A stretch of 64,000 nucleotides of DNA, taken from Pseudomonas sp. R4-35-07. Its GTDB lineage: Bacteria > Pseudomonadota > Gammaproteobacteria > Pseudomonadales > Pseudomonadaceae. The position numbers and the translations under genes are program-made. Position 1 is the stretch's first letter; each line of letters starts with the position of its first letter. The DNA is taken from the NCBI RefSeq assembly GCF_003852235.1, contig NZ_CP027732.1, positions 3,534,001-3,598,000 of the forward strand, in the 5' to 3' direction. Under the pieces are notes generated by a model that worked only from the letters and a program-made list of their open reading frames with translations, was not told where the DNA came from and did no database searches. This document shows, piece by piece, positions 1-64,000 of this stretch.

Positions 1-1238
1 ATCCAGTCGCTGATCAGCGCCCAGTTGGCACCGTCCCACTGCTGCACCCGCGCCGAGCCGCCGCCCTCGTGGTCGCGGCAGGACAGCTTGAGGTTCTGCA
101 TCAGGCCCAGGTAGCCCATGTCTTTGAGGCGCGCATCGTCGATATTCAGGTGTTCCAGGCCCCAGCGGCCTTCTTCACCATTGAGCGGGCGCTTGCCGAA
201 GCGGGCCTGGCCGGTGCGGATCGCCTCCACCGCCACGGCGGCGTTCACCAGGCCTGAGTTGTAGTAAACACTGCCGAAGTTTTTCAGGTCCTTGAGGTCG
301 CTGTGGCCCTTGTCGAGGACGTACTGCTTGAGGCGTTTGTGGATCTCGAAGTCGCTGCCTGCCGGGTACGGCGTAAGCGCCAGGTAGCCTTTGGCGGCGA
401 CACCGGCGGGCAACACGTCTTCGCTGGAACTGGCCCAGATATCGCCGATGATATGGTCGACCGGGAAGCCGAAGCGCGCCGCCGTCTTCACTGCCACCGG
501 GGTGGATACGCCCCAGGTGCGCAGGAATACCCAGTCCGGATTGGCCTGGCGGACCTGGCGCCACTGCGCCGACTGCTCGTTGCCGGGGTCGGCCACCGGG
601 ATCTGGATATTTTCAAAACCGTATTTTTCGGCAAGCAGCTTCAACGGGCCGAGGGTTTCGCGACCGTAGGCCGAGTCGTGATAGACCGTGGCGATCTTCT
701 TGCCCTTGAGTTTGTCAAAGCCGCCTTCGCGCTCGGCGATGTAGTTCACCAGGGTCGAGGCCTCGCTGTAGAAGGTCAGCATCACCGGGAAGTTGTAGGG
801 AAATACCGTGCCATCGGTGGCTTCGGTGCGCCCGTAACCCAGGGTGATCAGCGGGATCTTGTCGACTTCCGCCCGTTCACTGAGGGCGTAGGCCGCCGGC
901 GCGCCGTTGGGCTGGTACACCGCGACCGGCGCGCCGTCCAGGCCATTCTTGAAGCGCTCGTAGCACTCGATGCCCTTCTCCGCCGTCCACTCGGTCTCGC
1001 ACTCCTGCCACACCAGCTTCACGCCGTTGATGCCGCCTTCGACTTCGTTGATATAGCGCAGGTAGTCGATCATCCCGGCCCACACCTGCACGCCGCTGGA
1101 GGCATAGGCACCGACACGGTAGGTCGCCAGGGGAATGAATTGCTGGTCGGGCGAGGCCATGGCCTGGGGCACGGCGCCGGCCAAGGCCGCCAGCGCGAAT
1201 GCAGTGCCGACCAGGGAACGTTTCAGGGATGCACGCAT
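1..1238 (-). CDS. ABC transporter substrate-binding protein, branched-chain amino acid type (3' end cut by window)
   Basis: Periplasmic solute receptor of a Liv/Bra-type ABC importer. 412 residues are visible and the reading frame leaves the window still open. The start is the ATG at 1238. It gives a signal peptide with a basic start (MRASLKR), a hydrophobic stretch and a likely cleavage after AMA near residue 28; the mature part opens with a FIPLATYRVGAY segment, as in type-1 periplasmic binding proteins. It lies 21 bases after livM in the same direction and is the last visible gene of the operon. The natural ligand cannot be told from sequence: this family covers branched-chain amino acids, amides, urea and aromatic acids. 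No second ATPase (LivF) is seen in the window and may lie just beyond base 1. Confidence 0.9.
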   Translation of the reverse strand, partial: MRASLKRSLVGTAFALAALAGAVPQAMASPDQQFIPLATYRVGAYASSGVQVWAGMIDYLRYINEVEGGINGVKLVWQECETEWTAEKGIECYERFKNGLDGAPVAVYQPNGAPAAYALSERAEVDKIPLITLGYGRTEATDGTVFPYNFPVMLTFYSEASTLVNYIAEREGGFDKLKGKKIATVYHDSAYGRETLGPLKLLAEKYGFENIQIPVADPGNEQSAQWRQVRQANPDWVFLRTWGVSTPVAVKTAARFGFPVDHIIGDIWASSSEDVLPAGVAAKGYLALTPYPAGSDFEIHKRLKQYVLDKGHSDLKDLKNFGSVYYNSGLVNAAVAVEAIRTGQARFGKRPLNGEEGRWGLEHLNIDDARLKDMGYLGLMQNLKLSCRDHEGGGSARVQQWDGANWALISDW

Positions 1239-1259
1239 GGAGATTCTCTTGAGGGAAGG

Positions 1260-2309
1260 TTAGAAGCGCAGCGGCCAGTGCCGCAGACGCTCACGCAGGT
1301 TGTGCAACAGGCGAATCAGGCCCTCGGGCTCCTTGATCAGGAACACGATGATCAACACGCCAAAGATGATTTTCTGCAGGTTCTGCAACTGCCCCGCATC
1401 CACCGCGCCGCCGAACAGCGCCTGCCCGACGTGGCTGAGCAGGATCGGCAGCAAGCTGATAAAGGCCGCGCCCACGAAGTTGCCGGCGATGCTGCCCATG
1501 CCACCGATAATGATGATGAACAGGATCTGGAACGAACGGTTGATATCAAAACTGCTGGCGCTGGCCGTGCCCAGGTAGGCGAAGGCCCACAGCGCACCGG
1601 CCACGCCTAAGTAAAACGAGCTGACCGCAAACGCCAGGCGCTTGTAGCGCACCACCGGGATGCCGACCACGGCAGCAGCAGTGTCCATGTCGCGGATCGC
1701 CATCCAGTTGCGCCCCACCTGGCTGCGCACCAGATTGACGGCGGTCCAGGTCAACAGCAGCACCGTGACCAGGGTCAGCCAGTAGCGGCCCAACGGGGTA
1801 TTGAGGTCGTGGCCGAACAGCGTCAGCTGCGGGGCGGAAATGGTCCCGGAAGAGCCGTAGTTATAGAACCAGGGGAATTTGACGAACAACCATTCAAGGA
1901 AAAACTGCGCCGCCAGCGTCGTCACCATCAGGTAGAAACCCTTGATCCGCGAGCTGGGCAGGCCGAACAACAGGCCCACCAGCGCGCTGATAATCCCGCC
2001 GCCGAGCAGCGCCACTGGCAAGCCCAACTCCGGCAGGCGCAGCAGAAAACCGTAGGTGGCGAAGGCCCCGACCGCCATGAAACCCGCCGCGCCGACCGAT
2101 GTCTGCCCGGTGTAACCGGTGAGCAGGTTCAGGCCCAGCCCGGCCAGCGACAGCACCAGAAACGGCACCAGAATCGCATTGAGCCAATAATCATCGCCCC
2201 ACAGCGGTACCGCGATAAACGCCAGCGCCAGCCAGGCGAACAGGCCCCAGGGCAAGCGACGCGGCACCAGCAGCAGCGGCGCCGTGGGTTGTGCAACAGA
2301 GGTCGACAT
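1260..2309 (-). CDS. livM: Branched-chain amino acid ABC transporter permease LivM-like
   Basis: Inner-membrane permease that pairs with the LivH-like protein to form the transport channel. The 349-residue protein is almost entirely hydrophobic helices and has the LivM segment NLLTGYTGQTSVGAAGFMAV near residue 60 and a cytoplasmic loop (RSQVGRNWMAIRDMDTAAA) that contacts the ATPase. The frame is open upstream to 2465, but that part is an arginine-rich out-of-frame reading of livH. I start at the ATG at 2309 (MSTSVAQPTAP), 4 bases after the livH stop, which suggests translational coupling. Confidence 0.9.
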   Translation of the reverse strand: MSTSVAQPTAPLLLVPRRLPWGLFAWLALAFIAVPLWGDDYWLNAILVPFLVLSLAGLGLNLLTGYTGQTSVGAAGFMAVGAFATYGFLLRLPELGLPVALLGGGIISALVGLLFGLPSSRIKGFYLMVTTLAAQFFLEWLFVKFPWFYNYGSSGTISAPQLTLFGHDLNTPLGRYWLTLVTVLLLTWTAVNLVRSQVGRNWMAIRDMDTAAAVVGIPVVRYKRLAFAVSSFYLGVAGALWAFAYLGTASASSFDINRSFQILFIIIIGGMGSIAGNFVGAAFISLLPILLSHVGQALFGGAVDAGQLQNLQKIIFGVLIIVFLIKEPEGLIRLLHNLRERLRHWPLRF

Positions 2310-2313
2310 GGCT

Positions 2314-3192
2314 TCAGACTCGCTCGATAGCGCGCTCGCCAAACAGGCCGGCGGGACGGATATACAGGAAGGCCAGGGCCACGACATAGGCGAACCACGG
2401 CGTGATGCCGCCGCCGATCCACGGGCCGATATACACCTCGGCGAGGTTCTCCGCCGCGCCGACAATCAGCCCGCCGACAATCGCCCCGCCAATCGAGGTG
2501 AAGCCGCCGATGATCAGCACCGGCAAGGCCTTGAGCACGACCAGCGACAAGGAGAACTGCACGCCCTGGCGCGCGCCCCACAACAGCCCGGCCACCAGCC
2601 CGACGATGCCGGCCACTGCCCAGACGATCTGCCAGATGCGGTTGAGGTTAATGCCAATGGACAGCGCCGCCGTGGTGTCATCCGCCACTGCGCGTAGCGA
2701 CACACCAATGCGGGTCTTGTTGAACAGCAGCGCGAGCGCCGTCACCAGCACCACGGCAGTGGCCGCAGCGATCAGGTCGAACTGGCTGAGCATCAGCGGG
2801 CCGACGAACAGCGGCACGTCATCGATGCCCAGGTCCAGCGCGCGCACCTGCGAGCCCATCAAGCCTTGCGCCAGGCCCTCGATGATGAACGACAGGCCCA
2901 GGGTGGCCATGAACAGGGTGATCTGCGAACGGTTCACCAGTGGCCGCAGCACCAAGCGTTCGATGAGCAAGGCGCCGACGACCATCACGATCACCGTCAG
3001 CAGCAACGCCAAGGCAAACGGTACGCCCTGGTCATGCAGGCTGACGAATGTCAGCGCGGCAAACAGCAGCATCGCGCCCTGGGCAAAGTTGAACACGCCG
3101 CTGGCCTTGTAGATCAGCACAAAGCCAATGGCGACCAGCGAATACAAGGTGCCGGCGAGCAGGCCGCCGAGCAGGGTTTCGAAGAAGGTCAT
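2314..3192 (-). CDS. livH: Branched-chain amino acid ABC transporter permease LivH-like
   Basis: Second inner-membrane permease of the importer, 292 residues. Typical LivH features are the N-terminal GLLAGTLYSLVAIGFVLIYK helix with ASGVFNFAQGAM following it, and the loop RAVADDTTAALSIGINLNRI that docks on the ATPase. A TTG codon lies directly upstream in frame, but the ATG at 3192 overlaps the livG stop by one base (TGATG), so I take it as the start. It sits between livG and livM in the usual order. Confidence 0.9.
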   Translation of the reverse strand: MTFFETLLGGLLAGTLYSLVAIGFVLIYKASGVFNFAQGAMLLFAALTFVSLHDQGVPFALALLLTVIVMVVGALLIERLVLRPLVNRSQITLFMATLGLSFIIEGLAQGLMGSQVRALDLGIDDVPLFVGPLMLSQFDLIAAATAVVLVTALALLFNKTRIGVSLRAVADDTTAALSIGINLNRIWQIVWAVAGIVGLVAGLLWGARQGVQFSLSLVVLKALPVLIIGGFTSIGGAIVGGLIVGAAENLAEVYIGPWIGGGITPWFAYVVALAFLYIRPAGLFGERAIERV

Positions 3193-3962
3193 CAATGTGT
3201 CACTCCCAGGTAGGCCGCAATCACCTCGGGATTGGCCTGCACCTCGGCGGGTGTGCCGTCGCCGACCTTGCGCCCGTAGTCGAGCACCACCACATGGTCG
3301 GACAGGCCCATCACCACGCCCATGTCGTGCTCGATCAACACCACGGTGGTGCCCAGGTCACGGTTCACGTCGGCGACGAAGCGCGCCATTTCCTGTTTTT
3401 CCTCGGCGTTCATCCCGGCCATGGGCTCATCCAACAACAACAGACTGGGCCCGGCGATCAACGCCCGGCCCAGTTCCACGCGCTTTTGCAAGCCATAGGA
3501 CAGGTTGCCCACCAGCACCTCGCGATGGGCTTGCAACTCCAGGAAGTCCAGGATGCCCTGGGCGCGCTCACGGAACGCTTCGGCTTCTCGCCGCGCGCGG
3601 GGCAAGCCGAGGGCCTGTTCGATGAAGGTGCTGCGCATATGCCGCGACAGGCCGGTGAGCAGGTTGTCCAGCACGCTCATTTTCTTGAACAGCGCATTGT
3701 TCTGGAACGTACGGCCGATGCCTCTGCGCGCAGCGCTCAGCGGGTCGATGCGATGCAGGCGTTGCGCCTCGAACAGGATCTCGCCGGCATCGAAGCGATA
3801 CACACCATTGAGCACGTTAAGCAGCGAGCTTTTGCCGGCGCCGTTAGGGCCGATCAGCGCGCAGATCTCACCGCGCCGCACCTCGAAAGACAACGCGTTG
3901 ATGGCCTTGACGCCTTTGAACGACAGCGAAATATCACGCACCTGGAGAATGGCCTGGCTCAT
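3192..3962 (-). CDS. livG: ABC transporter ATP-binding protein LivG-like
   Basis: Cytoplasmic ATPase of the importer, 256 residues, normal length for LivG. Walker A is GPNGAGKSS near residue 38, the signature region reads LSYGLQKRVELGRAL (the LSGGQ position varies, as is common in LivG), Walker B is LLLLDEPMAGM, and the switch histidine is in VVLIEHDMGVV. The gene begins four bases inside the end of the upstream acyl-ligase-like gene (ATGA overlap at 3959-3962) and shares one base with livH downstream, so the operon is tightly coupled. Confidence 0.93.
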   Translation of the reverse strand: MSQAILQVRDISLSFKGVKAINALSFEVRRGEICALIGPNGAGKSSLLNVLNGVYRFDAGEILFEAQRLHRIDPLSAARRGIGRTFQNNALFKKMSVLDNLLTGLSRHMRSTFIEQALGLPRARREAEAFRERAQGILDFLELQAHREVLVGNLSYGLQKRVELGRALIAGPSLLLLDEPMAGMNAEEKQEMARFVADVNRDLGTTVVLIEHDMGVVMGLSDHVVVLDYGRKVGDGTPAEVQANPEVIAAYLGVTH

Positions 3963-4807
3963 GCAATGTCCCGTTTGAATTCGGCCAGCCAGGTAGGCTC
4001 GGCAGTGGCTTTAAGCGGCTGCCAGATATAGCCCAGGCGCTGGAAGCCCAGCAGCGTACGCACACGATTTTTCAACAACCGGCGCAGGCCGCTTTGGGGA
4101 TGGGCGATGGCCCAGTCACACAGGCGTCGGCGCCAGGTGCCGCGGGGGGCAAGGCGGTTTTCGATGTCGTCGGCCAGGTGCTGCAAGCGTTCGGGCGACA
4201 GCAGCAGACCGGTGGGGGCAACTTCGCTGCGGTCGCGCCGCGCCGAGGCCAGGGTCTCCGGGAAGGCCAGGCCGTGGCCGCTGCTCAGCCATTGTTCCAA
4301 CACCACCGCGAGGCCACCTTGCCAGTGGGTGCCCTCCTCGCTCCACAGCAGGGTTTCGCCGGTGGGGTGCCACCAGCGGCTGATGCGTTGCGCGGGATCT
4401 ACGGGGCCAAGCAACTGGGCGAAGTCCAACCGTTGGGTGAACTCCCAATCGGGTTGGCGACCCTGCACGTAGGCGTGGCTGGGGCGAATGCGCCACAGCT
4501 GTTGCTGCAAGGCCTGGGGCTCCAGGCTGTCGGCCAGCGTCAGCACCTGCCCGCCCACCGACTGGGCGGCCAGCGCCAGCAACAATAGGTTCGGCTCAAA
4601 TGCGCCGCTGAGTGTCAGCCGCGACTGTTCGCTGAAGCCCTGCTGGCGCAAGCCGTCAGCCAAGCGTTCGACGTCGCGCAACGCGTCGATCCAGCGCCAG
4701 GCATGCCATTGACCTTGGCGCTTGTGGCGCAGGGCGATGTGCAACGGCGTGAGTTGCGCCCAGTGGTGCAGGCGTTCCAGGGCGGCTTTGGGTTCGGGCA
4801 CGCTCAT
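3959..4807 (-). CDS. Shrunken AMP-binding (acyl-CoA synthetase-like) protein without catalytic motifs
   Basis: The 282-residue protein begins like the N-terminus of a long-chain acyl-CoA ligase (ALERLHHWAQLTPLHIALRH, then a segment like the second subdomain, LADGLRQQGF). It then jumps to a segment found near the end of longer homologues (SEEGTHWQGGLAVVLEQW, ENRLAPRGTWRRRLCDWAI). The P-loop YTSGTTG and the later adenylate-forming motifs are absent, so it should not make an acyl adenylate. The frame is intact and joined to livG by a four-base overlap. I start at the ATG at 4807 because AGGAG lies about ten bases upstream; an in-frame upstream extension to 4870 is possible. Transporters of this type are often encoded beside full-length AMP-binding enzymes, so this looks like a degenerate or repurposed partner. 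Confidence 0.6.
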   Translation of the reverse strand: MSVPEPKAALERLHHWAQLTPLHIALRHKRQGQWHAWRWIDALRDVERLADGLRQQGFSEQSRLTLSGAFEPNLLLLALAAQSVGGQVLTLADSLEPQALQQQLWRIRPSHAYVQGRQPDWEFTQRLDFAQLLGPVDPAQRISRWWHPTGETLLWSEEGTHWQGGLAVVLEQWLSSGHGLAFPETLASARRDRSEVAPTGLLLSPERLQHLADDIENRLAPRGTWRRRLCDWAIAHPQSGLRRLLKNRVRTLLGFQRLGYIWQPLKATAEPTWLAEFKRDIA

Positions 4808-4881
4808 AGGGGTGATGCTCCTATCAGGGGTGGGCGTGCGGTGGTCCGCTGGCTGGGTTCTATCAGGCAATGCAAATCAAC

Positions 4882-4972
4882 TGTGGGAGGGGGCTTGCTC
4901 CCGATGGCGGTGGTTCAGTTAAACCACCTTTGACTGGCCCACTGCTATCGGGAGCAAGCCCCCTCCCACATT
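4882..4972. repeat. REPIN (paired REP palindromes)
   Basis: Two inverted REP units (TGTGGGAGGGGGCTTGCTCC at the left, its complement at the right) flank a short spacer. It lies between the monooxygenase gene and the liv operon. The right arm and spacer are also coding sequence: they form the last 20 or so residues of the monooxygenase frame. Confidence 0.9.
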
Positions 4973-6352
4973 GGTTTTGTGTAAGGTAGATAGGTCACGG
5001 TAGCTGGCGCCCGGATGGTTCGGCCTCAGCCGTGCGCCCTCGCCAAACAACTTCTCGCGCAAGGTGCCCTGGGCGTATTCGGTCTTGTACACCCCGCGCT
5101 TCTGCAACTCCGGCACCAACAAATCCACCGCGTCGATGAAGGTTTCGTGGGTCAGCGCATAGGCCAGGTTGAAGCCGTCCACATCGGTCTCTTCCACCCA
5201 TTCCTGGAGCAGGTCCGCCACCGTCTGCGGCCCGCCGACAAACAGCGGGCCAAAGCCCCCGATGCCGACCCAGTCGGCCAGTTCATTCGGCGTCCAGACC
5301 TTGTTCGGGTCCGCCGTGGAGAAGGCTTCCACCGCCGACTGGATGGCGTTGGTATGCACATGCTTGAGCGGCTCATCGGGCCTGAACCGGCTGAAATCGA
5401 TACCGGTCCAGCCGGAGATCAGCGCCATCGCGCCTTCGTAGCTGACATAGGACTTGTAGTCGTCGAACTTGGCCTTGGCCTGCGCGTCGGTCTCGCCGAC
5501 GATCACCGTTTGCAAGTTGAAGATCAGGATTTTGCGCGGATCACGCCCTGCCTCGGCCGCGCGCCGGCGAATATCGGCCACGGTCTTCTTCAGCAGCACC
5601 TTGGACGGCGCGGCCACGAACACGCACTCGGCCTGTTCGGCGGCGAACTGTTTGCCACGGCTCGAGGCCCCCGCCTGGTAGAGCACCGGCGTACGCTGTG
5701 GCGAGGGTTCACACAGGTGAATGCCGGGCACCTGGAAGTGTTTGCCCACATGGCGAATCTCGTGGATCTTGCTCGGGTCGCTGAAAATCCGGCGCTCGCG
5801 GTCACGCAGCACCGCGCCCTCTTCCCAGCTGCCTTCCCAGAGCTTGTAGCAAACTTCCAGGTATTCCTCGGCGTAGTCATAACGTGCGTCGTGTTCGGTC
5901 TGGGCCTTCTGGCCAAGGTTCTTGGCGCCGCTTTCCAGGTAGGACGTGACGATATTCCAACCGACGCGCCCCTTGGTCAGGTGATCGAGGGTGGAGAGCC
6001 TGCGTGCAAACGGATACGGATGCTCGAAGGACAGCGAGGCGGTCAGGCCGAACCCTAGGTGCTCGGTAACCAGCGCCATCGGCGTGATCAGCGATAACGG
6101 ATCATTGACCGGCACCTGCGTCGCCTGGCGGATCGCCGCGTCGCCGTTGCCGTGGTAGACATCGTAGATCCCAAGCACATCGGCGATGAACAGCCCATCG
6201 AATTTGCCCCGCTCGAGGATTTTTGCGAGGTCGGTCCAGTATTCCAGGTCCTTGTATTGCCACGAACGGTCGCGCGGGTGCGCCCACAACCCAGGCGATT
6301 GATGGCCGACACAATTCATGTCGAAGGCATTCAAGCGGATTTCGCGGGCCAT
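4919..6352 (-). CDS. LLM-class FMN-dependent monooxygenase (NtaA/SnaA/DszA family)
   Basis: Cytoplasmic flavin-dependent oxygenase of the luciferase-like family, 477 residues including an unusual tail. Family hallmarks are MNCVGHQSPGLWAHP near residue 13, the KFDGLFIADVLG strand, EPSPQRTPVLYQAGASS and the final LRPNHPGASYRDL. Relatives oxidise nitrilotriacetate, EDTA, sulfones or other C-N and C-S compounds using FMNH2 from a separate reductase. The SfnB-like neighbour argues for a sulfur source, but the substrate is not determined. Normal homology ends around PGASYRDL. The last residues, including NVGGGLLPIAVGQ, are translated from the REPIN that follows, because the stop codon lies inside the repeat. 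The start ATG shares one base with the upstream stop. Confidence 0.88.
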   Translation of the reverse strand: MAREIRLNAFDMNCVGHQSPGLWAHPRDRSWQYKDLEYWTDLAKILERGKFDGLFIADVLGIYDVYHGNGDAAIRQATQVPVNDPLSLITPMALVTEHLGFGLTASLSFEHPYPFARRLSTLDHLTKGRVGWNIVTSYLESGAKNLGQKAQTEHDARYDYAEEYLEVCYKLWEGSWEEGAVLRDRERRIFSDPSKIHEIRHVGKHFQVPGIHLCEPSPQRTPVLYQAGASSRGKQFAAEQAECVFVAAPSKVLLKKTVADIRRRAAEAGRDPRKILIFNLQTVIVGETDAQAKAKFDDYKSYVSYEGAMALISGWTGIDFSRFRPDEPLKHVHTNAIQSAVEAFSTADPNKVWTPNELADWVGIGGFGPLFVGGPQTVADLLQEWVEETDVDGFNLAYALTHETFIDAVDLLVPELQKRGVYKTEYAQGTLREKLFGEGARLRPNHPGASYRDLSTLHKTNVGGGLLPIAVGQSKVV

Positions 6353-6678
6353 CAGAGCACTCCGTTGAGGTGGTAGTTGCCGACGACCTGGTATTTCCAG
6401 CGCAACGGGTCATCCACCGACGATGGCAGCGCGGTGCGTTGGCCGGTCAGTTCGAATTCAGCGTTGCTCGCAGCGATAAGGGCTTGGGCCGCCGCGATCT
6501 GGGCTTCGGTGAGGGCGACCGGGCTGGGGTCGGTTTCGGCACGCTCGAACAGGGCGGCGGCCACGTCGACACGAATCTGCACATCGCCGAAGCGGCTGAT
6601 CACATAAGGGTCGTCGCTGCGCTCGACAAAGCGGCGGGTGGTTTCCAGCAGTTGGCGTGCCTGGTTCAGTGCGGTCAT
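6352..6678 (-). CDS. Free-standing C-terminal domain of an SfnB/acyl-CoA dehydrogenase-like protein
   Basis: A 108-residue protein whose second half parallels the end of the SfnB-like protein encoded just upstream: both contain VVAQAKVLSAETALLAS-like helices and finish with DPLRWKYQVVGNYHLNGVL here versus DPARWKYHLIGNFVLNGVK there. It lacks the FAD- and substrate-binding N-terminal domains of an acyl-CoA dehydrogenase, so it is unlikely to be catalytic alone. It is in frame, 12 bases after the SfnB-like gene, and coupled to the monooxygenase by TGATG. It may be a partial duplication kept as a helical partner subunit, or a slowly decaying copy. The function is unknown. Confidence 0.65.
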   Translation of the reverse strand: MTALNQARQLLETTRRFVERSDDPYVISRFGDVQIRVDVAAALFERAETDPSPVALTEAQIAAAQALIAASNAEFELTGQRTALPSSVDDPLRWKYQVVGNYHLNGVL

Positions 6679-6690
6679 GGGCAGGGCTCC

Positions 6691-7887
6691 TCAGTTCCAG
6701 GCGTGGCGCGCAGGCTTCACGCCGTTGAGCACAAAGTTGCCGATCAGGTGGTACTTCCAGCGCGCCGGGTCGTGCAGGGTGTGGGTGCGTGCGTTACGCC
6801 AGAAACGGTCGAGGTTGTACTTGCCGGTGACCGAGCGAGTGCCGGCCAACTCGAAGAGTTGGCTGCTGGCAAGCAACGCTGTTTCAGCGGAAAGCACCTT
6901 GGCCTGGGCGACGACCAGCGAGGCATTGGCGACGGTGTCTTCAGTCGGTTCGGCGAGGGCCAGGTCGACCGCTCTGCCGGCCTTGGCGAGGATCGCTTCG
7001 GTGCCGTGCACGCGCCACTCCAGGTCGCCGATGGCGGCAATAGTGAACGGGTCCTGCCAGCCGTGCTCCTGTTGGCTGTCGATCCAGGGTCGCGCCTGGC
7101 GGGCGTGAATCTTCGCCTGCTCCAGCGCTCCCAGCGCAATGCCGGTATCGACTGCGGCCTGGATAATCTGCGAGATCGGGCCGTTGGCGGTGGGTTGATC
7201 GAACGCCAGGTGTGCGGGGATGACCGCACTCGAGGGCACGCTCACACCGTCGAGGGTTACCCCACCACTGGCGGTCGTGCGTTGGCCGAAGCCGTCCCAG
7301 CTGTCGATCACCGTGAGGCCGGGCGCATCGCGCTCGACGAAGGCAATCAGCGCCTGCCCGTGCTCGTTGTTGCCGACGGTCGGGACGATGTGCGCAAACA
7401 GCGCGCCGGTGCAATAGAACTTCTCGCCGTCAATGCGCGCGGTGTCGCCGTCGACGCGAATCTGCGTGTCAAAGGTCCCGGCGTTTTTGCTCTTGGCTTC
7501 GGAAAACGCATTGCCGAAGCGATAGCCCGCCAGCACCTTGCCGAAGTAGTGGCGCTTTTGCTCCTCAGTGGCGGTTTGCAGCAGGATATCCACCACGCCG
7601 AGGTGGTTCTGCGGGATCTGCCCCAGGGAAGGGTCGGCGGCGGAGATCAACTTGATCACCTCGGCCACGGTCACATAGGACACCTCGGCGCCACCGTAGG
7701 CTTTGGGAATGGTGATGCCCCACAGGCCGCTGGCGGAAAACTCATCGAGTTCCGCCACCGGCAGGCGCCGCTCACGGTCGCGCTCGCTGGCCTCCAGGGC
7801 AAACCGCGCCGCCAGCCGCGTGGCGACCTGGATGGCTTCCGCGTCCGAGCGAATGATATGGGCAGGGTGTTGAGGGTGGGCTGACAT
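6691..7887 (-). CDS. sfnB: SfnB-family sulfur acquisition oxidoreductase (acyl-CoA dehydrogenase fold)
   Basis: The 398-residue protein has the acyl-CoA dehydrogenase layout: an N-terminal helical domain (ELDEFSASGLWGITIPKAYGG, about 48-68), a beta domain (KFYCTGALFAHIVPTVGNN) and a C-terminal four-helix domain ending in HAWN. SfnB-type proteins are flavoenzymes induced during sulfur starvation and linked to growth on dimethyl sulfone or other organosulfur compounds. It is first in an operon with the small C-terminal ORF and the flavin monooxygenase. A possible sigma-54 promoter lies about 100 bases upstream, in line with SfnR-type control. The start is the ATG at 7887. The SfnB assignment is by family; the substrate is inferred. 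Confidence 0.82.
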   Translation of the reverse strand: MSAHPQHPAHIIRSDAEAIQVATRLAARFALEASERDRERRLPVAELDEFSASGLWGITIPKAYGGAEVSYVTVAEVIKLISAADPSLGQIPQNHLGVVDILLQTATEEQKRHYFGKVLAGYRFGNAFSEAKSKNAGTFDTQIRVDGDTARIDGEKFYCTGALFAHIVPTVGNNEHGQALIAFVERDAPGLTVIDSWDGFGQRTTASGGVTLDGVSVPSSAVIPAHLAFDQPTANGPISQIIQAAVDTGIALGALEQAKIHARQARPWIDSQQEHGWQDPFTIAAIGDLEWRVHGTEAILAKAGRAVDLALAEPTEDTVANASLVVAQAKVLSAETALLASSQLFELAGTRSVTGKYNLDRFWRNARTHTLHDPARWKYHLIGNFVLNGVKPARHAWN

Positions 7888-7986
7888 GGGCCGACTCCAG
7901 GCTCCGAAGGAATAACAGAGCGTTTGCAGGAGTCGTGCCTGAATTTAATCATCAGCTAAATCATGGTATTACAGGTTAACGAAGGC

Positions 7987-8003
7987 AGCGGAACGGCTGC
8001 CAG
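7987..8003 (-). promoter_or_regulatory. Possible sigma-54 promoter for the sfnB operon
   Basis: Read on the minus strand the sequence is CTGGCAGCCGTTCCGCT, with GG and GC spaced by ten bases as in -24/-12 promoters. It keeps TGGCA and GC but departs from consensus at CACG and TTGC. It would start transcription about 90 bases before the sfnB ATG. Known sfn operons use the sigma-54 activator SfnR, which fits, but the match is only moderate. Confidence 0.35.
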
Positions 8004-8041
8004 GCCAGCAAAATGTCCATCCACTGTTGCCGAGCGAACAG

Positions 8042-8617
8042 TTAGATCACCACGTTGCGCACAAAACGCACGGTCAGCTCGCCATCGTTGCGATAGCCAT
8101 GTACCTGACGACTGGCAAACATATAGAACTCACCGGCGGCGACGCGCTTTTCTTCTTCGCCCACCAACAGGGTGAGGCAGCCTTCGAACACAAACAGTTG
8201 CACGCTCCAGCCGTCCGGGTCGGGGTCCGGGCTGTAGCGGTCACCCGGTGCCAAGTGCATCTCCCACAGTTCGACTTCACGCCGTGCCGTGGCCTTGGCC
8301 AGCAACACGGCTTTGCTGCCGGGGATATCACCCGCCCAGGCCAGCTCGTTGATGCGGCTGTGGTCGGCGGCATCCGGCGCCTGGATCAAATCGCTGAAGG
8401 CGACATCCAATGCCTCCGCGACGCGGTCGAGGGTCGACAGGCTGACATTCTTCTCCCCCGCCTCGATCGCCACCAGCATGCGCCGGCTGACCCCGGATCT
8501 TTCCGAAAGCGCGGTTTGGCTGAGGTCGGCGGCATGGCGCAGGCGACGCACGTTCTGGCTGACGTGTTGCAGGACCGAAGCCCGGTGTGGATTTTCTTTG
8601 TGCACTATATTGCTCAA
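8042..8617 (-). CDS. XRE-family transcriptional regulator with C-terminal cupin domain
   Basis: The 191-residue protein has an N-terminal helix-turn-helix (NVRRLRHAADLSQTALSERS then GVSRRMLVAIEAGEKNVSLSTL, about 22-62) and a C-terminal cupin (WEMHLAPGDRY, then VFEGCLTLLVGEEEKRVAAG and FYMFASRQVHGYRN). Such proteins sense a small ligand through the cupin and repress neighbouring genes. It is divergent from the EamA exporter with a 12-base perfect palindrome between them, so it probably controls the exporter and itself. The start is uncertain: the longest frame begins with TTG at 8617, and a GTG at 8605 is the alternative. Confidence 0.85.
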   Translation of the reverse strand: MSNIVHKENPHRASVLQHVSQNVRRLRHAADLSQTALSERSGVSRRMLVAIEAGEKNVSLSTLDRVAEALDVAFSDLIQAPDAADHSRINELAWAGDIPGSKAVLLAKATARREVELWEMHLAPGDRYSPDPDPDGWSVQLFVFEGCLTLLVGEEEKRVAAGEFYMFASRQVHGYRNDGELTVRFVRNVVI

Positions 8618-8630
8618 TGGGTGGGTGTGC

Positions 8631-8642
8631 GCAGTATACTGC
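8631..8642. promoter_or_regulatory. Palindrome in the divergent regulator/exporter region
   Basis: GCAGTATACTGC is a perfect 12-base palindrome midway between the XRE-cupin regulator and the EamA gene. It contains TATACT, which could serve as the -10 element for the exporter, so a repressor bound there would block transcription. The assignment as the regulator's operator is inferred from position. Confidence 0.5.
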
Positions 8643-8697
8643 CCAGCGTGCGGCGCATTGTGCGGTCCGTGCCTTTCCCTTGCAAGACCGAGCCGCC

Positions 8698-9627
8698 ATG
8701 ACTGCCCCGAACTCCCCTCCGCGTTTCAATCGCTTGAGCAAAGCCGAATGCATCCTGGTGGTGATCACCATGATCTGGGGCGCCACCTTTTTGCTGGTGC
8801 AGCATGCCATGGCGGTCAGCGGGCCGATGTTTTTCGTCGGCCTGCGGTTTGCGGCGGCGGCCATTGTGGTTGGCGTTTTTTCCTTGCGTACTTTGCGCGA
8901 CCTGACCCTGTTCGAGTTGAAAGCCGGGGTGTTCATCGGCGTGGCGATCATGTTCGGCTACGGCTTGCAGACCATTGGCCTGCAGAGCATTCCGAGCAGC
9001 CAGTCGGCGTTTATCACCGCGTTGTATGTGCCGTTCGTGCCGTTATTGCAATGGCTGGTACTGGGGCGGCGCCCGGCACTGCTGCCAAGTATTGGCATCA
9101 TGCTGGCGTTTACCGGATTGATGCTGTTAACCGGGCCGGCCGGCGCTTCTTTCAATTTCAGCCCCGGTGAAATCGCCACGCTGATCTGCGCAATGGCGGT
9201 AGCCGCCGAAATCATTCTGATCAGCGCTTATGCCGGGCAAGTGGATGTGCGTCGGGTGACCGTGGTGCAGCTGGCCACGGCGTCGCTGTTGTCGTTCCTG
9301 ATGGTGGTGCCGATGGGCGAGGCATTACCGGGCTTTTCGTGGTTGCTGCTGTTCAGTGCAGTGGGCCTGGGCTTGACCAGCGCGGTGATCCAGGTGGCGA
9401 TGAACTGGGCGCAGCAGAGTGTTTCGCCGACCCGGGCTACCCTGATCTATGCCGGCGAGCCAGTGTGGGCGGGCGTGGTCGGTCGGCTTGCCGGCGAGCG
9501 ATTCCCGCCGATTGCGATGGTAGGAGCGGCGTTGATTGTGCTGGCGGTGATTGTGAGTGAGATGAAGAGGAGCAGCCCTAAAGTTGTTGATGCCAGGGCC
9601 GAAGTTGAAGGGGAAAGTCAGGGGTGA
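8698..9627 (+). CDS. EamA/DMT-family membrane exporter
   Basis: A 309-residue integral membrane protein with ten predicted helices in two EamA repeats. The first begins ILVVITMIWGATFLLVQHAM near residue 19; the second ends with NWAQQSVSPTRATLIYAGEP followed by VWAGVVGRLAGERF. Family members export amino acids, metabolites or drugs. The substrate is not recognisable. I start at the ATG at 8698 (MTAPNSPP); the frame is open upstream to 8587, but that part is cysteine-rich and overlaps the promoter palindrome. It is divergent from an XRE-cupin regulator that probably controls it. Confidence 0.85.
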   Translation: MTAPNSPPRFNRLSKAECILVVITMIWGATFLLVQHAMAVSGPMFFVGLRFAAAAIVVGVFSLRTLRDLTLFELKAGVFIGVAIMFGYGLQTIGLQSIPSSQSAFITALYVPFVPLLQWLVLGRRPALLPSIGIMLAFTGLMLLTGPAGASFNFSPGEIATLICAMAVAAEIILISAYAGQVDVRRVTVVQLATASLLSFLMVVPMGEALPGFSWLLLFSAVGLGLTSAVIQVAMNWAQQSVSPTRATLIYAGEPVWAGVVGRLAGERFPPIAMVGAALIVLAVIVSEMKRSSPKVVDARAEVEGESQG

Positions 9628-9633
9628 TGTTTT

Positions 9634-9702
9634 GAGCTGCAAGCTACAAGCTGCAAGAAATACGCGGTCGGCTATTCTCTTGCAGCTTGCAGCTTGTAGC
9701 TG
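9634..9702. repeat. Long imperfect inverted repeat (AAGCTGCAAG family)
   Basis: The arms are built from AGCTACAAGCTGCAAG-type units and its complement (CTTGCAGCTTGCAGCTTGT), with a loop of about 21 bases. A related element occurs at 44835-44916. It follows the EamA stop by a few bases and could act as a transcription terminator or mRNA-stabilising hairpin. It is unrelated to the REPINs. Confidence 0.75.
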
Positions 9703-9801
9703 TTTTCCACTGCTCTTGTAGGATCCTGCCACATCTTGCCGTTTGGTGATCGAGAAAGCGGCACGTATGATGCATCCCAAACTCCCGCAGATTAGAAGCC
9801 T

Positions 9802-12726
9802 ATGTCCCTGATAGTTCTACTGCTTCTGCCATTCATTGGCAGCTGTCTGGCGGCCTTGCTGCCGCACAACGCACGCAACACCGAATCCTTGCTGGCTGGC
9901 CTGGTGGCCTTGGTCGGCACCATACAAGTCGCGCTGCTTTACCCCCAGATCGCCCATGGCGGCGTGATCCGTGAAGAATTCATGTGGTTACCCAGCCTCG
10001 GCCTGAATTTCGTGCTGCGCATGGATGGCTTCGCCTGGCTGTTCTCGATGCTGGTGCTGGGCATCGGCACGCTGGTGTCGCTGTATGCGCGTTACTACAT
10101 GTCGCCGGACGACCCGGTGCCACGTTTTTTCGCGTTTTTCCTGGCCTTCATGGGCGCCATGCTCGGCCTGGTGATTTCCGGCAACCTGATCCAGATCGTG
10201 TTTTTCTGGGAACTGACCAGCCTGTTCTCGTTCCTGTTGATCGGTTACTGGCACCACCGCGCCGATGCCAGGCGCGGTGCCTACATGGCGTTGATGGTCA
10301 CCGGCGCGGGCGGCCTGTGCCTGTTGGCCGGGGTGATGTTGCTCGGGCATATCGTCGGCAGCTATGACCTGGACCAGGTGCTGGCGGCGGGCGACCAGAT
10401 TCGCGCGCACTCGCTGTACCCGGCGATGCTCGCCCTGGTGCTGATCGGCGCCTTGAGCAAAAGCGCGCAGTTCCCCTTCCACTTCTGGCTGCCCCACGCC
10501 ATGGCGGCGCCAACGCCGGTGTCGGCCTATCTGCATTCGGCCACGATGGTGAAGGCCGGCGTGTTCCTGCTGGCCCGCCTGTGGCCATCGCTGTCGGGCA
10601 GCGAAGAATGGTTCTGGATCGTCGGCGGCGCCGGCGCCATTACCCTCCTCCTCGGCGCTTACTGCGCCATGTTTCAAAACGATCTCAAGGGCCTGCTGGC
10701 CTACTCCACCATCAGTCACCTGGGTCTGATCACCTTGCTGCTGGGCCTCAATAGCCCGCTGGCGGCTGTCGCGGCAGTGTTCCACATCCTCAACCACGCC
10801 ACGTTCAAGGCCTCGCTGTTCATGGCCGCGGGCATCATCGACCACGAAAGCGGCACGCGGGATATCCGCAAGCTCAGTGGGTTGGTGCGCCTGATCCCGT
10901 TCACCGCGACCCTGGCGATGGTGGCCAGTGCCTCGATGGCCGGCGTGCCATTGCTCAATGGCTTCTTGTCCAAAGAGATGTTCTTCGCCGAAACGGTGTT
11001 TATCTCGGCGACAAAATGGGTGGAAATCACGCTGCCGTTGATCGCGACCATCGCCGGCACCTTCAGCGTGGCCTATGCGTTGCGGTTTACCGTGGATGTG
11101 TTCTTCGGCCCGCCTGCCACCAACTTGCCCCACACGCCCCACGAACCCCCGCGCTGGATGCGCGCGCCGGTTGAGCTGTTGGTGTTCACCTGCCTGCTGG
11201 TGGGGATTTTCCCGGCCCAGATGGTCGGCTCGATCCTCGCCGCCGCCGCGTTGCCCGTAGTGGGCGGCGTGCTGCCCGAGTACAGCCTGGCGATCTGGCA
11301 CGGCTGGAACGCTCCGTTGATCATGAGCCTGGTGGCCATGTGCGGCGGTGTGGTGCTGTACCTGATGCTGCGCAAACAACTCAAGCGTGGCCGCTTCGCC
11401 TACCCGCCCCTGGTCGGCTATTTCAACGGCAAGCGCGGCTTCGAGCGCTGCCTGGTGCTGATGATGCGCGGCGTGCGTCGCCTGGAAAAACGCATCAGCA
11501 CCAAGCGCCTGCAAACCCAATTGTTCCTGCTGGTGATCGTCGCGGTGATCGGCGCCATGATCCCCATGTTCAACAGCGGCCTGAGCTGGGGCGACCGGCC
11601 GAAAATCCCCGGTTCCATCGTGTTCGTCACCCTGTGGTTGCTGGCGATTGCCTGCGCGCTGGGCGCCGCCTGGCAGGCCAAGTACCACCGGCTGGCGGCC
11701 CTCACCATGGTCAGCGTGTGCGGCCTGATGACCTGCATTACCTTTGTGTGGTTCTCGGCGCCGGACCTGGCGCTGACGCAACTGGTGGTGGAAGTGGTGA
11801 CCACCGTGCTGATCCTGCTCGGCCTGCGCTGGCTGCCACGGCGGATCGAAGAAGTCTCGCCGCTGCCCAGCTCGCTGCGCAAGGCGCGTATCCGGCGCCT
11901 GCGCGACTTTCTGCTGTCCACTGTGGTGGGCGGCGGTATGGCGCTGCTGTCTTACGCGATGCTGACCCGCCAGACGCCCAACGATATCTCCTCGTTCTAC
12001 CTCAGCCGCGCCCTGCCCGAGGGCGGCGGCAGCAATGTGGTGAACGTGATGCTGGTGGACTTCCGCGGCTTCGACACCCTTGGCGAGATCACCGTGCTCG
12101 GCGCGGTGGCGCTGACCGTGTACGCGCTGCTGCGGCGCTTCCGCCCGTCGAAAGAAAGCATGGAACTGCCGCCTCAACAGCGCCAGCTCGCGCCCGATGT
12201 CGCCACCGACCTGGTCAACCCGCGCCAGGCCAGCGACACCGCCCTGGGCTTCATGATGGTGCCGGCGGTGCTGGTGCGCCTGCTGTTGCCGATAGCGCTG
12301 GTGGTGTCGTTCTACCTGTTCATGCGCGGCCATAACCAACCGGGCGGCGGCTTTGTCGCGGGGTTGGTGATGTCGGTGGCGTTCATCCTGCAATACATGG
12401 TGGCCGGTACCCAGTGGGTCGAGGCGCAGATGAGCCTGCGGCCGATGCGCTGGATGGGTTTCGGCCTGCTGTCGGCGACCCTCACCGGGCTTGGTGCGTT
12501 GTTCGCCGGATACCCGTTCCTCACCACCCATACCTGGCACCTGAGCGTGCCGATGCTGGGCGATATCCATGTCGCCAGCGCATTGTTTTTCGACGTCGGC
12601 GTCTACGCCATGGTCGTCGGTTCGACCCTGCTGATGCTCACCGCCCTCGGCCACCAATCGGTGCGCGCGCACAAACCGAGCAACCAGCTCAAAGCCGTCG
12701 CCAACCCACAAGGAGCTGCCGCCTGA
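9802..12726 (+). CDS. phaA: Monovalent cation/proton antiporter subunit A (MrpA/PhaA with fused B domain)
   Basis: Largest membrane subunit of an Mrp-type antiporter that exchanges sodium or potassium for protons. It is 974 residues long. The first 500 residues resemble complex I proton-pumping subunits (VFFWELTSLFSFLLIGYWH, then KSAQFPFHFWLPHAMAAPTP, then LLAYSTISHLGLIT). The tail after about residue 650 (TFVWFSAPDLALTQLVVEVV, MRGHNQPGGGFVAGL) is the MrpB-like part, so A and B are fused as in group 2 operons. It begins a run of six genes with no gaps. The stop shares a base with the next start. Confidence 0.95.
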   Translation: MSLIVLLLLPFIGSCLAALLPHNARNTESLLAGLVALVGTIQVALLYPQIAHGGVIREEFMWLPSLGLNFVLRMDGFAWLFSMLVLGIGTLVSLYARYYMSPDDPVPRFFAFFLAFMGAMLGLVISGNLIQIVFFWELTSLFSFLLIGYWHHRADARRGAYMALMVTGAGGLCLLAGVMLLGHIVGSYDLDQVLAAGDQIRAHSLYPAMLALVLIGALSKSAQFPFHFWLPHAMAAPTPVSAYLHSATMVKAGVFLLARLWPSLSGSEEWFWIVGGAGAITLLLGAYCAMFQNDLKGLLAYSTISHLGLITLLLGLNSPLAAVAAVFHILNHATFKASLFMAAGIIDHESGTRDIRKLSGLVRLIPFTATLAMVASASMAGVPLLNGFLSKEMFFAETVFISATKWVEITLPLIATIAGTFSVAYALRFTVDVFFGPPATNLPHTPHEPPRWMRAPVELLVFTCLLVGIFPAQMVGSILAAAALPVVGGVLPEYSLAIWHGWNAPLIMSLVAMCGGVVLYLMLRKQLKRGRFAYPPLVGYFNGKRGFERCLVLMMRGVRRLEKRISTKRLQTQLFLLVIVAVIGAMIPMFNSGLSWGDRPKIPGSIVFVTLWLLAIACALGAAWQAKYHRLAALTMVSVCGLMTCITFVWFSAPDLALTQLVVEVVTTVLILLGLRWLPRRIEEVSPLPSSLRKARIRRLRDFLLSTVVGGGMALLSYAMLTRQTPNDISSFYLSRALPEGGGSNVVNVMLVDFRGFDTLGEITVLGAVALTVYALLRRFRPSKESMELPPQQRQLAPDVATDLVNPRQASDTALGFMMVPAVLVRLLLPIALVVSFYLFMRGHNQPGGGFVAGLVMSVAFILQYMVAGTQWVEAQMSLRPMRWMGFGLLSATLTGLGALFAGYPFLTTHTWHLSVPMLGDIHVASALFFDVGVYAMVVGSTLLMLTALGHQSVRAHKPSNQLKAVANPQGAAA

Positions 12727-13070
12727 TGGAAGAAGTCATTGCAATTGCCATTGGGGTGCTGGCAGCCTCCGGCGTCTGGTTGATCCTGCGGCCACGGACA
12801 TTCCAGGTGGTGATGGGCCTGTGCCTGTTGTCCTACGGCGTCAACCTGTTCATTTTCAGCATGGGCAGCCTGTTTATCGGCAAGGAGCCAATCATCAAGG
12901 ACGGCGTGCCCCAGGACCTGCTCAACTACACCGACCCCCTGCCCCAGGCACTGGTGCTCACGGCGATCGTGATCAGCTTCGCCATGACCGCGTTGTTCCT
13001 GGTGGTGCTGCTGGCCTCCCGGGGCCTGACCGGTACCGACCATGTGGATGGCCGGGAGCCCAAGGCATGA
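12726..13070 (+). CDS. phaC: Cation/proton antiporter subunit C
   Basis: A 114-residue membrane protein of the MrpC/NuoK-like family with three helices. Typical segments are FQVVMGLCLLSYGVNLFIFS and DPLPQALVLTAIVISFAMTA. Its ATG overlaps the phaA stop by one base (TGATG) and its own stop overlaps the next start (ATGA), so expression is coupled within the operon. It assembles with subunits A and D in the inner membrane. Confidence 0.95.
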   Translation: MEEVIAIAIGVLAASGVWLILRPRTFQVVMGLCLLSYGVNLFIFSMGSLFIGKEPIIKDGVPQDLLNYTDPLPQALVLTAIVISFAMTALFLVVLLASRGLTGTDHVDGREPKA

Positions 13071-14749
13071 ATTGGGTCAATCAACTGATCGTTGCGCCGA
13101 TCCTGCTCCCCTTGCTGACCGCCGCGCTAATGCTGATGCTCGGCGAGAAACGCCGCCCGCTGAAGGCAAAAATCAATCTGGTCTCGAGCATGCTGGGGCT
13201 GGGCATCGCCGTGCTGCTGTTGTACTGGACCCAAAAAGGCGGCCCCGGCTCGATCGGCGTGTACCTGCCGGGCAACTGGCAAGTGCCGTTCGGCATCGTG
13301 CTGGTGGTGGACCAACTGTCGGCGCTGATGCTGGTGCTGACCGGGATCATCGGCGTGAGCGCGCTGCTGTTCGCCATGGCCCGCTGGGACCGTGCCGGCA
13401 CCAGTTTCCATGCGCTGTTCCAGGTGCAGATGATGGGCCTGTACGGCGCCTTCCTCACCGCTGACCTGTTCAATCTGTTCGTGTTTTTCGAGGTGCTGCT
13501 GGCGGCGTCCTACGGCTTGATGCTGCACGGTTCGGGCCGCGCGCGGGTGTCGTCGGGGCTGCATTACATCGCAATCAACCTGCTGGCGTCGTCGCTGTTC
13601 CTGATTGGCGCGGCGATGATCTACGGGGTCACCGGCACGCTGAACTTCGCTGACCTGGCGCTGAAAATCCCGCTGGTGCCGGAGGCCGATCGCGGCCTGC
13701 TGCACGCCGGTGCGGCGATCCTGGCCACCGCATTCCTGGCCAAGGCCGGTATGTGGCCGCTGAACTTCTGGCTGGCCCCGGCCTACTCTTCGGCCAGCGC
13801 GCCGGTGGCGGCGATGTTCGCGATCATGACCAAGGTGGGCGTGTACACCGTGCTGCGCTTGTGGACGCTGCTGTTCTCCGGCCAGGCCGGCGCTTCGGCG
13901 TTGTTTGGCGGTGACTGGCTGGTGTACGGCGGCATGGCCACGATTGTCTGCGCGGCACTGGCAATGCTCGCGGCGCAGCGCCTGGAACGCATGGCGAGCC
14001 TGAGCATTCTGGTCTCGGCCGGCATCCTGCTGTCGGCGGTGGGCTTTGCCCAGCCGAGCCTGACGGCGGGGGCGCTGTTTTATCTGGTCAGCTCCACCCT
14101 GGCGCTGAGCGCGTTGTTCCTGCTGGCTGAATTGATCGAACGTTCGCGCTCGGCCAATGACCTGCCGCTGGATGAAGAGATCGACGCACTGCCCAAGGCC
14201 ATGGAATCCCTGCATCCACGCCCCGGCGTCAACCTCGACGATGAGCAGAAAGCCGTGGTCGGCCAGGTGATTCCATGGACCATGGCGTTCCTGGGGTTGA
14301 GCTTTGTCGCTTGCGCGCTGCTGATCATTGGCATGCCACCGCTGTCCGGGTTTATCGGCAAGCTCAGTTTGTTAAGCGCGTTGGTCAACCCGCTGGGCCT
14401 GGGCAATGCGCTGGATGAACCGATTCGCCCGGCGGCCTGGGGCCTGGTGGCGCTGTTGATCCTGTCTGGCCTGGCCTCGCTGATCGCCTTCGCACGGCTC
14501 GGCATCCAGCGCTTCTGGACACCCGAAGAGCGCCCATCGCCCCTGCTGCGCCGCTACGAATGTATGCCGATCTTCCTGCTGCTGGGCCTGAGCATTGCGC
14601 TGACCTTCAAGGCCGAGCCCCTGATGCGCTACACCCTGGCCACCGCCAACAGCCTGAATAACCCTGAGCATTACGTAATGGCAGTGATGGCGACGCGTCC
14701 GGTCCCCAGCCCTGAAGCCAAGGCCGCGGCCCTGGAGGTGCAGCCATGA
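13067..14749 (+). CDS. phaD: Cation/proton antiporter subunit D
   Basis: A 560-residue proton-translocating subunit of the MrpD/NuoN type. Visible motifs are LYGAFLTADLFNLFVFFEVL, AKAGMWPLNFWLAPAYSSAS and MPPLSGFIGKLSL, which hold the lysine and proline residues of antiporter-like helices. The insert between about 445 and 480 (LPLDEEIDALPKAMESLHPR) is hydrophilic and probably a loop. It overlaps phaC and phaE by four bases each. Confidence 0.95.
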   Translation: MNWVNQLIVAPILLPLLTAALMLMLGEKRRPLKAKINLVSSMLGLGIAVLLLYWTQKGGPGSIGVYLPGNWQVPFGIVLVVDQLSALMLVLTGIIGVSALLFAMARWDRAGTSFHALFQVQMMGLYGAFLTADLFNLFVFFEVLLAASYGLMLHGSGRARVSSGLHYIAINLLASSLFLIGAAMIYGVTGTLNFADLALKIPLVPEADRGLLHAGAAILATAFLAKAGMWPLNFWLAPAYSSASAPVAAMFAIMTKVGVYTVLRLWTLLFSGQAGASALFGGDWLVYGGMATIVCAALAMLAAQRLERMASLSILVSAGILLSAVGFAQPSLTAGALFYLVSSTLALSALFLLAELIERSRSANDLPLDEEIDALPKAMESLHPRPGVNLDDEQKAVVGQVIPWTMAFLGLSFVACALLIIGMPPLSGFIGKLSLLSALVNPLGLGNALDEPIRPAAWGLVALLILSGLASLIAFARLGIQRFWTPEERPSPLLRRYECMPIFLLLGLSIALTFKAEPLMRYTLATANSLNNPEHYVMAVMATRPVPSPEAKAAALEVQP

Positions 14750-15234
14750 AACGCCTGTTTCCCGCGCCGTGGCTGTCGCTGGCCTTGTTGGGCTTATGGC
14801 TGGTGCTGAACCTGTCCATCAGCCCCGGCAACCTGCTGCTCGGTGCGCTGCTGGGCGTGCTTGCGCCATTGATGATGGCGCCACTGCGCCCGCAACCGAT
14901 CAGCCTGCGCCGTCCCGGCGTGATCCTGCGCCTGTTCCTGCTGGTGGGCCGCGACGTGATTGTCTCCAACCTGCAAGTGGCCTGGGGCGTCTTGACCTGC
15001 GGTTCACGCGCGCCGCGTTCGCGCTTTATCAAGATCCCCCTGGACCTGCGCAGCCCCAACGGCCTCGCGGCGCTGTCGATGATCACCACGGTGATCCCCG
15101 GCACCATCTGGTCCGAACTGGCGCTGGACCGTAGCATCCTGCTCTTGCACGTGTTCGACCTGGACGAGGAAGCGCCGTTTATCGCGCACTTCAAAGCCAC
15201 CTATGAGCGGCCCCTGATGGAGATCTTCGAATGA
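14746..15234 (+). CDS. phaE: Cation/proton antiporter subunit E
   Basis: A 162-residue MrpE-family membrane subunit: two N-terminal helices (WLSLALLGLWLVLNLSI) followed by a cytoplasmic domain with the conserved ALSMITTVIPGTIWSELA stretch. It is needed for stable assembly of Mrp complexes in studied systems. It overlaps both neighbours by four bases. Confidence 0.93.
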   Translation: MKRLFPAPWLSLALLGLWLVLNLSISPGNLLLGALLGVLAPLMMAPLRPQPISLRRPGVILRLFLLVGRDVIVSNLQVAWGVLTCGSRAPRSRFIKIPLDLRSPNGLAALSMITTVIPGTIWSELALDRSILLLHVFDLDEEAPFIAHFKATYERPLMEIFE

Positions 15235-15509
15235 GCGCCCTGCTCTCCAATGCGATCCTGTTCAGCCTGTTCCTATTTTCCCTGGCGATGGTGCTGACCT
15301 TGATCCGCCTGTTCAAAGGCCCCTCGGCCCAGGACCGGGTACTGGCGCTGGACTATCTGTACATCCTGGCGATGCTAATGATGCTGGTGCTGGGCATTCG
15401 CTATGCCAGTGACACCTACTTTGAAGCGGCGCTGTTGATTGCGCTGTTCGGCTTCGTCGGCTCGTTCGCCCTGGCCAAATTCCTGCTGCGTGGGGAGGTG
15501 ATTGAATGA
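15231..15509 (+). CDS. phaF: Cation/proton antiporter subunit F
   Basis: A small membrane subunit of 92 residues with three helices. The conserved region LIRLFKGPSAQDRVLALDYL followed by ALLIALFGFVGSFALAKFLL matches MrpF. It overlaps phaE and phaG by four bases each, so it is translated as part of the antiporter operon. Confidence 0.93.
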   Translation: MSALLSNAILFSLFLFSLAMVLTLIRLFKGPSAQDRVLALDYLYILAMLMMLVLGIRYASDTYFEAALLIALFGFVGSFALAKFLLRGEVIE

Positions 15510-15844
15510 TGCCGTTGTGGATGGAAATCGTCGTGGCGATACTGCTGGTGCTCAGCAGCGTGTTCGCGTTGATCGGAGCGATTGGTTTGCTGAGGATGAA
15601 AGACTTCTTCCAGCGCATGCACCCGCCAGCCCTGGCCTCGACCATTGGGGCGTGGTGCGTGGCATTGGCGTCGATTATCTATTTTTCGGTGCTCAAGTCC
15701 GGGCCGGTGTTGCACGGCTGGTTGATCCCGATTCTGTTGTCGATCACGGTGCCGGTGACCACCTTGCTATTGGCCCGTACCGCGTTGTTCCGCAAGCGCA
15801 TGGCCGGTGACGACGTGCCCGCCGAGGTCAGCAGCCGCCGCTGA
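15506..15844 (+). CDS. phaG: Cation/proton antiporter subunit G
   Basis: Last subunit of the antiporter, 112 residues, three membrane helices. Characteristic MrpG residues are GAIGLLRMKDFFQRMHPPAL and the later GWLIPILLSITVPVTTLLLA. The operon ends here and is followed three bases later by a REP hairpin that may terminate or protect the transcript. Confidence 0.93.
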   Translation: MMPLWMEIVVAILLVLSSVFALIGAIGLLRMKDFFQRMHPPALASTIGAWCVALASIIYFSVLKSGPVLHGWLIPILLSITVPVTTLLLARTALFRKRMAGDDVPAEVSSRR

Positions 15845-15847
15845 TTT

Positions 15848-15881
15848 AAAATGTGGGAGGGGGCTTGCCCCTCCCACATTT
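15848..15881. repeat. Solo REP hairpin after phaG
   Basis: A compact inverted repeat: AAATGTGGGAGGGG, a short loop containing CTTG, and CCCCTCCCACATTT. It looks like a REPIN collapsed to its outer arms. It sits between the end of the pha operon and the convergent acyl-CoA dehydrogenase gene, so it could work as a two-way terminator. Confidence 0.75.
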
Positions 15882-15920
15882 GGTTTTGTGCCAGGCGAAA
15901 GGTCTGGCCCCCCAACCTTT

Positions 15921-17039
15921 CTAGCCCAGTTGCTCACATAGAAATGCGCTGCTGGCGACCCTGGAAGTCGGGTGGAACGCCAACACACGCGTTGCCACCA
16001 GCAGATAGGCAACTTCTTCCGACGACATGAACGCCATGCCGCCCATGAGTTCGAAGGCACGCGTGCCAATACGATTGACCGCTTCCTGCACCGCGAAGCG
16101 TGTGGCCTGTGCACGCGCCAGGTCGGTGCGCAAGAAGCGGTTTTCGTCTATCGAAGTGGCCAACCCCTGCAACGCCATCGTCGCCCCTTGCAGATCGATC
16201 AGCAACAGCGCCCGGTCTTCCGGCGTCCCCTTACCGGCCGTCAAGGCGCGCGATGCCAACGCGGACGCCATGCCCAGGTAGGACGCCGCCGCCAGCAACT
16301 GGAACCAGATCGCAAACAAATGGTTACCCGTGCCCTGTTGATCCTCATCGAGCTGCTCATCCACGGTTTTGCTGAAATGCATCATGGACTCGGGAACCAC
16401 CAGGTTATTGAACCGCACCTCGTGACTGTCGGCCGCCTGCAAATGGGGAACAGACCAGAATGTTTTCCGCTCGATACAGGGATCCCCCGCCAACCCCGCG
16501 CCAATGCCAAGGTGCATCTGGCCTTGCGGATCAACGTAATTGACGCCAAACGTGATCACATCGAAGTGATGGGTCATGGTGCACGGTTTCTTGCTGCCAT
16601 TGAGCACATAGCCGTCGGCGGTTTTCTCCACGGCCATGGTTGACGCCAAAATATCCGAATGCGCACGTCCTTCGGCGAACCCGGACGCAACCAACAAGTC
16701 GTTGCGTGCAACGATGCTCAACAGTCCTTCAAGATCAGGAAAGAAATAACTGCCCGCCATCATGCCGGCGACGGTGTGGTGATGCATGGTCATCATCACC
16801 GCCAATGAAGGGCAGTGTGCGCCGACCCACGTATGCAACTGCGCCAACTTGCGCGCACTGACACCTCCTCCACCCAGTGTCTCAGCGATGGCAAGCCCAG
16901 GCCGGCCCACTGTTCGAAACAGATCGGCCAACCGTTGCGACTGTCCCCGTTCAAGCTCCAAAAGCGATGCGGATTCAAGGAAGGCTGCCATTTGCGGTAT
17001 CAGCTCAAAAGCCGTATTGCGTTCTTCTGTCAAAAACAT
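15921..17039 (-). CDS. Divergent acyl-CoA dehydrogenase-family protein paired with an OlsB-like acyltransferase
   Basis: The protein follows the acyl-CoA dehydrogenase fold: an N-terminal helical part (LADLFRTVGRPGLAIAETLG), a middle beta domain (ADGYVLNGSKKPCTMTHHFD) and C-terminal helices ending in CEQLG. The region where many family members have the catalytic YEGT glutamate reads AFHPTSR, so the usual base is missing there. The enzyme may be altered or use another residue. I use the ATG at 17039 (MFLTEERN, 372 residues, AAGGG about 11 bases upstream). A GTG at 17099, four bases after the upstream stop, would add 20 residues. It is the second gene of a two-gene operon with the N-acyltransferase, which suggests it modifies an acyl chain before or after transfer. 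The substrate is unknown. Confidence 0.7.
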   Translation of the reverse strand: MFLTEERNTAFELIPQMAAFLESASLLELERGQSQRLADLFRTVGRPGLAIAETLGGGGVSARKLAQLHTWVGAHCPSLAVMMTMHHHTVAGMMAGSYFFPDLEGLLSIVARNDLLVASGFAEGRAHSDILASTMAVEKTADGYVLNGSKKPCTMTHHFDVITFGVNYVDPQGQMHLGIGAGLAGDPCIERKTFWSVPHLQAADSHEVRFNNLVVPESMMHFSKTVDEQLDEDQQGTGNHLFAIWFQLLAAASYLGMASALASRALTAGKGTPEDRALLLIDLQGATMALQGLATSIDENRFLRTDLARAQATRFAVQEAVNRIGTRAFELMGGMAFMSSEEVAYLLVATRVLAFHPTSRVASSAFLCEQLG

Positions 17040-17103
17040 GTGCTTAAAACCCTTCAATGATTCGTGCAATATCCCAACCACACTCAACGGAGCGCCCACT
17101 TAT

Positions 17104-17868
17104 TCACTTCAAATAATGACGCGCATAACGCTGATCCAAATTCGATAACGGTAACAACATAAAGAAATCAGCCGAATGAAAATCAGCGTCCCACGCCGGT
17201 TCGCCGCACACCCAGGCACCACTGCGCAAATAACCTTTTAATAAAGGTGGCATGGGCGCAGGTTGTGCGCTTTTCACTTCATGAAGCACAAAGGGTATAT
17301 GAGGGATGACACGATATTCAGAGGGCGCAAATTGTTCAGGCTTAAACGCACGATAGATCGCCGATGCGTGATGACCGCCATCCGTCAAACTGACGCTGGC
17401 ACACCCCATCAAGTAATCACACCCTTCACGTTGCATATAGGCTGCCAGGCCCGACCACAGCATCATGATCACGCTGCCGCTGCGGTAGTCAGGGTGCACA
17501 CAGGCATGCCCCGCTTCGATAATACGGGCACGCAAATGATCCAGACGGCTCAGGTCGAATTCATTCTCCGAGTAGTAGTGCCCCAAGTGCCGGGCCGCCG
17601 TCGGACTCATTACACGATAAGTACCGACCACGCAGGCCGTTGTGGTATCGCGCACAATCAGATGGTCGCAATAGTCATCAAACTCGTCGACATTCAAACC
17701 TTGCGCGTTCTTAAGTGCCGTCGCCTGGAAAGTTTCATTGAACACTTTATAACGAAGGGCTTGTACTTCTCGCAGTTGCTCTGACGTACTGGCGAGGCCG
17801 ACGATCAATTTACCGCCATGTGGCGGCAAGCCTGAACCCGCGTCCCTGGTCTCTGTAAGCATTTGCAT
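17104..17868 (-). CDS. OlsB-like GNAT N-acyltransferase (ornithine-lipid / acyl-amino-acid synthase family)
   Basis: Enzymes of this family move a 3-hydroxyacyl group from acyl carrier protein to the amino group of ornithine or a related amine and share a fold with acyl-homoserine-lactone synthases. The 254-residue protein has ALRYKVFNETFQA near residue 40, EAGHACVHPDYRSGSVIMML, YLMGCASVSLTDGG and the C-terminal PPLLKGYLRSGAWVCGEPAW, DADFHSADFFMLLP and YARHYL segments of OlsB. No OlsA-type O-acyltransferase is nearby, so the product may be a single-chain N-acyl compound rather than full ornithine lipid. The start is the ATG at 17868, preceded by AAGGGA; a longer frame to 17904 lacks support. 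Upstream DNA is AT-rich compared with its surroundings, hinting at an accessory origin. Confidence 0.8.
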   Translation of the reverse strand: MQMLTETRDAGSGLPPHGGKLIVGLASTSEQLREVQALRYKVFNETFQATALKNAQGLNVDEFDDYCDHLIVRDTTTACVVGTYRVMSPTAARHLGHYYSENEFDLSRLDHLRARIIEAGHACVHPDYRSGSVIMMLWSGLAAYMQREGCDYLMGCASVSLTDGGHHASAIYRAFKPEQFAPSEYRVIPHIPFVLHEVKSAQPAPMPPLLKGYLRSGAWVCGEPAWDADFHSADFFMLLPLSNLDQRYARHYLK

Positions 17869-18119
17869 ATAGTTTCCCTTCTTACAACGACAAGTAATAA
17901 ACAAAACATTACCTGCCCTGCTTGAGGGGAGACTGTAAGGAAACTCTGAAACCTAGGGTGAATTCGGCAAGACTATAATCAAAGCGAAAGTCAACATTTT
18001 GACCGCCAGTCGGTTCCGACAGTGTTTAGGGTGTTACTTAAAAATGGCTGCACACCCTTCGGCGGTCGCCAAATCCATCGACCGCGTTTCGCCGCCCGGT
18101 TAAACTTCGAGCGCACAAT
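17869..18119. other. AT-rich intergenic region upstream of the OlsB-like gene
   Basis: About 250 bases with no convincing gene. It must hold the promoter of the acyltransferase operon. TATAAT occurs on the plus strand near 17984 and a TTGACT on the minus strand near 17990, but neither is paired with a well-placed partner. A weak stem near 18050-18070 (CCTTCGGCGGTC) is visible. The nearest plus-strand element is the terminator at 18120. Confidence 0.4.
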
Positions 18120-18147
18120 GCCCGCACCCAGGTAGCGGGCGTTTTTT
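18120..18147 (+). terminator. Rho-independent terminator, plus strand
   Basis: The stem GCCCGC / GCGGGC encloses a nine-base loop and is followed by G and six T. It points along the plus strand, where no intact gene ends just before it. It may belong to a deleted gene or to an unrecognised short RNA from the AT-rich region. Confidence 0.7.
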
Positions 18148-18187
18148 ATGCCTGAGCTAAAAATGTGCGATCGATGCCAAGCGATGG

Positions 18188-18319
18188 ACCGTATTCGTGC
18201 CGCCCATTTTCGCCACCCTCCAGGAATCGGTCGAATACCGCATGACCGAATGGGGCCAGAGCCTGTGCCCGGTGCTGGACAGGCTGCTCAAATGGCAGGC
18301 CGCCAAACCCGCGAGCTAG
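18188..18319 (+). pseudogene. C-terminal remnant of an HxlR-family regulator
   Basis: In frame to the TAG at 18317, the translation ends with VEYRMTEWGQSLCPVLDRLL followed by KWQAAKPAS. This is the classic wing and final helix of HxlR-type winged-helix regulators. Only about 45 codons remain and the DNA-binding helices are missing, so the gene is broken. Its stop codon shares the CTAG at 18316-18319 with the convergent SDR remnant. Confidence 0.75.
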
Positions 18320-18402
18320 ACCGTAGGCATGGTCCCGCCGTCGATCACGGACTTGGTGCCGCTGTTTGTAGCGACCACGCAGCCCGCGGCGGTCGAACTC
18401 AT
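18316..18402 (-). pseudogene. SDR oxidoreductase with nearly all of its coding sequence deleted
   Basis: The frame starts with an ATG overlapping the stop of the SnoaL-like gene by four bases, reads MSSTAAGCVVATNSG and then goes straight to TKSVIDGGTMPTV and stop. VIDGG is the standard C-terminal motif of short-chain dehydrogenases, so about 220-230 codons, including the Rossmann motif and YxxxK site, appear to have been lost by an internal deletion. The 28-residue product cannot be an enzyme. Confidence 0.7.
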
Positions 18403-18725
18403 ACCAGAATCTCCAATGCAGCGATCCTGCCGCCTTCCAGGCCGAAGACATACCGCAAGTCCAGCGGGCTTCCAGGAAAGTCGCCGACCAGATGGCTGGT
18501 GACCACGGTTTTATCGCCCTGTACTTCACAGGCGAAGGGTTCGCTGGTGTAGGTGTACTTGTCGGAGGTGCCGTCCTTCCAGGCCTGGATCGCTGGCAAC
18601 CCGATATAGGTATGGCCCTCATCCTTCACCACCGCGTCGGCGGTGAAACATTCGCTGAAATCGCCTGTTTTGGCGGCGTCTGCGGCGAAGTAAAGGGCGA
18701 TGGCTGGGGCAAGCGCGAGGGTCAT
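18399..18725 (-). CDS. SnoaL-like/NTF2-fold small protein
   Basis: A 108-residue protein of the nuclear transport factor 2-like fold: an N-terminal helix (LAPAIALYFAADAAKTGDFS), then ECFTADAVVKDEGHTYIGLP and AIQAWKDGTSDKYTYTSEPF, and a C-terminal strand (LDLRYVFGLEGGRIAALEIL). Members are small hydrolases, isomerases or ligand binders. It was evidently the first gene of an operon with a now-deleted short-chain dehydrogenase, under an HxlR regulator also reduced to a stub, so it may be an orphan. The start is the ATG at 18725; the frame upstream runs into a repeat and is not credible. Confidence 0.8.
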   Translation of the reverse strand: MTLALAPAIALYFAADAAKTGDFSECFTADAVVKDEGHTYIGLPAIQAWKDGTSDKYTYTSEPFACEVQGDKTVVTSHLVGDFPGSPLDLRYVFGLEGGRIAALEILV

Positions 18726-18878
18726 GGTGGGTATTCCTGAAGATTGGATAGGACTCCAGCATAGAAAACTGGCGCGACTCGCCACAAGAACGCACGAAAA
18801 GGTAATGGGCTTACTGCAAAGTAAGTATGAGGCCGGCCCAGGCATCAACGCCTGCTCACACGCTGGATCGGGTGAGTT

Positions 18879-18993
18879 GATCGTTCCCACGCTCCGCGTG
18901 GGAACGCCGCCTGGGGCGCTCCGCGTCCCGCTATGCGTACGGGTGACGCAGAGCGTCACGGAATGCATTCCCACGCGGAGCTTGGGAACGATC
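18879..18993. repeat. Long palindromic repeat, GATCGTTCCCACGC family, copy 1
   Basis: The outer arms read GATCGTTCCCACGCTCCGCG and the near complement ending GGGAACGATC; inner arms contain GACGCAGAGCGTCAC and related GC-rich palindromes. The same family occurs at 41746-41881. With the terminator after it, this repeat fills most of the 317 bases between the SnoaL-like gene and cysS; no gene is seen there. Confidence 0.85.
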
Positions 18994-19018
18994 GCCCCGA
19001 ACCAGTCGGGGCGTTTTT
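18994..19018 (+). terminator. Hairpin with T-tract facing the plus strand
   Basis: GCCCCGA, a short loop, TCGGGGC, then GTTTTT. It is abutted to the end of the palindromic repeat. Both flanking intact genes are on the minus strand, so it does not obviously serve either of them. Confidence 0.6.
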
Positions 19019-19042
19019 CATTCAGCGTGCAGTAACCAACGC

Positions 19043-20425
<1,383 letters not shown>

Positions 20426-20443
20426 AACGGCTTCCTTAGAGAA

Positions 20444-22144
20444 TCACTGGCCCCACGAATCACGCAAGGTCACGGTACGGTTGAATACCGGATGACCAGG
20501 TTTGGAGTCCTTGATATCCGCGCAGAAGTAACCTTCGCGCTCGAACTGGAACCGATCTTCCGGCTGTGCGTCGCCAAGCGATGGCTCGGCACGACAACCC
20601 GTGAGAACTTGCAGCGAATCTGGGTTGATGTTGTCGAGGAAGCTTGCGCTGTCTTCGGCTTTCTCAGGGTTCGGCGAGCGGAACAGCCGATCGTACAGGC
20701 GCACTTCGCACTCGATGCTGGCAGCGGCCGGGACCCAGTGGACCACGCCCTTGACCTTGCGGCCTTCGGGGTTCTTGCCCAGGGTGTCCGGGTCGTACGA
20801 GCAGCGCAGTTCGACGATGTTGCCATCGGCGTCCTTGATGGCCTCATCGGCACGGATCACGTAGCTGCCACGCAGGCGCACTTCGCCATTGGGTTCCAGG
20901 CGTTTGTAGCCCTTTGGCGGCTCTTCCATGAAGTCATCGCGGTCGATGTAGATTTCACGCGCGAATGGCAACTTGCGCACGCCCAGCTCTTCTTTCTGCG
21001 GATGACGCGGCAGCTCGAGGTTTTCGACCTGGTCTTGCGGGTAGTTGGTGATCACGACCTTCAACGGACGCAATACGCACATGGCACGCGGAGCGTTCGC
21101 GTCGAGGTCCTGGCGGATGCTGAACTCGAGCATACCGAAGTCGACCACGCCGTCGGAACGGTTGGTGCCGACCATCTCGCAGAAATTGCGGATCGACGCC
21201 GGGGTGTAGCCGCGACGGCGAAAGCCCGACAGGGTCGACATGCGCGGGTCGTCCCAGCCCAGTACGTGCTTTTCATCCACCAGCTGCTTGAGCTTGCGCT
21301 TGCTGGTGATGGTGTAGTTCAGGTTCAAGCGGCTGAACTCGTACTGGCGCGGCTGTGCCGGCACCGGCAGGTTGCTCAGGAACCACTCGTACAGCGGACG
21401 GTGGCTTTCGAACTCCAGGGTGCAGATGGAGTGAGTGATGCCTTCGATGGCGTCTGACTGACCGTGGGTGAAGTCATAGTTGGGGTAGATGCACCATTTG
21501 TCACCGGTCTGGTGGTGGTGGGCATGGCGGATGCGGTACATGATCGGGTCGCGCAGGTTCATGTTCGGCGAGGCCATGTCGATCTTGGCGCGCAGCACGC
21601 GGGCGCCGTCCGGGAACTCACCCGCACGCATGCGGGCAAACCAGTCGAGGTTCTCTTCTACCGAACGGTCGCGGAACGGGCTGTTCTTGCCCGGCTCGGT
21701 CAGGGTGCCGCGGTATTCCTTGGCCTGTTCCGGGCTCAGGTCGTCGACGTAGGCCTTGCCGGCCTTGATCAGCTCGACGGCCCAGTCGTGCAACTGGTCG
21801 AAATATTGCGAGGCATAGCGCACTTCACCAGACCATTGGAAACCCAGCCACTTCACGTCGCTTTCGATGGCGTCGATGTATTCCTGGTCTTCCTTGGCCG
21901 GGTTGGTGTCGTCGAAACGCAGGTGCGTGACGCCGCCGAATTCCTGGGCCAGGCCGAAGTTCACACAGATCGACTTGGCGTGACCGATGTGCAGGTAGCC
22001 GTTGGGCTCTGGCGGGAAACGGGTGACGATCTGCGTGTGCTTGCCCGAATCCAGGTCCGCCTGGATGATCGGGCGCAGGAAATTGACCGGGACGGCAGGT
22101 CCGGCCTTGGAATTCGAGGTAGGGTCGACAGTGGGCTTGCTCAT
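20444..22144 (-). CDS. glnS: Glutaminyl-tRNA synthetase
   Basis: Class I synthetase charging tRNA-Gln, 566 residues. The HIGH motif is in [16 protein letters not shown] near residue 50; the KMSKS equivalent is [29 protein letters not shown] is the conserved segment after it. The C-terminal anticodon-binding beta barrels follow. I start at the ATG at 22144 (MSKPTVDP) behind AGGAT, since the upstream frame to 22243 contains no family similarity. Confidence 0.97.
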
Positions 22145-22392
22145 AGGATCCTTGAACAGACAGGTTCGTGGCCGGGTGAGGCCAGATAAAACAAAGGGCT
22201 TATCATAGCCGAACCTGTCAACCGCCTGACAGAGCGCGGTCAAAAACTGCTGGTTTAATTGCCTTGGCGGTAAAAAACCACCTCGAAATTCCTGCAGGGC
22301 ACGCTAAACTGCGCGACTTGGCCGCCGTTTAGCCAGGCAGGTAAAGCGTTTATTCGCCCAACCCCACGAATTCCCTGAAAAGAGTAGTGAAC

Positions 22393-22899
22393 ATGACTCA
22401 AGTCAAACTGACCACCAACCACGGTGACATCGTCATCGAGCTGAACGCCGAGAAAGCGCCGATCACCGTCGCCAACTTCATCGAGTACGTCAAAGCCGGC
22501 CACTACGAAAACACCGTTTTCCACCGTGTCATCGGCAACTTCATGATCCAGGGCGGCGGTTTCGAGCCCGGCATGAAAGAGAAGAAAGACAAGCGCCCAA
22601 GCATCCAGAACGAAGCGGACAACGGCCTTTCCAACGACAAGTACACCGTCGCCATGGCCCGTACCATGGAGCCGCATTCGGCCTCCGCGCAGTTCTTCAT
22701 CAACGTGGCCGACAACGCCTTCCTCAACCACAGCGGCAAGAACGTACAGGGTTGGGGTTACGCAGTGTTCGGTAAAGTCACCGCAGGCACCGACGTTGTC
22801 GACAAGATCAAAGGCGTGTCCACCACCTCCAAGGCCGGCCACCAGGACGTTCCAGCCGAAGACGTGATCGTCGAGAAAGCCGAGATCATCGAAGCGTGA
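22393..22899 (+). CDS. ppiB: Peptidyl-prolyl cis-trans isomerase B (cyclophilin)
   Basis: A cytoplasmic cyclophilin of 168 residues that catalyses proline isomerisation during folding. Active-site elements are visible: [20 protein letters not shown] (arginine and phenylalanine of the catalytic face), [17 protein letters not shown], and [10 protein letters not shown]. No signal peptide is present. The ATG at 22393 follows AGAGTAG. The lpxH start overlaps its stop (GTGA). Confidence 0.96.
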
Positions 22900-23645
22900 T
22901 ATTGCTGATTTCAGATTTGCATCTGGAAGAGGAGCGCCCGGACATCACCCGGGCGTTTCTGGATCTGCTCCACGGCCGCGCCCGTGGCGCCCAGGCGTTG
23001 TACATTCTGGGCGACTTCTTCGAAGCCTGGATTGGCGACGATGGGATGACACCGTTCCAGCGCTCGATCTGCGCCGCACTGCGCGAACTGAGCGACAGCG
23101 GCACCCCGATTTTCATCATGCACGGAAACCGCGATTTCCTGATCGGCAAGGCGTTCTGCAAAGCGGCAGGCGCAACGCTGCTCAAGGACCCGAGTGTCGT
23201 GCAGCTCGCCGGCGAACCCGTGCTGCTGATGCACGGCGATAGCCTCTGCACCCGCGACCTCGGCTATATGAAGCTGCGGCGCATTCTGCGCAACCCGATG
23301 GTGCTGTTCATCCTGCGCCACCTGCCCCTGCGCACCCGCCACCGGCTGGCACGCAAGCTGCGCAGTGAAAGCAGCGCCCAGGTACGGATGAAGGCCAACG
23401 ACATTGTCGACGTCACGCCGGAAGAAGTGCCACGGGTCATGCAACACTTTGGCGTGCGCACCCTAGTTCACGGCCACACCCACCGCCCTGCCATCCATAA
23501 ACTGCAGATTGGTGAGCAGGCGGCCAAGCGCATTGTGCTGGGGGATTGGGACAAGCAAGGTTGGGCGTTGCAGGTGGATGAGCAAGGCTTTCAACTGGCG
23601 GCGTTTGACTTCGTCAATCCGCAGTTGGCATTGCCTGGCGCCTAA
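22896..23645 (+). CDS. lpxH: UDP-2,3-diacylglucosamine diphosphatase
   Basis: Lipid A biosynthesis enzyme that hydrolyses UDP-2,3-diacylglucosamine to lipid X at the inner membrane. It has 249 residues with calcineurin-type metal motifs: [11 protein letters not shown] (D, H), [20 protein letters not shown] and the later HGDS and HGHTHRP. The start is a GTG overlapping the ppiB stop by four bases. ppiB-lpxH pairing is common in Pseudomonas. Confidence 0.95.
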
Positions 23646-23683
23646 ACTTCAAACACCACCTATTGAATGTAAACAGAGATCAA

Positions 23684-23777
23684 AATGTGGGAGGGGGCTT
23701 GCTCCCGATAGCAGTGGGTCAGTCAGCCAATCTGTAACTGCACCCACCGCTATCGGGAGCAAGCCCCCTCCCACATT
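23684..23777. repeat. REPIN between lpxH and emrB
   Basis: Complete REPIN: an ATGTGGGAGGGGGCTTGCTC arm, a spacer of about 40 bases, and the inverted arm ending in CCCACAT. It lies between convergent genes and could also act as a transcription barrier. Confidence 0.92.
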
Positions 23778-23801
23778 GGATTGCATTCCAACCTCTGCGG
23801 G

Positions 23802-25331
23802 TCAGTGCCCGGACGCCTCCGGCCCGGCCTTGGCGCCAAATGGCGGTTTGGCCAGCCACACCAACAGCATCAACCCCACGAAGACCCACCCCATCAACGT
23901 GAAGTAATCCACGGTAGACATCATGTAGGCCTGGCTGGTGAGAATCTGGTCCAGTTGCGCATAGGCCTTGTGCCCTGCCCCACCCAGCGCCTGCACGGCA
24001 TCGCGCGTGGTCGAGTCATAGACGGTCATGTTCTCGCTCATGTAGGCATGGTGCTGGTCGGCGCGGCGAATCCAGATCCAGGTGGTGAGCGACGCCGCGA
24101 AGCTGCCGCCCAGGGTCCGCAGGAAGGTCGCCAGACCGGCGCCGTCGGCAATCTGCTGCGGCGGCAGGTCGGACATCAGGATGCTCAAGGTCGGCATGAA
24201 GAACAGCGCCACGCCGATACCCATGAACAACTGCACCAGGGCGATGTGCTGGAAATCCACCTCGTTGGTGAAGCTCGCACGCATGAAACAGCTCAAGCCC
24301 ATCGCCAGGAATGACAGCCCCGCCAGCAGGCGCAGGTCGAACTTGTGCGCGTACTTGCCCACAAACGGCGACATCAGCACCGGCAGAATACCGATCGGCG
24401 CCACCGCCAAGCCGGCCCAGGTGGCGGTGTAGCCCATCTGGGTCTGCAGCCATTGCGGCAGGATCAGGTTGATGCCGAAGAAACCCGCATAGCCGCCGAC
24501 CAACACAATGGTGCCGATACGGAAGTTGCGGTAGGCAAACAAGCGCAGGTTGACCACCGGGTGCTTGTCGGTCATTTCCCAGATGATGAACACCGCCAGG
24601 GCGATCACCGAAATGGCCGCACCGATGATGATGAAGTTGGACTCGAACCAATCCAGGTCATTGCCCTTGTCGAGGATGATCTGCAAGGCGCCGACCCCGA
24701 CGATCAGGCTGAGCAGCCCGACGTAATCCATCGGTTGGTGGCTGGTCTGCACCGGGCGTTTCTTGAGCTGCGCACGCACCACCATCACCGCAAAGATGCC
24801 GATGGGCACGTTGATGAAGAAGATCCATGGCCAACTGTAGCTGTCGGTGATCCAGCCGCCGAGGATCGGCCCGGCAATCGGCGCCACCACCGTGACCATC
24901 GCCAATAGTGCCAGAGCCATGCCGCGCTTGGCCGGCGGGTACACCGCGATCAGCAAGGTTTGCGTCATCGGGTACAACGGCCCGGCAACCAGGCCCTGCA
25001 GCACGCGAAAGCCGATCAACTCGGGCATGGAAGTGGAAATACCGCACAGGAACGACGCCAGCACGAACAGCAGGGTCGCCCACAGAAACAGCTTCACCTC
25101 GCCGAAGCGCCGGCTCAACCAACCGGTGAGCGGCAAGGCAATGGCGTTGCTCACCGCAAACGAGGTAATGACCCAGGTGCCCTGCTCCGAACTCACGCCC
25201 AGGTTGCCGGAAATGGTCGGCAACGCCACGTTGGCGATAGTGGTGTCGAGCACCTGCATGAAGGTCGCCAGCGACAGCCCGATGGTGGCCATCACCAGGC
25301 TGGGCGGCGTGAACGAGGCGTTATTGCTCAT
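23802..25331 (-). CDS. emrB: EmrB-type MFS multidrug efflux transporter (DHA2 family)
   Basis: Inner-membrane pump of a tripartite efflux system, 509 residues and 14 predicted helices. Family motifs are MQVLDTTIANVALPTISGNL near residue 26, WVITSFAVSNAIALPLTGWL and RVLQGLVAGPLYPMTQTLLI followed by LGGWITDSYSWPWIFFINVP. It is the last gene of the marR-OMF-emrA-emrB operon; its ATG shares a base with the emrA stop. Homologous pumps export hydrophobic drugs, uncouplers or fatty acids, but the spectrum here is unknown. Confidence 0.95.
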   Translation of the reverse strand: MSNNASFTPPSLVMATIGLSLATFMQVLDTTIANVALPTISGNLGVSSEQGTWVITSFAVSNAIALPLTGWLSRRFGEVKLFLWATLLFVLASFLCGISTSMPELIGFRVLQGLVAGPLYPMTQTLLIAVYPPAKRGMALALLAMVTVVAPIAGPILGGWITDSYSWPWIFFINVPIGIFAVMVVRAQLKKRPVQTSHQPMDYVGLLSLIVGVGALQIILDKGNDLDWFESNFIIIGAAISVIALAVFIIWEMTDKHPVVNLRLFAYRNFRIGTIVLVGGYAGFFGINLILPQWLQTQMGYTATWAGLAVAPIGILPVLMSPFVGKYAHKFDLRLLAGLSFLAMGLSCFMRASFTNEVDFQHIALVQLFMGIGVALFFMPTLSILMSDLPPQQIADGAGLATFLRTLGGSFAASLTTWIWIRRADQHHAYMSENMTVYDSTTRDAVQALGGAGHKAYAQLDQILTSQAYMMSTVDYFTLMGWVFVGLMLLVWLAKPPFGAKAGPEASGH

Positions 25332-26530
25332 CAGCGTTGCGCAGCCTTGGGAGCGGCGACGCTGTTGTCATGGATCAACTGGTTGATCATGGCATCGGCT
25401 TCGGCCAATTGGCGGTCATACACGTTGGTGGTGAACGAGGCCTTCTGCGGCGCCTGTTGCGCCAGCACCGGGCCGCTCTGGTCATGCAGGTCCACGTTGA
25501 CCACAGTACTCAAGCCGACCCGCAACGGGTGCTTGGCCAGCTCTTCGGCGTTGATATGGATGCGCACCGGCACCCGCTGCACGATCTTGATCCAGTTGCC
25601 GGTGGCGTTCTGCGCGGGCAGCAAGGCAAACGCGCTGCCAGTGCCGGCGCCCAGGCTGTCGACGGTGCCGCTGTACTTCACATCGCTGCCGTAAATGTCC
25701 GATTCGATATCCACCGGCTGGCCGATGCGCATATCACGCAGCTGGGTTTCCTTGAAGTTGGCATCGATCCACAGCTGGTCCAGCGGAATCACCGCCATCA
25801 GCGCGGTACCCGGTTGCACGCGCTGGCCCAGTTGCACGGTGCGCTTGGCCACATAGCCTGTGACCGGGGCGATCAAGGTGCTGCGCGCGTTGGCCAGGTA
25901 AGCCTGGCGCAGTTGCGCGGCGGCCGCCTGCACATCCGGGTGCGACGAAATCACCGTGTCATCCACCAAGGCATTGCTGGTTTTGAGTTGCTGCTCAAGG
26001 TTGGTCAAAGCGTTTTTGGCGGCGGTCAGGCTGTCACGGGCGTGGGACAATTCTTCCTGGGAGATCGCCCCGCCCTGGGCCAGGGTCTTACGCCGGTTGT
26101 AGTTGTCTTGGGCGGTCTGCACGTCCGCTTTCTGCGCGTTGACCTGGGCTTTCATCCCATCGACGTTGCTGTACAAACCGCGAACCTGGCGCACGGTGCG
26201 GGCCAGGTTGGCCTGGGCACTTTGCAGACCAACGGCGGCGTCGTTGGGGTCGAAGTTCACCAGCACCTGGCCTTCGTGGACCAGGTCGCCATCGTCGGCG
26301 CCAATGCTGACCACGGTGCCGGTGACCAGCGGGGTGATTTCCACCACGTTGCCATTCACGTAGGCGTCATCGGTGCTTTCGTTAAAGCGCCCGTAGAACT
26401 CGTACCAAGCCCAGACGCCGACGACACCGAGGATGACTATCAGCGCCAAGCCGATCAGCATGACTTTGCGTTTGCGCGGGTTGTTGTCTTTGGTTTGTTC
26501 GGGTGCGGTGTTGCTGTCGGCAGTGGCCAT
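25331..26530 (-). CDS. emrA: EmrA-type periplasmic adaptor (HlyD family)
   Basis: Membrane-fusion protein linking EmrB to the outer-membrane channel, 399 residues. It has one N-terminal membrane anchor (VMLIGLALIVILGVVGVWAW), a lipoyl half-motif (VNGNVVEITPLVTGTVVSIG), a long coiled-coil hairpin between about 100 and 215, and the second lipoyl half (STLIAPVTGYVAKRTVQLGQ). It lies 15 bases after the OMF gene and overlaps emrB. Confidence 0.95.
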   Translation of the reverse strand: MATADSNTAPEQTKDNNPRKRKVMLIGLALIVILGVVGVWAWYEFYGRFNESTDDAYVNGNVVEITPLVTGTVVSIGADDGDLVHEGQVLVNFDPNDAAVGLQSAQANLARTVRQVRGLYSNVDGMKAQVNAQKADVQTAQDNYNRRKTLAQGGAISQEELSHARDSLTAAKNALTNLEQQLKTSNALVDDTVISSHPDVQAAAAQLRQAYLANARSTLIAPVTGYVAKRTVQLGQRVQPGTALMAVIPLDQLWIDANFKETQLRDMRIGQPVDIESDIYGSDVKYSGTVDSLGAGTGSAFALLPAQNATGNWIKIVQRVPVRIHINAEELAKHPLRVGLSTVVNVDLHDQSGPVLAQQAPQKASFTTNVYDRQLAEADAMINQLIHDNSVAAPKAAQR

Positions 26531-26545
26531 GACAAATACCTCAAA

Positions 26546-28000
26546 TTATTCCGTGCGGTTGGCTGGGGTGGTCGCGGCCACGTTGCTGGCGTTGAACCCG
26601 CCACCCAGGGCCTGCATCAATTGAATCGACAGATCGATCTGCGCAGCATTCAAGGACGCCAACTGACGCTGGGCCTGCAGCAATTGCTGCTCGATGCTGA
26701 GCACATCCAGATAGTTACCGATGCCGGAGCTGTAGCGTTGCACCCCGGTGTCGTAAGACTGCTGGGCGATATCGGCGGCGTGTTGCTGCGCCTGGATCTG
26801 CCGTCCGGTGTCGCGCAGTTGCGACAAGGTGCTGCCGATGTCGCCCAAGGCTTGCACCAGGGTTTTGTTGTACTGGGCCACGGCCAGGTCGTAATCGGCG
26901 TCGCGGGCGTCGAGGTCGGCGCGCAGGCGGCCACCGTCGAAGATCGGCAGCGATATCGTCGGCGCGATATTGAAGAAGCGGCTGGCCGAACCGAACATGG
27001 CGTCGCCCAGCAACGATTCGGCGCCAGCGCTCGCGCTCAGGTTGAGGTTGGGATAGAAACGGGTCTTGCTGGCGGCGATGTCCTTGCTCGCAGCTTCCAC
27101 CCGCCAGCGCGCGGCGACCAGGTCCGGGCGCCGGCCGAGCAGCTCGGCGGGCAACACCGACGGCACGGCGACCGCCGTGGGTTTCAGTACATTCGGGCGC
27201 GCCAGTTCGTTGCCACGGTCCGGGCCTTTACCGAGCAGCACAGCCAGGGCGATCTTGGCGCTTTGCAGTTGTTTTTCCGCATCGATCAACTGCGACTGGG
27301 AGCTGGCTTCCAGGCTTTCGGTTTGCTGGTATTGGTATTCGCTGTCGATGCCGGAACTCAGGCGGCGCTTGCTCAGGTCGAGCATCTGGCGGGTGCGCTT
27401 AAGGTCGTCGGCAGCCAGGTCACGCACGATATGCGCCTGGCCCAGATCGCTGTAGGCCTTGGCCACATTGGCGGCCAGGGTCAGGCGCGCGGCCTGCTGG
27501 TCGACTTCGGCGGCGCGGGCCTGGCCCAAGGCGGCCTCCCAGGCGGCGCGCTGGCCGCCCCACAGGTCGAAGTTGTAATTGAAGCTGGCGCCGATGTTGC
27601 GCACCGTCGAATAGGCATCGCCCTCCCCGCGCGGGTCCTGGTCCTTGGCCAGCCGCGAACGGCTGACACCGGCGCTGGCATCCACGGTGGGCATGCGCGC
27701 GGCGTTGGCGGCATAGGCCGCAGCTTCGGCCTGGTGCGCACGGGCACTGGCGACCTGCATGTCGGGGCTGTGTTGCAGGGCTTCCTGGATCAGGCCGTCG
27801 AGCTGTGGGTCGCCGAGGCTTTTCCACCAGTCGGCGGCCGGCCAGGCGGCGCTGGACAGGCTCACACCGCTCAGGGATTTGCCGGTGTGCAAGCTATTGG
27901 CGTCGAGGCGTTCGCCTTGGGTGTCAAGGCCGCTGTAGTTGGCACAACCGGCCAACGTCATCGCCATCAGCACCAGGCTGAATGCGCGTGTGTTCATCAT
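26546..28000 (-). CDS. Outer-membrane efflux channel lipoprotein (NodT/OprM type)
   Basis: TolC-like outer-membrane factor, 484 residues. The N-terminus is a lipoprotein signal with lipobox LAGC (MALTLAGCANYSG-like), so it is expected to be lipidated at that cysteine. The body shows the duplicated OEP helices: DGLIQEALQHSPDMQVASAR and YRSGIGNYLDVLSIEQQLL-like segments. It is encoded after the MarR regulator (ATGA overlap at 27997-28000) and before emrA, completing the tripartite pump. Confidence 0.94.
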   Translation of the reverse strand: MMNTRAFSLVLMAMTLAGCANYSGLDTQGERLDANSLHTGKSLSGVSLSSAAWPAADWWKSLGDPQLDGLIQEALQHSPDMQVASARAHQAEAAAYAANAARMPTVDASAGVSRSRLAKDQDPRGEGDAYSTVRNIGASFNYNFDLWGGQRAAWEAALGQARAAEVDQQAARLTLAANVAKAYSDLGQAHIVRDLAADDLKRTRQMLDLSKRRLSSGIDSEYQYQQTESLEASSQSQLIDAEKQLQSAKIALAVLLGKGPDRGNELARPNVLKPTAVAVPSVLPAELLGRRPDLVAARWRVEAASKDIAASKTRFYPNLNLSASAGAESLLGDAMFGSASRFFNIAPTISLPIFDGGRLRADLDARDADYDLAVAQYNKTLVQALGDIGSTLSQLRDTGRQIQAQQHAADIAQQSYDTGVQRYSSGIGNYLDVLSIEQQLLQAQRQLASLNAAQIDLSIQLMQALGGGFNASNVAATTPANRTE

Positions 28001-28467
28001 TGTCCTACCCGCTGAAGGGTGATGGGATCACCCGCAGCTATCAGAATTTTCTTGAGGATCCGCTCCAAGGTTTCCAGCTCGCCCGCCTCAAGCACACCGG
28101 CCAGTTGGTTAAGGGCCTGGGCACCGATCTGCGGCAGCATGTCTGCCAGACGCTGGCCGTCGGCGGTGAGCACCAACTGCACCTGGCGGCGGTCCAGGTC
28201 GGAACGCTTGCGACTGAGCAGCTTTTTCTGCTCCAGCCGGTCGAGCATGCGCGTCATCGAGCCGCTGTCCAGGGACAGGTTGCGACACAGCTCGGCCGGC
28301 GTGTCGACACCGAACTGGGCCATGATGATCAACACCTTGAACTGCGCGGCGGTAACGCCGTGGGGTTCCATATGGGTGTCGATGATGCGGTCCTTGAGGA
28401 TCGCAGCACGGCCCAGCAACAAGCCGAGGTGGCAGTTGTGGAAGTTTTCAGGGGTGAAATGCGGCAT
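27997..28467 (-). CDS. MarR-family repressor of the efflux operon
   Basis: A 156-residue winged-helix regulator first in the efflux operon. DNA-binding region: GVDTPAELCRNLSLDSGSMT followed by RMLDRLEQKKLLSRKRSDLD (about 52-93), with the wing in DRRQVQLVLTADG. By analogy with EmrR/MprA it should repress its own operon and release DNA on binding pump substrates. Two ACTGCCTAGGCAGT-type palindromes upstream, one inside the promoter, support autorepression. Confidence 0.93.
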   Translation of the reverse strand: MPHFTPENFHNCHLGLLLGRAAILKDRIIDTHMEPHGVTAAQFKVLIIMAQFGVDTPAELCRNLSLDSGSMTRMLDRLEQKKLLSRKRSDLDRRQVQLVLTADGQRLADMLPQIGAQALNQLAGVLEAGELETLERILKKILIAAGDPITLQRVGQ

Positions 28468-28480
28468 CGGAAGTCACCTT

Positions 28481-28501
28481 ATTACTGCCTAGGCAGTGAA
28501 T
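28481..28501. promoter_or_regulatory. MarR operator 1 (downstream site)
   Basis: ATTACTGCCTAGGCAGTGAA contains a perfect 14-base palindrome ACTGCCTAGGCAGT at 28484-28497. It lies between the expected transcription start and the marR ribosome-binding site, so binding would block elongation or initiation. Confidence 0.8.
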
Positions 28502-28511
28502 GTGTGACGAG

Positions 28512-28539
28512 ATATTACTGCTTAGGCAGCGAATGTCAA
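28512..28539 (-). promoter_or_regulatory. Sigma-70 promoter of the marR-OMF-emrAB operon, overlapping operator 2
   Basis: On the minus strand TTGACA (28534-28539) and TAATAT (28512-28517) are separated by 16 bases. The spacer is occupied by the second palindromic operator, so the repressor would exclude RNA polymerase directly. Confidence 0.8.
28514..28534. promoter_or_regulatory. MarR operator 2 (between -35 and -10)
   Basis: ATTACTGCTTAGGCAGCGAA is a slightly imperfect copy of operator 1, with the same flanks. The centres of the two sites are 33 bases apart, about three helical turns, so two dimers would bind on the same face of the DNA. Confidence 0.8.
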
Positions 28540-28594
28540 ATGGAATAGTTAGGTTGCTTGGTAATCACATGAAAACTTGAGTGAAACACATACC

Positions 28595-28687
28595 AATGTG
28601 GGAGGGGGCTTGCTCCCGATAGCGGTGGGTCAGGTACAGATTAGCTGACTGACACACTGCTATCGGGGGCAAGCCCCCTCCCACATT
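28595..28687. repeat. REPIN between tamB and the efflux operon
   Basis: Full REPIN with arms AATGTGGGAGGGGGCTTGCT and the complement ending CCCACATT. It follows the end of tamB (minus strand) and lies upstream of the efflux promoter. Confidence 0.92.
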
Positions 28688-28703
28688 TTTGACCGTGCGA
28701 TGC

Positions 28704-31700
28704 TTAGAAATCGCGCTTGTAGAAGATGTCCAGCGAACTGGCCACGCCGGTGGCCACTTCCAGGTACACCTTCTTGCTCAGCAGGTAGCGCAACGCGATG
28801 GTGTTGGCCGGTTCGAACACCCCAACCCCGTAACGCAGGCTGAGTTTTTCGTTGATCTTGCCGCTGGCCACCACCGCCGTGCTGTTGCCGCTGCCTTGGG
28901 TATCCAGGTCGAAATCCTGGATACCCAACTTGGTGGCGATGTCTGAGGTCACCCCGGCGCTGCCCATCAGGCCCAGGCCCAGGGCGGCTTCGGCGAGCAT
29001 GTTGTTGTCTTCACCGTTGTTGGTGCGCGAACGCCCCAGCACCAGGTAGGACAACGCGTCCTCCTGGGCCATGGCGGGCTCGGAGAAGATCTGCGTGGTC
29101 GGCTGCTCGGCACTGCCGCTCAACCGAATGCCGGCGGTGACCGTGCGGGAAGACTCGGTGGTCACGCGTACCGCCTCGATATCCAGGAACGGCTGATCCA
29201 ACGGCCCGGCGAACAACAGGCGCGCACGGCGCACATTCAGGCGCTGGCCGTAGGCCCGGTAACGACCATCGTTGAGCCACAGTTCGCCACGGGTGTCCAT
29301 GTTGTCACCGATATGCACATGGCCTTGCACTTTGGCGGTGAGGCCAAAGCCGGCGAAGTTGAGTTGGTCTTCGCCCACCTCCACGTCGATATCCATGGCC
29401 ATCGCCATCGGCGGTTTGCCCTCTTCGGTCTGGCTGCCGACGATCACCGTATCATCGGACACCTTGACCGTCGACGGCGGCAGCTCGCGCACGGTGATAT
29501 CGCCGCGCGGGATGTGCACCTTGCCGGCAATCGCCAGCTTGTCGTCCTTGAGGCTGATCTTCAGGTCGGGCGCCACTTCCAATACGGCATAGGGCTCGAC
29601 CGTCACCGGCAGTTGCGAACCCTTGAGGCTCAGGTCCACCACCAGCGCGCGGCCCCAGTCGATCTGGCCCTTGAGGCTGCCCTGCCCGGCCTTGCCACTG
29701 TGCCAGGCGCCATTGAGCTGCACGCTTTCGCCGGCAATCAGCGCCTGCACGTTCAGGCCTTCCAGGCTCACCGGCAGTTCAGGCCCGGAGATTTCGCCAT
29801 CGACCAGATTGACGCTGCCGTTGACCTGGGGTGCGAGCAGGCCGCCGGAAATCCGCCCATTGCCATTGAGCTTGCCGCTGAGTTTTTCCACCATCGGCAC
29901 AAACGGCCGTGCCACCGCCAGGTCCAGCCCGGTCAGGCTGAAATTGCCGGTGATCGGCTTGTTGGCCGGCAACGGGTTGATCTGCGCCTGCAACAGCAAC
30001 TCGCCGAGCTTGCCGCCACGGAAGTTCAACTGGGTGTCGATACGCTTGGGGTTGAGGGTGGTTTCCAGCTTGAGGGTGTCGTACGAGAAATCCAACCACT
30101 GATTCTTGTCCTTGACGCGCAGGGTGCCGCCACCGGCGTCCACCGACACCACGCCTTTGGGGCCGCTGGCCGGCAGATCGAGCTGCACGTCGGCATTGAG
30201 CCTGCCCTGCCAGGCGAAGTCTTTGGGCAAAAAGCCCGCGAGGCTGTCGAGGGGGAATTGCTTGAGGTGGTACCGCAGCTTCGGCTCGGGCATCAGGCGC
30301 TGGTCTTCGCCGCACAGGCTGGCGCCACCGGACACCCAGCAATGGGCGGCAAAGGTCAGCTTGCCATCGGCCATGCGCTCGATTTTCGCCGGGGCTTGCA
30401 GCCTCCAGTCCTGGCCACCCGCTTGCACGTCGCCGCTGGCCAAGCGCCCGCGCCAGTTGCCTTTATCGAGGTTGCCGTCCAGGGCCAGGGCCAGCTTGAG
30501 CAAAGGACCGGCCAGGTCCAGCTGGACCTTCTGGCTCTTGATATCACCCTGGGCGCTGGCGGTGAGGGTGCCGAGCTGGGTCTCGCCGCTGTGGATGCCG
30601 CTGCCCTTGAGGTCGATCCTGGCGTGCTGGGCGCTGTCCAGTGTCGCGTCGAGGCTGAGGTTTTGCAGGCGGTTGTCGGCCAATGCCAGTTGCTGGCCCT
30701 TGAGGTTGAGCTTGCCTTGCGGCGCCTTCAGGGTACCGGCCACATCGACGCGGCCGTTGATCTGCCCACGCAGTTGCGGCCAGAGCTGGGCCAGGCGGGC
30801 CAGCTTGATGTCGATCTGCCCGGCCAGGCGCTGCTGCAGGCTGCCACTGCCGCTGATACGGTTGTCGCCCAGACGGATGTCCAGGTTGGCGAGGGTCCAT
30901 TGTTCGCCCGCGCCTTCGGCCTTGGCGGCCAGCACGGCGGTTTGCCCGCGCAGACGGCCCTTGAGGTCAAGGTCGGCGTTGAGCTTGAGTTGCTCGTTCT
31001 TGAATTCGCCTTTGCTGCGCAGCGGCCCGGCCAGGGTGCCGGGCAATTCGGCGACCCAATAGGCCGGGTTCAACGCGGTCAAATCCAACGCGGTGTCCCA
31101 GGCGATGCCGTCCGCGAACTGTACGCTCAAACGGCCTTCGGCCTTGCCCTGGCCCGCTGTCAACTTGAGCTCGGGCAGGAAGATTTGCTTGAGGTCGCCA
31201 CTGAACGGTGTAACCACGTTGAACTTGCCCGCCGGGCCGTCGAGATCGGCCTTGAGGTTGCCCAGGTAGTTGCCGTCTTTATAGGAAACTTCGCCGTTGA
31301 AGGTGCGCAAGGTCACCTGCGGTTCGTCGATCAGCGGATACAGGCGATGCCAGGGGAAGTCCAGCCAGGCGACCTTGGCGTCGGCGCTGAAGCCTTGTTG
31401 CCAGTCCAGGTTGGCGCTGAGCTTGAGGCTTTGCTGGTCGCCGGCCGTCAGGTCCAGGCCGGCGATCTGTGCGCCCTTGGCGTCGACCTTGCCTTGCAGC
31501 AGCAGGTCCACCGGGCCTTTTTCCGCCGGTAGCAGCGCTTTGCCCAGCAATTGGTAACCGTGTTTCAGGTCGCCCTTGGCGCTCAGGTCCAATTGATTGA
31601 GTTGCAAGGTGTCGGGCAGGTCGGCGCTGGGTTTGAAGGCGTCTGCGGTGATGCGCAATTGCGCCGGCAGATTGTCCACCAGCGGCTGCAACTCGCCGCT

Positions 31701-32393
31701 GAGCTTGGCCGGCAGATAACCGCTGCTGTCGGCGTCGAGCTTGAGGGTCTTGAGCAAGTCGCCATCGACCTTGAGGGCCACCGTCCAAGGTGCGCCGCCC
31801 GGGGCGTAAGGCAGGCTGAGATTACCGCTGGCCGTCAAAGGCCAGTCGCCGACGGGTTGCAGCAGGCCGGCGAGGTCCAGCACCAGGCCGTCGCGTTGCA
31901 GGTGCACGGCGTCGATCTGCATACCCGCGGAGGTCCAGTGCGCCGCCAGTTGCAGGCCCTTGAGTTCTTCGCTGCCGTTGAACAACAGGCTACCGACGCG
32001 AACGTCGCCCAGCTGGATGGCCAGCGGCAGCTTCAGGTCGGGCAACGCGATGGGCCCGCTGCTGCTCGCTTCGGCACTGGGGGGAAATTGCAGGCTGACC
32101 CGCTCCACATCCAGGCGATCGATACACAGGGTCATACGCAACAGGCACCCCGGCGACCACTCGAACTTGGGCGCATAAAGCTCGACGCGGCTGCTGTCTT
32201 GCTGCCATAGCAGGTGATCGGCGCTCCACTGTCCGCCCAGGCGCCCCTGGAAGTTTTCCAGGCTCAAACCCGGCACCTGGCCCAGTGCCCAGCGACTGCC
32301 CGCCTGGGTTCCGAGTACCGACCACAGCGCCAACACCGCCACCGCGAGGATGGCCATCAGGACCAGCCCCGCTATTTTCAAACCACGCATCAC
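28704..32393 (-). CDS. tamB: Translocation and assembly module protein TamB
   Basis: Very long periplasm-spanning protein anchored in the inner membrane, 1229 residues. The N-terminus has one helix (LVLMAILAVAVLALWSVLGT). The middle is repetitive beta structure rich in LDLKG, LQGKV and LNLKGQ strands, the groove typical of bridge-like lipid-transfer proteins. The C-terminal DUF490 domain includes GQRLNVRRARLLFAGPLDQP and ends DIFYKRDF with a final aromatic residue like outer-membrane proteins. With TamA it is thought to move phospholipid or help insert outer-membrane proteins. It overlaps tamA by four bases. Confidence 0.95.
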   Translation of the reverse strand: MMRGLKIAGLVLMAILAVAVLALWSVLGTQAGSRWALGQVPGLSLENFQGRLGGQWSADHLLWQQDSSRVELYAPKFEWSPGCLLRMTLCIDRLDVERVSLQFPPSAEASSSGPIALPDLKLPLAIQLGDVRVGSLLFNGSEELKGLQLAAHWTSAGMQIDAVHLQRDGLVLDLAGLLQPVGDWPLTASGNLSLPYAPGGAPWTVALKVDGDLLKTLKLDADSSGYLPAKLSGELQPLVDNLPAQLRITADAFKPSADLPDTLQLNQLDLSAKGDLKHGYQLLGKALLPAEKGPVDLLLQGKVDAKGAQIAGLDLTAGDQQSLKLSANLDWQQGFSADAKVAWLDFPWHRLYPLIDEPQVTLRTFNGEVSYKDGNYLGNLKADLDGPAGKFNVVTPFSGDLKQIFLPELKLTAGQGKAEGRLSVQFADGIAWDTALDLTALNPAYWVAELPGTLAGPLRSKGEFKNEQLKLNADLDLKGRLRGQTAVLAAKAEGAGEQWTLANLDIRLGDNRISGSGSLQQRLAGQIDIKLARLAQLWPQLRGQINGRVDVAGTLKAPQGKLNLKGQQLALADNRLQNLSLDATLDSAQHARIDLKGSGIHSGETQLGTLTASAQGDIKSQKVQLDLAGPLLKLALALDGNLDKGNWRGRLASGDVQAGGQDWRLQAPAKIERMADGKLTFAAHCWVSGGASLCGEDQRLMPEPKLRYHLKQFPLDSLAGFLPKDFAWQGRLNADVQLDLPASGPKGVVSVDAGGGTLRVKDKNQWLDFSYDTLKLETTLNPKRIDTQLNFRGGKLGELLLQAQINPLPANKPITGNFSLTGLDLAVARPFVPMVEKLSGKLNGNGRISGGLLAPQVNGSVNLVDGEISGPELPVSLEGLNVQALIAGESVQLNGAWHSGKAGQGSLKGQIDWGRALVVDLSLKGSQLPVTVEPYAVLEVAPDLKISLKDDKLAIAGKVHIPRGDITVRELPPSTVKVSDDTVIVGSQTEEGKPPMAMAMDIDVEVGEDQLNFAGFGLTAKVQGHVHIGDNMDTRGELWLNDGRYRAYGQRLNVRRARLLFAGPLDQPFLDIEAVRVTTESSRTVTAGIRLSGSAEQPTTQIFSEPAMAQEDALSYLVLGRSRTNNGEDNNMLAEAALGLGLMGSAGVTSDIATKLGIQDFDLDTQGSGNSTAVVASGKINEKLSLRYGVGVFEPANTIALRYLLSKKVYLEVATGVASSLDIFYKRDF

Positions 32394-34117
32394 AGCTCAG
32401 GCCCCATGGAAAAGTGCAATCGAATACCGCCCGGGTCTTCCAGGGCATGGGCCAAGTCGAGGCGGATCGGGCCAACCGGCGAGACCCAGCGCACGCCCAC
32501 ACCGACACCGGTTTTCAGGCTGGGCATTTCCAGGGTATTGAACGAGTTGCCCTGGTCGATAAACGTCGCGATCCGCCATTTGTCGGCGATGGAATATTGG
32601 TACTCGGCACTCAGCGCCACCATATAGCGGCCGCCGATGCGGTCACCGCGATCGTTTTCCGGTGACAGGGTCTGGTATTCATAGCCGCGCACGCTCTGGT
32701 CGCCACCGGCAAAGAAGCGCAGCGACGGCGGCACCGACTGGTAGCCGTTGGTGGCGCTGCCGCCCACTTGTGCGCGGCCCAGGAACCGGTGGTTATCCCA
32801 CAAGGTGGTCAAGCCCTTGATCGTGGCCGTGCCGTACAGCAGATTGGTGTCGGAACCGAGCCCTTCCTTGGCGACCTTGCTGTCGAACATCAGGCGATAA
32901 CCGTTGTGCGGATCGATACGGTTGTCGCTGCGCAGGTAGGAGTAACTGATCCCCGGCATCACCAGGTTGCTCAGGCCCGAGTCATTGCCCAGGCGGTATT
33001 CTTCACGCTGGTATTTGAGCGAGATAACCCGTGTCCAGCCGCTGGGCAATTTACTGTGCCATTCGGGCCCGACGGTGAGCAGCTTGCTCAGGGTGTCGGT
33101 GTTGGCCAGCTCTTCATTCTGGTAACCGCCGGCGAAGCGCAGTTTGTCGGTGAGCGGTGGGTCGAGCGGGACGTCATACCACAGGCCGACGTTCTGGCGT
33201 GGCGCCGAAAGCTCGGCCTCCCAGCCATAACTGTGGCCCTGGGGATTGACCCAGTGGCGCGTCCAGTTGGCCTTGCCGCGCGGGCCCACATCCGTCGAAA
33301 AACCCAGGCCCAGGCCCATCGTGCGTGGCTTGCGCGTGTCCAGTTGCACGGCCACCGGAATCACGTCATTGGTCGAGGCCGTGGGGCTGGCGTCCACGCG
33401 CACGCTGTCGAAGAAGCCACTGCCTTGCAGGTTCTGGTTGAGTTCGGCGATCAGTTCGGAGTCGTAAGGGGTGCCACTTTCAAAGGGCACCATGCGTTGC
33501 AGAAGTTCTTCATCGAATGGAGTGTCGCCGCTAAAGCTGACCTTGCCCATGCTGTAGCGTGGGCCGCTGTCGTAAACCAGCTCGATATCGGCGACGCCCG
33601 CCTGGGGATCGACGGAGAGTGTCTGACGCGTGAAGCGCCCGCTGAAAAAACCGTAGCGCGATGCCTGGTTCTGGATCAGACGCTTGGCATCGTCGTAATG
33701 GCCGTGGTTGAGCACCGCCCCGGGCTTGAGATCGTCACTGGCAGGCACGCGAAACGCCTTGAGGTTCGCCGCCGGGCCGTCGACCCGCAGGGTGACGTTG
33801 CGCAAATGCACGGGCTCGCCGGGGTCGATGGTGAGGATCAGGCGCGGGTTCTTGCCGCCCTGCACATCGCTGGCGATCTGTGGCTGATAGAAGCCCAGGG
33901 CCTGGGCCGCTTTGCGCGCCTGCTCCTCGGCGCCACGGCTGAACCGCAGCAGCGCTTCTTCATCACGATCGCCCACCCCGCCGATGTAGCCTTCGATGTT
34001 GGCTTTCAGTGCGTCGTTAGAGGGCTTGATCCGCACGTCCAATTCGCTTTGCGCCCATGCGCCGCAGCTTGTGAACAGCAGGATCAAGCCGCTGGTAAAT
34101 CTTCCTGGAAACTTCAT
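32390..34117 (-). CDS. tamA: Outer-membrane assembly protein TamA (Omp85 family)
   Basis: A 575-residue outer-membrane protein with a signal peptide (MKFPGRFTSGLILLFTSCGA, cleavage after AWA), three POTRA domains to about residue 265 and a 16-strand Omp85 barrel. The barrel includes the conserved RFFAGGDQSVRGYEYQTLSP motif and ends HFSMGPEL. It acts with TamB. I start at the ATG at 34117 because it gives a proper signal peptide; the longer frame to 34198 does not. Confidence 0.95.
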   Translation of the reverse strand: MKFPGRFTSGLILLFTSCGAWAQSELDVRIKPSNDALKANIEGYIGGVGDRDEEALLRFSRGAEEQARKAAQALGFYQPQIASDVQGGKNPRLILTIDPGEPVHLRNVTLRVDGPAANLKAFRVPASDDLKPGAVLNHGHYDDAKRLIQNQASRYGFFSGRFTRQTLSVDPQAGVADIELVYDSGPRYSMGKVSFSGDTPFDEELLQRMVPFESGTPYDSELIAELNQNLQGSGFFDSVRVDASPTASTNDVIPVAVQLDTRKPRTMGLGLGFSTDVGPRGKANWTRHWVNPQGHSYGWEAELSAPRQNVGLWYDVPLDPPLTDKLRFAGGYQNEELANTDTLSKLLTVGPEWHSKLPSGWTRVISLKYQREEYRLGNDSGLSNLVMPGISYSYLRSDNRIDPHNGYRLMFDSKVAKEGLGSDTNLLYGTATIKGLTTLWDNHRFLGRAQVGGSATNGYQSVPPSLRFFAGGDQSVRGYEYQTLSPENDRGDRIGGRYMVALSAEYQYSIADKWRIATFIDQGNSFNTLEMPSLKTGVGVGVRWVSPVGPIRLDLAHALEDPGGIRLHFSMGPEL

Positions 34118-34181
34118 AGGCGCGGATGCTACACGAGCGAGAGAGGAACTTTGAACCCGGATTTGTCTGAATAATTCTGTC

Positions 34182-34832
34182 TCAAGTCGCTGCAGCACTT
34201 AACGGCTGGGGGTTGGGATGGAAAAACACATGCTCCAGCACAGGTCCTACGGCAATTTCACCGATTTCCTCATAGCCCTGGCGCTTATAGAACTCCAGGT
34301 AACGGGAATTGCCCGTGTCGAGCACCACGCCCGATGAATGCGGGTCTTCGGCGCACCAATTGTGAACCGCTTCAAGCAATTGTTCGCCGTAGTGATGGCC
34401 CTGCAACTGCGGGTGAATGCCCAGCAATGGCAACACATGCACCGACTCGCTGGGCAGGCACGCCAGGACGGCCTGATGGTATTCAAGGTAACGCCGCGTG
34501 CCGCGTACCCCGGTGCTCAGCCACATGCGGATTTGCCAGGCCCAGCTCTCGGTGATGCCCAGGCGCCGTTGCGGCGGGGCGATCAGGGCAACGCCGACCA
34601 AACGGTCGTCGACGAACAGGCCAATGGCCGGAAGCTTCTGGAAGAAATGCTGCTTGACCAGCTCGCGCACGGTGGCGCGCACCCGCTGTTCATAACCGGA
34701 GCGCTCGGCTTCGAAGATGTAGGCGAAGGTCGGTTCGTGACGGTAGGCCTGGTACAGCAGGGAACGCGCTTCGCGGGAATAGCCGCTATTGAGCACACGA
34801 ATTTCGGCAGCGGCCGTCGAAGTGTCAGGCAT
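34182..34832 (-). CDS. GNAT-family N-acetyltransferase
   Basis: A 216-residue GNAT protein. The acetyl-CoA site is [20 protein letters not shown] (Q/R-x-x-G-x-G/A-like loop, about 143-162), followed by [20 protein letters not shown] and the C-terminal strands. The substrate is not recognisable. The ATG at 34832 is preceded by AGGAG, which favours it over an upstream start at 34856. It is separate from tamA by 64 bases on the same strand. Confidence 0.87.
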
Positions 34833-35001
34833 AACAGTCAATCTCCTGGACGCCACTCAAAGAGGTGGCGTTCTTATGGGTACGAACCTGCGCAGCGCCA
34901 GTCGTTCCCAGACATTAGCAGCGCATGCGCCCTACCGCCACGCTGGCCCCCGTCCGACTTGTCGGCTAGCATCGCCCTTTTGCCAGATTGGACTGCCGAC
35001 C

Positions 35002-35814
35002 ATGAAAATCGTCTCCTTCAATATCAACGGGCTGCGTGCCCGCCCTCATCAGCTGGCGGCGCTGATTGAAAAGCATCAACCGGATGTCATCGGCCTGCAG
35101 GAAACCAAGGTCCACGATGACCAGTTCCCGTTGGCCGAAGTCCAGGCGCTGGGCTATCACGTTTATTACCATGGCCAGAAAGGCCATTACGGCGTGGCCC
35201 TGCTCTCGCGCAAAGAGGCGTTGAGCCTGCACAAAGGCTTTGCCAGCGATGAAGAAGACGCCCAGCGCCGTTTCATCTGGGGCACCTTCGCCGACGAGAA
35301 CGGCCACCCGGTCACTGTCATGAACGGCTACTTCCCCCAAGGCGAAAGCCGCGACCACCCCACCAAATTCCCGGCCAAGCAGCGCTTCTATGAAGACCTG
35401 CAACAGCTGTTGGAAAGCCAGTTCAGCAATGACCAGGCACTGGTGGTGATGGGCGACGTGAATATTTCCCCGCAGGACTGCGACATCGGCATCGGCGCCG
35501 ACAATGCCAAACGCTGGCTGAAAACCGGCAAGTGCAGCTTCCTGCCGGAAGAGCGCGAATGGATGGCCCGCCTGAAAAACTGGGGCCTGGTGGACAGCTT
35601 CCGGCACTTGAATCCTGAGGTGACCGACCGCTTCAGCTGGTTCGATTACCGCAGCCGTGGCTTTGAGGATGAGCCCAAGCGTGGGCTGCGCATCGACGTG
35701 ATCATGGCGTCCACCGGCCTGGTGCCTCGGCTCAAGGACGCGGGAGTGGATTACGATTTGCGCGCATTGGAAAAACCATCGGACCATGCGCCGATCTGGT
35801 TGGAGCTGAGCTGA
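35002..35814 (+). CDS. xthA: Exodeoxyribonuclease III
   Basis: DNA-repair AP endonuclease and 3'-5' exonuclease, 270 residues, the usual XthA length. Active-site motifs are [14 protein letters not shown] at the start, [15 protein letters not shown] (metal-binding Glu), [31 protein letters not shown] and the final [11 protein letters not shown] histidine. The upstream in-frame extension to 34789 overlaps the divergent GNAT promoter and has no similarity. Confidence 0.96.
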
Positions 35815-35835
35815 TTTCGCTGACTCTACCCGGTC

Positions 35836-35928
35836 AATGTGGGAGGGGGCTTGCCCCCGATAGCAGTGTGTCAGTCAGCCGATCTGGCACTGATACACCG
35901 CCATCGGGAGCAAGCCCCCTCCCACATT
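35836..35928. repeat. REPIN after xthA
   Basis: Complete REPIN with arms AATGTGGGAGGGGGCTTGCC and the complement ending CCCACATT, 20 bases after the xthA stop. No gene is found between xthA and the next start at 36013. Confidence 0.92.
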
Positions 35929-36012
35929 TTGACCCATGGCGTGTCAGTCACATTGCTGTAATCCCCCTGACTTAATCTCCCGGCACTCCCTTTGGCTGAC
36001 GAAGGTGTCGGC

Positions 36013-37344
36013 ATGATGCTGCGCGCTCTGTTACTGCTGGCCCTTTTCCCTTTCTTCGCGATGTCCGCCCCGCTGCCCCTGCCTGATCAAGGCTCGGCAT
36101 TGCGCATCCAGGGCTCCAACACCATTGGCGCGGGTTTGGTCCCGGCATTGGTCAGCGGCTTGATGGAGCAGCAGGGTTTGCAAGGCGTGCACAGCGAACC
36201 CGCCGAGAGCGCCAATGAACAGCGTGTGACCGGCAAGACCCGTGAGGGCAAGACCGTGAGGGTCGACGTCGCCGCCCATGGTTCCAGCACCGGGTTTGCC
36301 GCGCTGAAAAACCACAGCGCCGACCTGGCCGCCTCGTCCCGTCCGATCAACGACGGCGAATTGGTTGACCTCGAGTCCCTGGGCGACCTGAAAAGCGCCG
36401 GCGCCGAACACGTGATCGCTATTGACGGCTTGGCGATGATCCTTAACTCGCGTAATCCGCTGAACACCCTCAACACCGAGCAACTGGCGCAGATTTTCAA
36501 TGGCGAAATCAGCACCTGGGAAACACTCGGCGGCAGTGGCGGTGCCATTCACCTGTACGCGCGGGACGATCAGTCCGGCACCTATGACACCTTCAAGGAG
36601 CTGGTGCTGAACCGACGCGGCAAACCGCTGGCCGCGTCAGCCCAGCGTTTCGAGTCCAGCGAAGCGCTGTCCGATGCGGTCAGCCAAGACCCCCAAGGCA
36701 TCGGTTTTATCGGCCTGCCCTACGTACGCCAAGCCAAGACCGTGGCGATTGTCGATGGCGACTCGCAACCGATGCCGGCGCTGAACAGCCTGATCGCCAC
36801 CGAGGATTACCCGCTGTCACGGCGGCTGTACTTTTATTTGCCGCCGGCGACGCGTAATCCCTGGGCCAAGGCCTTGGTGGACTTTGCTCAAAGCGATCAG
36901 GGCCAGGCGATCGTGGCGGCCAACGGCTTTGTCGCCCAGCACGTGCAGGCGATTGGCGTAGCCCCACGCGCCTCGATGCCCGAGGCGTATCAGGCGATTG
37001 CGCGCAACGCCCAGCGCTTGACGGTGAATTTTCGTTTCGAGGAAGGCAGCGCCAGCCTGGACAACAAGGCGCGCCAGGACGTGCAGCGGGTGGTGGCGTA
37101 TCTGCAAAGCCACGGCAAACTGCACAAACAGGTGACGCTGGTGGGCTTTGGCGATGCCAAGAATGATCCGCAGCGGGCGGCCTTGCTGTCCAAGTTGCGG
37201 GCCATGGCGGTGCGCAGGGAACTGGTGAAAAGCGGCGTGGTGCTGCGCGATATTCGCGGGTTTGGCGCGCAGATGCCGGTGGCGGCAAATACTGAGGATG
37301 AGGGGCGGATCAAGAATCGGCGGGTGGAGGTTTGGGTGTACTGA
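36013..37344 (+). CDS. PstS-like phosphate-binding domain fused to an OmpA peptidoglycan-binding domain
   Basis: An exported 443-residue protein with a signal peptide (ALLLLALFPFFAMSA). Residues about 28-310 match phosphate-type periplasmic receptors: LRIQGSNTIGAGLVPALVSG, AAHGSSTGFAAL, AASSRPINDGE, YARDDQSGTYDTFKELVLNR. Residues about 335-443 are an OmpA domain: LTVNFRFEEGSASLDNKARQ, then VTLVGFGDAKNDPQRAALLS and GRIKNRRVEVWVY. The fusion would tether a ligand-binding domain to the cell wall, which argues against classic ABC import and for scaffolding or sensing. No Pst permease is adjacent. The ATG at 36013 or 36016 can serve as start. Confidence 0.88.
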   Translation: MMLRALLLLALFPFFAMSAPLPLPDQGSALRIQGSNTIGAGLVPALVSGLMEQQGLQGVHSEPAESANEQRVTGKTREGKTVRVDVAAHGSSTGFAALKNHSADLAASSRPINDGELVDLESLGDLKSAGAEHVIAIDGLAMILNSRNPLNTLNTEQLAQIFNGEISTWETLGGSGGAIHLYARDDQSGTYDTFKELVLNRRGKPLAASAQRFESSEALSDAVSQDPQGIGFIGLPYVRQAKTVAIVDGDSQPMPALNSLIATEDYPLSRRLYFYLPPATRNPWAKALVDFAQSDQGQAIVAANGFVAQHVQAIGVAPRASMPEAYQAIARNAQRLTVNFRFEEGSASLDNKARQDVQRVVAYLQSHGKLHKQVTLVGFGDAKNDPQRAALLSKLRAMAVRRELVKSGVVLRDIRGFGAQMPVAANTEDEGRIKNRRVEVWVY

Positions 37345-37374
37345 ATCTTGGGGTTTGTGGTGCTTGGACTGGCC

Positions 37375-37452
37375 TCATCGGGAGCAAGCCCCCTCCCACA
37401 ATTTGACGGTATTCACAATTCAAATGTGGGAGGGGGCTTGCTCCCGATGGCA
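37375..37452. repeat. Everted REP pair
   Basis: Two REP units in the opposite arrangement to the other REPINs here: the ATCGGGAGCAAGCC ends face outward and the CCCACA/TGTGGG ends face each other across an AT-rich spacer of about 26 bases. It separates the convergent PstS-OmpA and acyl-CoA dehydrogenase genes. Confidence 0.85.
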
Positions 37453-37464
37453 GGCGACGCGGTG

Positions 37465-38694
37465 TTACTGCCCGCCCCGCATCAGCTCCTTGGGCACATA
37501 CTTGCCAATCTCGAACTTGCCGATCGCCGCACGGTGCACTTCGTCCGGGCCGTCGGCCAGGCGCAGGGTGCGTTGCATGGCGTACATATAGGCCAGCGGA
37601 AAGTCGTTGGAAACGCCGGCGCCGCCGTGAATCTGGATCGCACGGTCGATCACCTTCAGCGCCACGTTCGGCGCGACCACCTTGATCTGGGCGATTTCGC
37701 TTTTGGCGACTTTATTCCCCACGGTGTCCATCATGTACGCCGCTTTCAAGGTCAGCAGCCGCGCCATATCAATCTCCATGCGCGAGTCGGCGATCTTGTC
37801 GATATTGCCCCCCAGGCGCGCCAGCGGCTTGCCGAACGCGCTGCGGCTGACCGAGCGCTTGCACATCAATTCCAACGCGCGCTCAGCCATGCCGATGGAG
37901 CGCATGCAGTGGTGGATACGCCCAGGGCCAAGGCGGCCCTGGGCAATCTCAAACCCACGGCCTTCACCCAACAGCACATTTTCGTAAGGCACGCGCACGT
38001 TGTCGAACAGCACTTCGGCGTGGCCGTGGGGCGCGTCGTCGTAGCCGAACACCGGCAGCGGGCGCAGGATTTTTACGCCGGGGGTGTCCACCGGTACCAG
38101 AATCATCGAATGCTGTTGGTGGCGTGGCGCATCCGGGTTGCTCAGGCCCATGAAGATCAGGATCTTGCAGCGCGGGTCGCAGGCGCCGGAGGTCCACCAC
38201 TTCTTGCCGTTGATCACCCATTCATCGCCCTGGCGTTCGGCGCGAGCGGCCATGTTGGTGGCGTCCGAGGAGGCCACGTCCGGTTCGGTCATGGCGAAGG
38301 CGGAACGAATCTCACCGCGCAGCAGCGGTTCAAGCCAGCGTTGTTTCTGCTCTTCATTGGCGTAGCGCACCAGCACTTCCATATTGCCGGTGTCGGGGGC
38401 GGAGCAGTTGAACGGTTCCGGACCCAACAGCGAGCGGCCCATGATTTCGGCCAGCGGTGCATATTCGAGGTTGCTCAGGCCGGCGCCCAGCTCGGATTCC
38501 GGCAGGAACAGGTTCCACAACCCTTCGGCTTTCGCCCGGGCTTTGAGTTCTTCCATGATCGCGGTGGGCTGCCAGCGGTCGCCTTCGCTGACCTGGCGTT
38601 CGAACACCGGCTCGGCCGGGTAGACGTAAGCGTCCATGAATGCGCTGACGCGTTCACGCAGTTCCTGAACCTTGGGCGAATAGGCGAAATCCAT
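37465..38694 (-). CDS. Acyl-CoA dehydrogenase (ACAD10/11-like)
   Basis: A flavoenzyme that introduces a double bond into an acyl-CoA, 409 residues. Motifs include [20 protein letters not shown] (FAD binding), [40 protein letters not shown] and the C-terminal [20 protein letters not shown] with [16 protein letters not shown]. The WWTSG and GRIHHCMR signature resembles ACAD10/11-type enzymes acting on longer or hydroxylated acyl chains. It is divergent from a LysR regulator that probably controls it. Confidence 0.92.
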
Positions 38695-38789
38695 GAGCAG
38701 CTCCCTTCTCTGAGAGGTTGTTTAGGTCATGCAATCGATGCTAGAACAGCGCTGATAATTTACCTAGCCTATTCTCGGCGTGTATTAAC

Positions 38790-38821
38790 ATTCATCACCG
38801 ATATATGATCGGCGTATGAAT
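38790..38821. promoter_or_regulatory. Dyad in the acyl-CoA dehydrogenase/LysR divergent promoter
   Basis: The dyad reads ATTCAT, two bases, CCGAT, five bases, ATCGG, three bases, ATGAAT. A partial direct copy, TCGGCGTGTATTAAC, begins near 38775. The position between divergent genes, 25 bases before the LysR ATG, fits a LysR autoregulatory site. Confidence 0.6.
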
Positions 38822-38845
38822 ACCTAACAATAAGAGTGCAACGAC

Positions 38846-39781
38846 ATGAATCTGAGCAAGGTCGACCTCAACCTCTTTATCGTCTTTGACGCGATCTATA
38901 CCGAAGCCAACCTGACCCGCGCCGGGCAGATTGTCGGCATCACCCAGCCGGCGGTGTCCAACGCCCTGGCACGCCTGCGCGAGACCTTCAACGACCCGCT
39001 GTTCGTGCGCACCGCCCAGGGCATGGTGCCCACGCCGATGGCACAGAACATCATCGGCCCGGTGCGCAATGCGTTGTCGTTGCTGCGGGTTTCAGTGCAG
39101 GAGAGCCGGATTTTCAATCCGCAACAGGCGGCCAAGACCTATCGCATCAGCATGACCGACCTGACCGAAGCGGTCATTCTGCCAGCGCTGTTCCAGCGCC
39201 TGCGTCGCCTGGCACCGACGGTGGTCATCGAGAGCTTTTTGTCCAAACGCCGCGAAACCACCAAGGAGCTGGCCGCCGGGCGCCTGGACTTTGCCGTGGA
39301 TGCGCCGCTCAACACCGACCCGCAGGTGCGCCACGTCAAGCTGATGGAAGACCGCTACGTATGCGCCATGCGCAAGGGCCACCCGATGGCAGGCAAGGAC
39401 AAATTCAGCCTGGATGACTACCTGTCCCTGACCCATATCCATATTTCCAGCCGCCGCAACGGGCTGGGCCATGTCGACCTGGCCCTGGGCAAGATGGGCA
39501 TCCAGCGCAAGATCGCCCTGCGCTCCCAGCACTACCTGATGGCGTCGCAGGTATTGCAGCAAACCGACATGGTCATGACCGTGCCCGAACGCTTCGCCCG
39601 CCGCCATGAACTGCACTGGTTCAACCTGCCGGTCAATGATGTGCCAGCGGTGGAAACCCACCTGTACTGGCACGAAAGCACCGACCAGGACCCGGCCAAC
39701 CGCTGGATGCGCGAGCAGATGATCGAGTTGTGCCAGCAGGTAACGGCCCACGAGAAAAAGCTGGATAAACAACAGGCCTGA
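38846..39781 (+). CDS. LysR-family transcriptional regulator
   Basis: A 311-residue LysR protein. The N-terminal helix-turn-helix is NLTRAGQIVGITQPAVSNAL followed by ARLRETFNDPLFVR (about 23-56). The effector domain starts after KTYRISMTDLTEAV near residue 100. It resembles NodD/SyrM-like or LeuO-like regulators in having the YRISMTD segment. It probably regulates the divergent acyl-CoA dehydrogenase; the inducer is unknown. Confidence 0.9.
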   Translation: MNLSKVDLNLFIVFDAIYTEANLTRAGQIVGITQPAVSNALARLRETFNDPLFVRTAQGMVPTPMAQNIIGPVRNALSLLRVSVQESRIFNPQQAAKTYRISMTDLTEAVILPALFQRLRRLAPTVVIESFLSKRRETTKELAAGRLDFAVDAPLNTDPQVRHVKLMEDRYVCAMRKGHPMAGKDKFSLDDYLSLTHIHISSRRNGLGHVDLALGKMGIQRKIALRSQHYLMASQVLQQTDMVMTVPERFARRHELHWFNLPVNDVPAVETHLYWHESTDQDPANRWMREQMIELCQQVTAHEKKLDKQQA

Positions 39782-39798
39782 GGTAGCCGAGTTCCCTT

Positions 39799-39838
39799 GT
39801 GGGAGGGGGCTTGCCCCCGATGGCCTGCGCAGCAGGCC
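39799..39838. repeat. Solo REP followed by a small hairpin
   Basis: A single GTGGGAGGGGGCTTGCCCCC unit, then GGCCTGC-GCA-GCAGGCC at 39822-39838, a perfect stem. Together they end just where the probable LiuR site upstream of liuR starts. They may terminate the LysR transcript. Confidence 0.75.
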
Positions 39839-39839
39839 C

Positions 39840-39855
39840 TTGACGTTCACGTCAA
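39840..39855. promoter_or_regulatory. Probable LiuR-binding site upstream of liuR
   Basis: TTGACGTTCACGTCAA is a near-perfect 16-base palindrome, similar in sequence and layout to the two sites before liuA. It lies 42 bases before the liuR ATG and suggests autoregulation. Confidence 0.6.
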
Positions 39856-39896
39856 CCTGACATTAGCTTAGCGTCAAGACCTTCCTGAGCACCGCC

Positions 39897-40289
39897 ATGA
39901 GCACCACCTACAGCATCTCCGACCTAGCCCGCGAGCTCGATATCACCACCCGCGCCATTCGCTTCTATGAGGAACAAGGCCTGCTGGCCCCGGAGCGTCG
40001 AGGCCAGGAGCGTATCTATTCGGCGCGGGACAAGGTCAGCCTCAAGCTGATTCTGCGCGGCAAGCGCATCGGCTTCTCCCTGGCCGAATGCCGTGAGCTG
40101 ATCGAACTCTATGACCCCACCAGCGGCAACCATATCCAACTCAACAGCATGCTCGCAAAAATCGCTGAACGCCGCGAGCAGCTCGAGCAACAGTTGCTGG
40201 ATATCGAACAGATGAAGCTGGAACTGGACACCGCCGAAGAGCGCTGCACCCAGGCCCTGGCACAGACCATGAGCCAGGCCGGCCATTGA
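39897..40289 (+). CDS. liuR: MerR-family regulator of leucine/isovalerate catabolism
   Basis: A 130-residue MerR protein. The winged helix is YSISDLARELDITTRAIRFY followed by EEQGLLAPERRGQERIYSAR (about 5-44), and the dimerisation coiled coil is IAERREQLEQQLLDIEQMKL. There is no cysteine cluster for metals, in line with LiuR sensing a CoA intermediate. It is first in a two-gene operon with liuE, 16 bases apart. Matching palindromes before liuR and liuA suggest it controls both. Confidence 0.9.
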   Translation: MSTTYSISDLARELDITTRAIRFYEEQGLLAPERRGQERIYSARDKVSLKLILRGKRIGFSLAECRELIELYDPTSGNHIQLNSMLAKIAERREQLEQQLLDIEQMKLELDTAEERCTQALAQTMSQAGH

Positions 40290-40305
40290 TCAGAAGGTAA
40301 CCGCC

Positions 40306-41205
40306 ATGTCCCTCCCCTCACACGTTCGCCTGGTGGAAGTCGGCCCGCGCGACGGTTTGCAGAACGAAGCCCAACCGATCAGCGTGGCCGACAAGGTGCG
40401 GTTGGTGGACGCCTTGAGCGGCGCCGGCTTGAGCTACATCGAGGTCGGCAGTTTCGTGTCGCCCAAATGGGTGCCGCAGATGGCCGGCTCCGCCGAGGTG
40501 TTCGCGCAGATCCAGCGCAAGCCTGGCGTCACCTACGGTGCGCTGGCGCCGAACCTGCGCGGCTTTGAAGATGCGCTGGCGGCCGGGGTCAAGGAAGTCG
40601 CGGTATTTGCGGCGGCGTCCGAAGCGTTTTCCCAACGCAATATCAACTGCTCCATCAGCGAGAGCCTGGAGCGGTTTGCTCCGATCATGGCGGCGGCCCG
40701 GCAGCATGGGGTCAGCGTGCGCGGGTATGTGTCGTGTGTGTTGGGTTGCCCCTATGAAGGCGAAATCGCCGCGCAGCAGGTCGCGGCGGTCGCCCGCGAA
40801 CTGTATGCGATGGGCTGCTATGAAGTGTCCCTGGGCGACACCATCGGCACCGGCACGGCTGGCGCGACCCGGCAGCTGTTCGAGGTGGTCGGTGCACAGG
40901 TGCCGCGCGACAAGCTCGCAGGGCATTTCCATGACACCTACGGCCAGGCGATCGCCAATATCTACGCCAGCCTGCTGGAAGGTATCCAGGTATTCGACAG
41001 CTCTATCGCGGGCCTTGGCGGCTGCCCTTATGCCAAGGGCGCGAGCGGTAACGTCGCCACCGAGGATGTGGTGTACCTGCTCAATGGGCTGGGGATCGAC
41101 ACGGGTATCGACCTGGAACGCTTGATTGACGCCGGCCAGCACATCAGCCAGGTGCTGGGACGGGCGAGCGGCTCACGGGTGGCGAAGGCGCGTAACGCCG
41201 GTTGA
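40306..41205 (+). CDS. liuE: Hydroxymethylglutaryl-CoA lyase
   Basis: Cleaves HMG-CoA to acetyl-CoA and acetoacetate, the last step of leucine degradation, in the cytoplasm. It is 299 residues, normal length. Signature features are VEVGPRDGLQNEAQPI near residue 10 (catalytic Arg and metal Asp), ISESLERFAPIMAAARQHGV, and GLGGCPYAKGASGNVATEDV (the cysteine-containing flexible loop). It is also called mvaB in pseudomonads. It sits with liuR apart from liuABCD; a sigma-54 sRNA gene follows. Confidence 0.95.
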   Translation: MSLPSHVRLVEVGPRDGLQNEAQPISVADKVRLVDALSGAGLSYIEVGSFVSPKWVPQMAGSAEVFAQIQRKPGVTYGALAPNLRGFEDALAAGVKEVAVFAAASEAFSQRNINCSISESLERFAPIMAAARQHGVSVRGYVSCVLGCPYEGEIAAQQVAAVARELYAMGCYEVSLGDTIGTGTAGATRQLFEVVGAQVPRDKLAGHFHDTYGQAIANIYASLLEGIQVFDSSIAGLGGCPYAKGASGNVATEDVVYLLNGLGIDTGIDLERLIDAGQHISQVLGRASGSRVAKARNAG

Positions 41206-41224
41206 GTAGCACGGATGTGACAAT

Positions 41225-41256
41225 GTGTTACCGCACGCTGACACAGCGGGTAACGA
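41225..41256 (+). promoter_or_regulatory. Probable CbrB enhancer site upstream of crcY
   Basis: GTGTTACCGC, a spacer, then GCGGGTAACG forms an inverted repeat with TGTTAC and GTAAC half-sites 18 bases apart. It lies about 85 bases before the -24 element, a normal distance for an enhancer-binding protein. TGTTAC-type half-sites are known for CbrB at crcZ promoters; the assignment here is by analogy. Confidence 0.65.
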
Positions 41257-41336
41257 GGGAACAAAATCCGGCGCATTTTTTGAAAGATATAACCTGCTGA
41301 AAAATCAAGGTATTGATTTTAAAGGACTTTAAAAAG

Positions 41337-41353
41337 TTGGCACGGCTTCTGCT
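41337..41353 (+). promoter_or_regulatory. Sigma-54 promoter of the crcY sRNA
   Basis: TTGGCACGGCTTCTGCT matches the -24/-12 consensus at almost every position (TTGGCACG, then CTGC in place of TTGC), with GG and GC ten bases apart. Transcription should start near 41364. Confidence 0.88.
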
Positions 41354-41363
41354 ATCTCTACCG

Positions 41364-41736
41364 CATAACAAAAATAAAAAGCGCCAAACCTAATAAAAAT
41401 AAGACGAAACGACTCTGACATAACAAAAACAACACGGCAGAGACGCAGCTAACAGATTTTTTTGGAGAAGATGTGCTTCGCAGGGTACGGCATGCCGAAA
41501 CCCGCAACCGGTCAGAGAAAAATAAAACTACCTCAGGTAGCTACCCACTGGTTGGATCGTTTACGAAGAAGCAGATCAGCGTTCAAAAAAATACGTTTGC
41601 TCTTGACCCCGGATGGGGGTCGCCAAAACAGCGGTAAAGGGTAACGGTTGCCAAAAACAACAATAGACCGCCCCTCAATAATAAAAAAAGAGCACGCAAC
41701 GACAAATTAAAGGGGACCTTCGGGTCCCCTTTGTGC
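41364..41736 (+). ncRNA. crcY: CrcY-type small RNA (Crc/Hfq-sequestering, CrcZ family)
   Basis: An RNA of about 370 bases that binds Hfq/Crc and relieves carbon catabolite repression. Support: a strong sigma-54 promoter, a probable CbrB site, a clear terminator, and many A-rich Hfq-binding stretches of the AAnAAnAA kind (AACAAAAATAAAAA near 41367, AATAAAAATAAGAC near 41393, AACAAAAACAACAC near 41422, CCAAAAACAACAATAG near 41653). Location also agrees: in P. putida crcY lies next to mvaB, the HMG-CoA lyase gene, as here. No credible protein is encoded. Ends are estimated. Confidence 0.87.
41709..41736 (+). terminator. Terminator of crcY
   Basis: AAAGGGGACC, a TTCG tetraloop, GGTCCCCTTT, then a T-rich tail broken by GTGC. 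It is a ten-base-pair stem with a stable UUCG loop and forms the 3' end of the sRNA. Confidence 0.9.
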
Positions 41737-41745
41737 TTTCTGGCT

Positions 41746-41881
41746 GATCGTTCCCACGCTCTGCGTGGGAACGCTTCCTGTGACGCTCCGCGTCGCGCCA
41801 GCCGCTGCACATTTCGGCTACTACGCTAAGGTGACGCAGAGCGTCAGGGGCTGCATTCCCACGCAGAGCGTGGGAACGATC
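41746..41881. repeat. Long palindromic repeat, GATCGTTCCCACGC family, copy 2
   Basis: The outer arms are GATCGTTCCCACGCTCTGCG and its full complement ending GTGGGAACGATC; internal GACGCTCCGCGTC and GACGCAGAGCGTC pair with each other. It is a second copy of the element at 18879. Its last bases abut the stop codon of the acyl-CoA ligase on the minus strand. Confidence 0.88.
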
Positions 41882-43512
41882 TAGCGCGCCTGGAGCTCTT
41901 CAATCGAGATTTCGCGCATGCGGAATTTCTGGATCTTGCCCGTCACCGTCATTGGAAACGCGTCTACGAACTTGAAGTGCCGGGGCGTCTTGAAGTGCGC
42001 AATGCGGCCCTTGCACCAGGTTTGCAGTTCCAGTTCGCTCGCCACATGGCCTGGGTGGAGTTTGATCCAGGCGACAATTTCCTCACCGTAGCGCTCATCG
42101 GGAATACCGATGACCTGCACATCGGCCACTGCCGGATGGGTGAAGAAAAACTCCTCAAGCTCGCGTGGATACACGTTCTCGCCACCGCGAATGATCATGT
42201 CCTTGTTGCGCCCGGCGATGCACACATAGCCATGCTCGTCCATGGTTGCCAGGTCACCGGTGTGCATCCAGCCCTCCGCGTCGATAGCATCGCGGGTGCC
42301 CTCGGGGTTGTTCCAGTAGCCGAGCATCACGCTGTAGCCGCGCGTGCACAGTTCGCCTGTCTCACCGCGTGGCACCGTGTTGCCGTCAGCGTCGATGATC
42401 TTGTTTTCCAGCTGCGGCTGAGTGCGGCCCACGGTGGTCACGCGGCGTTCCAGGTCGTCATCCGCGCCGGTCTGCAACGACACCGGGCTGGTTTCGGTCA
42501 TGCCATAGGCGATCTGCACTTCACTCATGTGCAACTGGCCAATGACGCGTCGCATCACCTCGATCGGGCAGGTCGACCCGGCCATGATTCCGGTACGCAG
42601 GCTGGATAAGTCGAATTCGCCAAGGCGCGGGTGATCGAGCAGCGCAATGAACATGGTCGGCACGCCATACAAGCCCGTGGCGCGTTCTTCGGCGACGGCG
42701 GTTAGCGTGAGCAGTGGGTCGAAGCCGTCATTGGGGTAGATCATGGTGGTGCCGTGGGTGATGCAGCCGAGGTTACCCATCACCATGCCGAAGCAATGGT
42801 AAAGCGGCACCGGGATCACCAGGCGGTCGTGCGCCGTAAGACCGAGGCTTTGGCCAACCATGTAGCCGTTATTGAGAATGTTGAGGTGACTGAGGGTGGC
42901 GCCCTTGGGGAAACCGGTGGTGCCGGAGGTGTACTGGATATTGACCGGTTGGTCGGCGTGCAGACCGGCTTGGCGAGCGTGCAGTTGTTCAGGTGCAACC
43001 TGCGCCGCCAACGCCGACAGGTGTGACCAAGGCAGGAATCCTGCGGGCGGGTCGGGGTCGAGACTGACGATGGCGCGCAGGTCGGGCTGGAGCGCTTGCA
43101 GCATGACGTGGTAATCGGAGGTCTTGAACGAACCGGCGAACACCAGCCACGCGCAGCCGGATTGCTTGAGCACATATTCCAATTCACTGCTGCGATAGGC
43201 CGGGTTGATATTGACCAGGATCACCCCGAGTTTGGCGCTTGCCACCTGGCAGATCAGCCATTCGGCGCAGTTGGGCGCCCAGATACCCAGGCGGTCGCCG
43301 ACTTGCATGCCCATGGCCATGAACGCCCGGGCATGCACCTCCACCGCCTCGGCCAGTTGCTGCCAGGTGTAGCGGCAATCCTGATGACGCACCACCAGCG
43401 CTTCACCCTCGGGATAACGCGCGACAGTACGATCAAAGGCCTGGCCAATGGTCTCGGCCAGCAAGGTCTTGTCCTGGGAGCCACGGCTGTAGCTCAGGTT
43501 CGCTTGATCCAT
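41881..43512 (-). CDS. Acyl-CoA synthetase (AMP-binding) of the liu region
   Basis: ATP-dependent acyl-CoA ligase, 543 residues. Motifs in order: [20 protein letters not shown] (P-loop, about 193-212), [12 protein letters not shown] (adenine site), [20 protein letters not shown] and [19 protein letters not shown] (hinge), and [15 protein letters not shown] with the catalytic lysine. A neighbour divergent from liuA, it probably activates a branched or short-chain acid such as isovalerate, or acetoacetate at the end of the pathway. The substrate is inferred from context. It shares its upstream region, with two LiuR-like sites, with liuA. Confidence 0.9.
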
Positions 43513-43539
43513 AACGGCCCCTGTTGTCTTTTTTGTAGG

Positions 43540-43555
43540 TTGACGTAAACGTAAA
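43540..43555. promoter_or_regulatory. Probable LiuR site 1 in the ligase/liuA divergent region
   Basis: TTGACGTAAACGTAAA, a near palindrome that begins 28 bases before the ligase ATG. It resembles the site before liuR and is 43 bases centre to centre from the second site. Confidence 0.65.
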
Positions 43556-43582
43556 CTACGATTGACAGCGCCTCAACGCAAG

Positions 43583-43598
43583 CTTACGTTAACGTAAA
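43583..43598. promoter_or_regulatory. Probable LiuR site 2 before liuA
   Basis: CTTACGTTAACGTAAA contains the perfect 14-base palindrome TTACGTTAACGTAA. It lies 65 bases before the liuA ATG, fitting a MerR-type operator in the liuABCD promoter. Confidence 0.7.
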
Positions 43599-43662
43599 GG
43601 TGAGCGCCCTCCTCCGCGCCTCGCCGACACAACAACAAAAGCTCACATTAAGGTGCCTGTCC

Positions 43663-44826
43663 ATGAGTTACCCGTCCCTGAACTTCGCCCTCGGTGAGAC
43701 CATCGACATGCTGCGCGACCAGGTGCAGACCTTCGTGGCCAAGGAAATTTCACCCCGTGCGGCCCAGATCGACATCGACAACCTGTTCCCCGCCGACCTG
43801 TGGCGCAAGTTTGGTGACATGGGCCTGCTGGGTATCACCGTACCGGAAGAGTACGGCGGTGCCGGCCTGGGTTACTTGGCGCACGTGGTGAGCATGGAAG
43901 AAATCAGCCGTGGCTCGGCCTCGGTGGCGTTGTCGTATGGCGCTCACTCCAACCTGTGCGTCAACCAGATCAACCGCAACGGCAGCCACGAACAAAAACT
44001 CAAGTACCTGCCCAAGCTGATCAGCGGCGAGCACATCGGCGCGCTGGCCATGAGCGAGCCGAATGCCGGCTCCGACGTGGTTTCGATGAAACTGCGCGCC
44101 GACAAGCAGGGTGACGCTTACGTGCTCAACGGCAGCAAGACCTGGATCACCAACGGGCCCGATGCCCACACCTACGTGATCTACGCCAAGACCGACCTGG
44201 AAAAGGGTGCCCACGGCATCACCGCGTTTATCGTCGAGCGTGACTGGAAAGGCTTCAGCCGCAGCAACAAGTTCGACAAGCTGGGCATGCGCGGCTCCAA
44301 CACCTGCGAGCTGTTTTTCGATGACGTGCACGTCCCCGAGCAAAATATCCTCGGTGTGCTCAACGGCGGCGTCAAAGTGCTGATGAGCGGCCTCGATTAC
44401 GAGCGCGTGGTGCTCTCCGGCGGCCCCACCGGCATCATGCAGGCCTGCATGGACCTGATCGTGCCCTACATCCACGACCGCAAGCAGTTCGGCCAGAGCA
44501 TCGGCGAATTCCAGCTGATCCAGGGCAAGGTCGCCGATATGTACACCCAGCTCAACGCCAGCCGCGCCTACCTCTACGCGGTGGCCCAGGCCTGCGAGCG
44601 CGGCGAGACCACGCGCAAGGATGCGGCCGGGGTGATCCTCTACAGCGCCGAGCGCGCCACGCAAATGGCCTTGGATGCGATCCAGATCCTGGGCGGCAAC
44701 GGCTACATCAATGAATTCCCCGCTGGGCGCCTACTGCGGGACGCCAAGCTGTACGAAATCGGCGCCGGCACCAGTGAGATTCGACGGATGTTGATCGGTC
44801 GCGAACTGTTTAACGAGACGAAATAA
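43663..44826 (+). CDS. liuA: Isovaleryl-CoA dehydrogenase
   Basis: Oxidises isovaleryl-CoA to 3-methylcrotonyl-CoA, passing electrons to ETF; 387 residues. [20 protein letters not shown] and [18 protein letters not shown] are the FAD/acyl site. The catalytic glutamate typical of isovaleryl-CoA dehydrogenases is in [20 protein letters not shown]. The end is [20 protein letters not shown] with Gly-Ala-Gly instead of an EGT glutamate, also as in this subfamily. The ATG at 43663 ([10 protein letters not shown]) is chosen because the upstream in-frame part overlaps a LiuR-like site. Confidence 0.95.
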
Positions 44827-44834
44827 ATTTCGTC

Positions 44835-44916
44835 AGCGGCAAGTGACAAGCTTCAAGTGGCAAGAGGACGGTGCTCTTGCTTCTAACTTGTAGCTTGTAG
44901 CTCGAAACTTAAAGCT
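44835..44916. repeat. Inverted repeat between liuA and liuB
   Basis: A hairpin with CAAGAG/CTCTTG at its core and flanks of AAGCTTCAAGTGGCAAG and ACTTGTAGCTTGTAGCT, related to the element at 9634-9702. It lies inside an operon, so it may set a processing or attenuation point rather than end transcription. Confidence 0.7.
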
Positions 44917-44931
44917 GCTACGGAGTAGCCC

Positions 44932-46536
44932 ATGCTTCTACACACCCAGCTCAACCCACGCTCGGCGGAATTTATCGCCAACAGCGCGGCGATGCGCCAA
45001 CAGGTCGACGCGCTGCACAACCTGCTCGCCCAGGTACAACAAGGCGGCGGCGCCAAGGCCCAGGAACGCCACACCTCACGCGGCAAGCTGCTGCCGCGCG
45101 AGCGCATCGATCGCCTGCTCGACCCCGGCTCGCCATTCCTCGAATTGAGCCAGTTGGCCGCCCATCAGGTGTATGGCGAAGACGTGCCGGCCGCCGGTGT
45201 GATTGCCGGCATCGGCCGCGTGGAAGGCGTCGAATGCATGATCGTCGCCAATGATGCCACCGTCAAAGGCGGCTCCTATTACCCGCTGACCGTCAAAAAA
45301 CACTTGCGCGCCCAGACCATCGCCGAGCAGAACCGCCTGCCGTGCATTTACCTGGTGGACTCCGGCGGAGCCAACCTGCCGCGCCAGGACGAAGTGTTCC
45401 CGGACCGCGAGCACTTCGGGCGAATTTTCTTCAACCAGGCCAATATGAGCGCCCAGGGCATTCCGCAGATTGCCGTGGTGATGGGCTCGTGCACGGCCGG
45501 TGGCGCGTATGTGCCGGCCATGGCCGACGAAGCGATCATGGTGCGCCAGCAAGCGACTATCTTCCTCGCCGGCCCGCCGCTGGTGAAGGCCGCCACCGGC
45601 GAAGTGGTCAGTGCCGAAGACCTCGGCGGTGCCGATGTGCACTGCAGGATTTCCGGCGTGGCCGACCACTATGCCGACAACGATGAACACGCCCTGGCCC
45701 TGGCCCGTCGCAGCGTGGCCAACCTCAATTGGCGCAAGCTGGGTGAGTTGCGCCAACGTCCGCCAGTGGCGCCGCTGTACAGCAGCGAAGAGCTTTACGG
45801 CGTGATCCCGGCCGATGCCAAGCAGCCGTTCGACGTGCGCGAAGTGATCGCCCGGCTGGTGGACGGTTCGGTATTCGATGAGTTCAAGGCGCTGTTCGGC
45901 GCCACCCTGGTCTGTGGCTTTGCGCACCTGCACGGCTATCCGGTGGCGATCCTGGCCAACAACGGGATCCTGTTCGCCGAAGCCGCGCAAAAAGGCGCGC
46001 ACTTTATCGAGCTGGCCTGCCAACGCGGCATTCCACTGCTGTTCCTGCAGAACATCACCGGCTTCATGGTCGGACAGAAGTACGAAGCCGGCGGTATCGC
46101 CAAGCATGGCGCCAAGTTGGTCACGGCGGTGGCCTGTGCCAAGGTACCGAAGTTCACGGTGATCATCGGCGGCAGTTTCGGCGCCGGTAACTACGGCATG
46201 TGCGGTCGCGCCTATGACCCGCGTTTCCTGTGGATGTGGCCCAACGCACGCATCGGCGTGATGGGCGCCGAACAGGCGGCGGGCGTGCTGGTGCAGGTCA
46301 AGCGCGAGCAGGCAGAGCGCGCAGGCTTGGCATTCAGTGCCAGCGATGAAGCGGCGATCAAGCAGCCGATCCTCGACCAGTATGAAACCCAGGGCCACCC
46401 CTATTATTCCAGCGCACGCTTGTGGGATGACGGCGTCATCGATCCGCTGCAGACCCGCGATGTGCTGGCCCTGGCGTTGTCCGCCGCGCTGAATGCCCCT
46501 ATCGAGCCGAGCCGCTTCGGCGTGTTCCGCATGTAA
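44932..46536 (+). CDS. liuB: 3-Methylcrotonyl-CoA carboxylase beta subunit (carboxyltransferase)
   Basis: Transfers CO2 from carboxybiotin to 3-methylcrotonyl-CoA; 534 residues. Typical segments are [20 protein letters not shown] near residue 50, [40 protein letters not shown] and [20 protein letters not shown]. It works as a complex with the biotin-carrying LiuD subunit. It is second in the liuABCD operon, with repeats before and after it. Confidence 0.96.
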
Positions 46537-46640
46537 CCTGTAGGAGCGAGCTCACCCGCGAAAAACGTCCAGTCAACGCGTGCATCCTGGATACCCGCGT
46601 TATCGTTGACGACCTTCGCGAGCAAGCTCGCTCCTACAGG
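46537..46640. repeat. TGTAGGAGCGAGCT-type REP pair inside the liu operon
   Basis: Outer arms CCTGTAGGAGCGAGCT and AGCTCGCTCCTACAGG flank a region with CGTTGAC/GTCAACG arms. This is a different repeat family from the GTGGGAGGGGG REPINs. Its left end touches the liuB stop codon, and it sits 29 bases before the liuC ATG. Confidence 0.88.
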
Positions 46641-46669
46641 AGGCCTCTCATTTTCATGGAGCTTCTTGC

Positions 46670-47476
46670 ATGAGCGATTTCAACACCCTCGAACTGATCA
46701 CCGACAGCCGTGGCTTTGCCACGCTGTGGCTCAGTCGTGAAGCCAAGAACAACGCGTTCAATGCCCAGATGATCCGCGAACTGATCATCGCCCTCGACCA
46801 GGTCCAGGCCGACCCGGCCCTGCGCTTTCTGGTCCTGCGCGGGCGCGGCAAACACTTCAGCGCCGGCGCCGACCTGGCCTGGATGCAGCAGTCGGCCGAA
46901 CTGGATTACCACACCAACCTGGACGATGCCCGTGAGCTGGCCGAGCTGATGTACAACCTGGCCAAACTGAAAATCCCTACGCTGGCGGTGGTACAAGGCG
47001 CGGCCTACGGCGGCGCGCTGGGCTTGATCAGTTGCTGTGACATGGCAATTGGCGCCGATGACGCGCAGTTCTGTCTGTCGGAAGTGCGTATCGGCCTGGC
47101 GCCGGCGGTGATCAGCCCGTTCGTGGTGCAGGCCATCGGTGAACGCGCGGCCCGCCGCTATGCCTTGACGGCCGAGCGGTTTGACGGCCAGCGCGCGCGC
47201 GACATCGGCCTGTTGGCGGAAAGCTACCCGGCCGACACGTTGGACCAGCGGGTGGATGAGTGGGTCGCCAACCTGCTGCAAAACAGCCCGGCGGCGATGC
47301 GCGCCAGCAAAGACTTGTTGCGTGAGGTGGGCAACGGCGCCCTCACCCCGGCGCTGCGCCGCTACTGTGAAAACGCCATCGCGCGTATCCGGGTAAGTGT
47401 CGAGGGCCAGGAAGGCTTGCGCGCCTTTCTGCAAAAACGCACGCCGAGCTGGCAATCCCGGGAGCCGCGCCCATGA
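46670..47476 (+). CDS. liuC: Methylglutaconyl-CoA hydratase (enoyl-CoA hydratase family)
   Basis: Hydrates 3-methylglutaconyl-CoA to HMG-CoA, 268 residues. Crotonase signatures are LRGRGKHFSAGADLAWMQQS (oxyanion hole, about 63-82) and VQGAAYGGALGLISCCDMAI (second oxyanion strand). The role is set by its place between liuB and liuD. Its stop overlaps the liuD start (ATGA). The ATG is preceded by GGAGC. Confidence 0.94.
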   Translation: MSDFNTLELITDSRGFATLWLSREAKNNAFNAQMIRELIIALDQVQADPALRFLVLRGRGKHFSAGADLAWMQQSAELDYHTNLDDARELAELMYNLAKLKIPTLAVVQGAAYGGALGLISCCDMAIGADDAQFCLSEVRIGLAPAVISPFVVQAIGERAARRYALTAERFDGQRARDIGLLAESYPADTLDQRVDEWVANLLQNSPAAMRASKDLLREVGNGALTPALRRYCENAIARIRVSVEGQEGLRAFLQKRTPSWQSREPRP

Positions 47477-49398
47477 CCACACTCACTACCGTGCTGGTCG
47501 CCAACCGGGGCGAAATCGCTTGCCGGGTCATGCGCACCGCCAAGGCGATGGGGCTGACCACCGTGGCCGTGCACAGCGCAATCGACCGTGACGCCCGGCA
47601 CAGCCGCGAAGCGGACATTCGCGTCGACCTGGGCGGCAGCAAGGCCACTGACAGTTACCTGCAGATCGACAAATTGATCGCCGCCGCCCACGCCAGTGGC
47701 GCCCAGGCAATTCATCCGGGCTACGGCTTCCTCTCGGAAAACGCCGGGTTCGCCCGGGCCATCGAGGCAGCGGGCTTGATCTTCCTCGGCCCGCCCGCCT
47801 CGGCGATAGACGCCATGGGCAGCAAGTCGGCGGCCAAGGCGCTGATGGAAACCGCCGGCGTGCCGCTGGTGCCGGGCTATCACGGCGAGGCCCAGGACCT
47901 GGAGACCTTCCGCGAGGCCTGTGCGCGTATCGGTTACCCCGTGCTGCTCAAGGCCACGGCCGGCGGTGGCGGCAAGGGAATGAAGGTAGTCGAGGATGTC
48001 AGCCAGTTGGCGCAAGCCCTCGCCTCGGCCCAGCGTGAGGCCCTGTCGTCATTTGGCAACGGGCAGATGTTGGTGGAGAAATACCTGCTGCAACCGCGCC
48101 ATGTGGAAATCCAAGTGTTTGCCGATCAACACGGCAACTGCCTGTACCTCAATGAGCGCGATTGCTCGATCCAGCGGCGTCATCAAAAGGTCGTGGAAGA
48201 AGCCCCAGCGCCGGGGCTCGGCAGTGAACAGCGCAAAGCCATGGGCGAAGCGGCGGTCCGCGCGGCGCAGGCGATTGGCTATGTGGGCGCGGGGACCGTA
48301 GAGTTTCTGCTGGATGCGCGCGGCGAGTTTTTCTTCATGGAGATGAACACCCGCCTGCAAGTGGAGCACCCGGTCACCGAGGCGATTACCGGCCTCGACC
48401 TGGTGGCCTGGCAGATCCGCGTGGCCCAGGGCGAGGCGCTGCCGATCACTCAAGCGCAGGTACCGCTGATGGGGCATGCGATTGAGGTGCGCTTGTATGC
48501 CGAAGACCCGGCCAATGACTTCCTGCCTGCAACCGGACGATTGGCGGTGTACCGCGAGCCTGCCCCAGGTCCGGGTCGGCGCGTGGACAGCGGCGTCGAG
48601 CAAGGCGACAGCGTCTCGCCCTTCTACGACCCGATGCTCGGCAAGTTGATTGCCTGGGGCCAAGACCGTGAGCAGGCGCGGCTGCGCTTGCTGAGCATGC
48701 TCGACGAATGTGCGGTGGGCGGGCTCAAGACCAACCTGGGCTTTCTGCGGCGCATCATTGGTCACCCGGCCTTTGCCGCGGCTGAGCTGGATACCGGATT
48801 CATTCCGCGCTATCAGCAAGAGCTGCTGCCGGTGGCCGGGGCGCTGGACGATGAGTTCTGGCAGGCAGCGGGGTCGGCTTTCATGCAGAGCCTGCCGGCC
48901 AGTGACGGGCCGTGGGCAGACACCCGGGGCTTTCGTGCGGGGCTGCCGGCGCAGGTCTCACTGCATCTGAGCTGTAATGGGCAGGATCGGCTGGTCACAC
49001 TGGCCGGGCAATCGTTGCAGCTCACAGGCGAGCAACTGGTGATCGAACACCAGGGCGTGCGCCGCTCCCACTTGGCCGTGCGCGATGAAGGCATGGTGTA
49101 TCTGCGCTGGAACGGCGAGATGCAGGCGGTCAGCCTGTTCGACCCGATTGCGGCGGCCGAGGCCAGCCACTCCCCTCAAGGCGGCCTCACCGCGCCCATG
49201 AACGGCAGCATCGTGCGCGTGCTGGTGGAGGTCGGTCAACGCGTCGAAGCCGGCGCGCAACTGGTGGTACTGGAAGCGATGAAGATGGAACACAGCATCC
49301 GCGCACCTGAGGCGGGTGTGATCAAGGCGCTGTTTTGCCAGGAAGGCGAGATGGTCGCCGAAGGCAGTGCGCTGGTGGAGCTGGAAACGGCGGACTAG
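47473..49398 (+). CDS. liuD: 3-Methylcrotonyl-CoA carboxylase alpha subunit (biotin carboxylase/carrier)
   Basis: ATP-dependent biotin carboxylase joined to a biotin carrier domain, 641 residues. N-terminal VLVANRGEIACRVMRTAKAM; ATP-grasp loop LLKATAGGGGKGMKVVED near residue 160; EMNTRLQVEHPVTEAITG near 295; biotin attachment lysine in LEAMKMEHS near residue 600, in the last 50 residues. It completes the liuABCD operon. Its TAG stop and the stop of the convergent repressor are the two strands of one CTAG at 49395-49398. Confidence 0.96.
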   Translation: MTTLTTVLVANRGEIACRVMRTAKAMGLTTVAVHSAIDRDARHSREADIRVDLGGSKATDSYLQIDKLIAAAHASGAQAIHPGYGFLSENAGFARAIEAAGLIFLGPPASAIDAMGSKSAAKALMETAGVPLVPGYHGEAQDLETFREACARIGYPVLLKATAGGGGKGMKVVEDVSQLAQALASAQREALSSFGNGQMLVEKYLLQPRHVEIQVFADQHGNCLYLNERDCSIQRRHQKVVEEAPAPGLGSEQRKAMGEAAVRAAQAIGYVGAGTVEFLLDARGEFFFMEMNTRLQVEHPVTEAITGLDLVAWQIRVAQGEALPITQAQVPLMGHAIEVRLYAEDPANDFLPATGRLAVYREPAPGPGRRVDSGVEQGDSVSPFYDPMLGKLIAWGQDREQARLRLLSMLDECAVGGLKTNLGFLRRIIGHPAFAAAELDTGFIPRYQQELLPVAGALDDEFWQAAGSAFMQSLPASDGPWADTRGFRAGLPAQVSLHLSCNGQDRLVTLAGQSLQLTGEQLVIEHQGVRRSHLAVRDEGMVYLRWNGEMQAVSLFDPIAAAEASHSPQGGLTAPMNGSIVRVLVEVGQRVEAGAQLVVLEAMKMEHSIRAPEAGVIKALFCQEGEMVAEGSALVELETAD

Positions 49399-50030
49399 AA
49401 CTTCGCCGTGGCTTGCACGACGACGCCAAGGATGCGGCACTCGTCGGTGAACAGCAGCTTGGGATAGGTGGGATTGAGCGGCGCCAGGTAAAGCTGGCCG
49501 CTGTCTGCCTGCAACTGGCGAAAGGTCGCCTGGGGGTTGTCGAGCCATTGCGCAACCACCAGTTTACCGGCCTCGGCCTCGATGGCCGGGTCGACCAGGA
49601 TCAGCATGCCTGCGCTGATGCTCAAGCCACTGGGCGCGGTCATCGCGTCGCCGACCACCGGTAGCCAAAAAGCGTCGCCGTGGGCATGGTAATCCGTCAG
49701 TTCGAAACGTGCCGGCCCATAGCTGGCGCGTGCTTCGCGCAGCTCGCACACGCCGCTCCAATCGCTGACCGGGTAGCGAAAGTACGGGTTGTGGTGGTGC
49801 TCCAGTGCCGCCTTGGTGTCTGCCCTCTCGCGAATCTCCAGCGCGACCTCCAGGTAGCCCAGCCCCAGTTCCGCCAGTACCCGGTTCATGTCCGCCAGGC
49901 TCGGCACGCGGCGCTTGTTGAGCCAGTGGCCCACGCCGCCCTGGGACATGCCCAGGCGCTCCGCCAGTTCATCCTGCGTGACCTTGCGGTCTTTCATGTT
50001 GGCTCGCACCAACGCTATCCAGTTATCCAT
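49395..50030 (-). CDS. XRE/S24-type repressor lacking the peptidase catalytic residues
   Basis: Layout of a phage-type repressor (PrtR/LexA-like): N-terminal helix-turn-helix KVTQDELAERLGMSQGGVGH followed by WLNKRRVPS, and a C-terminal S24 domain (about 105-211). In active members the domain has GDSM and a lysine in ATFKKL; here they read VVGDAMTAP (Ala at about 129) and ATFRQL (Arg at about 171), so both Ser and Lys of the catalytic dyad are gone and self-cleavage is not expected. I start at the ATG at 50030 (MDNWIALVRA, 211 residues): the longer frame to 50087 covers an operator palindrome. Divergent from a DUF6124-like gene. Confidence 0.87.
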   Translation of the reverse strand: MDNWIALVRANMKDRKVTQDELAERLGMSQGGVGHWLNKRRVPSLADMNRVLAELGLGYLEVALEIRERADTKAALEHHHNPYFRYPVSDWSGVCELREARASYGPARFELTDYHAHGDAFWLPVVGDAMTAPSGLSISAGMLILVDPAIEAEAGKLVVAQWLDNPQATFRQLQADSGQLYLAPLNPTYPKLLFTDECRILGVVVQATAKF

Positions 50031-50039
50031 GGCGCTGAC

Positions 50040-50054
50040 AATACGTTGCGTATT
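50040..50054. promoter_or_regulatory. Operator palindrome beside the S24-type repressor
   Basis: AATACGTTGCGTATT is a perfect inverted repeat (AATACG, three bases, CGTATT) ten bases upstream of the chosen repressor start. A second site with the same TACG-N3-CGTA layout is at 50101-50111. Confidence 0.7.
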
Positions 50055-50100
50055 TTCCAGGGCAATAAACAGTTTGTAGTAATCCATAAAACGACATAAA

Positions 50101-50111
50101 TACGATACGTA
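50101..50111. promoter_or_regulatory. Second TACG-N3-CGTA operator
   Basis: TACGATACGTA repeats the half-sites and spacing of the site at 50040. It lies 49 bases before the DUF6124-like gene, so the repressor may control both divergent genes. Centres are 59 bases apart. Confidence 0.6.
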
Positions 50112-50159
50112 CTATCATCGACATAAGGTTTTCGACACCCACCCGGAGTACCGCCTCTT

Positions 50160-50510
50160 ATGACGACGAGCCCGTATCATCTGCCTGAAACACCCGAACA
50201 CACTGACCTGCATGACATGCGCTGCAGCGGCGCCGCCCAGCGCGCGCTGGACTATTACTTGAAAGAAGATATGTCTGCGCGAGACGTGGACGAGGCCTTT
50301 TTCACCATCAAGCCAGGCATCAGCCAGGAAGAAGCGCTGGTGCATGCCTCTGACCTGCTGCGCAGCGCTGCGGCAACGGCCTACGAATCGGCGAGCAGCC
50401 ATCAAGGCAATCATCGCGACCTGGCGTTTTCGGTGGTTTACTTGATCGATATGGCGAAAGCGATGGTGGAGCGGTCGTTGCGAGCGACTGAGGCGCAGGC
50501 GAACATTTAA
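50160..50510 (+). CDS. DUF6124-like (DUF3077) small protein
   Basis: A 116-residue soluble protein resembling small Pseudomonas proteins with the segment AAQRALDYYLKE near residue 22, a middle FFTIKPGISQEEALVHASDL-like stretch and a final helix (VVYLIDMAKAMVERSLR). The family is common in Pseudomonas, usually in several copies per genome, and has no known function. No signal peptide or membrane helix. It is divergent from the S24-type repressor with two operator-like palindromes between, so it is probably its target. Confidence 0.8.
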   Translation: MTTSPYHLPETPEHTDLHDMRCSGAAQRALDYYLKEDMSARDVDEAFFTIKPGISQEEALVHASDLLRSAAATAYESASSHQGNHRDLAFSVVYLIDMAKAMVERSLRATEAQANI

Positions 50511-50552
50511 AGGACGTGCACGAAAAAATTTCTATCGAGCGGATAAAAACAT

Positions 50553-50584
50553 TTGACTTGCAAATGATAATGATTATTATTGGG
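50553..50584 (+). promoter_or_regulatory. Fur-regulated promoter of prrF
   Basis: TTGACT at 50553 and TATTAT at 50575 are 16 bases apart. The Fur-box-like GATAATGATTATTATTGG at 50566 covers the spacer and -10, matching about 14 of 19 consensus positions. Iron-loaded Fur would shut off the sRNA. Confidence 0.85.
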
Positions 50585-50587
50585 CCC

Positions 50588-50702
50588 AGCTGATCGCGAG
50601 ATCAGTCGATAGACCAAGAGACCTTAGGTCGGACTCTTGGAATATCTCCTCATCAGGCTAATCACGGTTTTTGACCCGGCTCTTTGGCCGGGTCTTTTTT
50701 TT
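50588..50702 (+). ncRNA. prrF: PrrF small RNA (iron-sparing sRNA)
   Basis: About 115 bases. Recognisable PrrF blocks are the first stem CTGATC-GCGA-GATCAG, then TCGATAGACCAAGAGACC, the antisense core TCTCCTCATCAGGCTAATCA, and a terminator GACCCGGC/GCCGGGTC followed by eight T. PrrF is made when iron is scarce and, with Hfq, represses mRNAs for iron-rich enzymes. Only one copy is present here; whether it is prrF1 or prrF2 cannot be told. Confidence 0.95.
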
Positions 50703-50974
50703 GCCAGTTTTTCCTGGCGTGGCTTCAGGCTAATGAAGACTGTGTGGTGCATGATGGCGCGCATGGTAGCAAAAGCCCATCGCGAAAAGAAAGGCGCAGC
50801 ACCGCTCTAGCCCGGATCTTTGCGATTTAGCGCTTGAGAATCAATCTCATAAACCCTAAGCTGCGGCCGCGTCACGGATGACGCCCCCTCCCCCGTGCAA
50901 CAATTTTGCTTCCAGAATGTGCCCACCGCCTGTGTAAGATAGCCGCCACATCCTCATATTCAGGCAACCAGACT
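50703..50974. promoter_or_regulatory. Intergenic region with a second Fur-like palindrome before the M14 peptidase
   Basis: No gene is seen in these 272 bases. At 50835-50849 TGAGAATCAATCTCA fits the 7-1-7 Fur layout (TGAtAAT-N-ATTaTCA) with one change in each arm. It lies about 125 bases before the carboxypeptidase gene. No clear -35/-10 pair is visible next to it. Confidence 0.45.
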
Positions 50975-52126
50975 ATGACCGTGGCCTTGACCTCCATCAA
51001 GATCAGCACTGCTTTCGACAGCGGCAATATCCAGGTCCTGGATGCCAGCGATGCCTACCAGCTATTGCTGGCCATCAAGCCCGACACTCGTAGCCAGCAC
51101 TACCAGTGGTTCCACTTCAAGGCCGAGGGCATGCACGTGGGCCACACCCACACGTTTCGCCTGAGCAACGCGGGCCGCTCGTCTTACAAGCATGCCTGGA
51201 GCGGCTATAACGCCGTAGCGTCTTATGACCATGTCAATTGGTTCCGCGTGCCGTCGCGCTTTGACGGCGAAATCCTGCATATCAGCCTCCAGACCCGGGA
51301 AAAACACGCGTGGTTCGCCTACTTCGAACCTTATAGCCGCGAACGCCACGACTGGTTGATCGAGCAGGCCCTGAAGTACGCCGGCGTCAAGCTATTGGCC
51401 ACCGGCAAGAGTGTCGAGGGGCGCGATATCCAACTGCTGCGCCGTGGCAAAGGCGGCGAAGGTCGCCGCAAGGTCTGGATCATCGCCCAGCAACATCCCG
51501 GCGAACACATGGCCGAATGGTTCATGGAAGGCGTCATCGAACGCCTGCAACAGGACGGTGACGCCGAGCTGAAAAAGCTGCTGGCGGTGGCCGACCTGTA
51601 CCTGGTGCCGAACATGAACCCCGATGGCGCGTTCCATGGTCACCTGCGTACCAACGCCATGGGCCAGGACCTCAACCGCGCCTGGCAGAGCGCCAGCCAG
51701 GAATTCAGCCCGGAAGTGCTGTTCGTGCAACAGCAGATGGAAAAGCATGGCGTCGACCTGTTCCTCGATATCCATGGCGACGAAGAAATCCCCTACGTCT
51801 TCACCGCCGGCTGCGAAGGCAATCCGGGCTACAGCCCGCGTATCGAAGCCTTGGAGAACCGTTTCCGTAGCCACCTGAGCCACCTGACCCGTGACTTTCA
51901 GACCACCCACGGCTACACCCGCGACCTACCCGGCGAAGCCAATATGACCCTGGCCTGCAATGCGGTGGGTGAGAAATACGACTGCCTGTCACTGACCCTG
52001 GAGATGCCCTTCAAGGACAATGACGACGCACCCAACCCGAGAACCGGTTGGTCCGGCGATCGCTCCAAGCAGCTGGGCAAGGATGTGTTGAGCAGCGTGG
52101 CCGATATCATCGGCCACGTGCGTTAA
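50975..52126 (+). CDS. M14-family zinc carboxypeptidase
   Basis: A cytoplasmic 383-residue peptidase resembling bacterial cytosolic carboxypeptidases. There is an N-terminal beta domain (IKPDTRSQHYQWFHFKAEGM) before the catalytic domain. Zinc ligands and catalytic residues: QQHPGEHMAEW (His, Glu near 178), DLFLDIHGDEEIP (third His near 266), and the general-base glutamate in SLTLEMPFK near 345; PNMNPDGAFHGHLRTNAMGQ and DLNRAW are the conserved substrate loop. No signal peptide. Relatives remove C-terminal acidic residues from proteins, but the bacterial target is unknown. I start at the ATG at 50975. Confidence 0.9.
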   Translation: MTVALTSIKISTAFDSGNIQVLDASDAYQLLLAIKPDTRSQHYQWFHFKAEGMHVGHTHTFRLSNAGRSSYKHAWSGYNAVASYDHVNWFRVPSRFDGEILHISLQTREKHAWFAYFEPYSRERHDWLIEQALKYAGVKLLATGKSVEGRDIQLLRRGKGGEGRRKVWIIAQQHPGEHMAEWFMEGVIERLQQDGDAELKKLLAVADLYLVPNMNPDGAFHGHLRTNAMGQDLNRAWQSASQEFSPEVLFVQQQMEKHGVDLFLDIHGDEEIPYVFTAGCEGNPGYSPRIEALENRFRSHLSHLTRDFQTTHGYTRDLPGEANMTLACNAVGEKYDCLSLTLEMPFKDNDDAPNPRTGWSGDRSKQLGKDVLSSVADIIGHVR

Positions 52127-52133
52127 CGCTCGG

Positions 52134-52673
52134 TCAGTGTTTGGTGCCGGTCATGCTTTGCAGCACGCCGTCACGGCGGATCAACCCGTGAAACAGCGCG
52201 GCCGCCAGATGCACCAGCACCGTCAGGAACAACAGGTAGGCGAGATAACCGTGGGCCTTGCGCAATAGCGCAAACAACGGCGCATTCGCCGAGACCAGTG
52301 CCGGCAGTTGCACGGAACTGCTGAGCATCACCGGGTCGCCGGCGGCCGAAATCATTGCCCAGCCCAGCAACGGCAACACCAGCATCAATCCGTACAAAAC
52401 CACGTGAGACGCCTTGGCCGCCAACACTTGCCACAGCGGCAAGTCCGCCGGCAGCGGCGGTTGGCGCGTGGAAAAACGCACCACCAGCCGCACGATGACC
52501 AGCGCCAGAATGGCGATCCCCAGCGGCTTGTGCAGGTGAATCAACCACTCGTGGCGCTCGGAAACCGACGCCGCCAGCCCCGCGCCAATAAACAGCATGG
52601 CGATGATCATGAGCGCCATCAGCCAGTGCAGCAAACGCGCCAACGGGGCGAAAAACCTTGGTTGAACATTCAT
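52134..52673 (-). CDS. Cytochrome b561-type membrane protein
   Basis: A 179-residue four-helix b-type cytochrome. Candidate haem histidines lie in FAPLARLLHWLMALMI near residue 16, WLIHLHKPLGIAILA, SHVVLYGLMLVLPLLGW and GYLAYLLFLTVLVHLAAALF. It is second in an operon with the catalase-like peroxidase (ATGA overlap). It probably passes membrane electrons to, or shares redox duties with, the periplasmic peroxidase. Confidence 0.92.
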   Translation of the reverse strand: MNVQPRFFAPLARLLHWLMALMIIAMLFIGAGLAASVSERHEWLIHLHKPLGIAILALVIVRLVVRFSTRQPPLPADLPLWQVLAAKASHVVLYGLMLVLPLLGWAMISAAGDPVMLSSSVQLPALVSANAPLFALLRKAHGYLAYLLFLTVLVHLAAALFHGLIRRDGVLQSMTGTKH

Positions 52674-53752
52674 GGCTTCGACTCCTGGGAGGCACTGTGC
52701 AACGGGCCGACTTCACCGGCACGCCGCAGGTAGGAACTGGCATAGGCGGCTGAACGTGCAGCCAGCAGCGGGTCATTGGAGGCCTCGATACCGCTGGGCA
52801 GAATCAGCGGGTCGAAGTTGATATCGCGGCAATCGCCGTCGGCTTGTGGCTGGCTGCTCTGCAACACCAGGGTGCCGGCATTGAGCACTTTGTGTTCACC
52901 GGCCCAGGTCTTGCTGGCGTCATCCAGCGGGTCGCCGGGGTTGGCCAGCATCATGTTCAATTGCCACTCTAGCGGCCCGGCAGCCAGGCGCTGCACCAGG
53001 TCTTTTTCCAGGAAGTCGCCGCCCTCGGGCGCGGTATCTCCGGCGGCGTCGCGGCTCTGCGGCACCACGGCCCAGCGCACGGCCTGGCGCTTGCCGTCGG
53101 CGCTCACCAGGTAAAACGCGTTGATGCCGTTGTAGGTTTCGGTCGCGTAACTGGCCGATGGCTTGGCGGTTTTAACCCACGCCAGGAACGCTGCGGTCTC
53201 CGGGTGTGCGGCAAAAAACGCCGGCATGCTCGAAGGGTTCGGCTTGCCGGTGGCGGGGTCCGGCGCGCCGGCCTTGAGCAATTGGTAGAACGCCTCGGGC
53301 GTGCCCACCGGGAACACCGGCATGCTGTTCATCCCGGTGCGCCACTGCTGGCCGTTGGCCTGGCTGAATTGCACGGCAAAACTGCGGATCGGCACGCTGC
53401 TGTCCGGTGCATAAGGGTTGCCGCTGGGCAAGGCAAACCGCCCGATCACCGGGGTTTTCGCCACGCTGAACAACTGAGCACTGGAATACGTACGCGCCTC
53501 GGGGCTGCTCTCGAAGTAGCCGGCTACGCACACGCCCTTGGCATGGTTACGCCGAAATCCCGGATGCACACCGTTATTGGTTTCCAGGGCATTGACCAGG
53601 GTTTTTGGGCGCAGGCGCTGCGGGTCGAGCGTACCGTTGACGTAGGCAAAGGCACCAGCGACAACCGCTACCACAGCACCGATACATGCGAGCCTGGCGA
53701 GCAGGTTGGCGGTACTCAGAGGCGGAAGCGGCGGTGGTGAGTGATCAACCAT
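52670..53752 (-). CDS. Catalase-family peroxidase (SrpA-like), membrane-anchored
   Basis: A haem peroxidase of the small catalase family, 360 residues against about 500 for true catalases. One N-terminal helix (ANLLARLACIGAVVAVVAGA) would anchor it facing the periplasm. The conserved HPGFRRNHAKGVCVAGYF near residue 63 holds the distal histidine, SFAVQFSQANGQQWRTGMNS follows, and the proximal tyrosine is probably in LLAARSAAYASSYLRRA. Transcribed from an ECF-type promoter identical in layout to that of the sigma gene at 57.1 kb, and coupled to cytochrome b561. A role in peroxide defence of the envelope is inferred. Confidence 0.9.
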   Translation of the reverse strand: MVDHSPPPLPPLSTANLLARLACIGAVVAVVAGAFAYVNGTLDPQRLRPKTLVNALETNNGVHPGFRRNHAKGVCVAGYFESSPEARTYSSAQLFSVAKTPVIGRFALPSGNPYAPDSSVPIRSFAVQFSQANGQQWRTGMNSMPVFPVGTPEAFYQLLKAGAPDPATGKPNPSSMPAFFAAHPETAAFLAWVKTAKPSASYATETYNGINAFYLVSADGKRQAVRWAVVPQSRDAAGDTAPEGGDFLEKDLVQRLAAGPLEWQLNMMLANPGDPLDDASKTWAGEHKVLNAGTLVLQSSQPQADGDCRDINFDPLILPSGIEASNDPLLAARSAAYASSYLRRAGEVGPLHSASQESKP

Positions 53753-53793
53753 GAAAAGCTCCAGGGCACGTGGCCGCAGGGGAAAAGTGTCAT

Positions 53794-53820
53794 GAGACGA
53801 ATCCCATGTAGGTTTATTCC
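53794..53820 (-). promoter_or_regulatory. ECF-type promoter of the catalase-b561 operon
   Basis: On the minus strand GGAATA (53815-53820), 15 bases, CGTCTC (53794-53799). The element before the ECF sigma gene has the same -35, spacing and CGTCT, so the same sigma factor should read both. Confidence 0.8.
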
Positions 53821-53873
53821 CCCTCTACTGTAGTTTTTTTCATGGCAAACGCACGTGCAGGCCAAACGTCCTG

Positions 53874-53950
53874 CTAACGCTGGTTGAACAATGCAGGTCG
53901 TTTATTGAGGAAGGCTTGCATGCCCTCCTGCTGATCCGGGGTGACGCTCC
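53874..53950 (-). pseudogene. C-terminal stub of an enoyl-CoA hydratase
   Basis: On the minus strand the frame reads VTPDQQEGMQAFLNKRPALF then NQR and stop, the usual end of an enoyl-CoA hydratase. Upstream of 53950 the similarity stops abruptly before the adenylation/membrane island, so about 230 codons are missing. Confidence 0.75.
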
Positions 53951-54005
53951 AGCACTACATTCATAAGCACCTCGACAGATTGATATTATTTGCGACACCG
54001 TTGTT

Positions 54006-55301
54006 TCACGAGTCCCAGATTGCGCCATAGGCGGGTATTGCATGGGCTTCGAGCGCTTGCACCACGCGTTGAGTCAGCGCCTGGTTGGCAATGCAGATCA
54101 CGGCTTCGGCGTCAAAGGTGCGCACCGCGCCGTAGGCCAACTGCACCAGGTCGGGCTTCCCTTGTTTATCGGTGTCCCAGATCAACGCGGTGGGCTGGAC
54201 GCGCAGAATTTCGTCGACCAATTCATCACCGTAGGTTTTCCTCGGACTGCGGGTGGACCAGATCAAGTGAATCGGCACCTGCGCGGCCAGCAAGTGCGGC
54301 ATGACCGGGCCAATGCCACTGCCGGTGGCGATGTACACCACCGATTTGAACAAGGTTTCCACATTGGCCACGCCGGCGGTGGTGATGCCCTTTACCCAGA
54401 CATGGCTGGGCAAATCCTCGATAAACCGTCCGGTCCAATCCCCGGCGCGGGAGATGATCAGGCGAAAGCCCGCCTCGCCCGGCGCTGGAATGTTCGCAAA
54501 GGAATGCCACTCAAGCAGCGGATTGCGGCTGATTGCCGTGGACGAACCGGCGAACGGCGTGGTGTGGCCAAGGCGCGTTACCACCGCATGCCCGGAAGGC
54601 CGCGCATGTTCAACGGCCACTTTGCGCAACCGCAACCATGGCAGCAGAATGCTCACTGTCAGCAGTACCAGCATCCAGAACGCGCCACTGTGCAGCAGGT
54701 CCGATGAGGCTTGCGTTGCCATCAGCACTGTTTGCCACCAGAACAACAGCAACGCACTCCAACCGGCAAAGCGATGAACCCGTTCGAAACCGTTGTGAAA
54801 ACGACTGCGAATCGGCGGGAGCGCCATAACCACCATGAGCAGCAACAGGCTGAACAGCGCGACGCTGAGCCACAACCCTGTCGACGACACGCTGCCCGGT
54901 TGTTGCACAAAGCTCGACATCTGGACACACACCAACGCTGCAAACCAGGCAGTGGCCGCCAGCGCCGCGCCGCTGTGCAGCCCTCCGAAATGGAACACTT
55001 TGGCCGCTCGGCGGCGCACCCACAGCGGCCAACACAGCGGAACCCGCGTGGCCAGCCAGAACAGCGCATTGATCACGTATTGCTGGCGTATCAGAATGGC
55101 AACCGACAGATTGATCAGCACCAGGTCCGACAGCATCGCTGGCGTGATCGCCAGCAGGTCAACGGCCAGCAGCACGGCGGCGTTCCCCATCAGCACCAAT
55201 GCCGCCAGGCGGTTGTAGTAAGAAAACACAGGTAGTGACCTCAAGCGCCGCCATAGTGCCGGCTTGGGTGGCAAAACGGCGCGGGTCGATACTTCAGTCA
55301 T
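54006..55301 (-). CDS. Membrane flavoprotein (TmpA-like ferric-reductase-type) paired with an adenylation enzyme
   Basis: A 431-residue protein with about six membrane helices in residues 30-222, including FERVHRFAGWSALLLFWWQT with a candidate haem or structural histidine, then a cytoplasmic ferredoxin-reductase-like half. RAGDWTGRFIEDLPSHVWV resembles a flavin-binding stretch and YIATGSGIGPVMPHLL (about 323-338) is a dinucleotide-binding loop. This arrangement is found in ferric reductases and in the fungal TmpA group. Its start overlaps the adenylation gene by eight bases, so the two are co-translated and probably act on the same metabolite. The reaction is unknown. Confidence 0.75.
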   Translation of the reverse strand: MTEVSTRAVLPPKPALWRRLRSLPVFSYYNRLAALVLMGNAAVLLAVDLLAITPAMLSDLVLINLSVAILIRQQYVINALFWLATRVPLCWPLWVRRRAAKVFHFGGLHSGAALAATAWFAALVCVQMSSFVQQPGSVSSTGLWLSVALFSLLLLMVVMALPPIRSRFHNGFERVHRFAGWSALLLFWWQTVLMATQASSDLLHSGAFWMLVLLTVSILLPWLRLRKVAVEHARPSGHAVVTRLGHTTPFAGSSTAISRNPLLEWHSFANIPAPGEAGFRLIISRAGDWTGRFIEDLPSHVWVKGITTAGVANVETLFKSVVYIATGSGIGPVMPHLLAAQVPIHLIWSTRSPRKTYGDELVDEILRVQPTALIWDTDKQGKPDLVQLAYGAVRTFDAEAVICIANQALTQRVVQALEAHAIPAYGAIWDS

Positions 55302-56901
55302 GGCCAGGCTCCGTGGTGGCGCCCGCCCACGTCGCTGCCTGATAGTCCTCGGCCAGTCGCAGCAAAGCGGCCTTGTCGATCTTGCCCCTGGCGGTCATGG
55401 GAAACGCCTCCAGCGCGTAGATGAACTTCGGCACGCAGTAGTAGGCCAGGCGCCGGTGACACTCGGATAGGCAGTCCTGCGTGTCGGCACTGGCCGGCGA
55501 GACAAAGGCGACCAGGGTGCGGTCGTCCACTTTCAACGTGACCCCCCGCGTGCACCCGGTGCCGGCCTCCAGGGCTGCGGTTACCGCGTCCAGCTCCACG
55601 CGAAACCCGCGAACTTTGACTTGGTCATCGACGCGGCCCAGGTGTTCGAGTTGGCCGTCGGCGGTCCAGCGCCCCAGGTCCCGCGTGCGGAACATCACAG
55701 CATCGCCCCCCAGAAACGGGTCCGGGCGGTATCGTTCCTGGGTCAACACTGCGTTGTTCAGGTAGCCCGCAGTCACTCCCGCGCCGCCGGCCCACATCTC
55801 TCCGGTCTCGCCTAAAGCGCAGGCGCGCCCCTGATCGTCGAGCACATACACCGTGTTATTGGGCGTCGGCCGGCCAATGGTCAACAGCGTGCCTGGCACG
55901 TGGCGGTGCAATGTGTTGACGATCGTGGTCTCGGTCGGCCCGCAACCGTTGTGGAAGGTAGAGTGCTCGGCCCAACGCTCGGCCAGGGCCTGAGCACAAG
56001 GCTCTCCGGCCACCGCGACCACGCTCAGGTCTGGGCACTGCAATGGATCAAGGGTGGCCAGTATCGACGGTGTCGCAATCAAGACGTTGCACTGCGCGGC
56101 TGTCTGCGCAATGTCCTTGCCACGAATCAGCAAGGTCGCCCCATGGGCCAGGCAACCGAGTATTTCCCAGGCTGCCATATCAAAGCCGATGTTAAGAACC
56201 TGCCCTACGGTAATGCCGGGGGCCATGCCCATCTGCCCGGGCGAAGTCAGCAAGATGTTGCACACGTTGCGATGGCTGACACACACACCGTTGGGGCGTC
56301 CGGTGGTGCCGGACGTAAACAGCACGAAACACAGGTCATCGGGTTCAGCCAGGGCGCCCACCTGCTCGCTTTCTTCGGCGACCCAGGGCATTTGCGCAAG
56401 GAACGTGTCCAGGCACAGACTGCGCGGGACCGCATCAGCCGGCAGGCGTTCGAGCAGGTTCGACAAGGTCAGCACCAACGGGCTGCTCAATGCTTCCAGC
56501 ACCTGGCCCAATTGCAGGGTGGGCACGATTCTGGCGTCCTGCGGGACATACGCGGCCCCCACCTTCAACACCGCCAGCAACCCCACCAGCATCGCAATCG
56601 AACGCTCGACGAACAAGCCCACCGTGTCGCCGCGCTTGACTCCCCGTTCAAGCAGGTGCACCGCCAATCGGTTGGCTTGGCGGTTGAGCTGCTCATAACT
56701 GATGCGCTGCCCCGCGCAGATCGCCGCCGTTGCCTGGGGCGCCCGCCGCGCCTGCGCTTCGATCGCGTGGTGCACATTGGAATAGGCAGGTTGGACCGAC
56801 GGACCACACCCCCATTGTCCGAACAGGATTCGCTCTGAGGCAGCCAGGTGGGTCAGTGCCGCGCCAGAGAGAAAGCGTTTATCCATAGGTGACAACGTCA
56901 T
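55294..56901 (-). CDS. Stand-alone NRPS-type adenylation enzyme
   Basis: An amino-acid-activating adenylation protein of 535 residues with no carrier or condensation domain. Motifs: A3 FVLFTSGTTGRPNGVCVSH (195-210; Asn replaces the usual second Lys), A4 NIGFDMAAWEILG with the Asp (241) that normally holds an amino-acid amino group, A5 NGCGPTETTIVN, A7/A8 RTRDLGRWTADGQLEHLGRV then DDQVKVRGFRVELD, A10 MTARGKIDKAAL with Lys 507. It ends shortly after A10. The ATG at 56901 has GAGGG upstream; a longer frame to 57078 is less likely. Its partner is the overlapping membrane flavoprotein gene. Confidence 0.85.
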   Translation of the reverse strand: MTLSPMDKRFLSGAALTHLAASERILFGQWGCGPSVQPAYSNVHHAIEAQARRAPQATAAICAGQRISYEQLNRQANRLAVHLLERGVKRGDTVGLFVERSIAMLVGLLAVLKVGAAYVPQDARIVPTLQLGQVLEALSSPLVLTLSNLLERLPADAVPRSLCLDTFLAQMPWVAEESEQVGALAEPDDLCFVLFTSGTTGRPNGVCVSHRNVCNILLTSPGQMGMAPGITVGQVLNIGFDMAAWEILGCLAHGATLLIRGKDIAQTAAQCNVLIATPSILATLDPLQCPDLSVVAVAGEPCAQALAERWAEHSTFHNGCGPTETTIVNTLHRHVPGTLLTIGRPTPNNTVYVLDDQGRACALGETGEMWAGGAGVTAGYLNNAVLTQERYRPDPFLGGDAVMFRTRDLGRWTADGQLEHLGRVDDQVKVRGFRVELDAVTAALEAGTGCTRGVTLKVDDRTLVAFVSPASADTQDCLSECHRRLAYYCVPKFIYALEAFPMTARGKIDKAALLRLAEDYQAATWAGATTEPGHD

Positions 56902-57041
56902 GAACACACCCTCATTGTTTGGCTGCCGGCTTAGTGCCGACAGGTACAAGGGTGGATGGAGCGCAACACCTGGGATTACAGAACCACCATTCAAAAAGAC
57001 TGATCCCACTCGAATGGCTAAAAAATCTTTCGATCGAATAA

Positions 57042-57068
57042 GGAATAACTTACGCGCACGCGCGTCTA
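57042..57068 (+). promoter_or_regulatory. ECF-type autoregulatory promoter of the sigma factor gene
   Basis: GGAATA, 15 bases, CGTCTA, starting 54 bases before the sigma ATG. Sequence and spacing match the catalase promoter at 53794, consistent with autoregulation. Confidence 0.78.
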
Positions 57069-57095
57069 CCCAGCACAACTGAGTAGACTCAACCC

Positions 57096-57602
57096 ATGCA
57101 TGAACTCGACGAACAGTTACGTGAACTCATCCCCAGGCTGCGGCGCTTTGCCGTGTCCCTGACCCGTAACGCCAGCAGCGCCGACGACCTGGTGCAGGCC
57201 ACCCTGGAACGGGCGATCATCGCGTGGGCTGACAAACGCATCGAAGGCGACCTGCGCGCGTGGCTGTTTTCGATCCTCTACCGGCAATTCCTCGATGCCC
57301 ACCGGCGCAGCCGCCGCTACGCCCGCATGCTCGAATTCTTCACCGGCCGCGATGATGCGCAGCCCTCGGTGGAACGTACGGTAATGGCCCAATTCACCCT
57401 GCAAGCCTTCGACCAGCTCACTACCGAGCAACGCGCCCTGCTGCTGTGGGTGTCGGTCGAAGGCTTGAGCTACAAGGAAGTCGCCGAAATACTCAACGTG
57501 CCCATCGGTACGGTGATGTCGCGCCTGTCCCGCGCCCGCCAGGCCCTGCGTCAACTCAGCGATGGCGAAATTGCCAGCCCTTCCCTGCGGATACTCAAAT
57601 GA
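57096..57602 (+). CDS. ECF RNA polymerase sigma factor
   Basis: A 168-residue group 4 sigma factor. Region 2: PRLRRFAVSLTRNASSADDL then VQATLERAIIAWADKRIEGD (about 10-50), with DLRAWLFSILYRQFLDAHRR. Region 4: LLWVSVEGLSYKEVAEILNV followed by PIGTVMSRLSRARQALRQLS (about 122-160), the helix-turn-helix that reads the -35 element. It is overlapped by its anti-sigma partner and carries the same promoter motif as the catalase operon. Confidence 0.93.
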   Translation: MHELDEQLRELIPRLRRFAVSLTRNASSADDLVQATLERAIIAWADKRIEGDLRAWLFSILYRQFLDAHRRSRRYARMLEFFTGRDDAQPSVERTVMAQFTLQAFDQLTTEQRALLLWVSVEGLSYKEVAEILNVPIGTVMSRLSRARQALRQLSDGEIASPSLRILK

Positions 57603-58336
57603 TCAGCCTGCCCCCCAGCGAACGCGACTTACACGCTTACGTCGATCACCAATTGCTCGACAGTGATCGCCGGGCACTTGAAACCTGGCTGGCGAGCCAC
57701 CCCGACGTGGCCGCCCAGGTGCATGCCTGGCAACAGGATGCGCAATTATTGCGCGCCTCTTTAAGCGGTGCTCTGCAACAGCCGGGTAACCCGGCACTGG
57801 ACCCGGCGCTGATTCGCCAGCGCATCAAGCGTCAGTCCCGCCGCCACCTCGCCACGGCGGCGCTGCTGCTGATTGCCGTCAGCCTCGGCGGGATTGGCGG
57901 CTGGCACGCCCGCGATGTCGCCCAGCCAGCGCTGCTGCCGATGGCCGATGCCATGCAGGCGTATCGCCTGTTTGCCCAGGACGGCATCATGCCCGCCGAC
58001 TACAGCGCCCAGGACCGCACCACGATGCAAGCCTGGCTCGACCGCTATTTCAACCAGGCCCATCGCTTGCCCGACTTGAGCCAGGCGGGGTTCACCCCGG
58101 TCAGCGGGCGCCTGCTCACCACCGACCAAGGCGCGGCAGCCATGGTGTTGTACGAAGACGCGCAAGGACGGCGCATCAGCTTCTACATTCGTCCGCCAGG
58201 CCCGAACAACGGCTTTCTGCCCCGTGGCAGTCGCAGCGCCGACGGCTTGCAGGCCGACTACTGGTCGGGCGGCGGGTACAACTATGCGATGGTCAGCCCG
58301 GTGGATCAGGCCGCTGCGCCGCAAATCAGGTTCTAG
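57599..58336 (+). CDS. Transmembrane anti-sigma factor
   Basis: A 245-residue one-helix membrane protein. The cytoplasmic N-terminus (SERDLHAYVDHQLLDSDRRA then LETWLASHPDVAAQV) is the anti-sigma domain of the RskA/FecR-adjacent type, without the HxxxCxxC zinc motif. The helix is HLATAALLLIAVSLGGIGGW near residue 82, and the rest is periplasmic and includes YFNQAHRLPDLSQAGFTPVS. ATGA overlap with the sigma gene shows they are coupled. It presumably holds the sigma factor until an envelope signal, perhaps peroxide, is sensed. Confidence 0.88.
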   Translation: MISLPPSERDLHAYVDHQLLDSDRRALETWLASHPDVAAQVHAWQQDAQLLRASLSGALQQPGNPALDPALIRQRIKRQSRRHLATAALLLIAVSLGGIGGWHARDVAQPALLPMADAMQAYRLFAQDGIMPADYSAQDRTTMQAWLDRYFNQAHRLPDLSQAGFTPVSGRLLTTDQGAAAMVLYEDAQGRRISFYIRPPGPNNGFLPRGSRSADGLQADYWSGGGYNYAMVSPVDQAAAPQIRF

Positions 58337-58435
58337 GGGCCCATGTCCGGGGCGGCTATGCACCGCCTTCTCTATTGGTCAAATCGCATCAGGCGCCCTA
58401 AAGTAAGCGACCAACGCAATAACGAGTGAGCTGTA

Positions 58436-59530
58436 TTGGCCGTGCTTTCCCTGATCCGCCGCCTGCTGGGCAGCACCCATCGCATTTCGCGCGCCTCGCC
58501 TGTTGCGGCGTTTTTCCACGACAAGGCCCGGCAACAGGGCTACACCCTCAGCGCCGGCCAGGTGCAGACAATTGCAGCCATGGCCCGCGAGGCCCAGCAC
58601 CTGCTCGCCGGCCGACCCACGCGCAGCCTGTACCTGCACGGCCCGGTGGGGCGCGGCAAAAGCTGGCTGCTCGACGGGTTTTTCCAGGCGCTGCCGATCA
58701 CCGCCAAGCAGCGCGTGCACTTCCACGACTTTTTTGCCGAACTGCACCGGGGCATGTTCCGGCACCGCGAGCAGAACGACGCGCTGGCCGTCACCCTCGA
58801 CGAACTGCTGGCGGGCTGCCGCGTGCTGTGTTTCGACGAGTTCCATGTGCACGATATCGGCGATGCCATGCTTATCAGCCGCTTGTTCCAGGCCTTGTTC
58901 CGGCGCGGTGTGCTGGTACTGGTGACCTCCAACTATGCGCCCGAAGGCCTGCTGCCCAATCCGCTGTACCACCAACGCTTCAAGCCGGTAATCGATCTGA
59001 TCGCTGCGCGCATGGACGTGCTGGAAGTCAGCGCTCCCGAGGATTTTCGCAGCCTGCCCCAGGCCCATGCCGAGCAGCGCTTCAGCACTGGCCAGTACGT
59101 CTGGCCCGGCAGCGTGGCGCAACGTGCGGCGCTTGGCCTGCCTGCCGTCGACAGCCCGGCGCTGCCCTTGGCCGTCGGCAACCGGCAGTTGCTGTGCCGC
59201 CGCCGCGAAGCGCGCAGCATCGCGTTCACCTTCAACGACCTGTGCGAGCAACTCACCGCCGTGATGGATTACCTGCTGCTGTGCCAGGACTACGACCACT
59301 GGGTCATCGACGGCCTGCCCCACCTCGCCGACTGCCCGATCGCCGTGCAGCAACGCTTCATCAACCTGATTGACGTGCTCTACGACCGCGACAAACAGCT
59401 GATCCTGATCGGTGAACGGCCGCTGGAGCACGCCTTGAGTGGCGAGGCCATCGACCTTGCCCGCACCGCCAGCCGCTTGGGGCAACTGCAAGCGCGCCGC
59501 GCGCAATCTGTGCGCGACCCGGTATCATGA
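58436..59530 (+). CDS. zapE: AFG1/ZapE-like ATPase
   Basis: A 364-residue AFG1-family P-loop ATPase. Walker A LHGPVGRGKSWLLDGFFQAL near residue 64; Walker B VLCFDEFHVHDIGDAMLISR near 130; the sensor region VLVTSNYAPEGLLPNPLYHQ; and the C-terminal LLCQDYDHWVIDGLPHLADC. ZapE is linked to Z-ring stability during division and low oxygen in E. coli; the symbol is family-based, and this may be a second copy. The start is a TTG at 58436 (alternative GTG at 58442). It lies 25 bases before the LRR-kinase gene in the same direction. Confidence 0.85.
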   Translation: MAVLSLIRRLLGSTHRISRASPVAAFFHDKARQQGYTLSAGQVQTIAAMAREAQHLLAGRPTRSLYLHGPVGRGKSWLLDGFFQALPITAKQRVHFHDFFAELHRGMFRHREQNDALAVTLDELLAGCRVLCFDEFHVHDIGDAMLISRLFQALFRRGVLVLVTSNYAPEGLLPNPLYHQRFKPVIDLIAARMDVLEVSAPEDFRSLPQAHAEQRFSTGQYVWPGSVAQRAALGLPAVDSPALPLAVGNRQLLCRRREARSIAFTFNDLCEQLTAVMDYLLLCQDYDHWVIDGLPHLADCPIAVQQRFINLIDVLYDRDKQLILIGERPLEHALSGEAIDLARTASRLGQLQARRAQSVRDPVS

Positions 59531-59555
59531 GCGCCTTTTCACGCCCCCTTGCCGA

Positions 59556-60872
59556 GTGACCGCGCCGTTGATCAATACCCTCGCCCAACTCAAGGACGGC
59601 CAATTGGCCGGTGCGACACGCCTGGACCTGGCCTGCGGGCTGACCGAATTTCCCCGGGAAATCTTCGAACTGGCCGACTCGCTGGAAATCCTCAACCTCA
59701 CGGGCAACGCCTTGAGCAGCCTGCCGGACGATCTGTACCGCCTCAAGCACTTGCGCGTGCTGTTCTGCTCGGACAACGCCTTCACCGAACTGCCGGCGTG
59801 CCTGGGCCAGTGCCCCGCGCTGAGCATGATCGGCTTCAAGGCCAACCAGATCCGCCACGTGCCCGCCGCCGCCCTTCCGCCGCAGTTGCGCTGGCTGATC
59901 CTCACCGACAACTGCATCAGCCAACTGCCCGACGAACTCGGCCAGCGCCCGCTGCTGCAAAAGCTGATGCTGGCCGGCAACCAACTGACGCACTTGCCGC
60001 CCAGCCTGGCCCAATGCGAAAACCTCGAGCTGATCCGCATCGCGTCGAACCGCCTGACGCACCTGCCGCACTGGCTGCTGACGCTGCCCAGCCTGACGTG
60101 GCTGGCCTATGCCGGCAATCCGGTGGAAATGGCCGTGAACGTGGCCGGCGACGACGAGACAGCGGATATTCCCTGGGCCGAACTGGAACTGGGTGACGTA
60201 CTCGGCGAAGGCGCCTCGGGGATTATTCGCAAGGCCTTGTGGAAGCCCCGCGCGTTACCCGTCGCGGTCAAACTGTATAAAGGCACGATCACCAGCGACG
60301 GTTCGCCGCTGCACGAAATGCAAGCGTGCATAGCCGCCGGGTTGCACCCCAACCTGATCAGGGTGCAGGGGCGCATCGTCGACCACCCCGGCGATCAGGC
60401 CGCGTTGGGGATGGACCTGATCGACCCGAGCTACCGCAACCTCGCGGCGTTGCCGAGCCTGGCGTCCTGCACCCGGGATATCTACGAACCGAGCCTGCGC
60501 CTGAGCCTCGACGTGGCGCTGCGCATGGCCCGCGGCATCGCCTCGGTGGCGGCGCACCTGCACCGGCACGGCATTACCCATGGCGACCTGTACGGCCACA
60601 ATATTTTGTGGAACAGCGCGGGCGAGTGTTTATTAGGGGATTTCGGCGCGGCGTCGTTTCATGCCACGGCGGACACCCTGGAAACCAGGGCGTTGCAACG
60701 CATTGAAGTGCGCGCGTTCGGGGTGTTGTTGGGGGAGTTGCTGGAGCGGGTTGATACGACGGTCCCCGGCGAACTGGAAGACCTGCGCAAAAGCTGCTGC
60801 CAGCCCGATGTGCTGGCGCGACCAAGCTTCGAAGCTATTGAAGCCGTGCTGCAATCTTTCCAACACCACTAA
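59556..60872 (+). CDS. Leucine-rich-repeat protein kinase
   Basis: A 438-residue cytoplasmic protein with no signal peptide. Residues about 15-190 are seven or eight LRRs of about 23 residues (LEILNLTGNALSSLPDDLYR, LQKLMLAGNQLTHLPPSLAQ). Residues about 205-435 form a kinase domain: glycine loop LGEGASGIIRKA, lysine in LPVAVKLYKG, catalytic loop GITHGDLYGHNILWN, and LLGDFGAASFH. All core catalytic residues (K, D, N, DFG) are kept, so it should be an active Ser/Thr or Tyr kinase. The start is taken as the GTG at 59556; the upstream frame overlaps zapE and is arginine-rich shadow. The target is unknown. Confidence 0.85.
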   Translation: MTAPLINTLAQLKDGQLAGATRLDLACGLTEFPREIFELADSLEILNLTGNALSSLPDDLYRLKHLRVLFCSDNAFTELPACLGQCPALSMIGFKANQIRHVPAAALPPQLRWLILTDNCISQLPDELGQRPLLQKLMLAGNQLTHLPPSLAQCENLELIRIASNRLTHLPHWLLTLPSLTWLAYAGNPVEMAVNVAGDDETADIPWAELELGDVLGEGASGIIRKALWKPRALPVAVKLYKGTITSDGSPLHEMQACIAAGLHPNLIRVQGRIVDHPGDQAALGMDLIDPSYRNLAALPSLASCTRDIYEPSLRLSLDVALRMARGIASVAAHLHRHGITHGDLYGHNILWNSAGECLLGDFGAASFHATADTLETRALQRIEVRAFGVLLGELLERVDTTVPGELEDLRKSCCQPDVLARPSFEAIEAVLQSFQHH

Positions 60873-60875
60873 CCA

Positions 60876-60983
60876 ATGTGGGAGGGGCGGTGCGACGATT
60901 CGACTTGCCCCCGATAGCAGTGGGTCAGACACAGATAGTGTGGCTGATACACCGCGATCGGGAGCAAGCCCCCTCTCACATTT
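60876..60983. repeat. REPIN with an insertion in one arm
   Basis: Right arm TCGGGAGCAAGCCCCCTCTC is near standard. The left arm is split: GTGGGAGGGG, then about 16 extra bases (CGGTGCGACGATTCGA), then CTTGCCCCCGATAGC. A seven-T run follows the right arm, so it could terminate the kinase transcript. Confidence 0.8.
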
Positions 60984-60995
60984 TTTTACCGCGCT

Positions 60996-61703
60996 TTAAC
61001 CCGCCAGGCCGACGAACATATCCTGCACATCATCGTGGTTGTCCAGGCCTTCCAGGAAGGCTTCGACTTCCGCCATCTGCTCCTCGCTCAAGCCGGTCAC
61101 CGGGTTCTTCGAGATGTAGCCCAACTTGGCCGACAGCACGGTGAAACCCTGCTCCGGCAAGGCTTTCTGCACCGCATCCAGGTCGGTGGTTTCGGTGATG
61201 AACAGGCTGGTGCCGGCTTCTTCGCCGTCTTCGAAATCCTGGGCGCCGGCTTCGATGGCGGCCATTTCCGGGTCAGCGTCCGGGGTGTCCGGCGAGGCTT
61301 CGATCAGGCCGACGTGGTTGAAGTCCCAGGCCACCGAGCCGGAAGCGCCCAGTTGCCCCTTGCGGAACGCCACGCGGATTTCCGCCACGGTGCGGTTGAT
61401 GTTGTCGGTGACGCACTCGACGATCAACGGCACCTGGTGCGGGGCGAAACCTTCGTAGGTCACGCGGTGGTACTGCACGGTTTCACCAAGCAGACCGGCG
61501 CCCTTCTTGATTGCGCGGTCCAGGGTTTCCTTGGGCATCGAGGCCTTCTTGGCCTGCTCCACCACCAACCGCAAGTGGGCGTTGGTCGAGGTGTCCGCAC
61601 CGTTGCGGGCGGCGATGGTGATTTCTTTCACCAGCTTGCCGAAAATCTTGCCCTTGGCATTGGCTGCCGCTTCTTTATGTTTGACTTTCCACTGTGCGCC
61701 CAT
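60996..61703 (-). CDS. YebC/PmpR-family protein
   Basis: A 235-residue YebC-family protein. Conserved segments: [20 protein letters not shown] at the start, [58 protein letters not shown] then [20 protein letters not shown]. Members either repress transcription (PmpR) or help ribosomes at polyproline stretches. This copy lies away from ruvC, so it is probably the YeeN-like paralogue. The start is the ATG at 61703. Confidence 0.92.
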
Positions 61704-61802
61704 GACTCACTCTCTACTATCCATGGCGCCGAAACGTCTACTGGCCGGCGCTTTGGGGGCAGAGTTTATAGCGCAGCCACGCATCGTTCCACCAAAAAAC
61801 CC

Positions 61803-62660
61803 TCAAGGCGCCAACTCGAAAAACGCCTGGATCAAGCGCAACGACCGACGCCGCTCAAGGCAGCCGAGACTGTGCCGGTTCAGCAGGCCATCGCCGAGGA
61901 TCGGTACGGCGTGTACGCGCGGGTCCTGGCTGACCTCCATCGACGACACCACCCCCACGCCCAACTCGGCGGCAACCGCTTCGGTCACCGCTTCCCGGCT
62001 GTCGAGTTCCAGCAGCACCCTGGGCCGCACCTGGGCGGCCAGGCACGCGTCATCAAACGTACGCCGGGTGATGGAGCTGGGCTCGCGCAGCACCATGATC
62101 ACCTCGTTCAACTGCGCCAGTTCAATGCCCTCGGCCTGCGCCGCCCACGGATGCGCGGCCGGCACCAGCGCGCAGATACGCGACTCGCCCAAGGGTTGCA
62201 GGTGCAGGCCATTGCGCGGTTCCACTTCGGTCAGCACCGCCACGTCTGCATGCTCCGACAACAAGGCCGCGAGGGTTTCCTGGGCATTGCCCAGGCGCAG
62301 GTTCACCGTGATCCCCGGGTAACAGGCACGCAAGCGGGCGATCATCGGCATCACCAGATGCGGGCCGTCCGCCGCCACTTCCAGGCGCCCGGTGAGCAAT
62401 TGGCGATTGGCTTCAAGCATGGCCTGCGCCTCGTCGACCAAACCGAAAATCGCGCGGGTGATCGCCGCCAGGCGCGCGCCCTCTTCGGTCAACTCCACTC
62501 GCCGCGCGGTGCGGCGCAGCAAGGGAATCTGGTAGTGCTCTTCCAGGGCCTTGATATGCCCGGTCACCGCCGGCTGGCTGATGAACAGCCGGGCCGCCGC
62601 CCGGGTAAAACTGCCCTCGCGGGCCACGGCATCGAATGCGCGCAGTTGAAACAGGTTCAT
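61803..62660 (-). CDS. LysR-family regulator of the aminoethylphosphonate genes
   Basis: A 285-residue LysR protein with MNLFQLRAFDAVAREGSFTR then AAARLFISQPAVTGHIKALE (HTH about 16-38) and a C-terminal effector domain. I start at the ATG at 62660; the upstream frame is not LysR-like. It is divergent from phnW, with 111 bases between. A LysR gene in this position is usual in pseudomonads and probably activates phnWX when 2-aminoethylphosphonate is present; this is inferred from context. Confidence 0.9.
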   Translation of the reverse strand: MNLFQLRAFDAVAREGSFTRAAARLFISQPAVTGHIKALEEHYQIPLLRRTARRVELTEEGARLAAITRAIFGLVDEAQAMLEANRQLLTGRLEVAADGPHLVMPMIARLRACYPGITVNLRLGNAQETLAALLSEHADVAVLTEVEPRNGLHLQPLGESRICALVPAAHPWAAQAEGIELAQLNEVIMVLREPSSITRRTFDDACLAAQVRPRVLLELDSREAVTEAVAAELGVGVVSSMEVSQDPRVHAVPILGDGLLNRHSLGCLERRRSLRLIQAFFELAP

Positions 62661-62771
62661 GGCTATCGGCCTCACTGATAGCTCGCATAACAACAAACAA
62701 TTTGATTGATGACAAGCCAAACTGCAATTTAGGCGCCGTAGAGTCGACCCGTTGTTTTACGAGGAGCCACG

Positions 62772-63881
62772 ATGAGCACTGCCGCGCCGATCCTGCTGAC
62801 CCCAGGCCCCCTGACCACGTCACACCGCACCCGTCAGGCGATGATGGTGGACTGGGGTTCATGGGATGAGCGTTTCAACCAACTCACCGCCAGCGTGTGC
62901 GAGCAATTGCTGGCGATCATCCAGGGTGCCGAGCGTCATCATTGCGTGCCGTTGCAAGGCAGCGGCACCTTCGCCGTCGAAGCCGCCATCGGCACCCTGG
63001 TGCCGCGCACTGGCAAGGTGCTGGTGCTGGTCAATGGCGCCTACGGCAAGCGTCTGGCGAAGATCTGTGAAGTGCTTGGCCGTGCATTCAGCACCTTTGA
63101 AACCCTGGAGGACGCACCCACCGCCGCCGCCGATGTGGACCGCCTGCTGCACGCCGACGCCGCCATCACCCATGTCGCGCTGATCCACTGCGAAACCAGC
63201 ACCGGCATCCTCAACCCGCTGGCGCAGATCGCCGAGGTGGTCAAACGCCACGGCAAACGTCTGATCATCGACGCCATGAGCTCCTTCGGTGCATTGCCGA
63301 TCGATGCGCGCGAAGTGCCGTTCGACGCGCTGATCGCCGCCTCCGGCAAATGCCTGGAAGGCGTGCCGGGCATGGGGTTTGTCTTCGTCGAAAAAACCGC
63401 GCTGGCCGCCGCTCGAGGCAACTGTCACTCCCTGGCGATGGACCTGTTCGACCAGCACCACTACATGGCCCAAACCGGCCAATGGCGCTTCACCCCGCCC
63501 ACCCACGTGGTCGCTGCCCTGCACGAAGCGCTGCTGCAATACCACGAAGAAGGCGGCGTGCCCGCCCGCTATCAACGCTACGCCGATAACTGCCAGACAC
63601 TGCTGGACGGCATGGCCGAACTGCACCTGCGCAGCTTCCTGCCAGCGGCGATCCAGGCACCGATCATCGTCACCTTCCACGCGCCGAAGGACCCGCGCTA
63701 CCAGTTCAGGGAGTTCTACGAACGGGTCAAGGCCAAGGGTTTCCTCCTGTATCCGGGCAAATTGACCCAGGTCGAGACCTTCCGCGTGGGCTGCATCGGC
63801 CAGGTCGATGCGACAGGCATGCAGGCCGCCGTCAACGCCATTGCCCAAGTGCTGCAAGACATGGACGTGCAGGACATCTGA
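62772..63881 (+). CDS. phnW: 2-Aminoethylphosphonate-pyruvate transaminase
   Basis: PLP enzyme converting 2-aminoethylphosphonate and pyruvate to phosphonoacetaldehyde and alanine; 369 residues. Typical features: [20 protein letters not shown] at the start, [17 protein letters not shown] (phosphate/PLP loop), [16 protein letters not shown], and the PLP lysine in [20 protein letters not shown] near residue 195. It is followed by phnX 28 bases downstream. Confidence 0.96.
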
Positions 63882-63909
63882 TTTCCCCTTTACCGACAGG
63901 ATCTGCACC

Positions 63910-64000
63910 ATGAACTATCAAAACCCCACCACCCTCCAGGCCGTCATCCTCGACTGGGCCGGCACCGTGGTCGACTTCGGCTCGTTTGCGCCCACGCAGA
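63910..64000 (+). CDS. phnX: Phosphonoacetaldehyde hydrolase, N-terminal part (cut by window)
   Basis: Only the first 30 codons are in the window. The reading [20 protein letters not shown] contains the HAD motif I nucleophile aspartate (DWAGT) and the VDFGS segment specific to phosphonatases. Position after phnW confirms it: PhnX splits phosphonoacetaldehyde into acetaldehyde and phosphate. Confidence 0.93.

Follow-up and report, generated by a model that had tools for sequence, protein, structure and literature searches.

A putative carrier-free adenylation and membrane flavoprotein cassette in Pseudomonas resembling fungal TmpA-type systems

Introduction

The fungal proteins TmpL, TmpB and ChNPS12 unite in a single chain an NRPS-type adenylation (A) domain, without a carrier or condensation domain, and six transmembrane helices followed by an FAD/NAD(P) domain with the motif GSGIGP. 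Fungal A-plus-TmpA proteins have been connected with redox balance and with signals in sporulation. The accessible text of the TmpL study quotes GSGIGP as a TmpL motif, gives lengths of 1025 and 994 residues with the same order of A domain and membrane part as in the bacterial fusions described below, reports that reactive oxygen species (ROS) build up in TmpL mutants, and states that the orthologues are confined to filamentous fungi (PMC2766074). An enoyl-CoA hydratase (ECH) gene adjoins tmpB, and in Aspergillus nidulans the adenylate-forming enzyme AfeA shares one pathway with the TmpA-type flavoprotein, according to the sections available of PMC4804170; TmpA and TmpB are merely cited in those of PMC8399174.

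On the bacterial side, stand-alone A domains of Hahella and Salinispora group with the ChNPS12 clade in the available part of PMC2823734. Sare0718 of Salinispora arenicola, which lies outside known NRPS clusters, was specific for L-alanine among 20 amino acids in vitro, and its neighbours are an ECH gene, a hypothetical gene and the PPTase gene sare0719 (PMC3360062, accessible text). Three papers, on fungi in 2010, Salinispora in 2012 and Aspergillus in 2016, each hold one part of the picture as far as their available text goes. Within the open-licence PMC literature we found no paper joining the fungal, Salinispora and Aspergillus parts with a bacterial membrane partner.

Results

We analysed a window of 64,000 nucleotides from Pseudomonas sp. 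R4-35-07 (contig NZ_CP027732.1, positions 3,534,001 to 3,598,000), which contains the following features around the locus of interest.

52134..52673, (-) strand: cytochrome b561 gene, overlapping the catalase gene (open reading frame and profile match)
52670..53752, (-) strand: catalase-family gene, right border of the insertion site (profile match and locus comparison)
53796..53820, (-) strand: ECF-type promoter-like motif (GGAATA, 15-nt spacer, CGTC) 5' of the catalase gene (pattern match only)
53874..53964, (-) strand: ECH gene remnant of 91 bp, approximately 8 codons from the start and 22 from the end of the gene, out of frame with each other
54006..55301, (-) strand: MEM, six-helix membrane flavoprotein of 431 residues (open reading frame, motifs and fold)
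55294..56901, (-) strand: AD, NRPS-type adenylation protein of 535 residues (open reading frame, family matches and motifs)
57096..57602, (+) strand: divergent gene for an ECF-type sigma factor, bounding the insertion site on the left (profile match)

The AD and MEM frames are open throughout, running from an ATG at 56901 to a stop ending at 55294 and from an ATG at 55301 to a stop ending at 54006, respectively. They share 8 bp (55294-55301), exactly the overlap described in an earlier sequence-only reading. The ORF finder alternatively extends AD to a TTG start, up to 57078; we took the ATG at 56901 as the start because this form aligns with relatives from residue 1 (e.g., loci L015 and L019). 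In the Pfam/NCBIfam profile search, AD matched A-domain families only (PF00501, E 1.7e-67; TIGR01733, 324.3 bits against a cut-off of 317.4). No carrier or condensation domain was among the profile matches, and the chain ends 28 residues past the A10 lysine (RGKIDK). With the amino-acid-binding Asp also present (FDMAAWE), the description of AD as a stand-alone adenylation protein without a carrier domain holds. Identity with the D-alanine ligase DltA was rejected (TIGR01734, 175.8 bits against a cut-off of 559.85).

The specificity code of AD, catalytic Lys included, reads DMWAAAGIVK, with positions placed by the PheA motifs, position 278 being possibly one off from the published code. It is near the DMWIAAAIVK of Sare0718-type L-Ala-activating A domains. 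A relative from S. tropica, 54.6% identical to AD, has the code DMWAAASIVK, and Sare0718 is the likely orthologue of this protein and of AD. By this analogy, AD probably activates a small amino acid.

Motif A3 of AD is FTSGTTGRPNGV, with PNG in place of PKG as previously noticed. Contrary to the accompanying suggestion, PNG by itself would not have to impair ATP handling: it is invariant in a set of 80 A domains, and activity is reported for the likely orthologue Sare0718, whose S. tropica relative has PNG. This set combines 77 of the 80 fetched loci described below with L004, L009 and L011 (L009 repeats L039), after the fragmentary A domains of L014, L059 and L073 had been dropped. At the Asp235 position, 79 of its members have Asp, and all codes except that of L038 fit DMW[AS][AI]A[AGSC]I[VI]K. 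PNG is near-universal rather than absolute among more distant relatives. A search with an actinobacterial AD gave PNG in 109 of the best 120 relatives and no pattern match in 11, and in a set of fused-length proteins the variable A3 residue was N in 78, K in 5, S in 2 and R in 1, with no match in 34, 33 of which lack PF00501.

MEM comprises six transmembrane helices and one short helix, in a fold of the NADPH-oxidase/ferric-reductase type. Its FAD motif is NOX2-like (EWHSF, GDWT), the match to NOX2 being weak (E 0.0027), and its dinucleotide motif is TGSGIGP; the six-helix protein with flavin- and dinucleotide-like motifs was thus correctly recognised. The Pfam and NCBIfam copies used gave no family match for MEM, and PF26733 is the precomputed label on the 120 MEM homologues listed. 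A protein from another source matches MEM along the entire length with 95% identity. An anti-phage defence role for AD and MEM and a phage-family origin of MEM were both discarded, with no PADLOC and no PHROG matches, respectively.

NADPH oxidases carry two bis-His haem sites, for which TM3 and TM5 each supply a pair of His spaced by 13-14 residues. In MEM, the conserved H104, H109, H169, E173 and H176 lie towards the cytosolic side, and no second haem ligand pair was found in alignments of 84 and 120 rows of the family. At any of positions 110-129 of TM3, His occurs in at most 2 of 84 and at most 5 of 120 rows; at the far end of this helix, His130 appears in 20 and His133 in 11 of the 84 rows. 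On TM5, 6 rows out of 84 and 17 out of 120 carry His190, which the window MEM lacks; at residue 176, the likely equivalent of NOX2 H209, 16 of the 120 rows have no His. Judging from the alignments, MEM could hold at most one haem site; of the flavin and haem ligands whose lack was to count against the earlier reading, the flavin motifs are present. Because the second-haem ligands are absent, MEM would lack a NOX-like electron path across the membrane. MEM therefore shares its fold class with SpNOX and NOX2, including FAD and NAD(P)H motifs, but differs from them in lacking the second ligand pair and in having additional invariant H104, H169 and E173 towards the cytosolic side.

Among 119 Pseudomonas genomes, 9 including our own matched MEM, one of them (G095) weakly with 26% identity over 152 residues. 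In all 8 clear cases AD lies directly upstream, its frame being broken in L008. A survey of 369 genomes across the class found MEM relatives in our own genome only, with at most four candidates per genome carried beyond the first pass, so that weak relatives were possibly missed. A scan of 84,980 species genomes located 376 places encoding a MEM relative, and we fetched the best 80, which by their titles belong to Pseudomonadota, Bacteroidota, Actinomycetota, Chloroflexota and Cyanobacteriota. AD is encoded upstream on the same strand in all 80, cut by the contig end in L014 and L059, with the window locus represented by L004. The scan used MEM patterns only, and therefore this adjacency was not built into the search. 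The pairing, retained in five phyla at 52-82% MEM identity among these best 80 of 376, exceeds chance.

A single open frame of 963-1016 residues encodes both AD and MEM in 15 of 88 loci, the 88 being the 80 named loci plus 8 whole-genome hits, a set with at least three duplicates (L006/L022, L009/L039, L010/L028) and odd gap values at L034, L073 and L008. Fourteen of the fusions are from Bacteroidota, mostly Aquimarina, and one is from Caballeronia glathei. In the MEM tree, Caballeronia clusters among the other Pseudomonadota and away from the Bacteroidota (support 92/90, long branch), which suggests at least two fusion events. The structure model of one natural fusion, P0122 (pTM 0.54, mean pLDDT 86), gives no sign of a fixed docking between the AD and MEM parts.

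A length-limited search with the fused protein listed 120 proteins, of which 87 have PF00501, 30 have PF00027 and 3 have PF26733 alone. In the 30 (within P0206-P0241), a cyclic-nucleotide-binding domain replaces the A domain. Five plasmid matches were obtained by tblastn; in the three loci read, from Pantoea (48% identity), Fischerella (32%) and Calothrix (35%), no AD was found within 7-9 kb of the MEM relative. These plasmid loci, together with the cyclic-nucleotide-domain fusions, indicate that MEM can at times do without an A domain. On the Pantoea piersonii plasmid (L001, 9001-12225), the gene after the MEM relative is annotated as an AAA ATPase but matches the amino-acid transporter family PF01490. 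On the cyanobacterial plasmids (L002, 8869-11584; L003, 6475-9078), the MEM relative is followed by an HlyD-type protein.

The resemblance to fungal TmpA-type systems, proposed from the window alone, is borne out by the architecture, the GSGIGP motif, the natural bacterial fusions, which have the domain order of TmpL, and an ECH gene nearby as for tmpB. We compared the fungal proteins through published descriptions and motifs. The window encodes two overlapping bacterial genes where the fungal proteins are single chains; we therefore regard the locus as similar in working, not as a member. The second fungal motif, RLHFD, reads RLIIS in MEM. As regards architecture, the bacterial fusions qualify the statement restricting TmpL orthologues to filamentous fungi. 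The AfeA-TmpA system likewise couples an adenylate-forming enzyme with a TmpA-type flavoprotein, but AfeA is coumarate-ligase-like, unlike the amino-acid A domain AD. Sare0716-0718, as far as described in the available text, resemble our locus in combining a stand-alone A domain, an ECH and a hypothetical gene, whose product Sare0717 would correspond to MEM; they differ in the adjacent PPTase gene and in retaining the ECH gene.

Unlike the fungal system, most bacterial relatives have an ECH gene immediately downstream and in the same orientation. It follows MEM in 67 of the 80 loci (21 of 29 Pseudomonas, 46 of 51 others), counting a weak case in L068 (35%) and one cut by the contig end in L089, and two of the 13 loci without ECH end too near to judge. 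The pair seen by the sequence-only reading is thus conserved as such, but is usually part of a trio from which the window strain has deleted ECH. The best NCBIfam match was PRK05862, enoyl-CoA hydratase, for all four ECH proteins tested, above the cut-off in two. Two positions, which we take to be the active-site glutamates, are both retained in 66 of 67 rows, the remaining row being gapped. Pairwise distances of AD, MEM and ECH correlate with r 0.83-0.91 over 64 loci and 0.76-0.82 over 32 loci that include no Pseudomonas and one Aquimarina, against a highest shuffle value of 0.21. This correlation is inflated by shared ancestry and may reflect joint inheritance alone; it lends support without amounting to proof. 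Pseudomonas anatoliensis (L038) carries a separate internal deletion in its ECH gene, and its AD (at about 8487-9968) has Gly at the Asp235 position.

The catalase-family gene, whose product we take to be SrpA-like, adjoins the module in all 29 named Pseudomonas loci, and the ECF sigma factor gene lies on the other flank in 27 of them (L014 is a short contig, L026 had no match). Among 30 catalase loci, the best from 91 matching genomes of 99, 27 have the ECF gene adjacent and no module, and the other three, our own included, contain MEM. A close catalase gene is missing next to MEM in G052 and G065, two of the six whole-genome hits that the catalase search covered as well, which implies further insertion sites. 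The ECF-type pattern, chosen after inspecting the sequence, is retained between module and catalase gene, occurring 5' of the latter in 7 of 7 occupied loci and in all 8 examined of the 27 empty loci. A catalase-type ECF promoter driving the module was rejected, as the pattern is found 5' of AD in none of 7 regions. The module looks like an accessory unit inserted whole, with its own expression. Predicted sigma-70 promoters and terminators in 53700-57200 were likewise set aside (1 and 4, against 0.7 and 3.7 in shuffles). An Rfam search found no known RNA element in the module; elsewhere in the window, it matched the Pseudomonas sRNAs PrrF (50553-50702, (+) strand) and CrcZ (41365-41764, (+) strand). 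At 59439-60872 on the (+) strand lies a gene for a 477-residue protein in which leucine-rich repeats precede a protein kinase domain.

Discussion

A proposal that we hold to be about evenly poised between right and wrong is that the island is a bacterial, split and carrier-free AD-MEM-ECH cassette, which converts a small amino acid via a free acceptor into a metabolite or signal. It would be the split form of the fungal A-plus-TmpA architecture of TmpL, TmpB and ChNPS12. AD would activate a small amino acid, most likely L-alanine by analogy with its likely orthologue Sare0718, to the aminoacyl-AMP. The aminoacyl group would most likely pass to a free thiol or amine such as CoA, because no carrier protein was found, the CoA-type hydratase being the main hint. 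Motifs and fold suggest that MEM would use NAD(P)H as hydride donor for its FAD and deliver electrons towards the cytosolic membrane side; they may serve the activated residue, or O2 acting on it. The second haem needed to take them across is missing. ECH could then hydrate or cleave the unsaturated thioester so formed, giving a small alanine-derived metabolite or, possibly, a signal. In the window strain, the chain might be one step shorter, or another hydratase of the genome might step in, the best candidate being 53% identical to the ECH of P. libanensis.

A bolder version, which we consider unlikely, sees an ancient bacterial-fungal cassette for the carrier-free conversion of Ala-adenylate by a NOX-fold enzyme, whose haem path would have been rebuilt as an active site (invariant H104, H169 and E173), with a diffusible signal as output and ECH loss switching the product. 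If the cassette works as proposed, it would couple carrier-independent activation of the NRPS type to a NOX-fold protein unable to be a normal transmembrane oxidase. The bacterial cassette also bears on the product of the fungal proteins: with its separate small genes, a likely orthologue of measured L-Ala activation and sister genomes in which the site is empty, it would open this question to tests in laboratory bacteria.

It is quite improbable that AD instead loads alanine on a carrier encoded elsewhere, with MEM and ECH acting on the carrier-bound residue of a scattered NRPS starter unit. Stand-alone A domains loading carriers in trans are known, as argued in the available text of PMC2823734, and the PPTase gene sare0719 beside Sare0718, described in the accessible part of its report, could mean such a carrier. 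However, clustering of ORFs of at least 90 residues around the 80 loci yielded, beyond AD, MEM and ECH, only single-group or scattered families: ATPases of the ABC type at 14 loci, response regulators at 9 and one family at 15 Bacteroidota loci. A strict motif scan, run with no positive control, found no carrier-like small ORFs around the 51 non-Pseudomonas loci, and an ECH of the usual enoyl-CoA type suits CoA better than a carrier. The Bacteroidota family, of about 243 residues with a signal-peptide-like start, is encoded downstream of the module (L071, 12269-13000, and 14 other loci).

We also give little credence to MEM as an oxidase under regulation that would produce or remove reactive oxygen, with AD or the cyclic-nucleotide-binding domain as its sensor in place of a biosynthetic role. 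The NADPH-oxidase fold, the cyclic-nucleotide-domain fusions (30 of 120), the adjoining catalase-cytochrome b561 operon and ROS accumulation in TmpL mutants (PMC2766074, available text) would all suit such an oxidase. Yet without second-haem ligands there would be no NOX-like path across the membrane, the conserved ECH gene is left unexplained, the ECF-type pattern of the catalase gene is missing upstream of AD in all seven loci examined, and a simple ROS producer misfits TmpL, whose loss raises ROS in that account. Equally doubtful is a module that in the window strain is a decaying, functionless remnant. Decay could account for the reduction of ECH to 91 bp, the absence of ECH from 8 of the 29 named Pseudomonas loci, the ECH deletion and Gly substitution of P. 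anatoliensis and the broken AD frame of L008; against it, both genes in the window are open from end to end with their motif residues kept, and a protein 95% identical along the entire length of MEM exists elsewhere.
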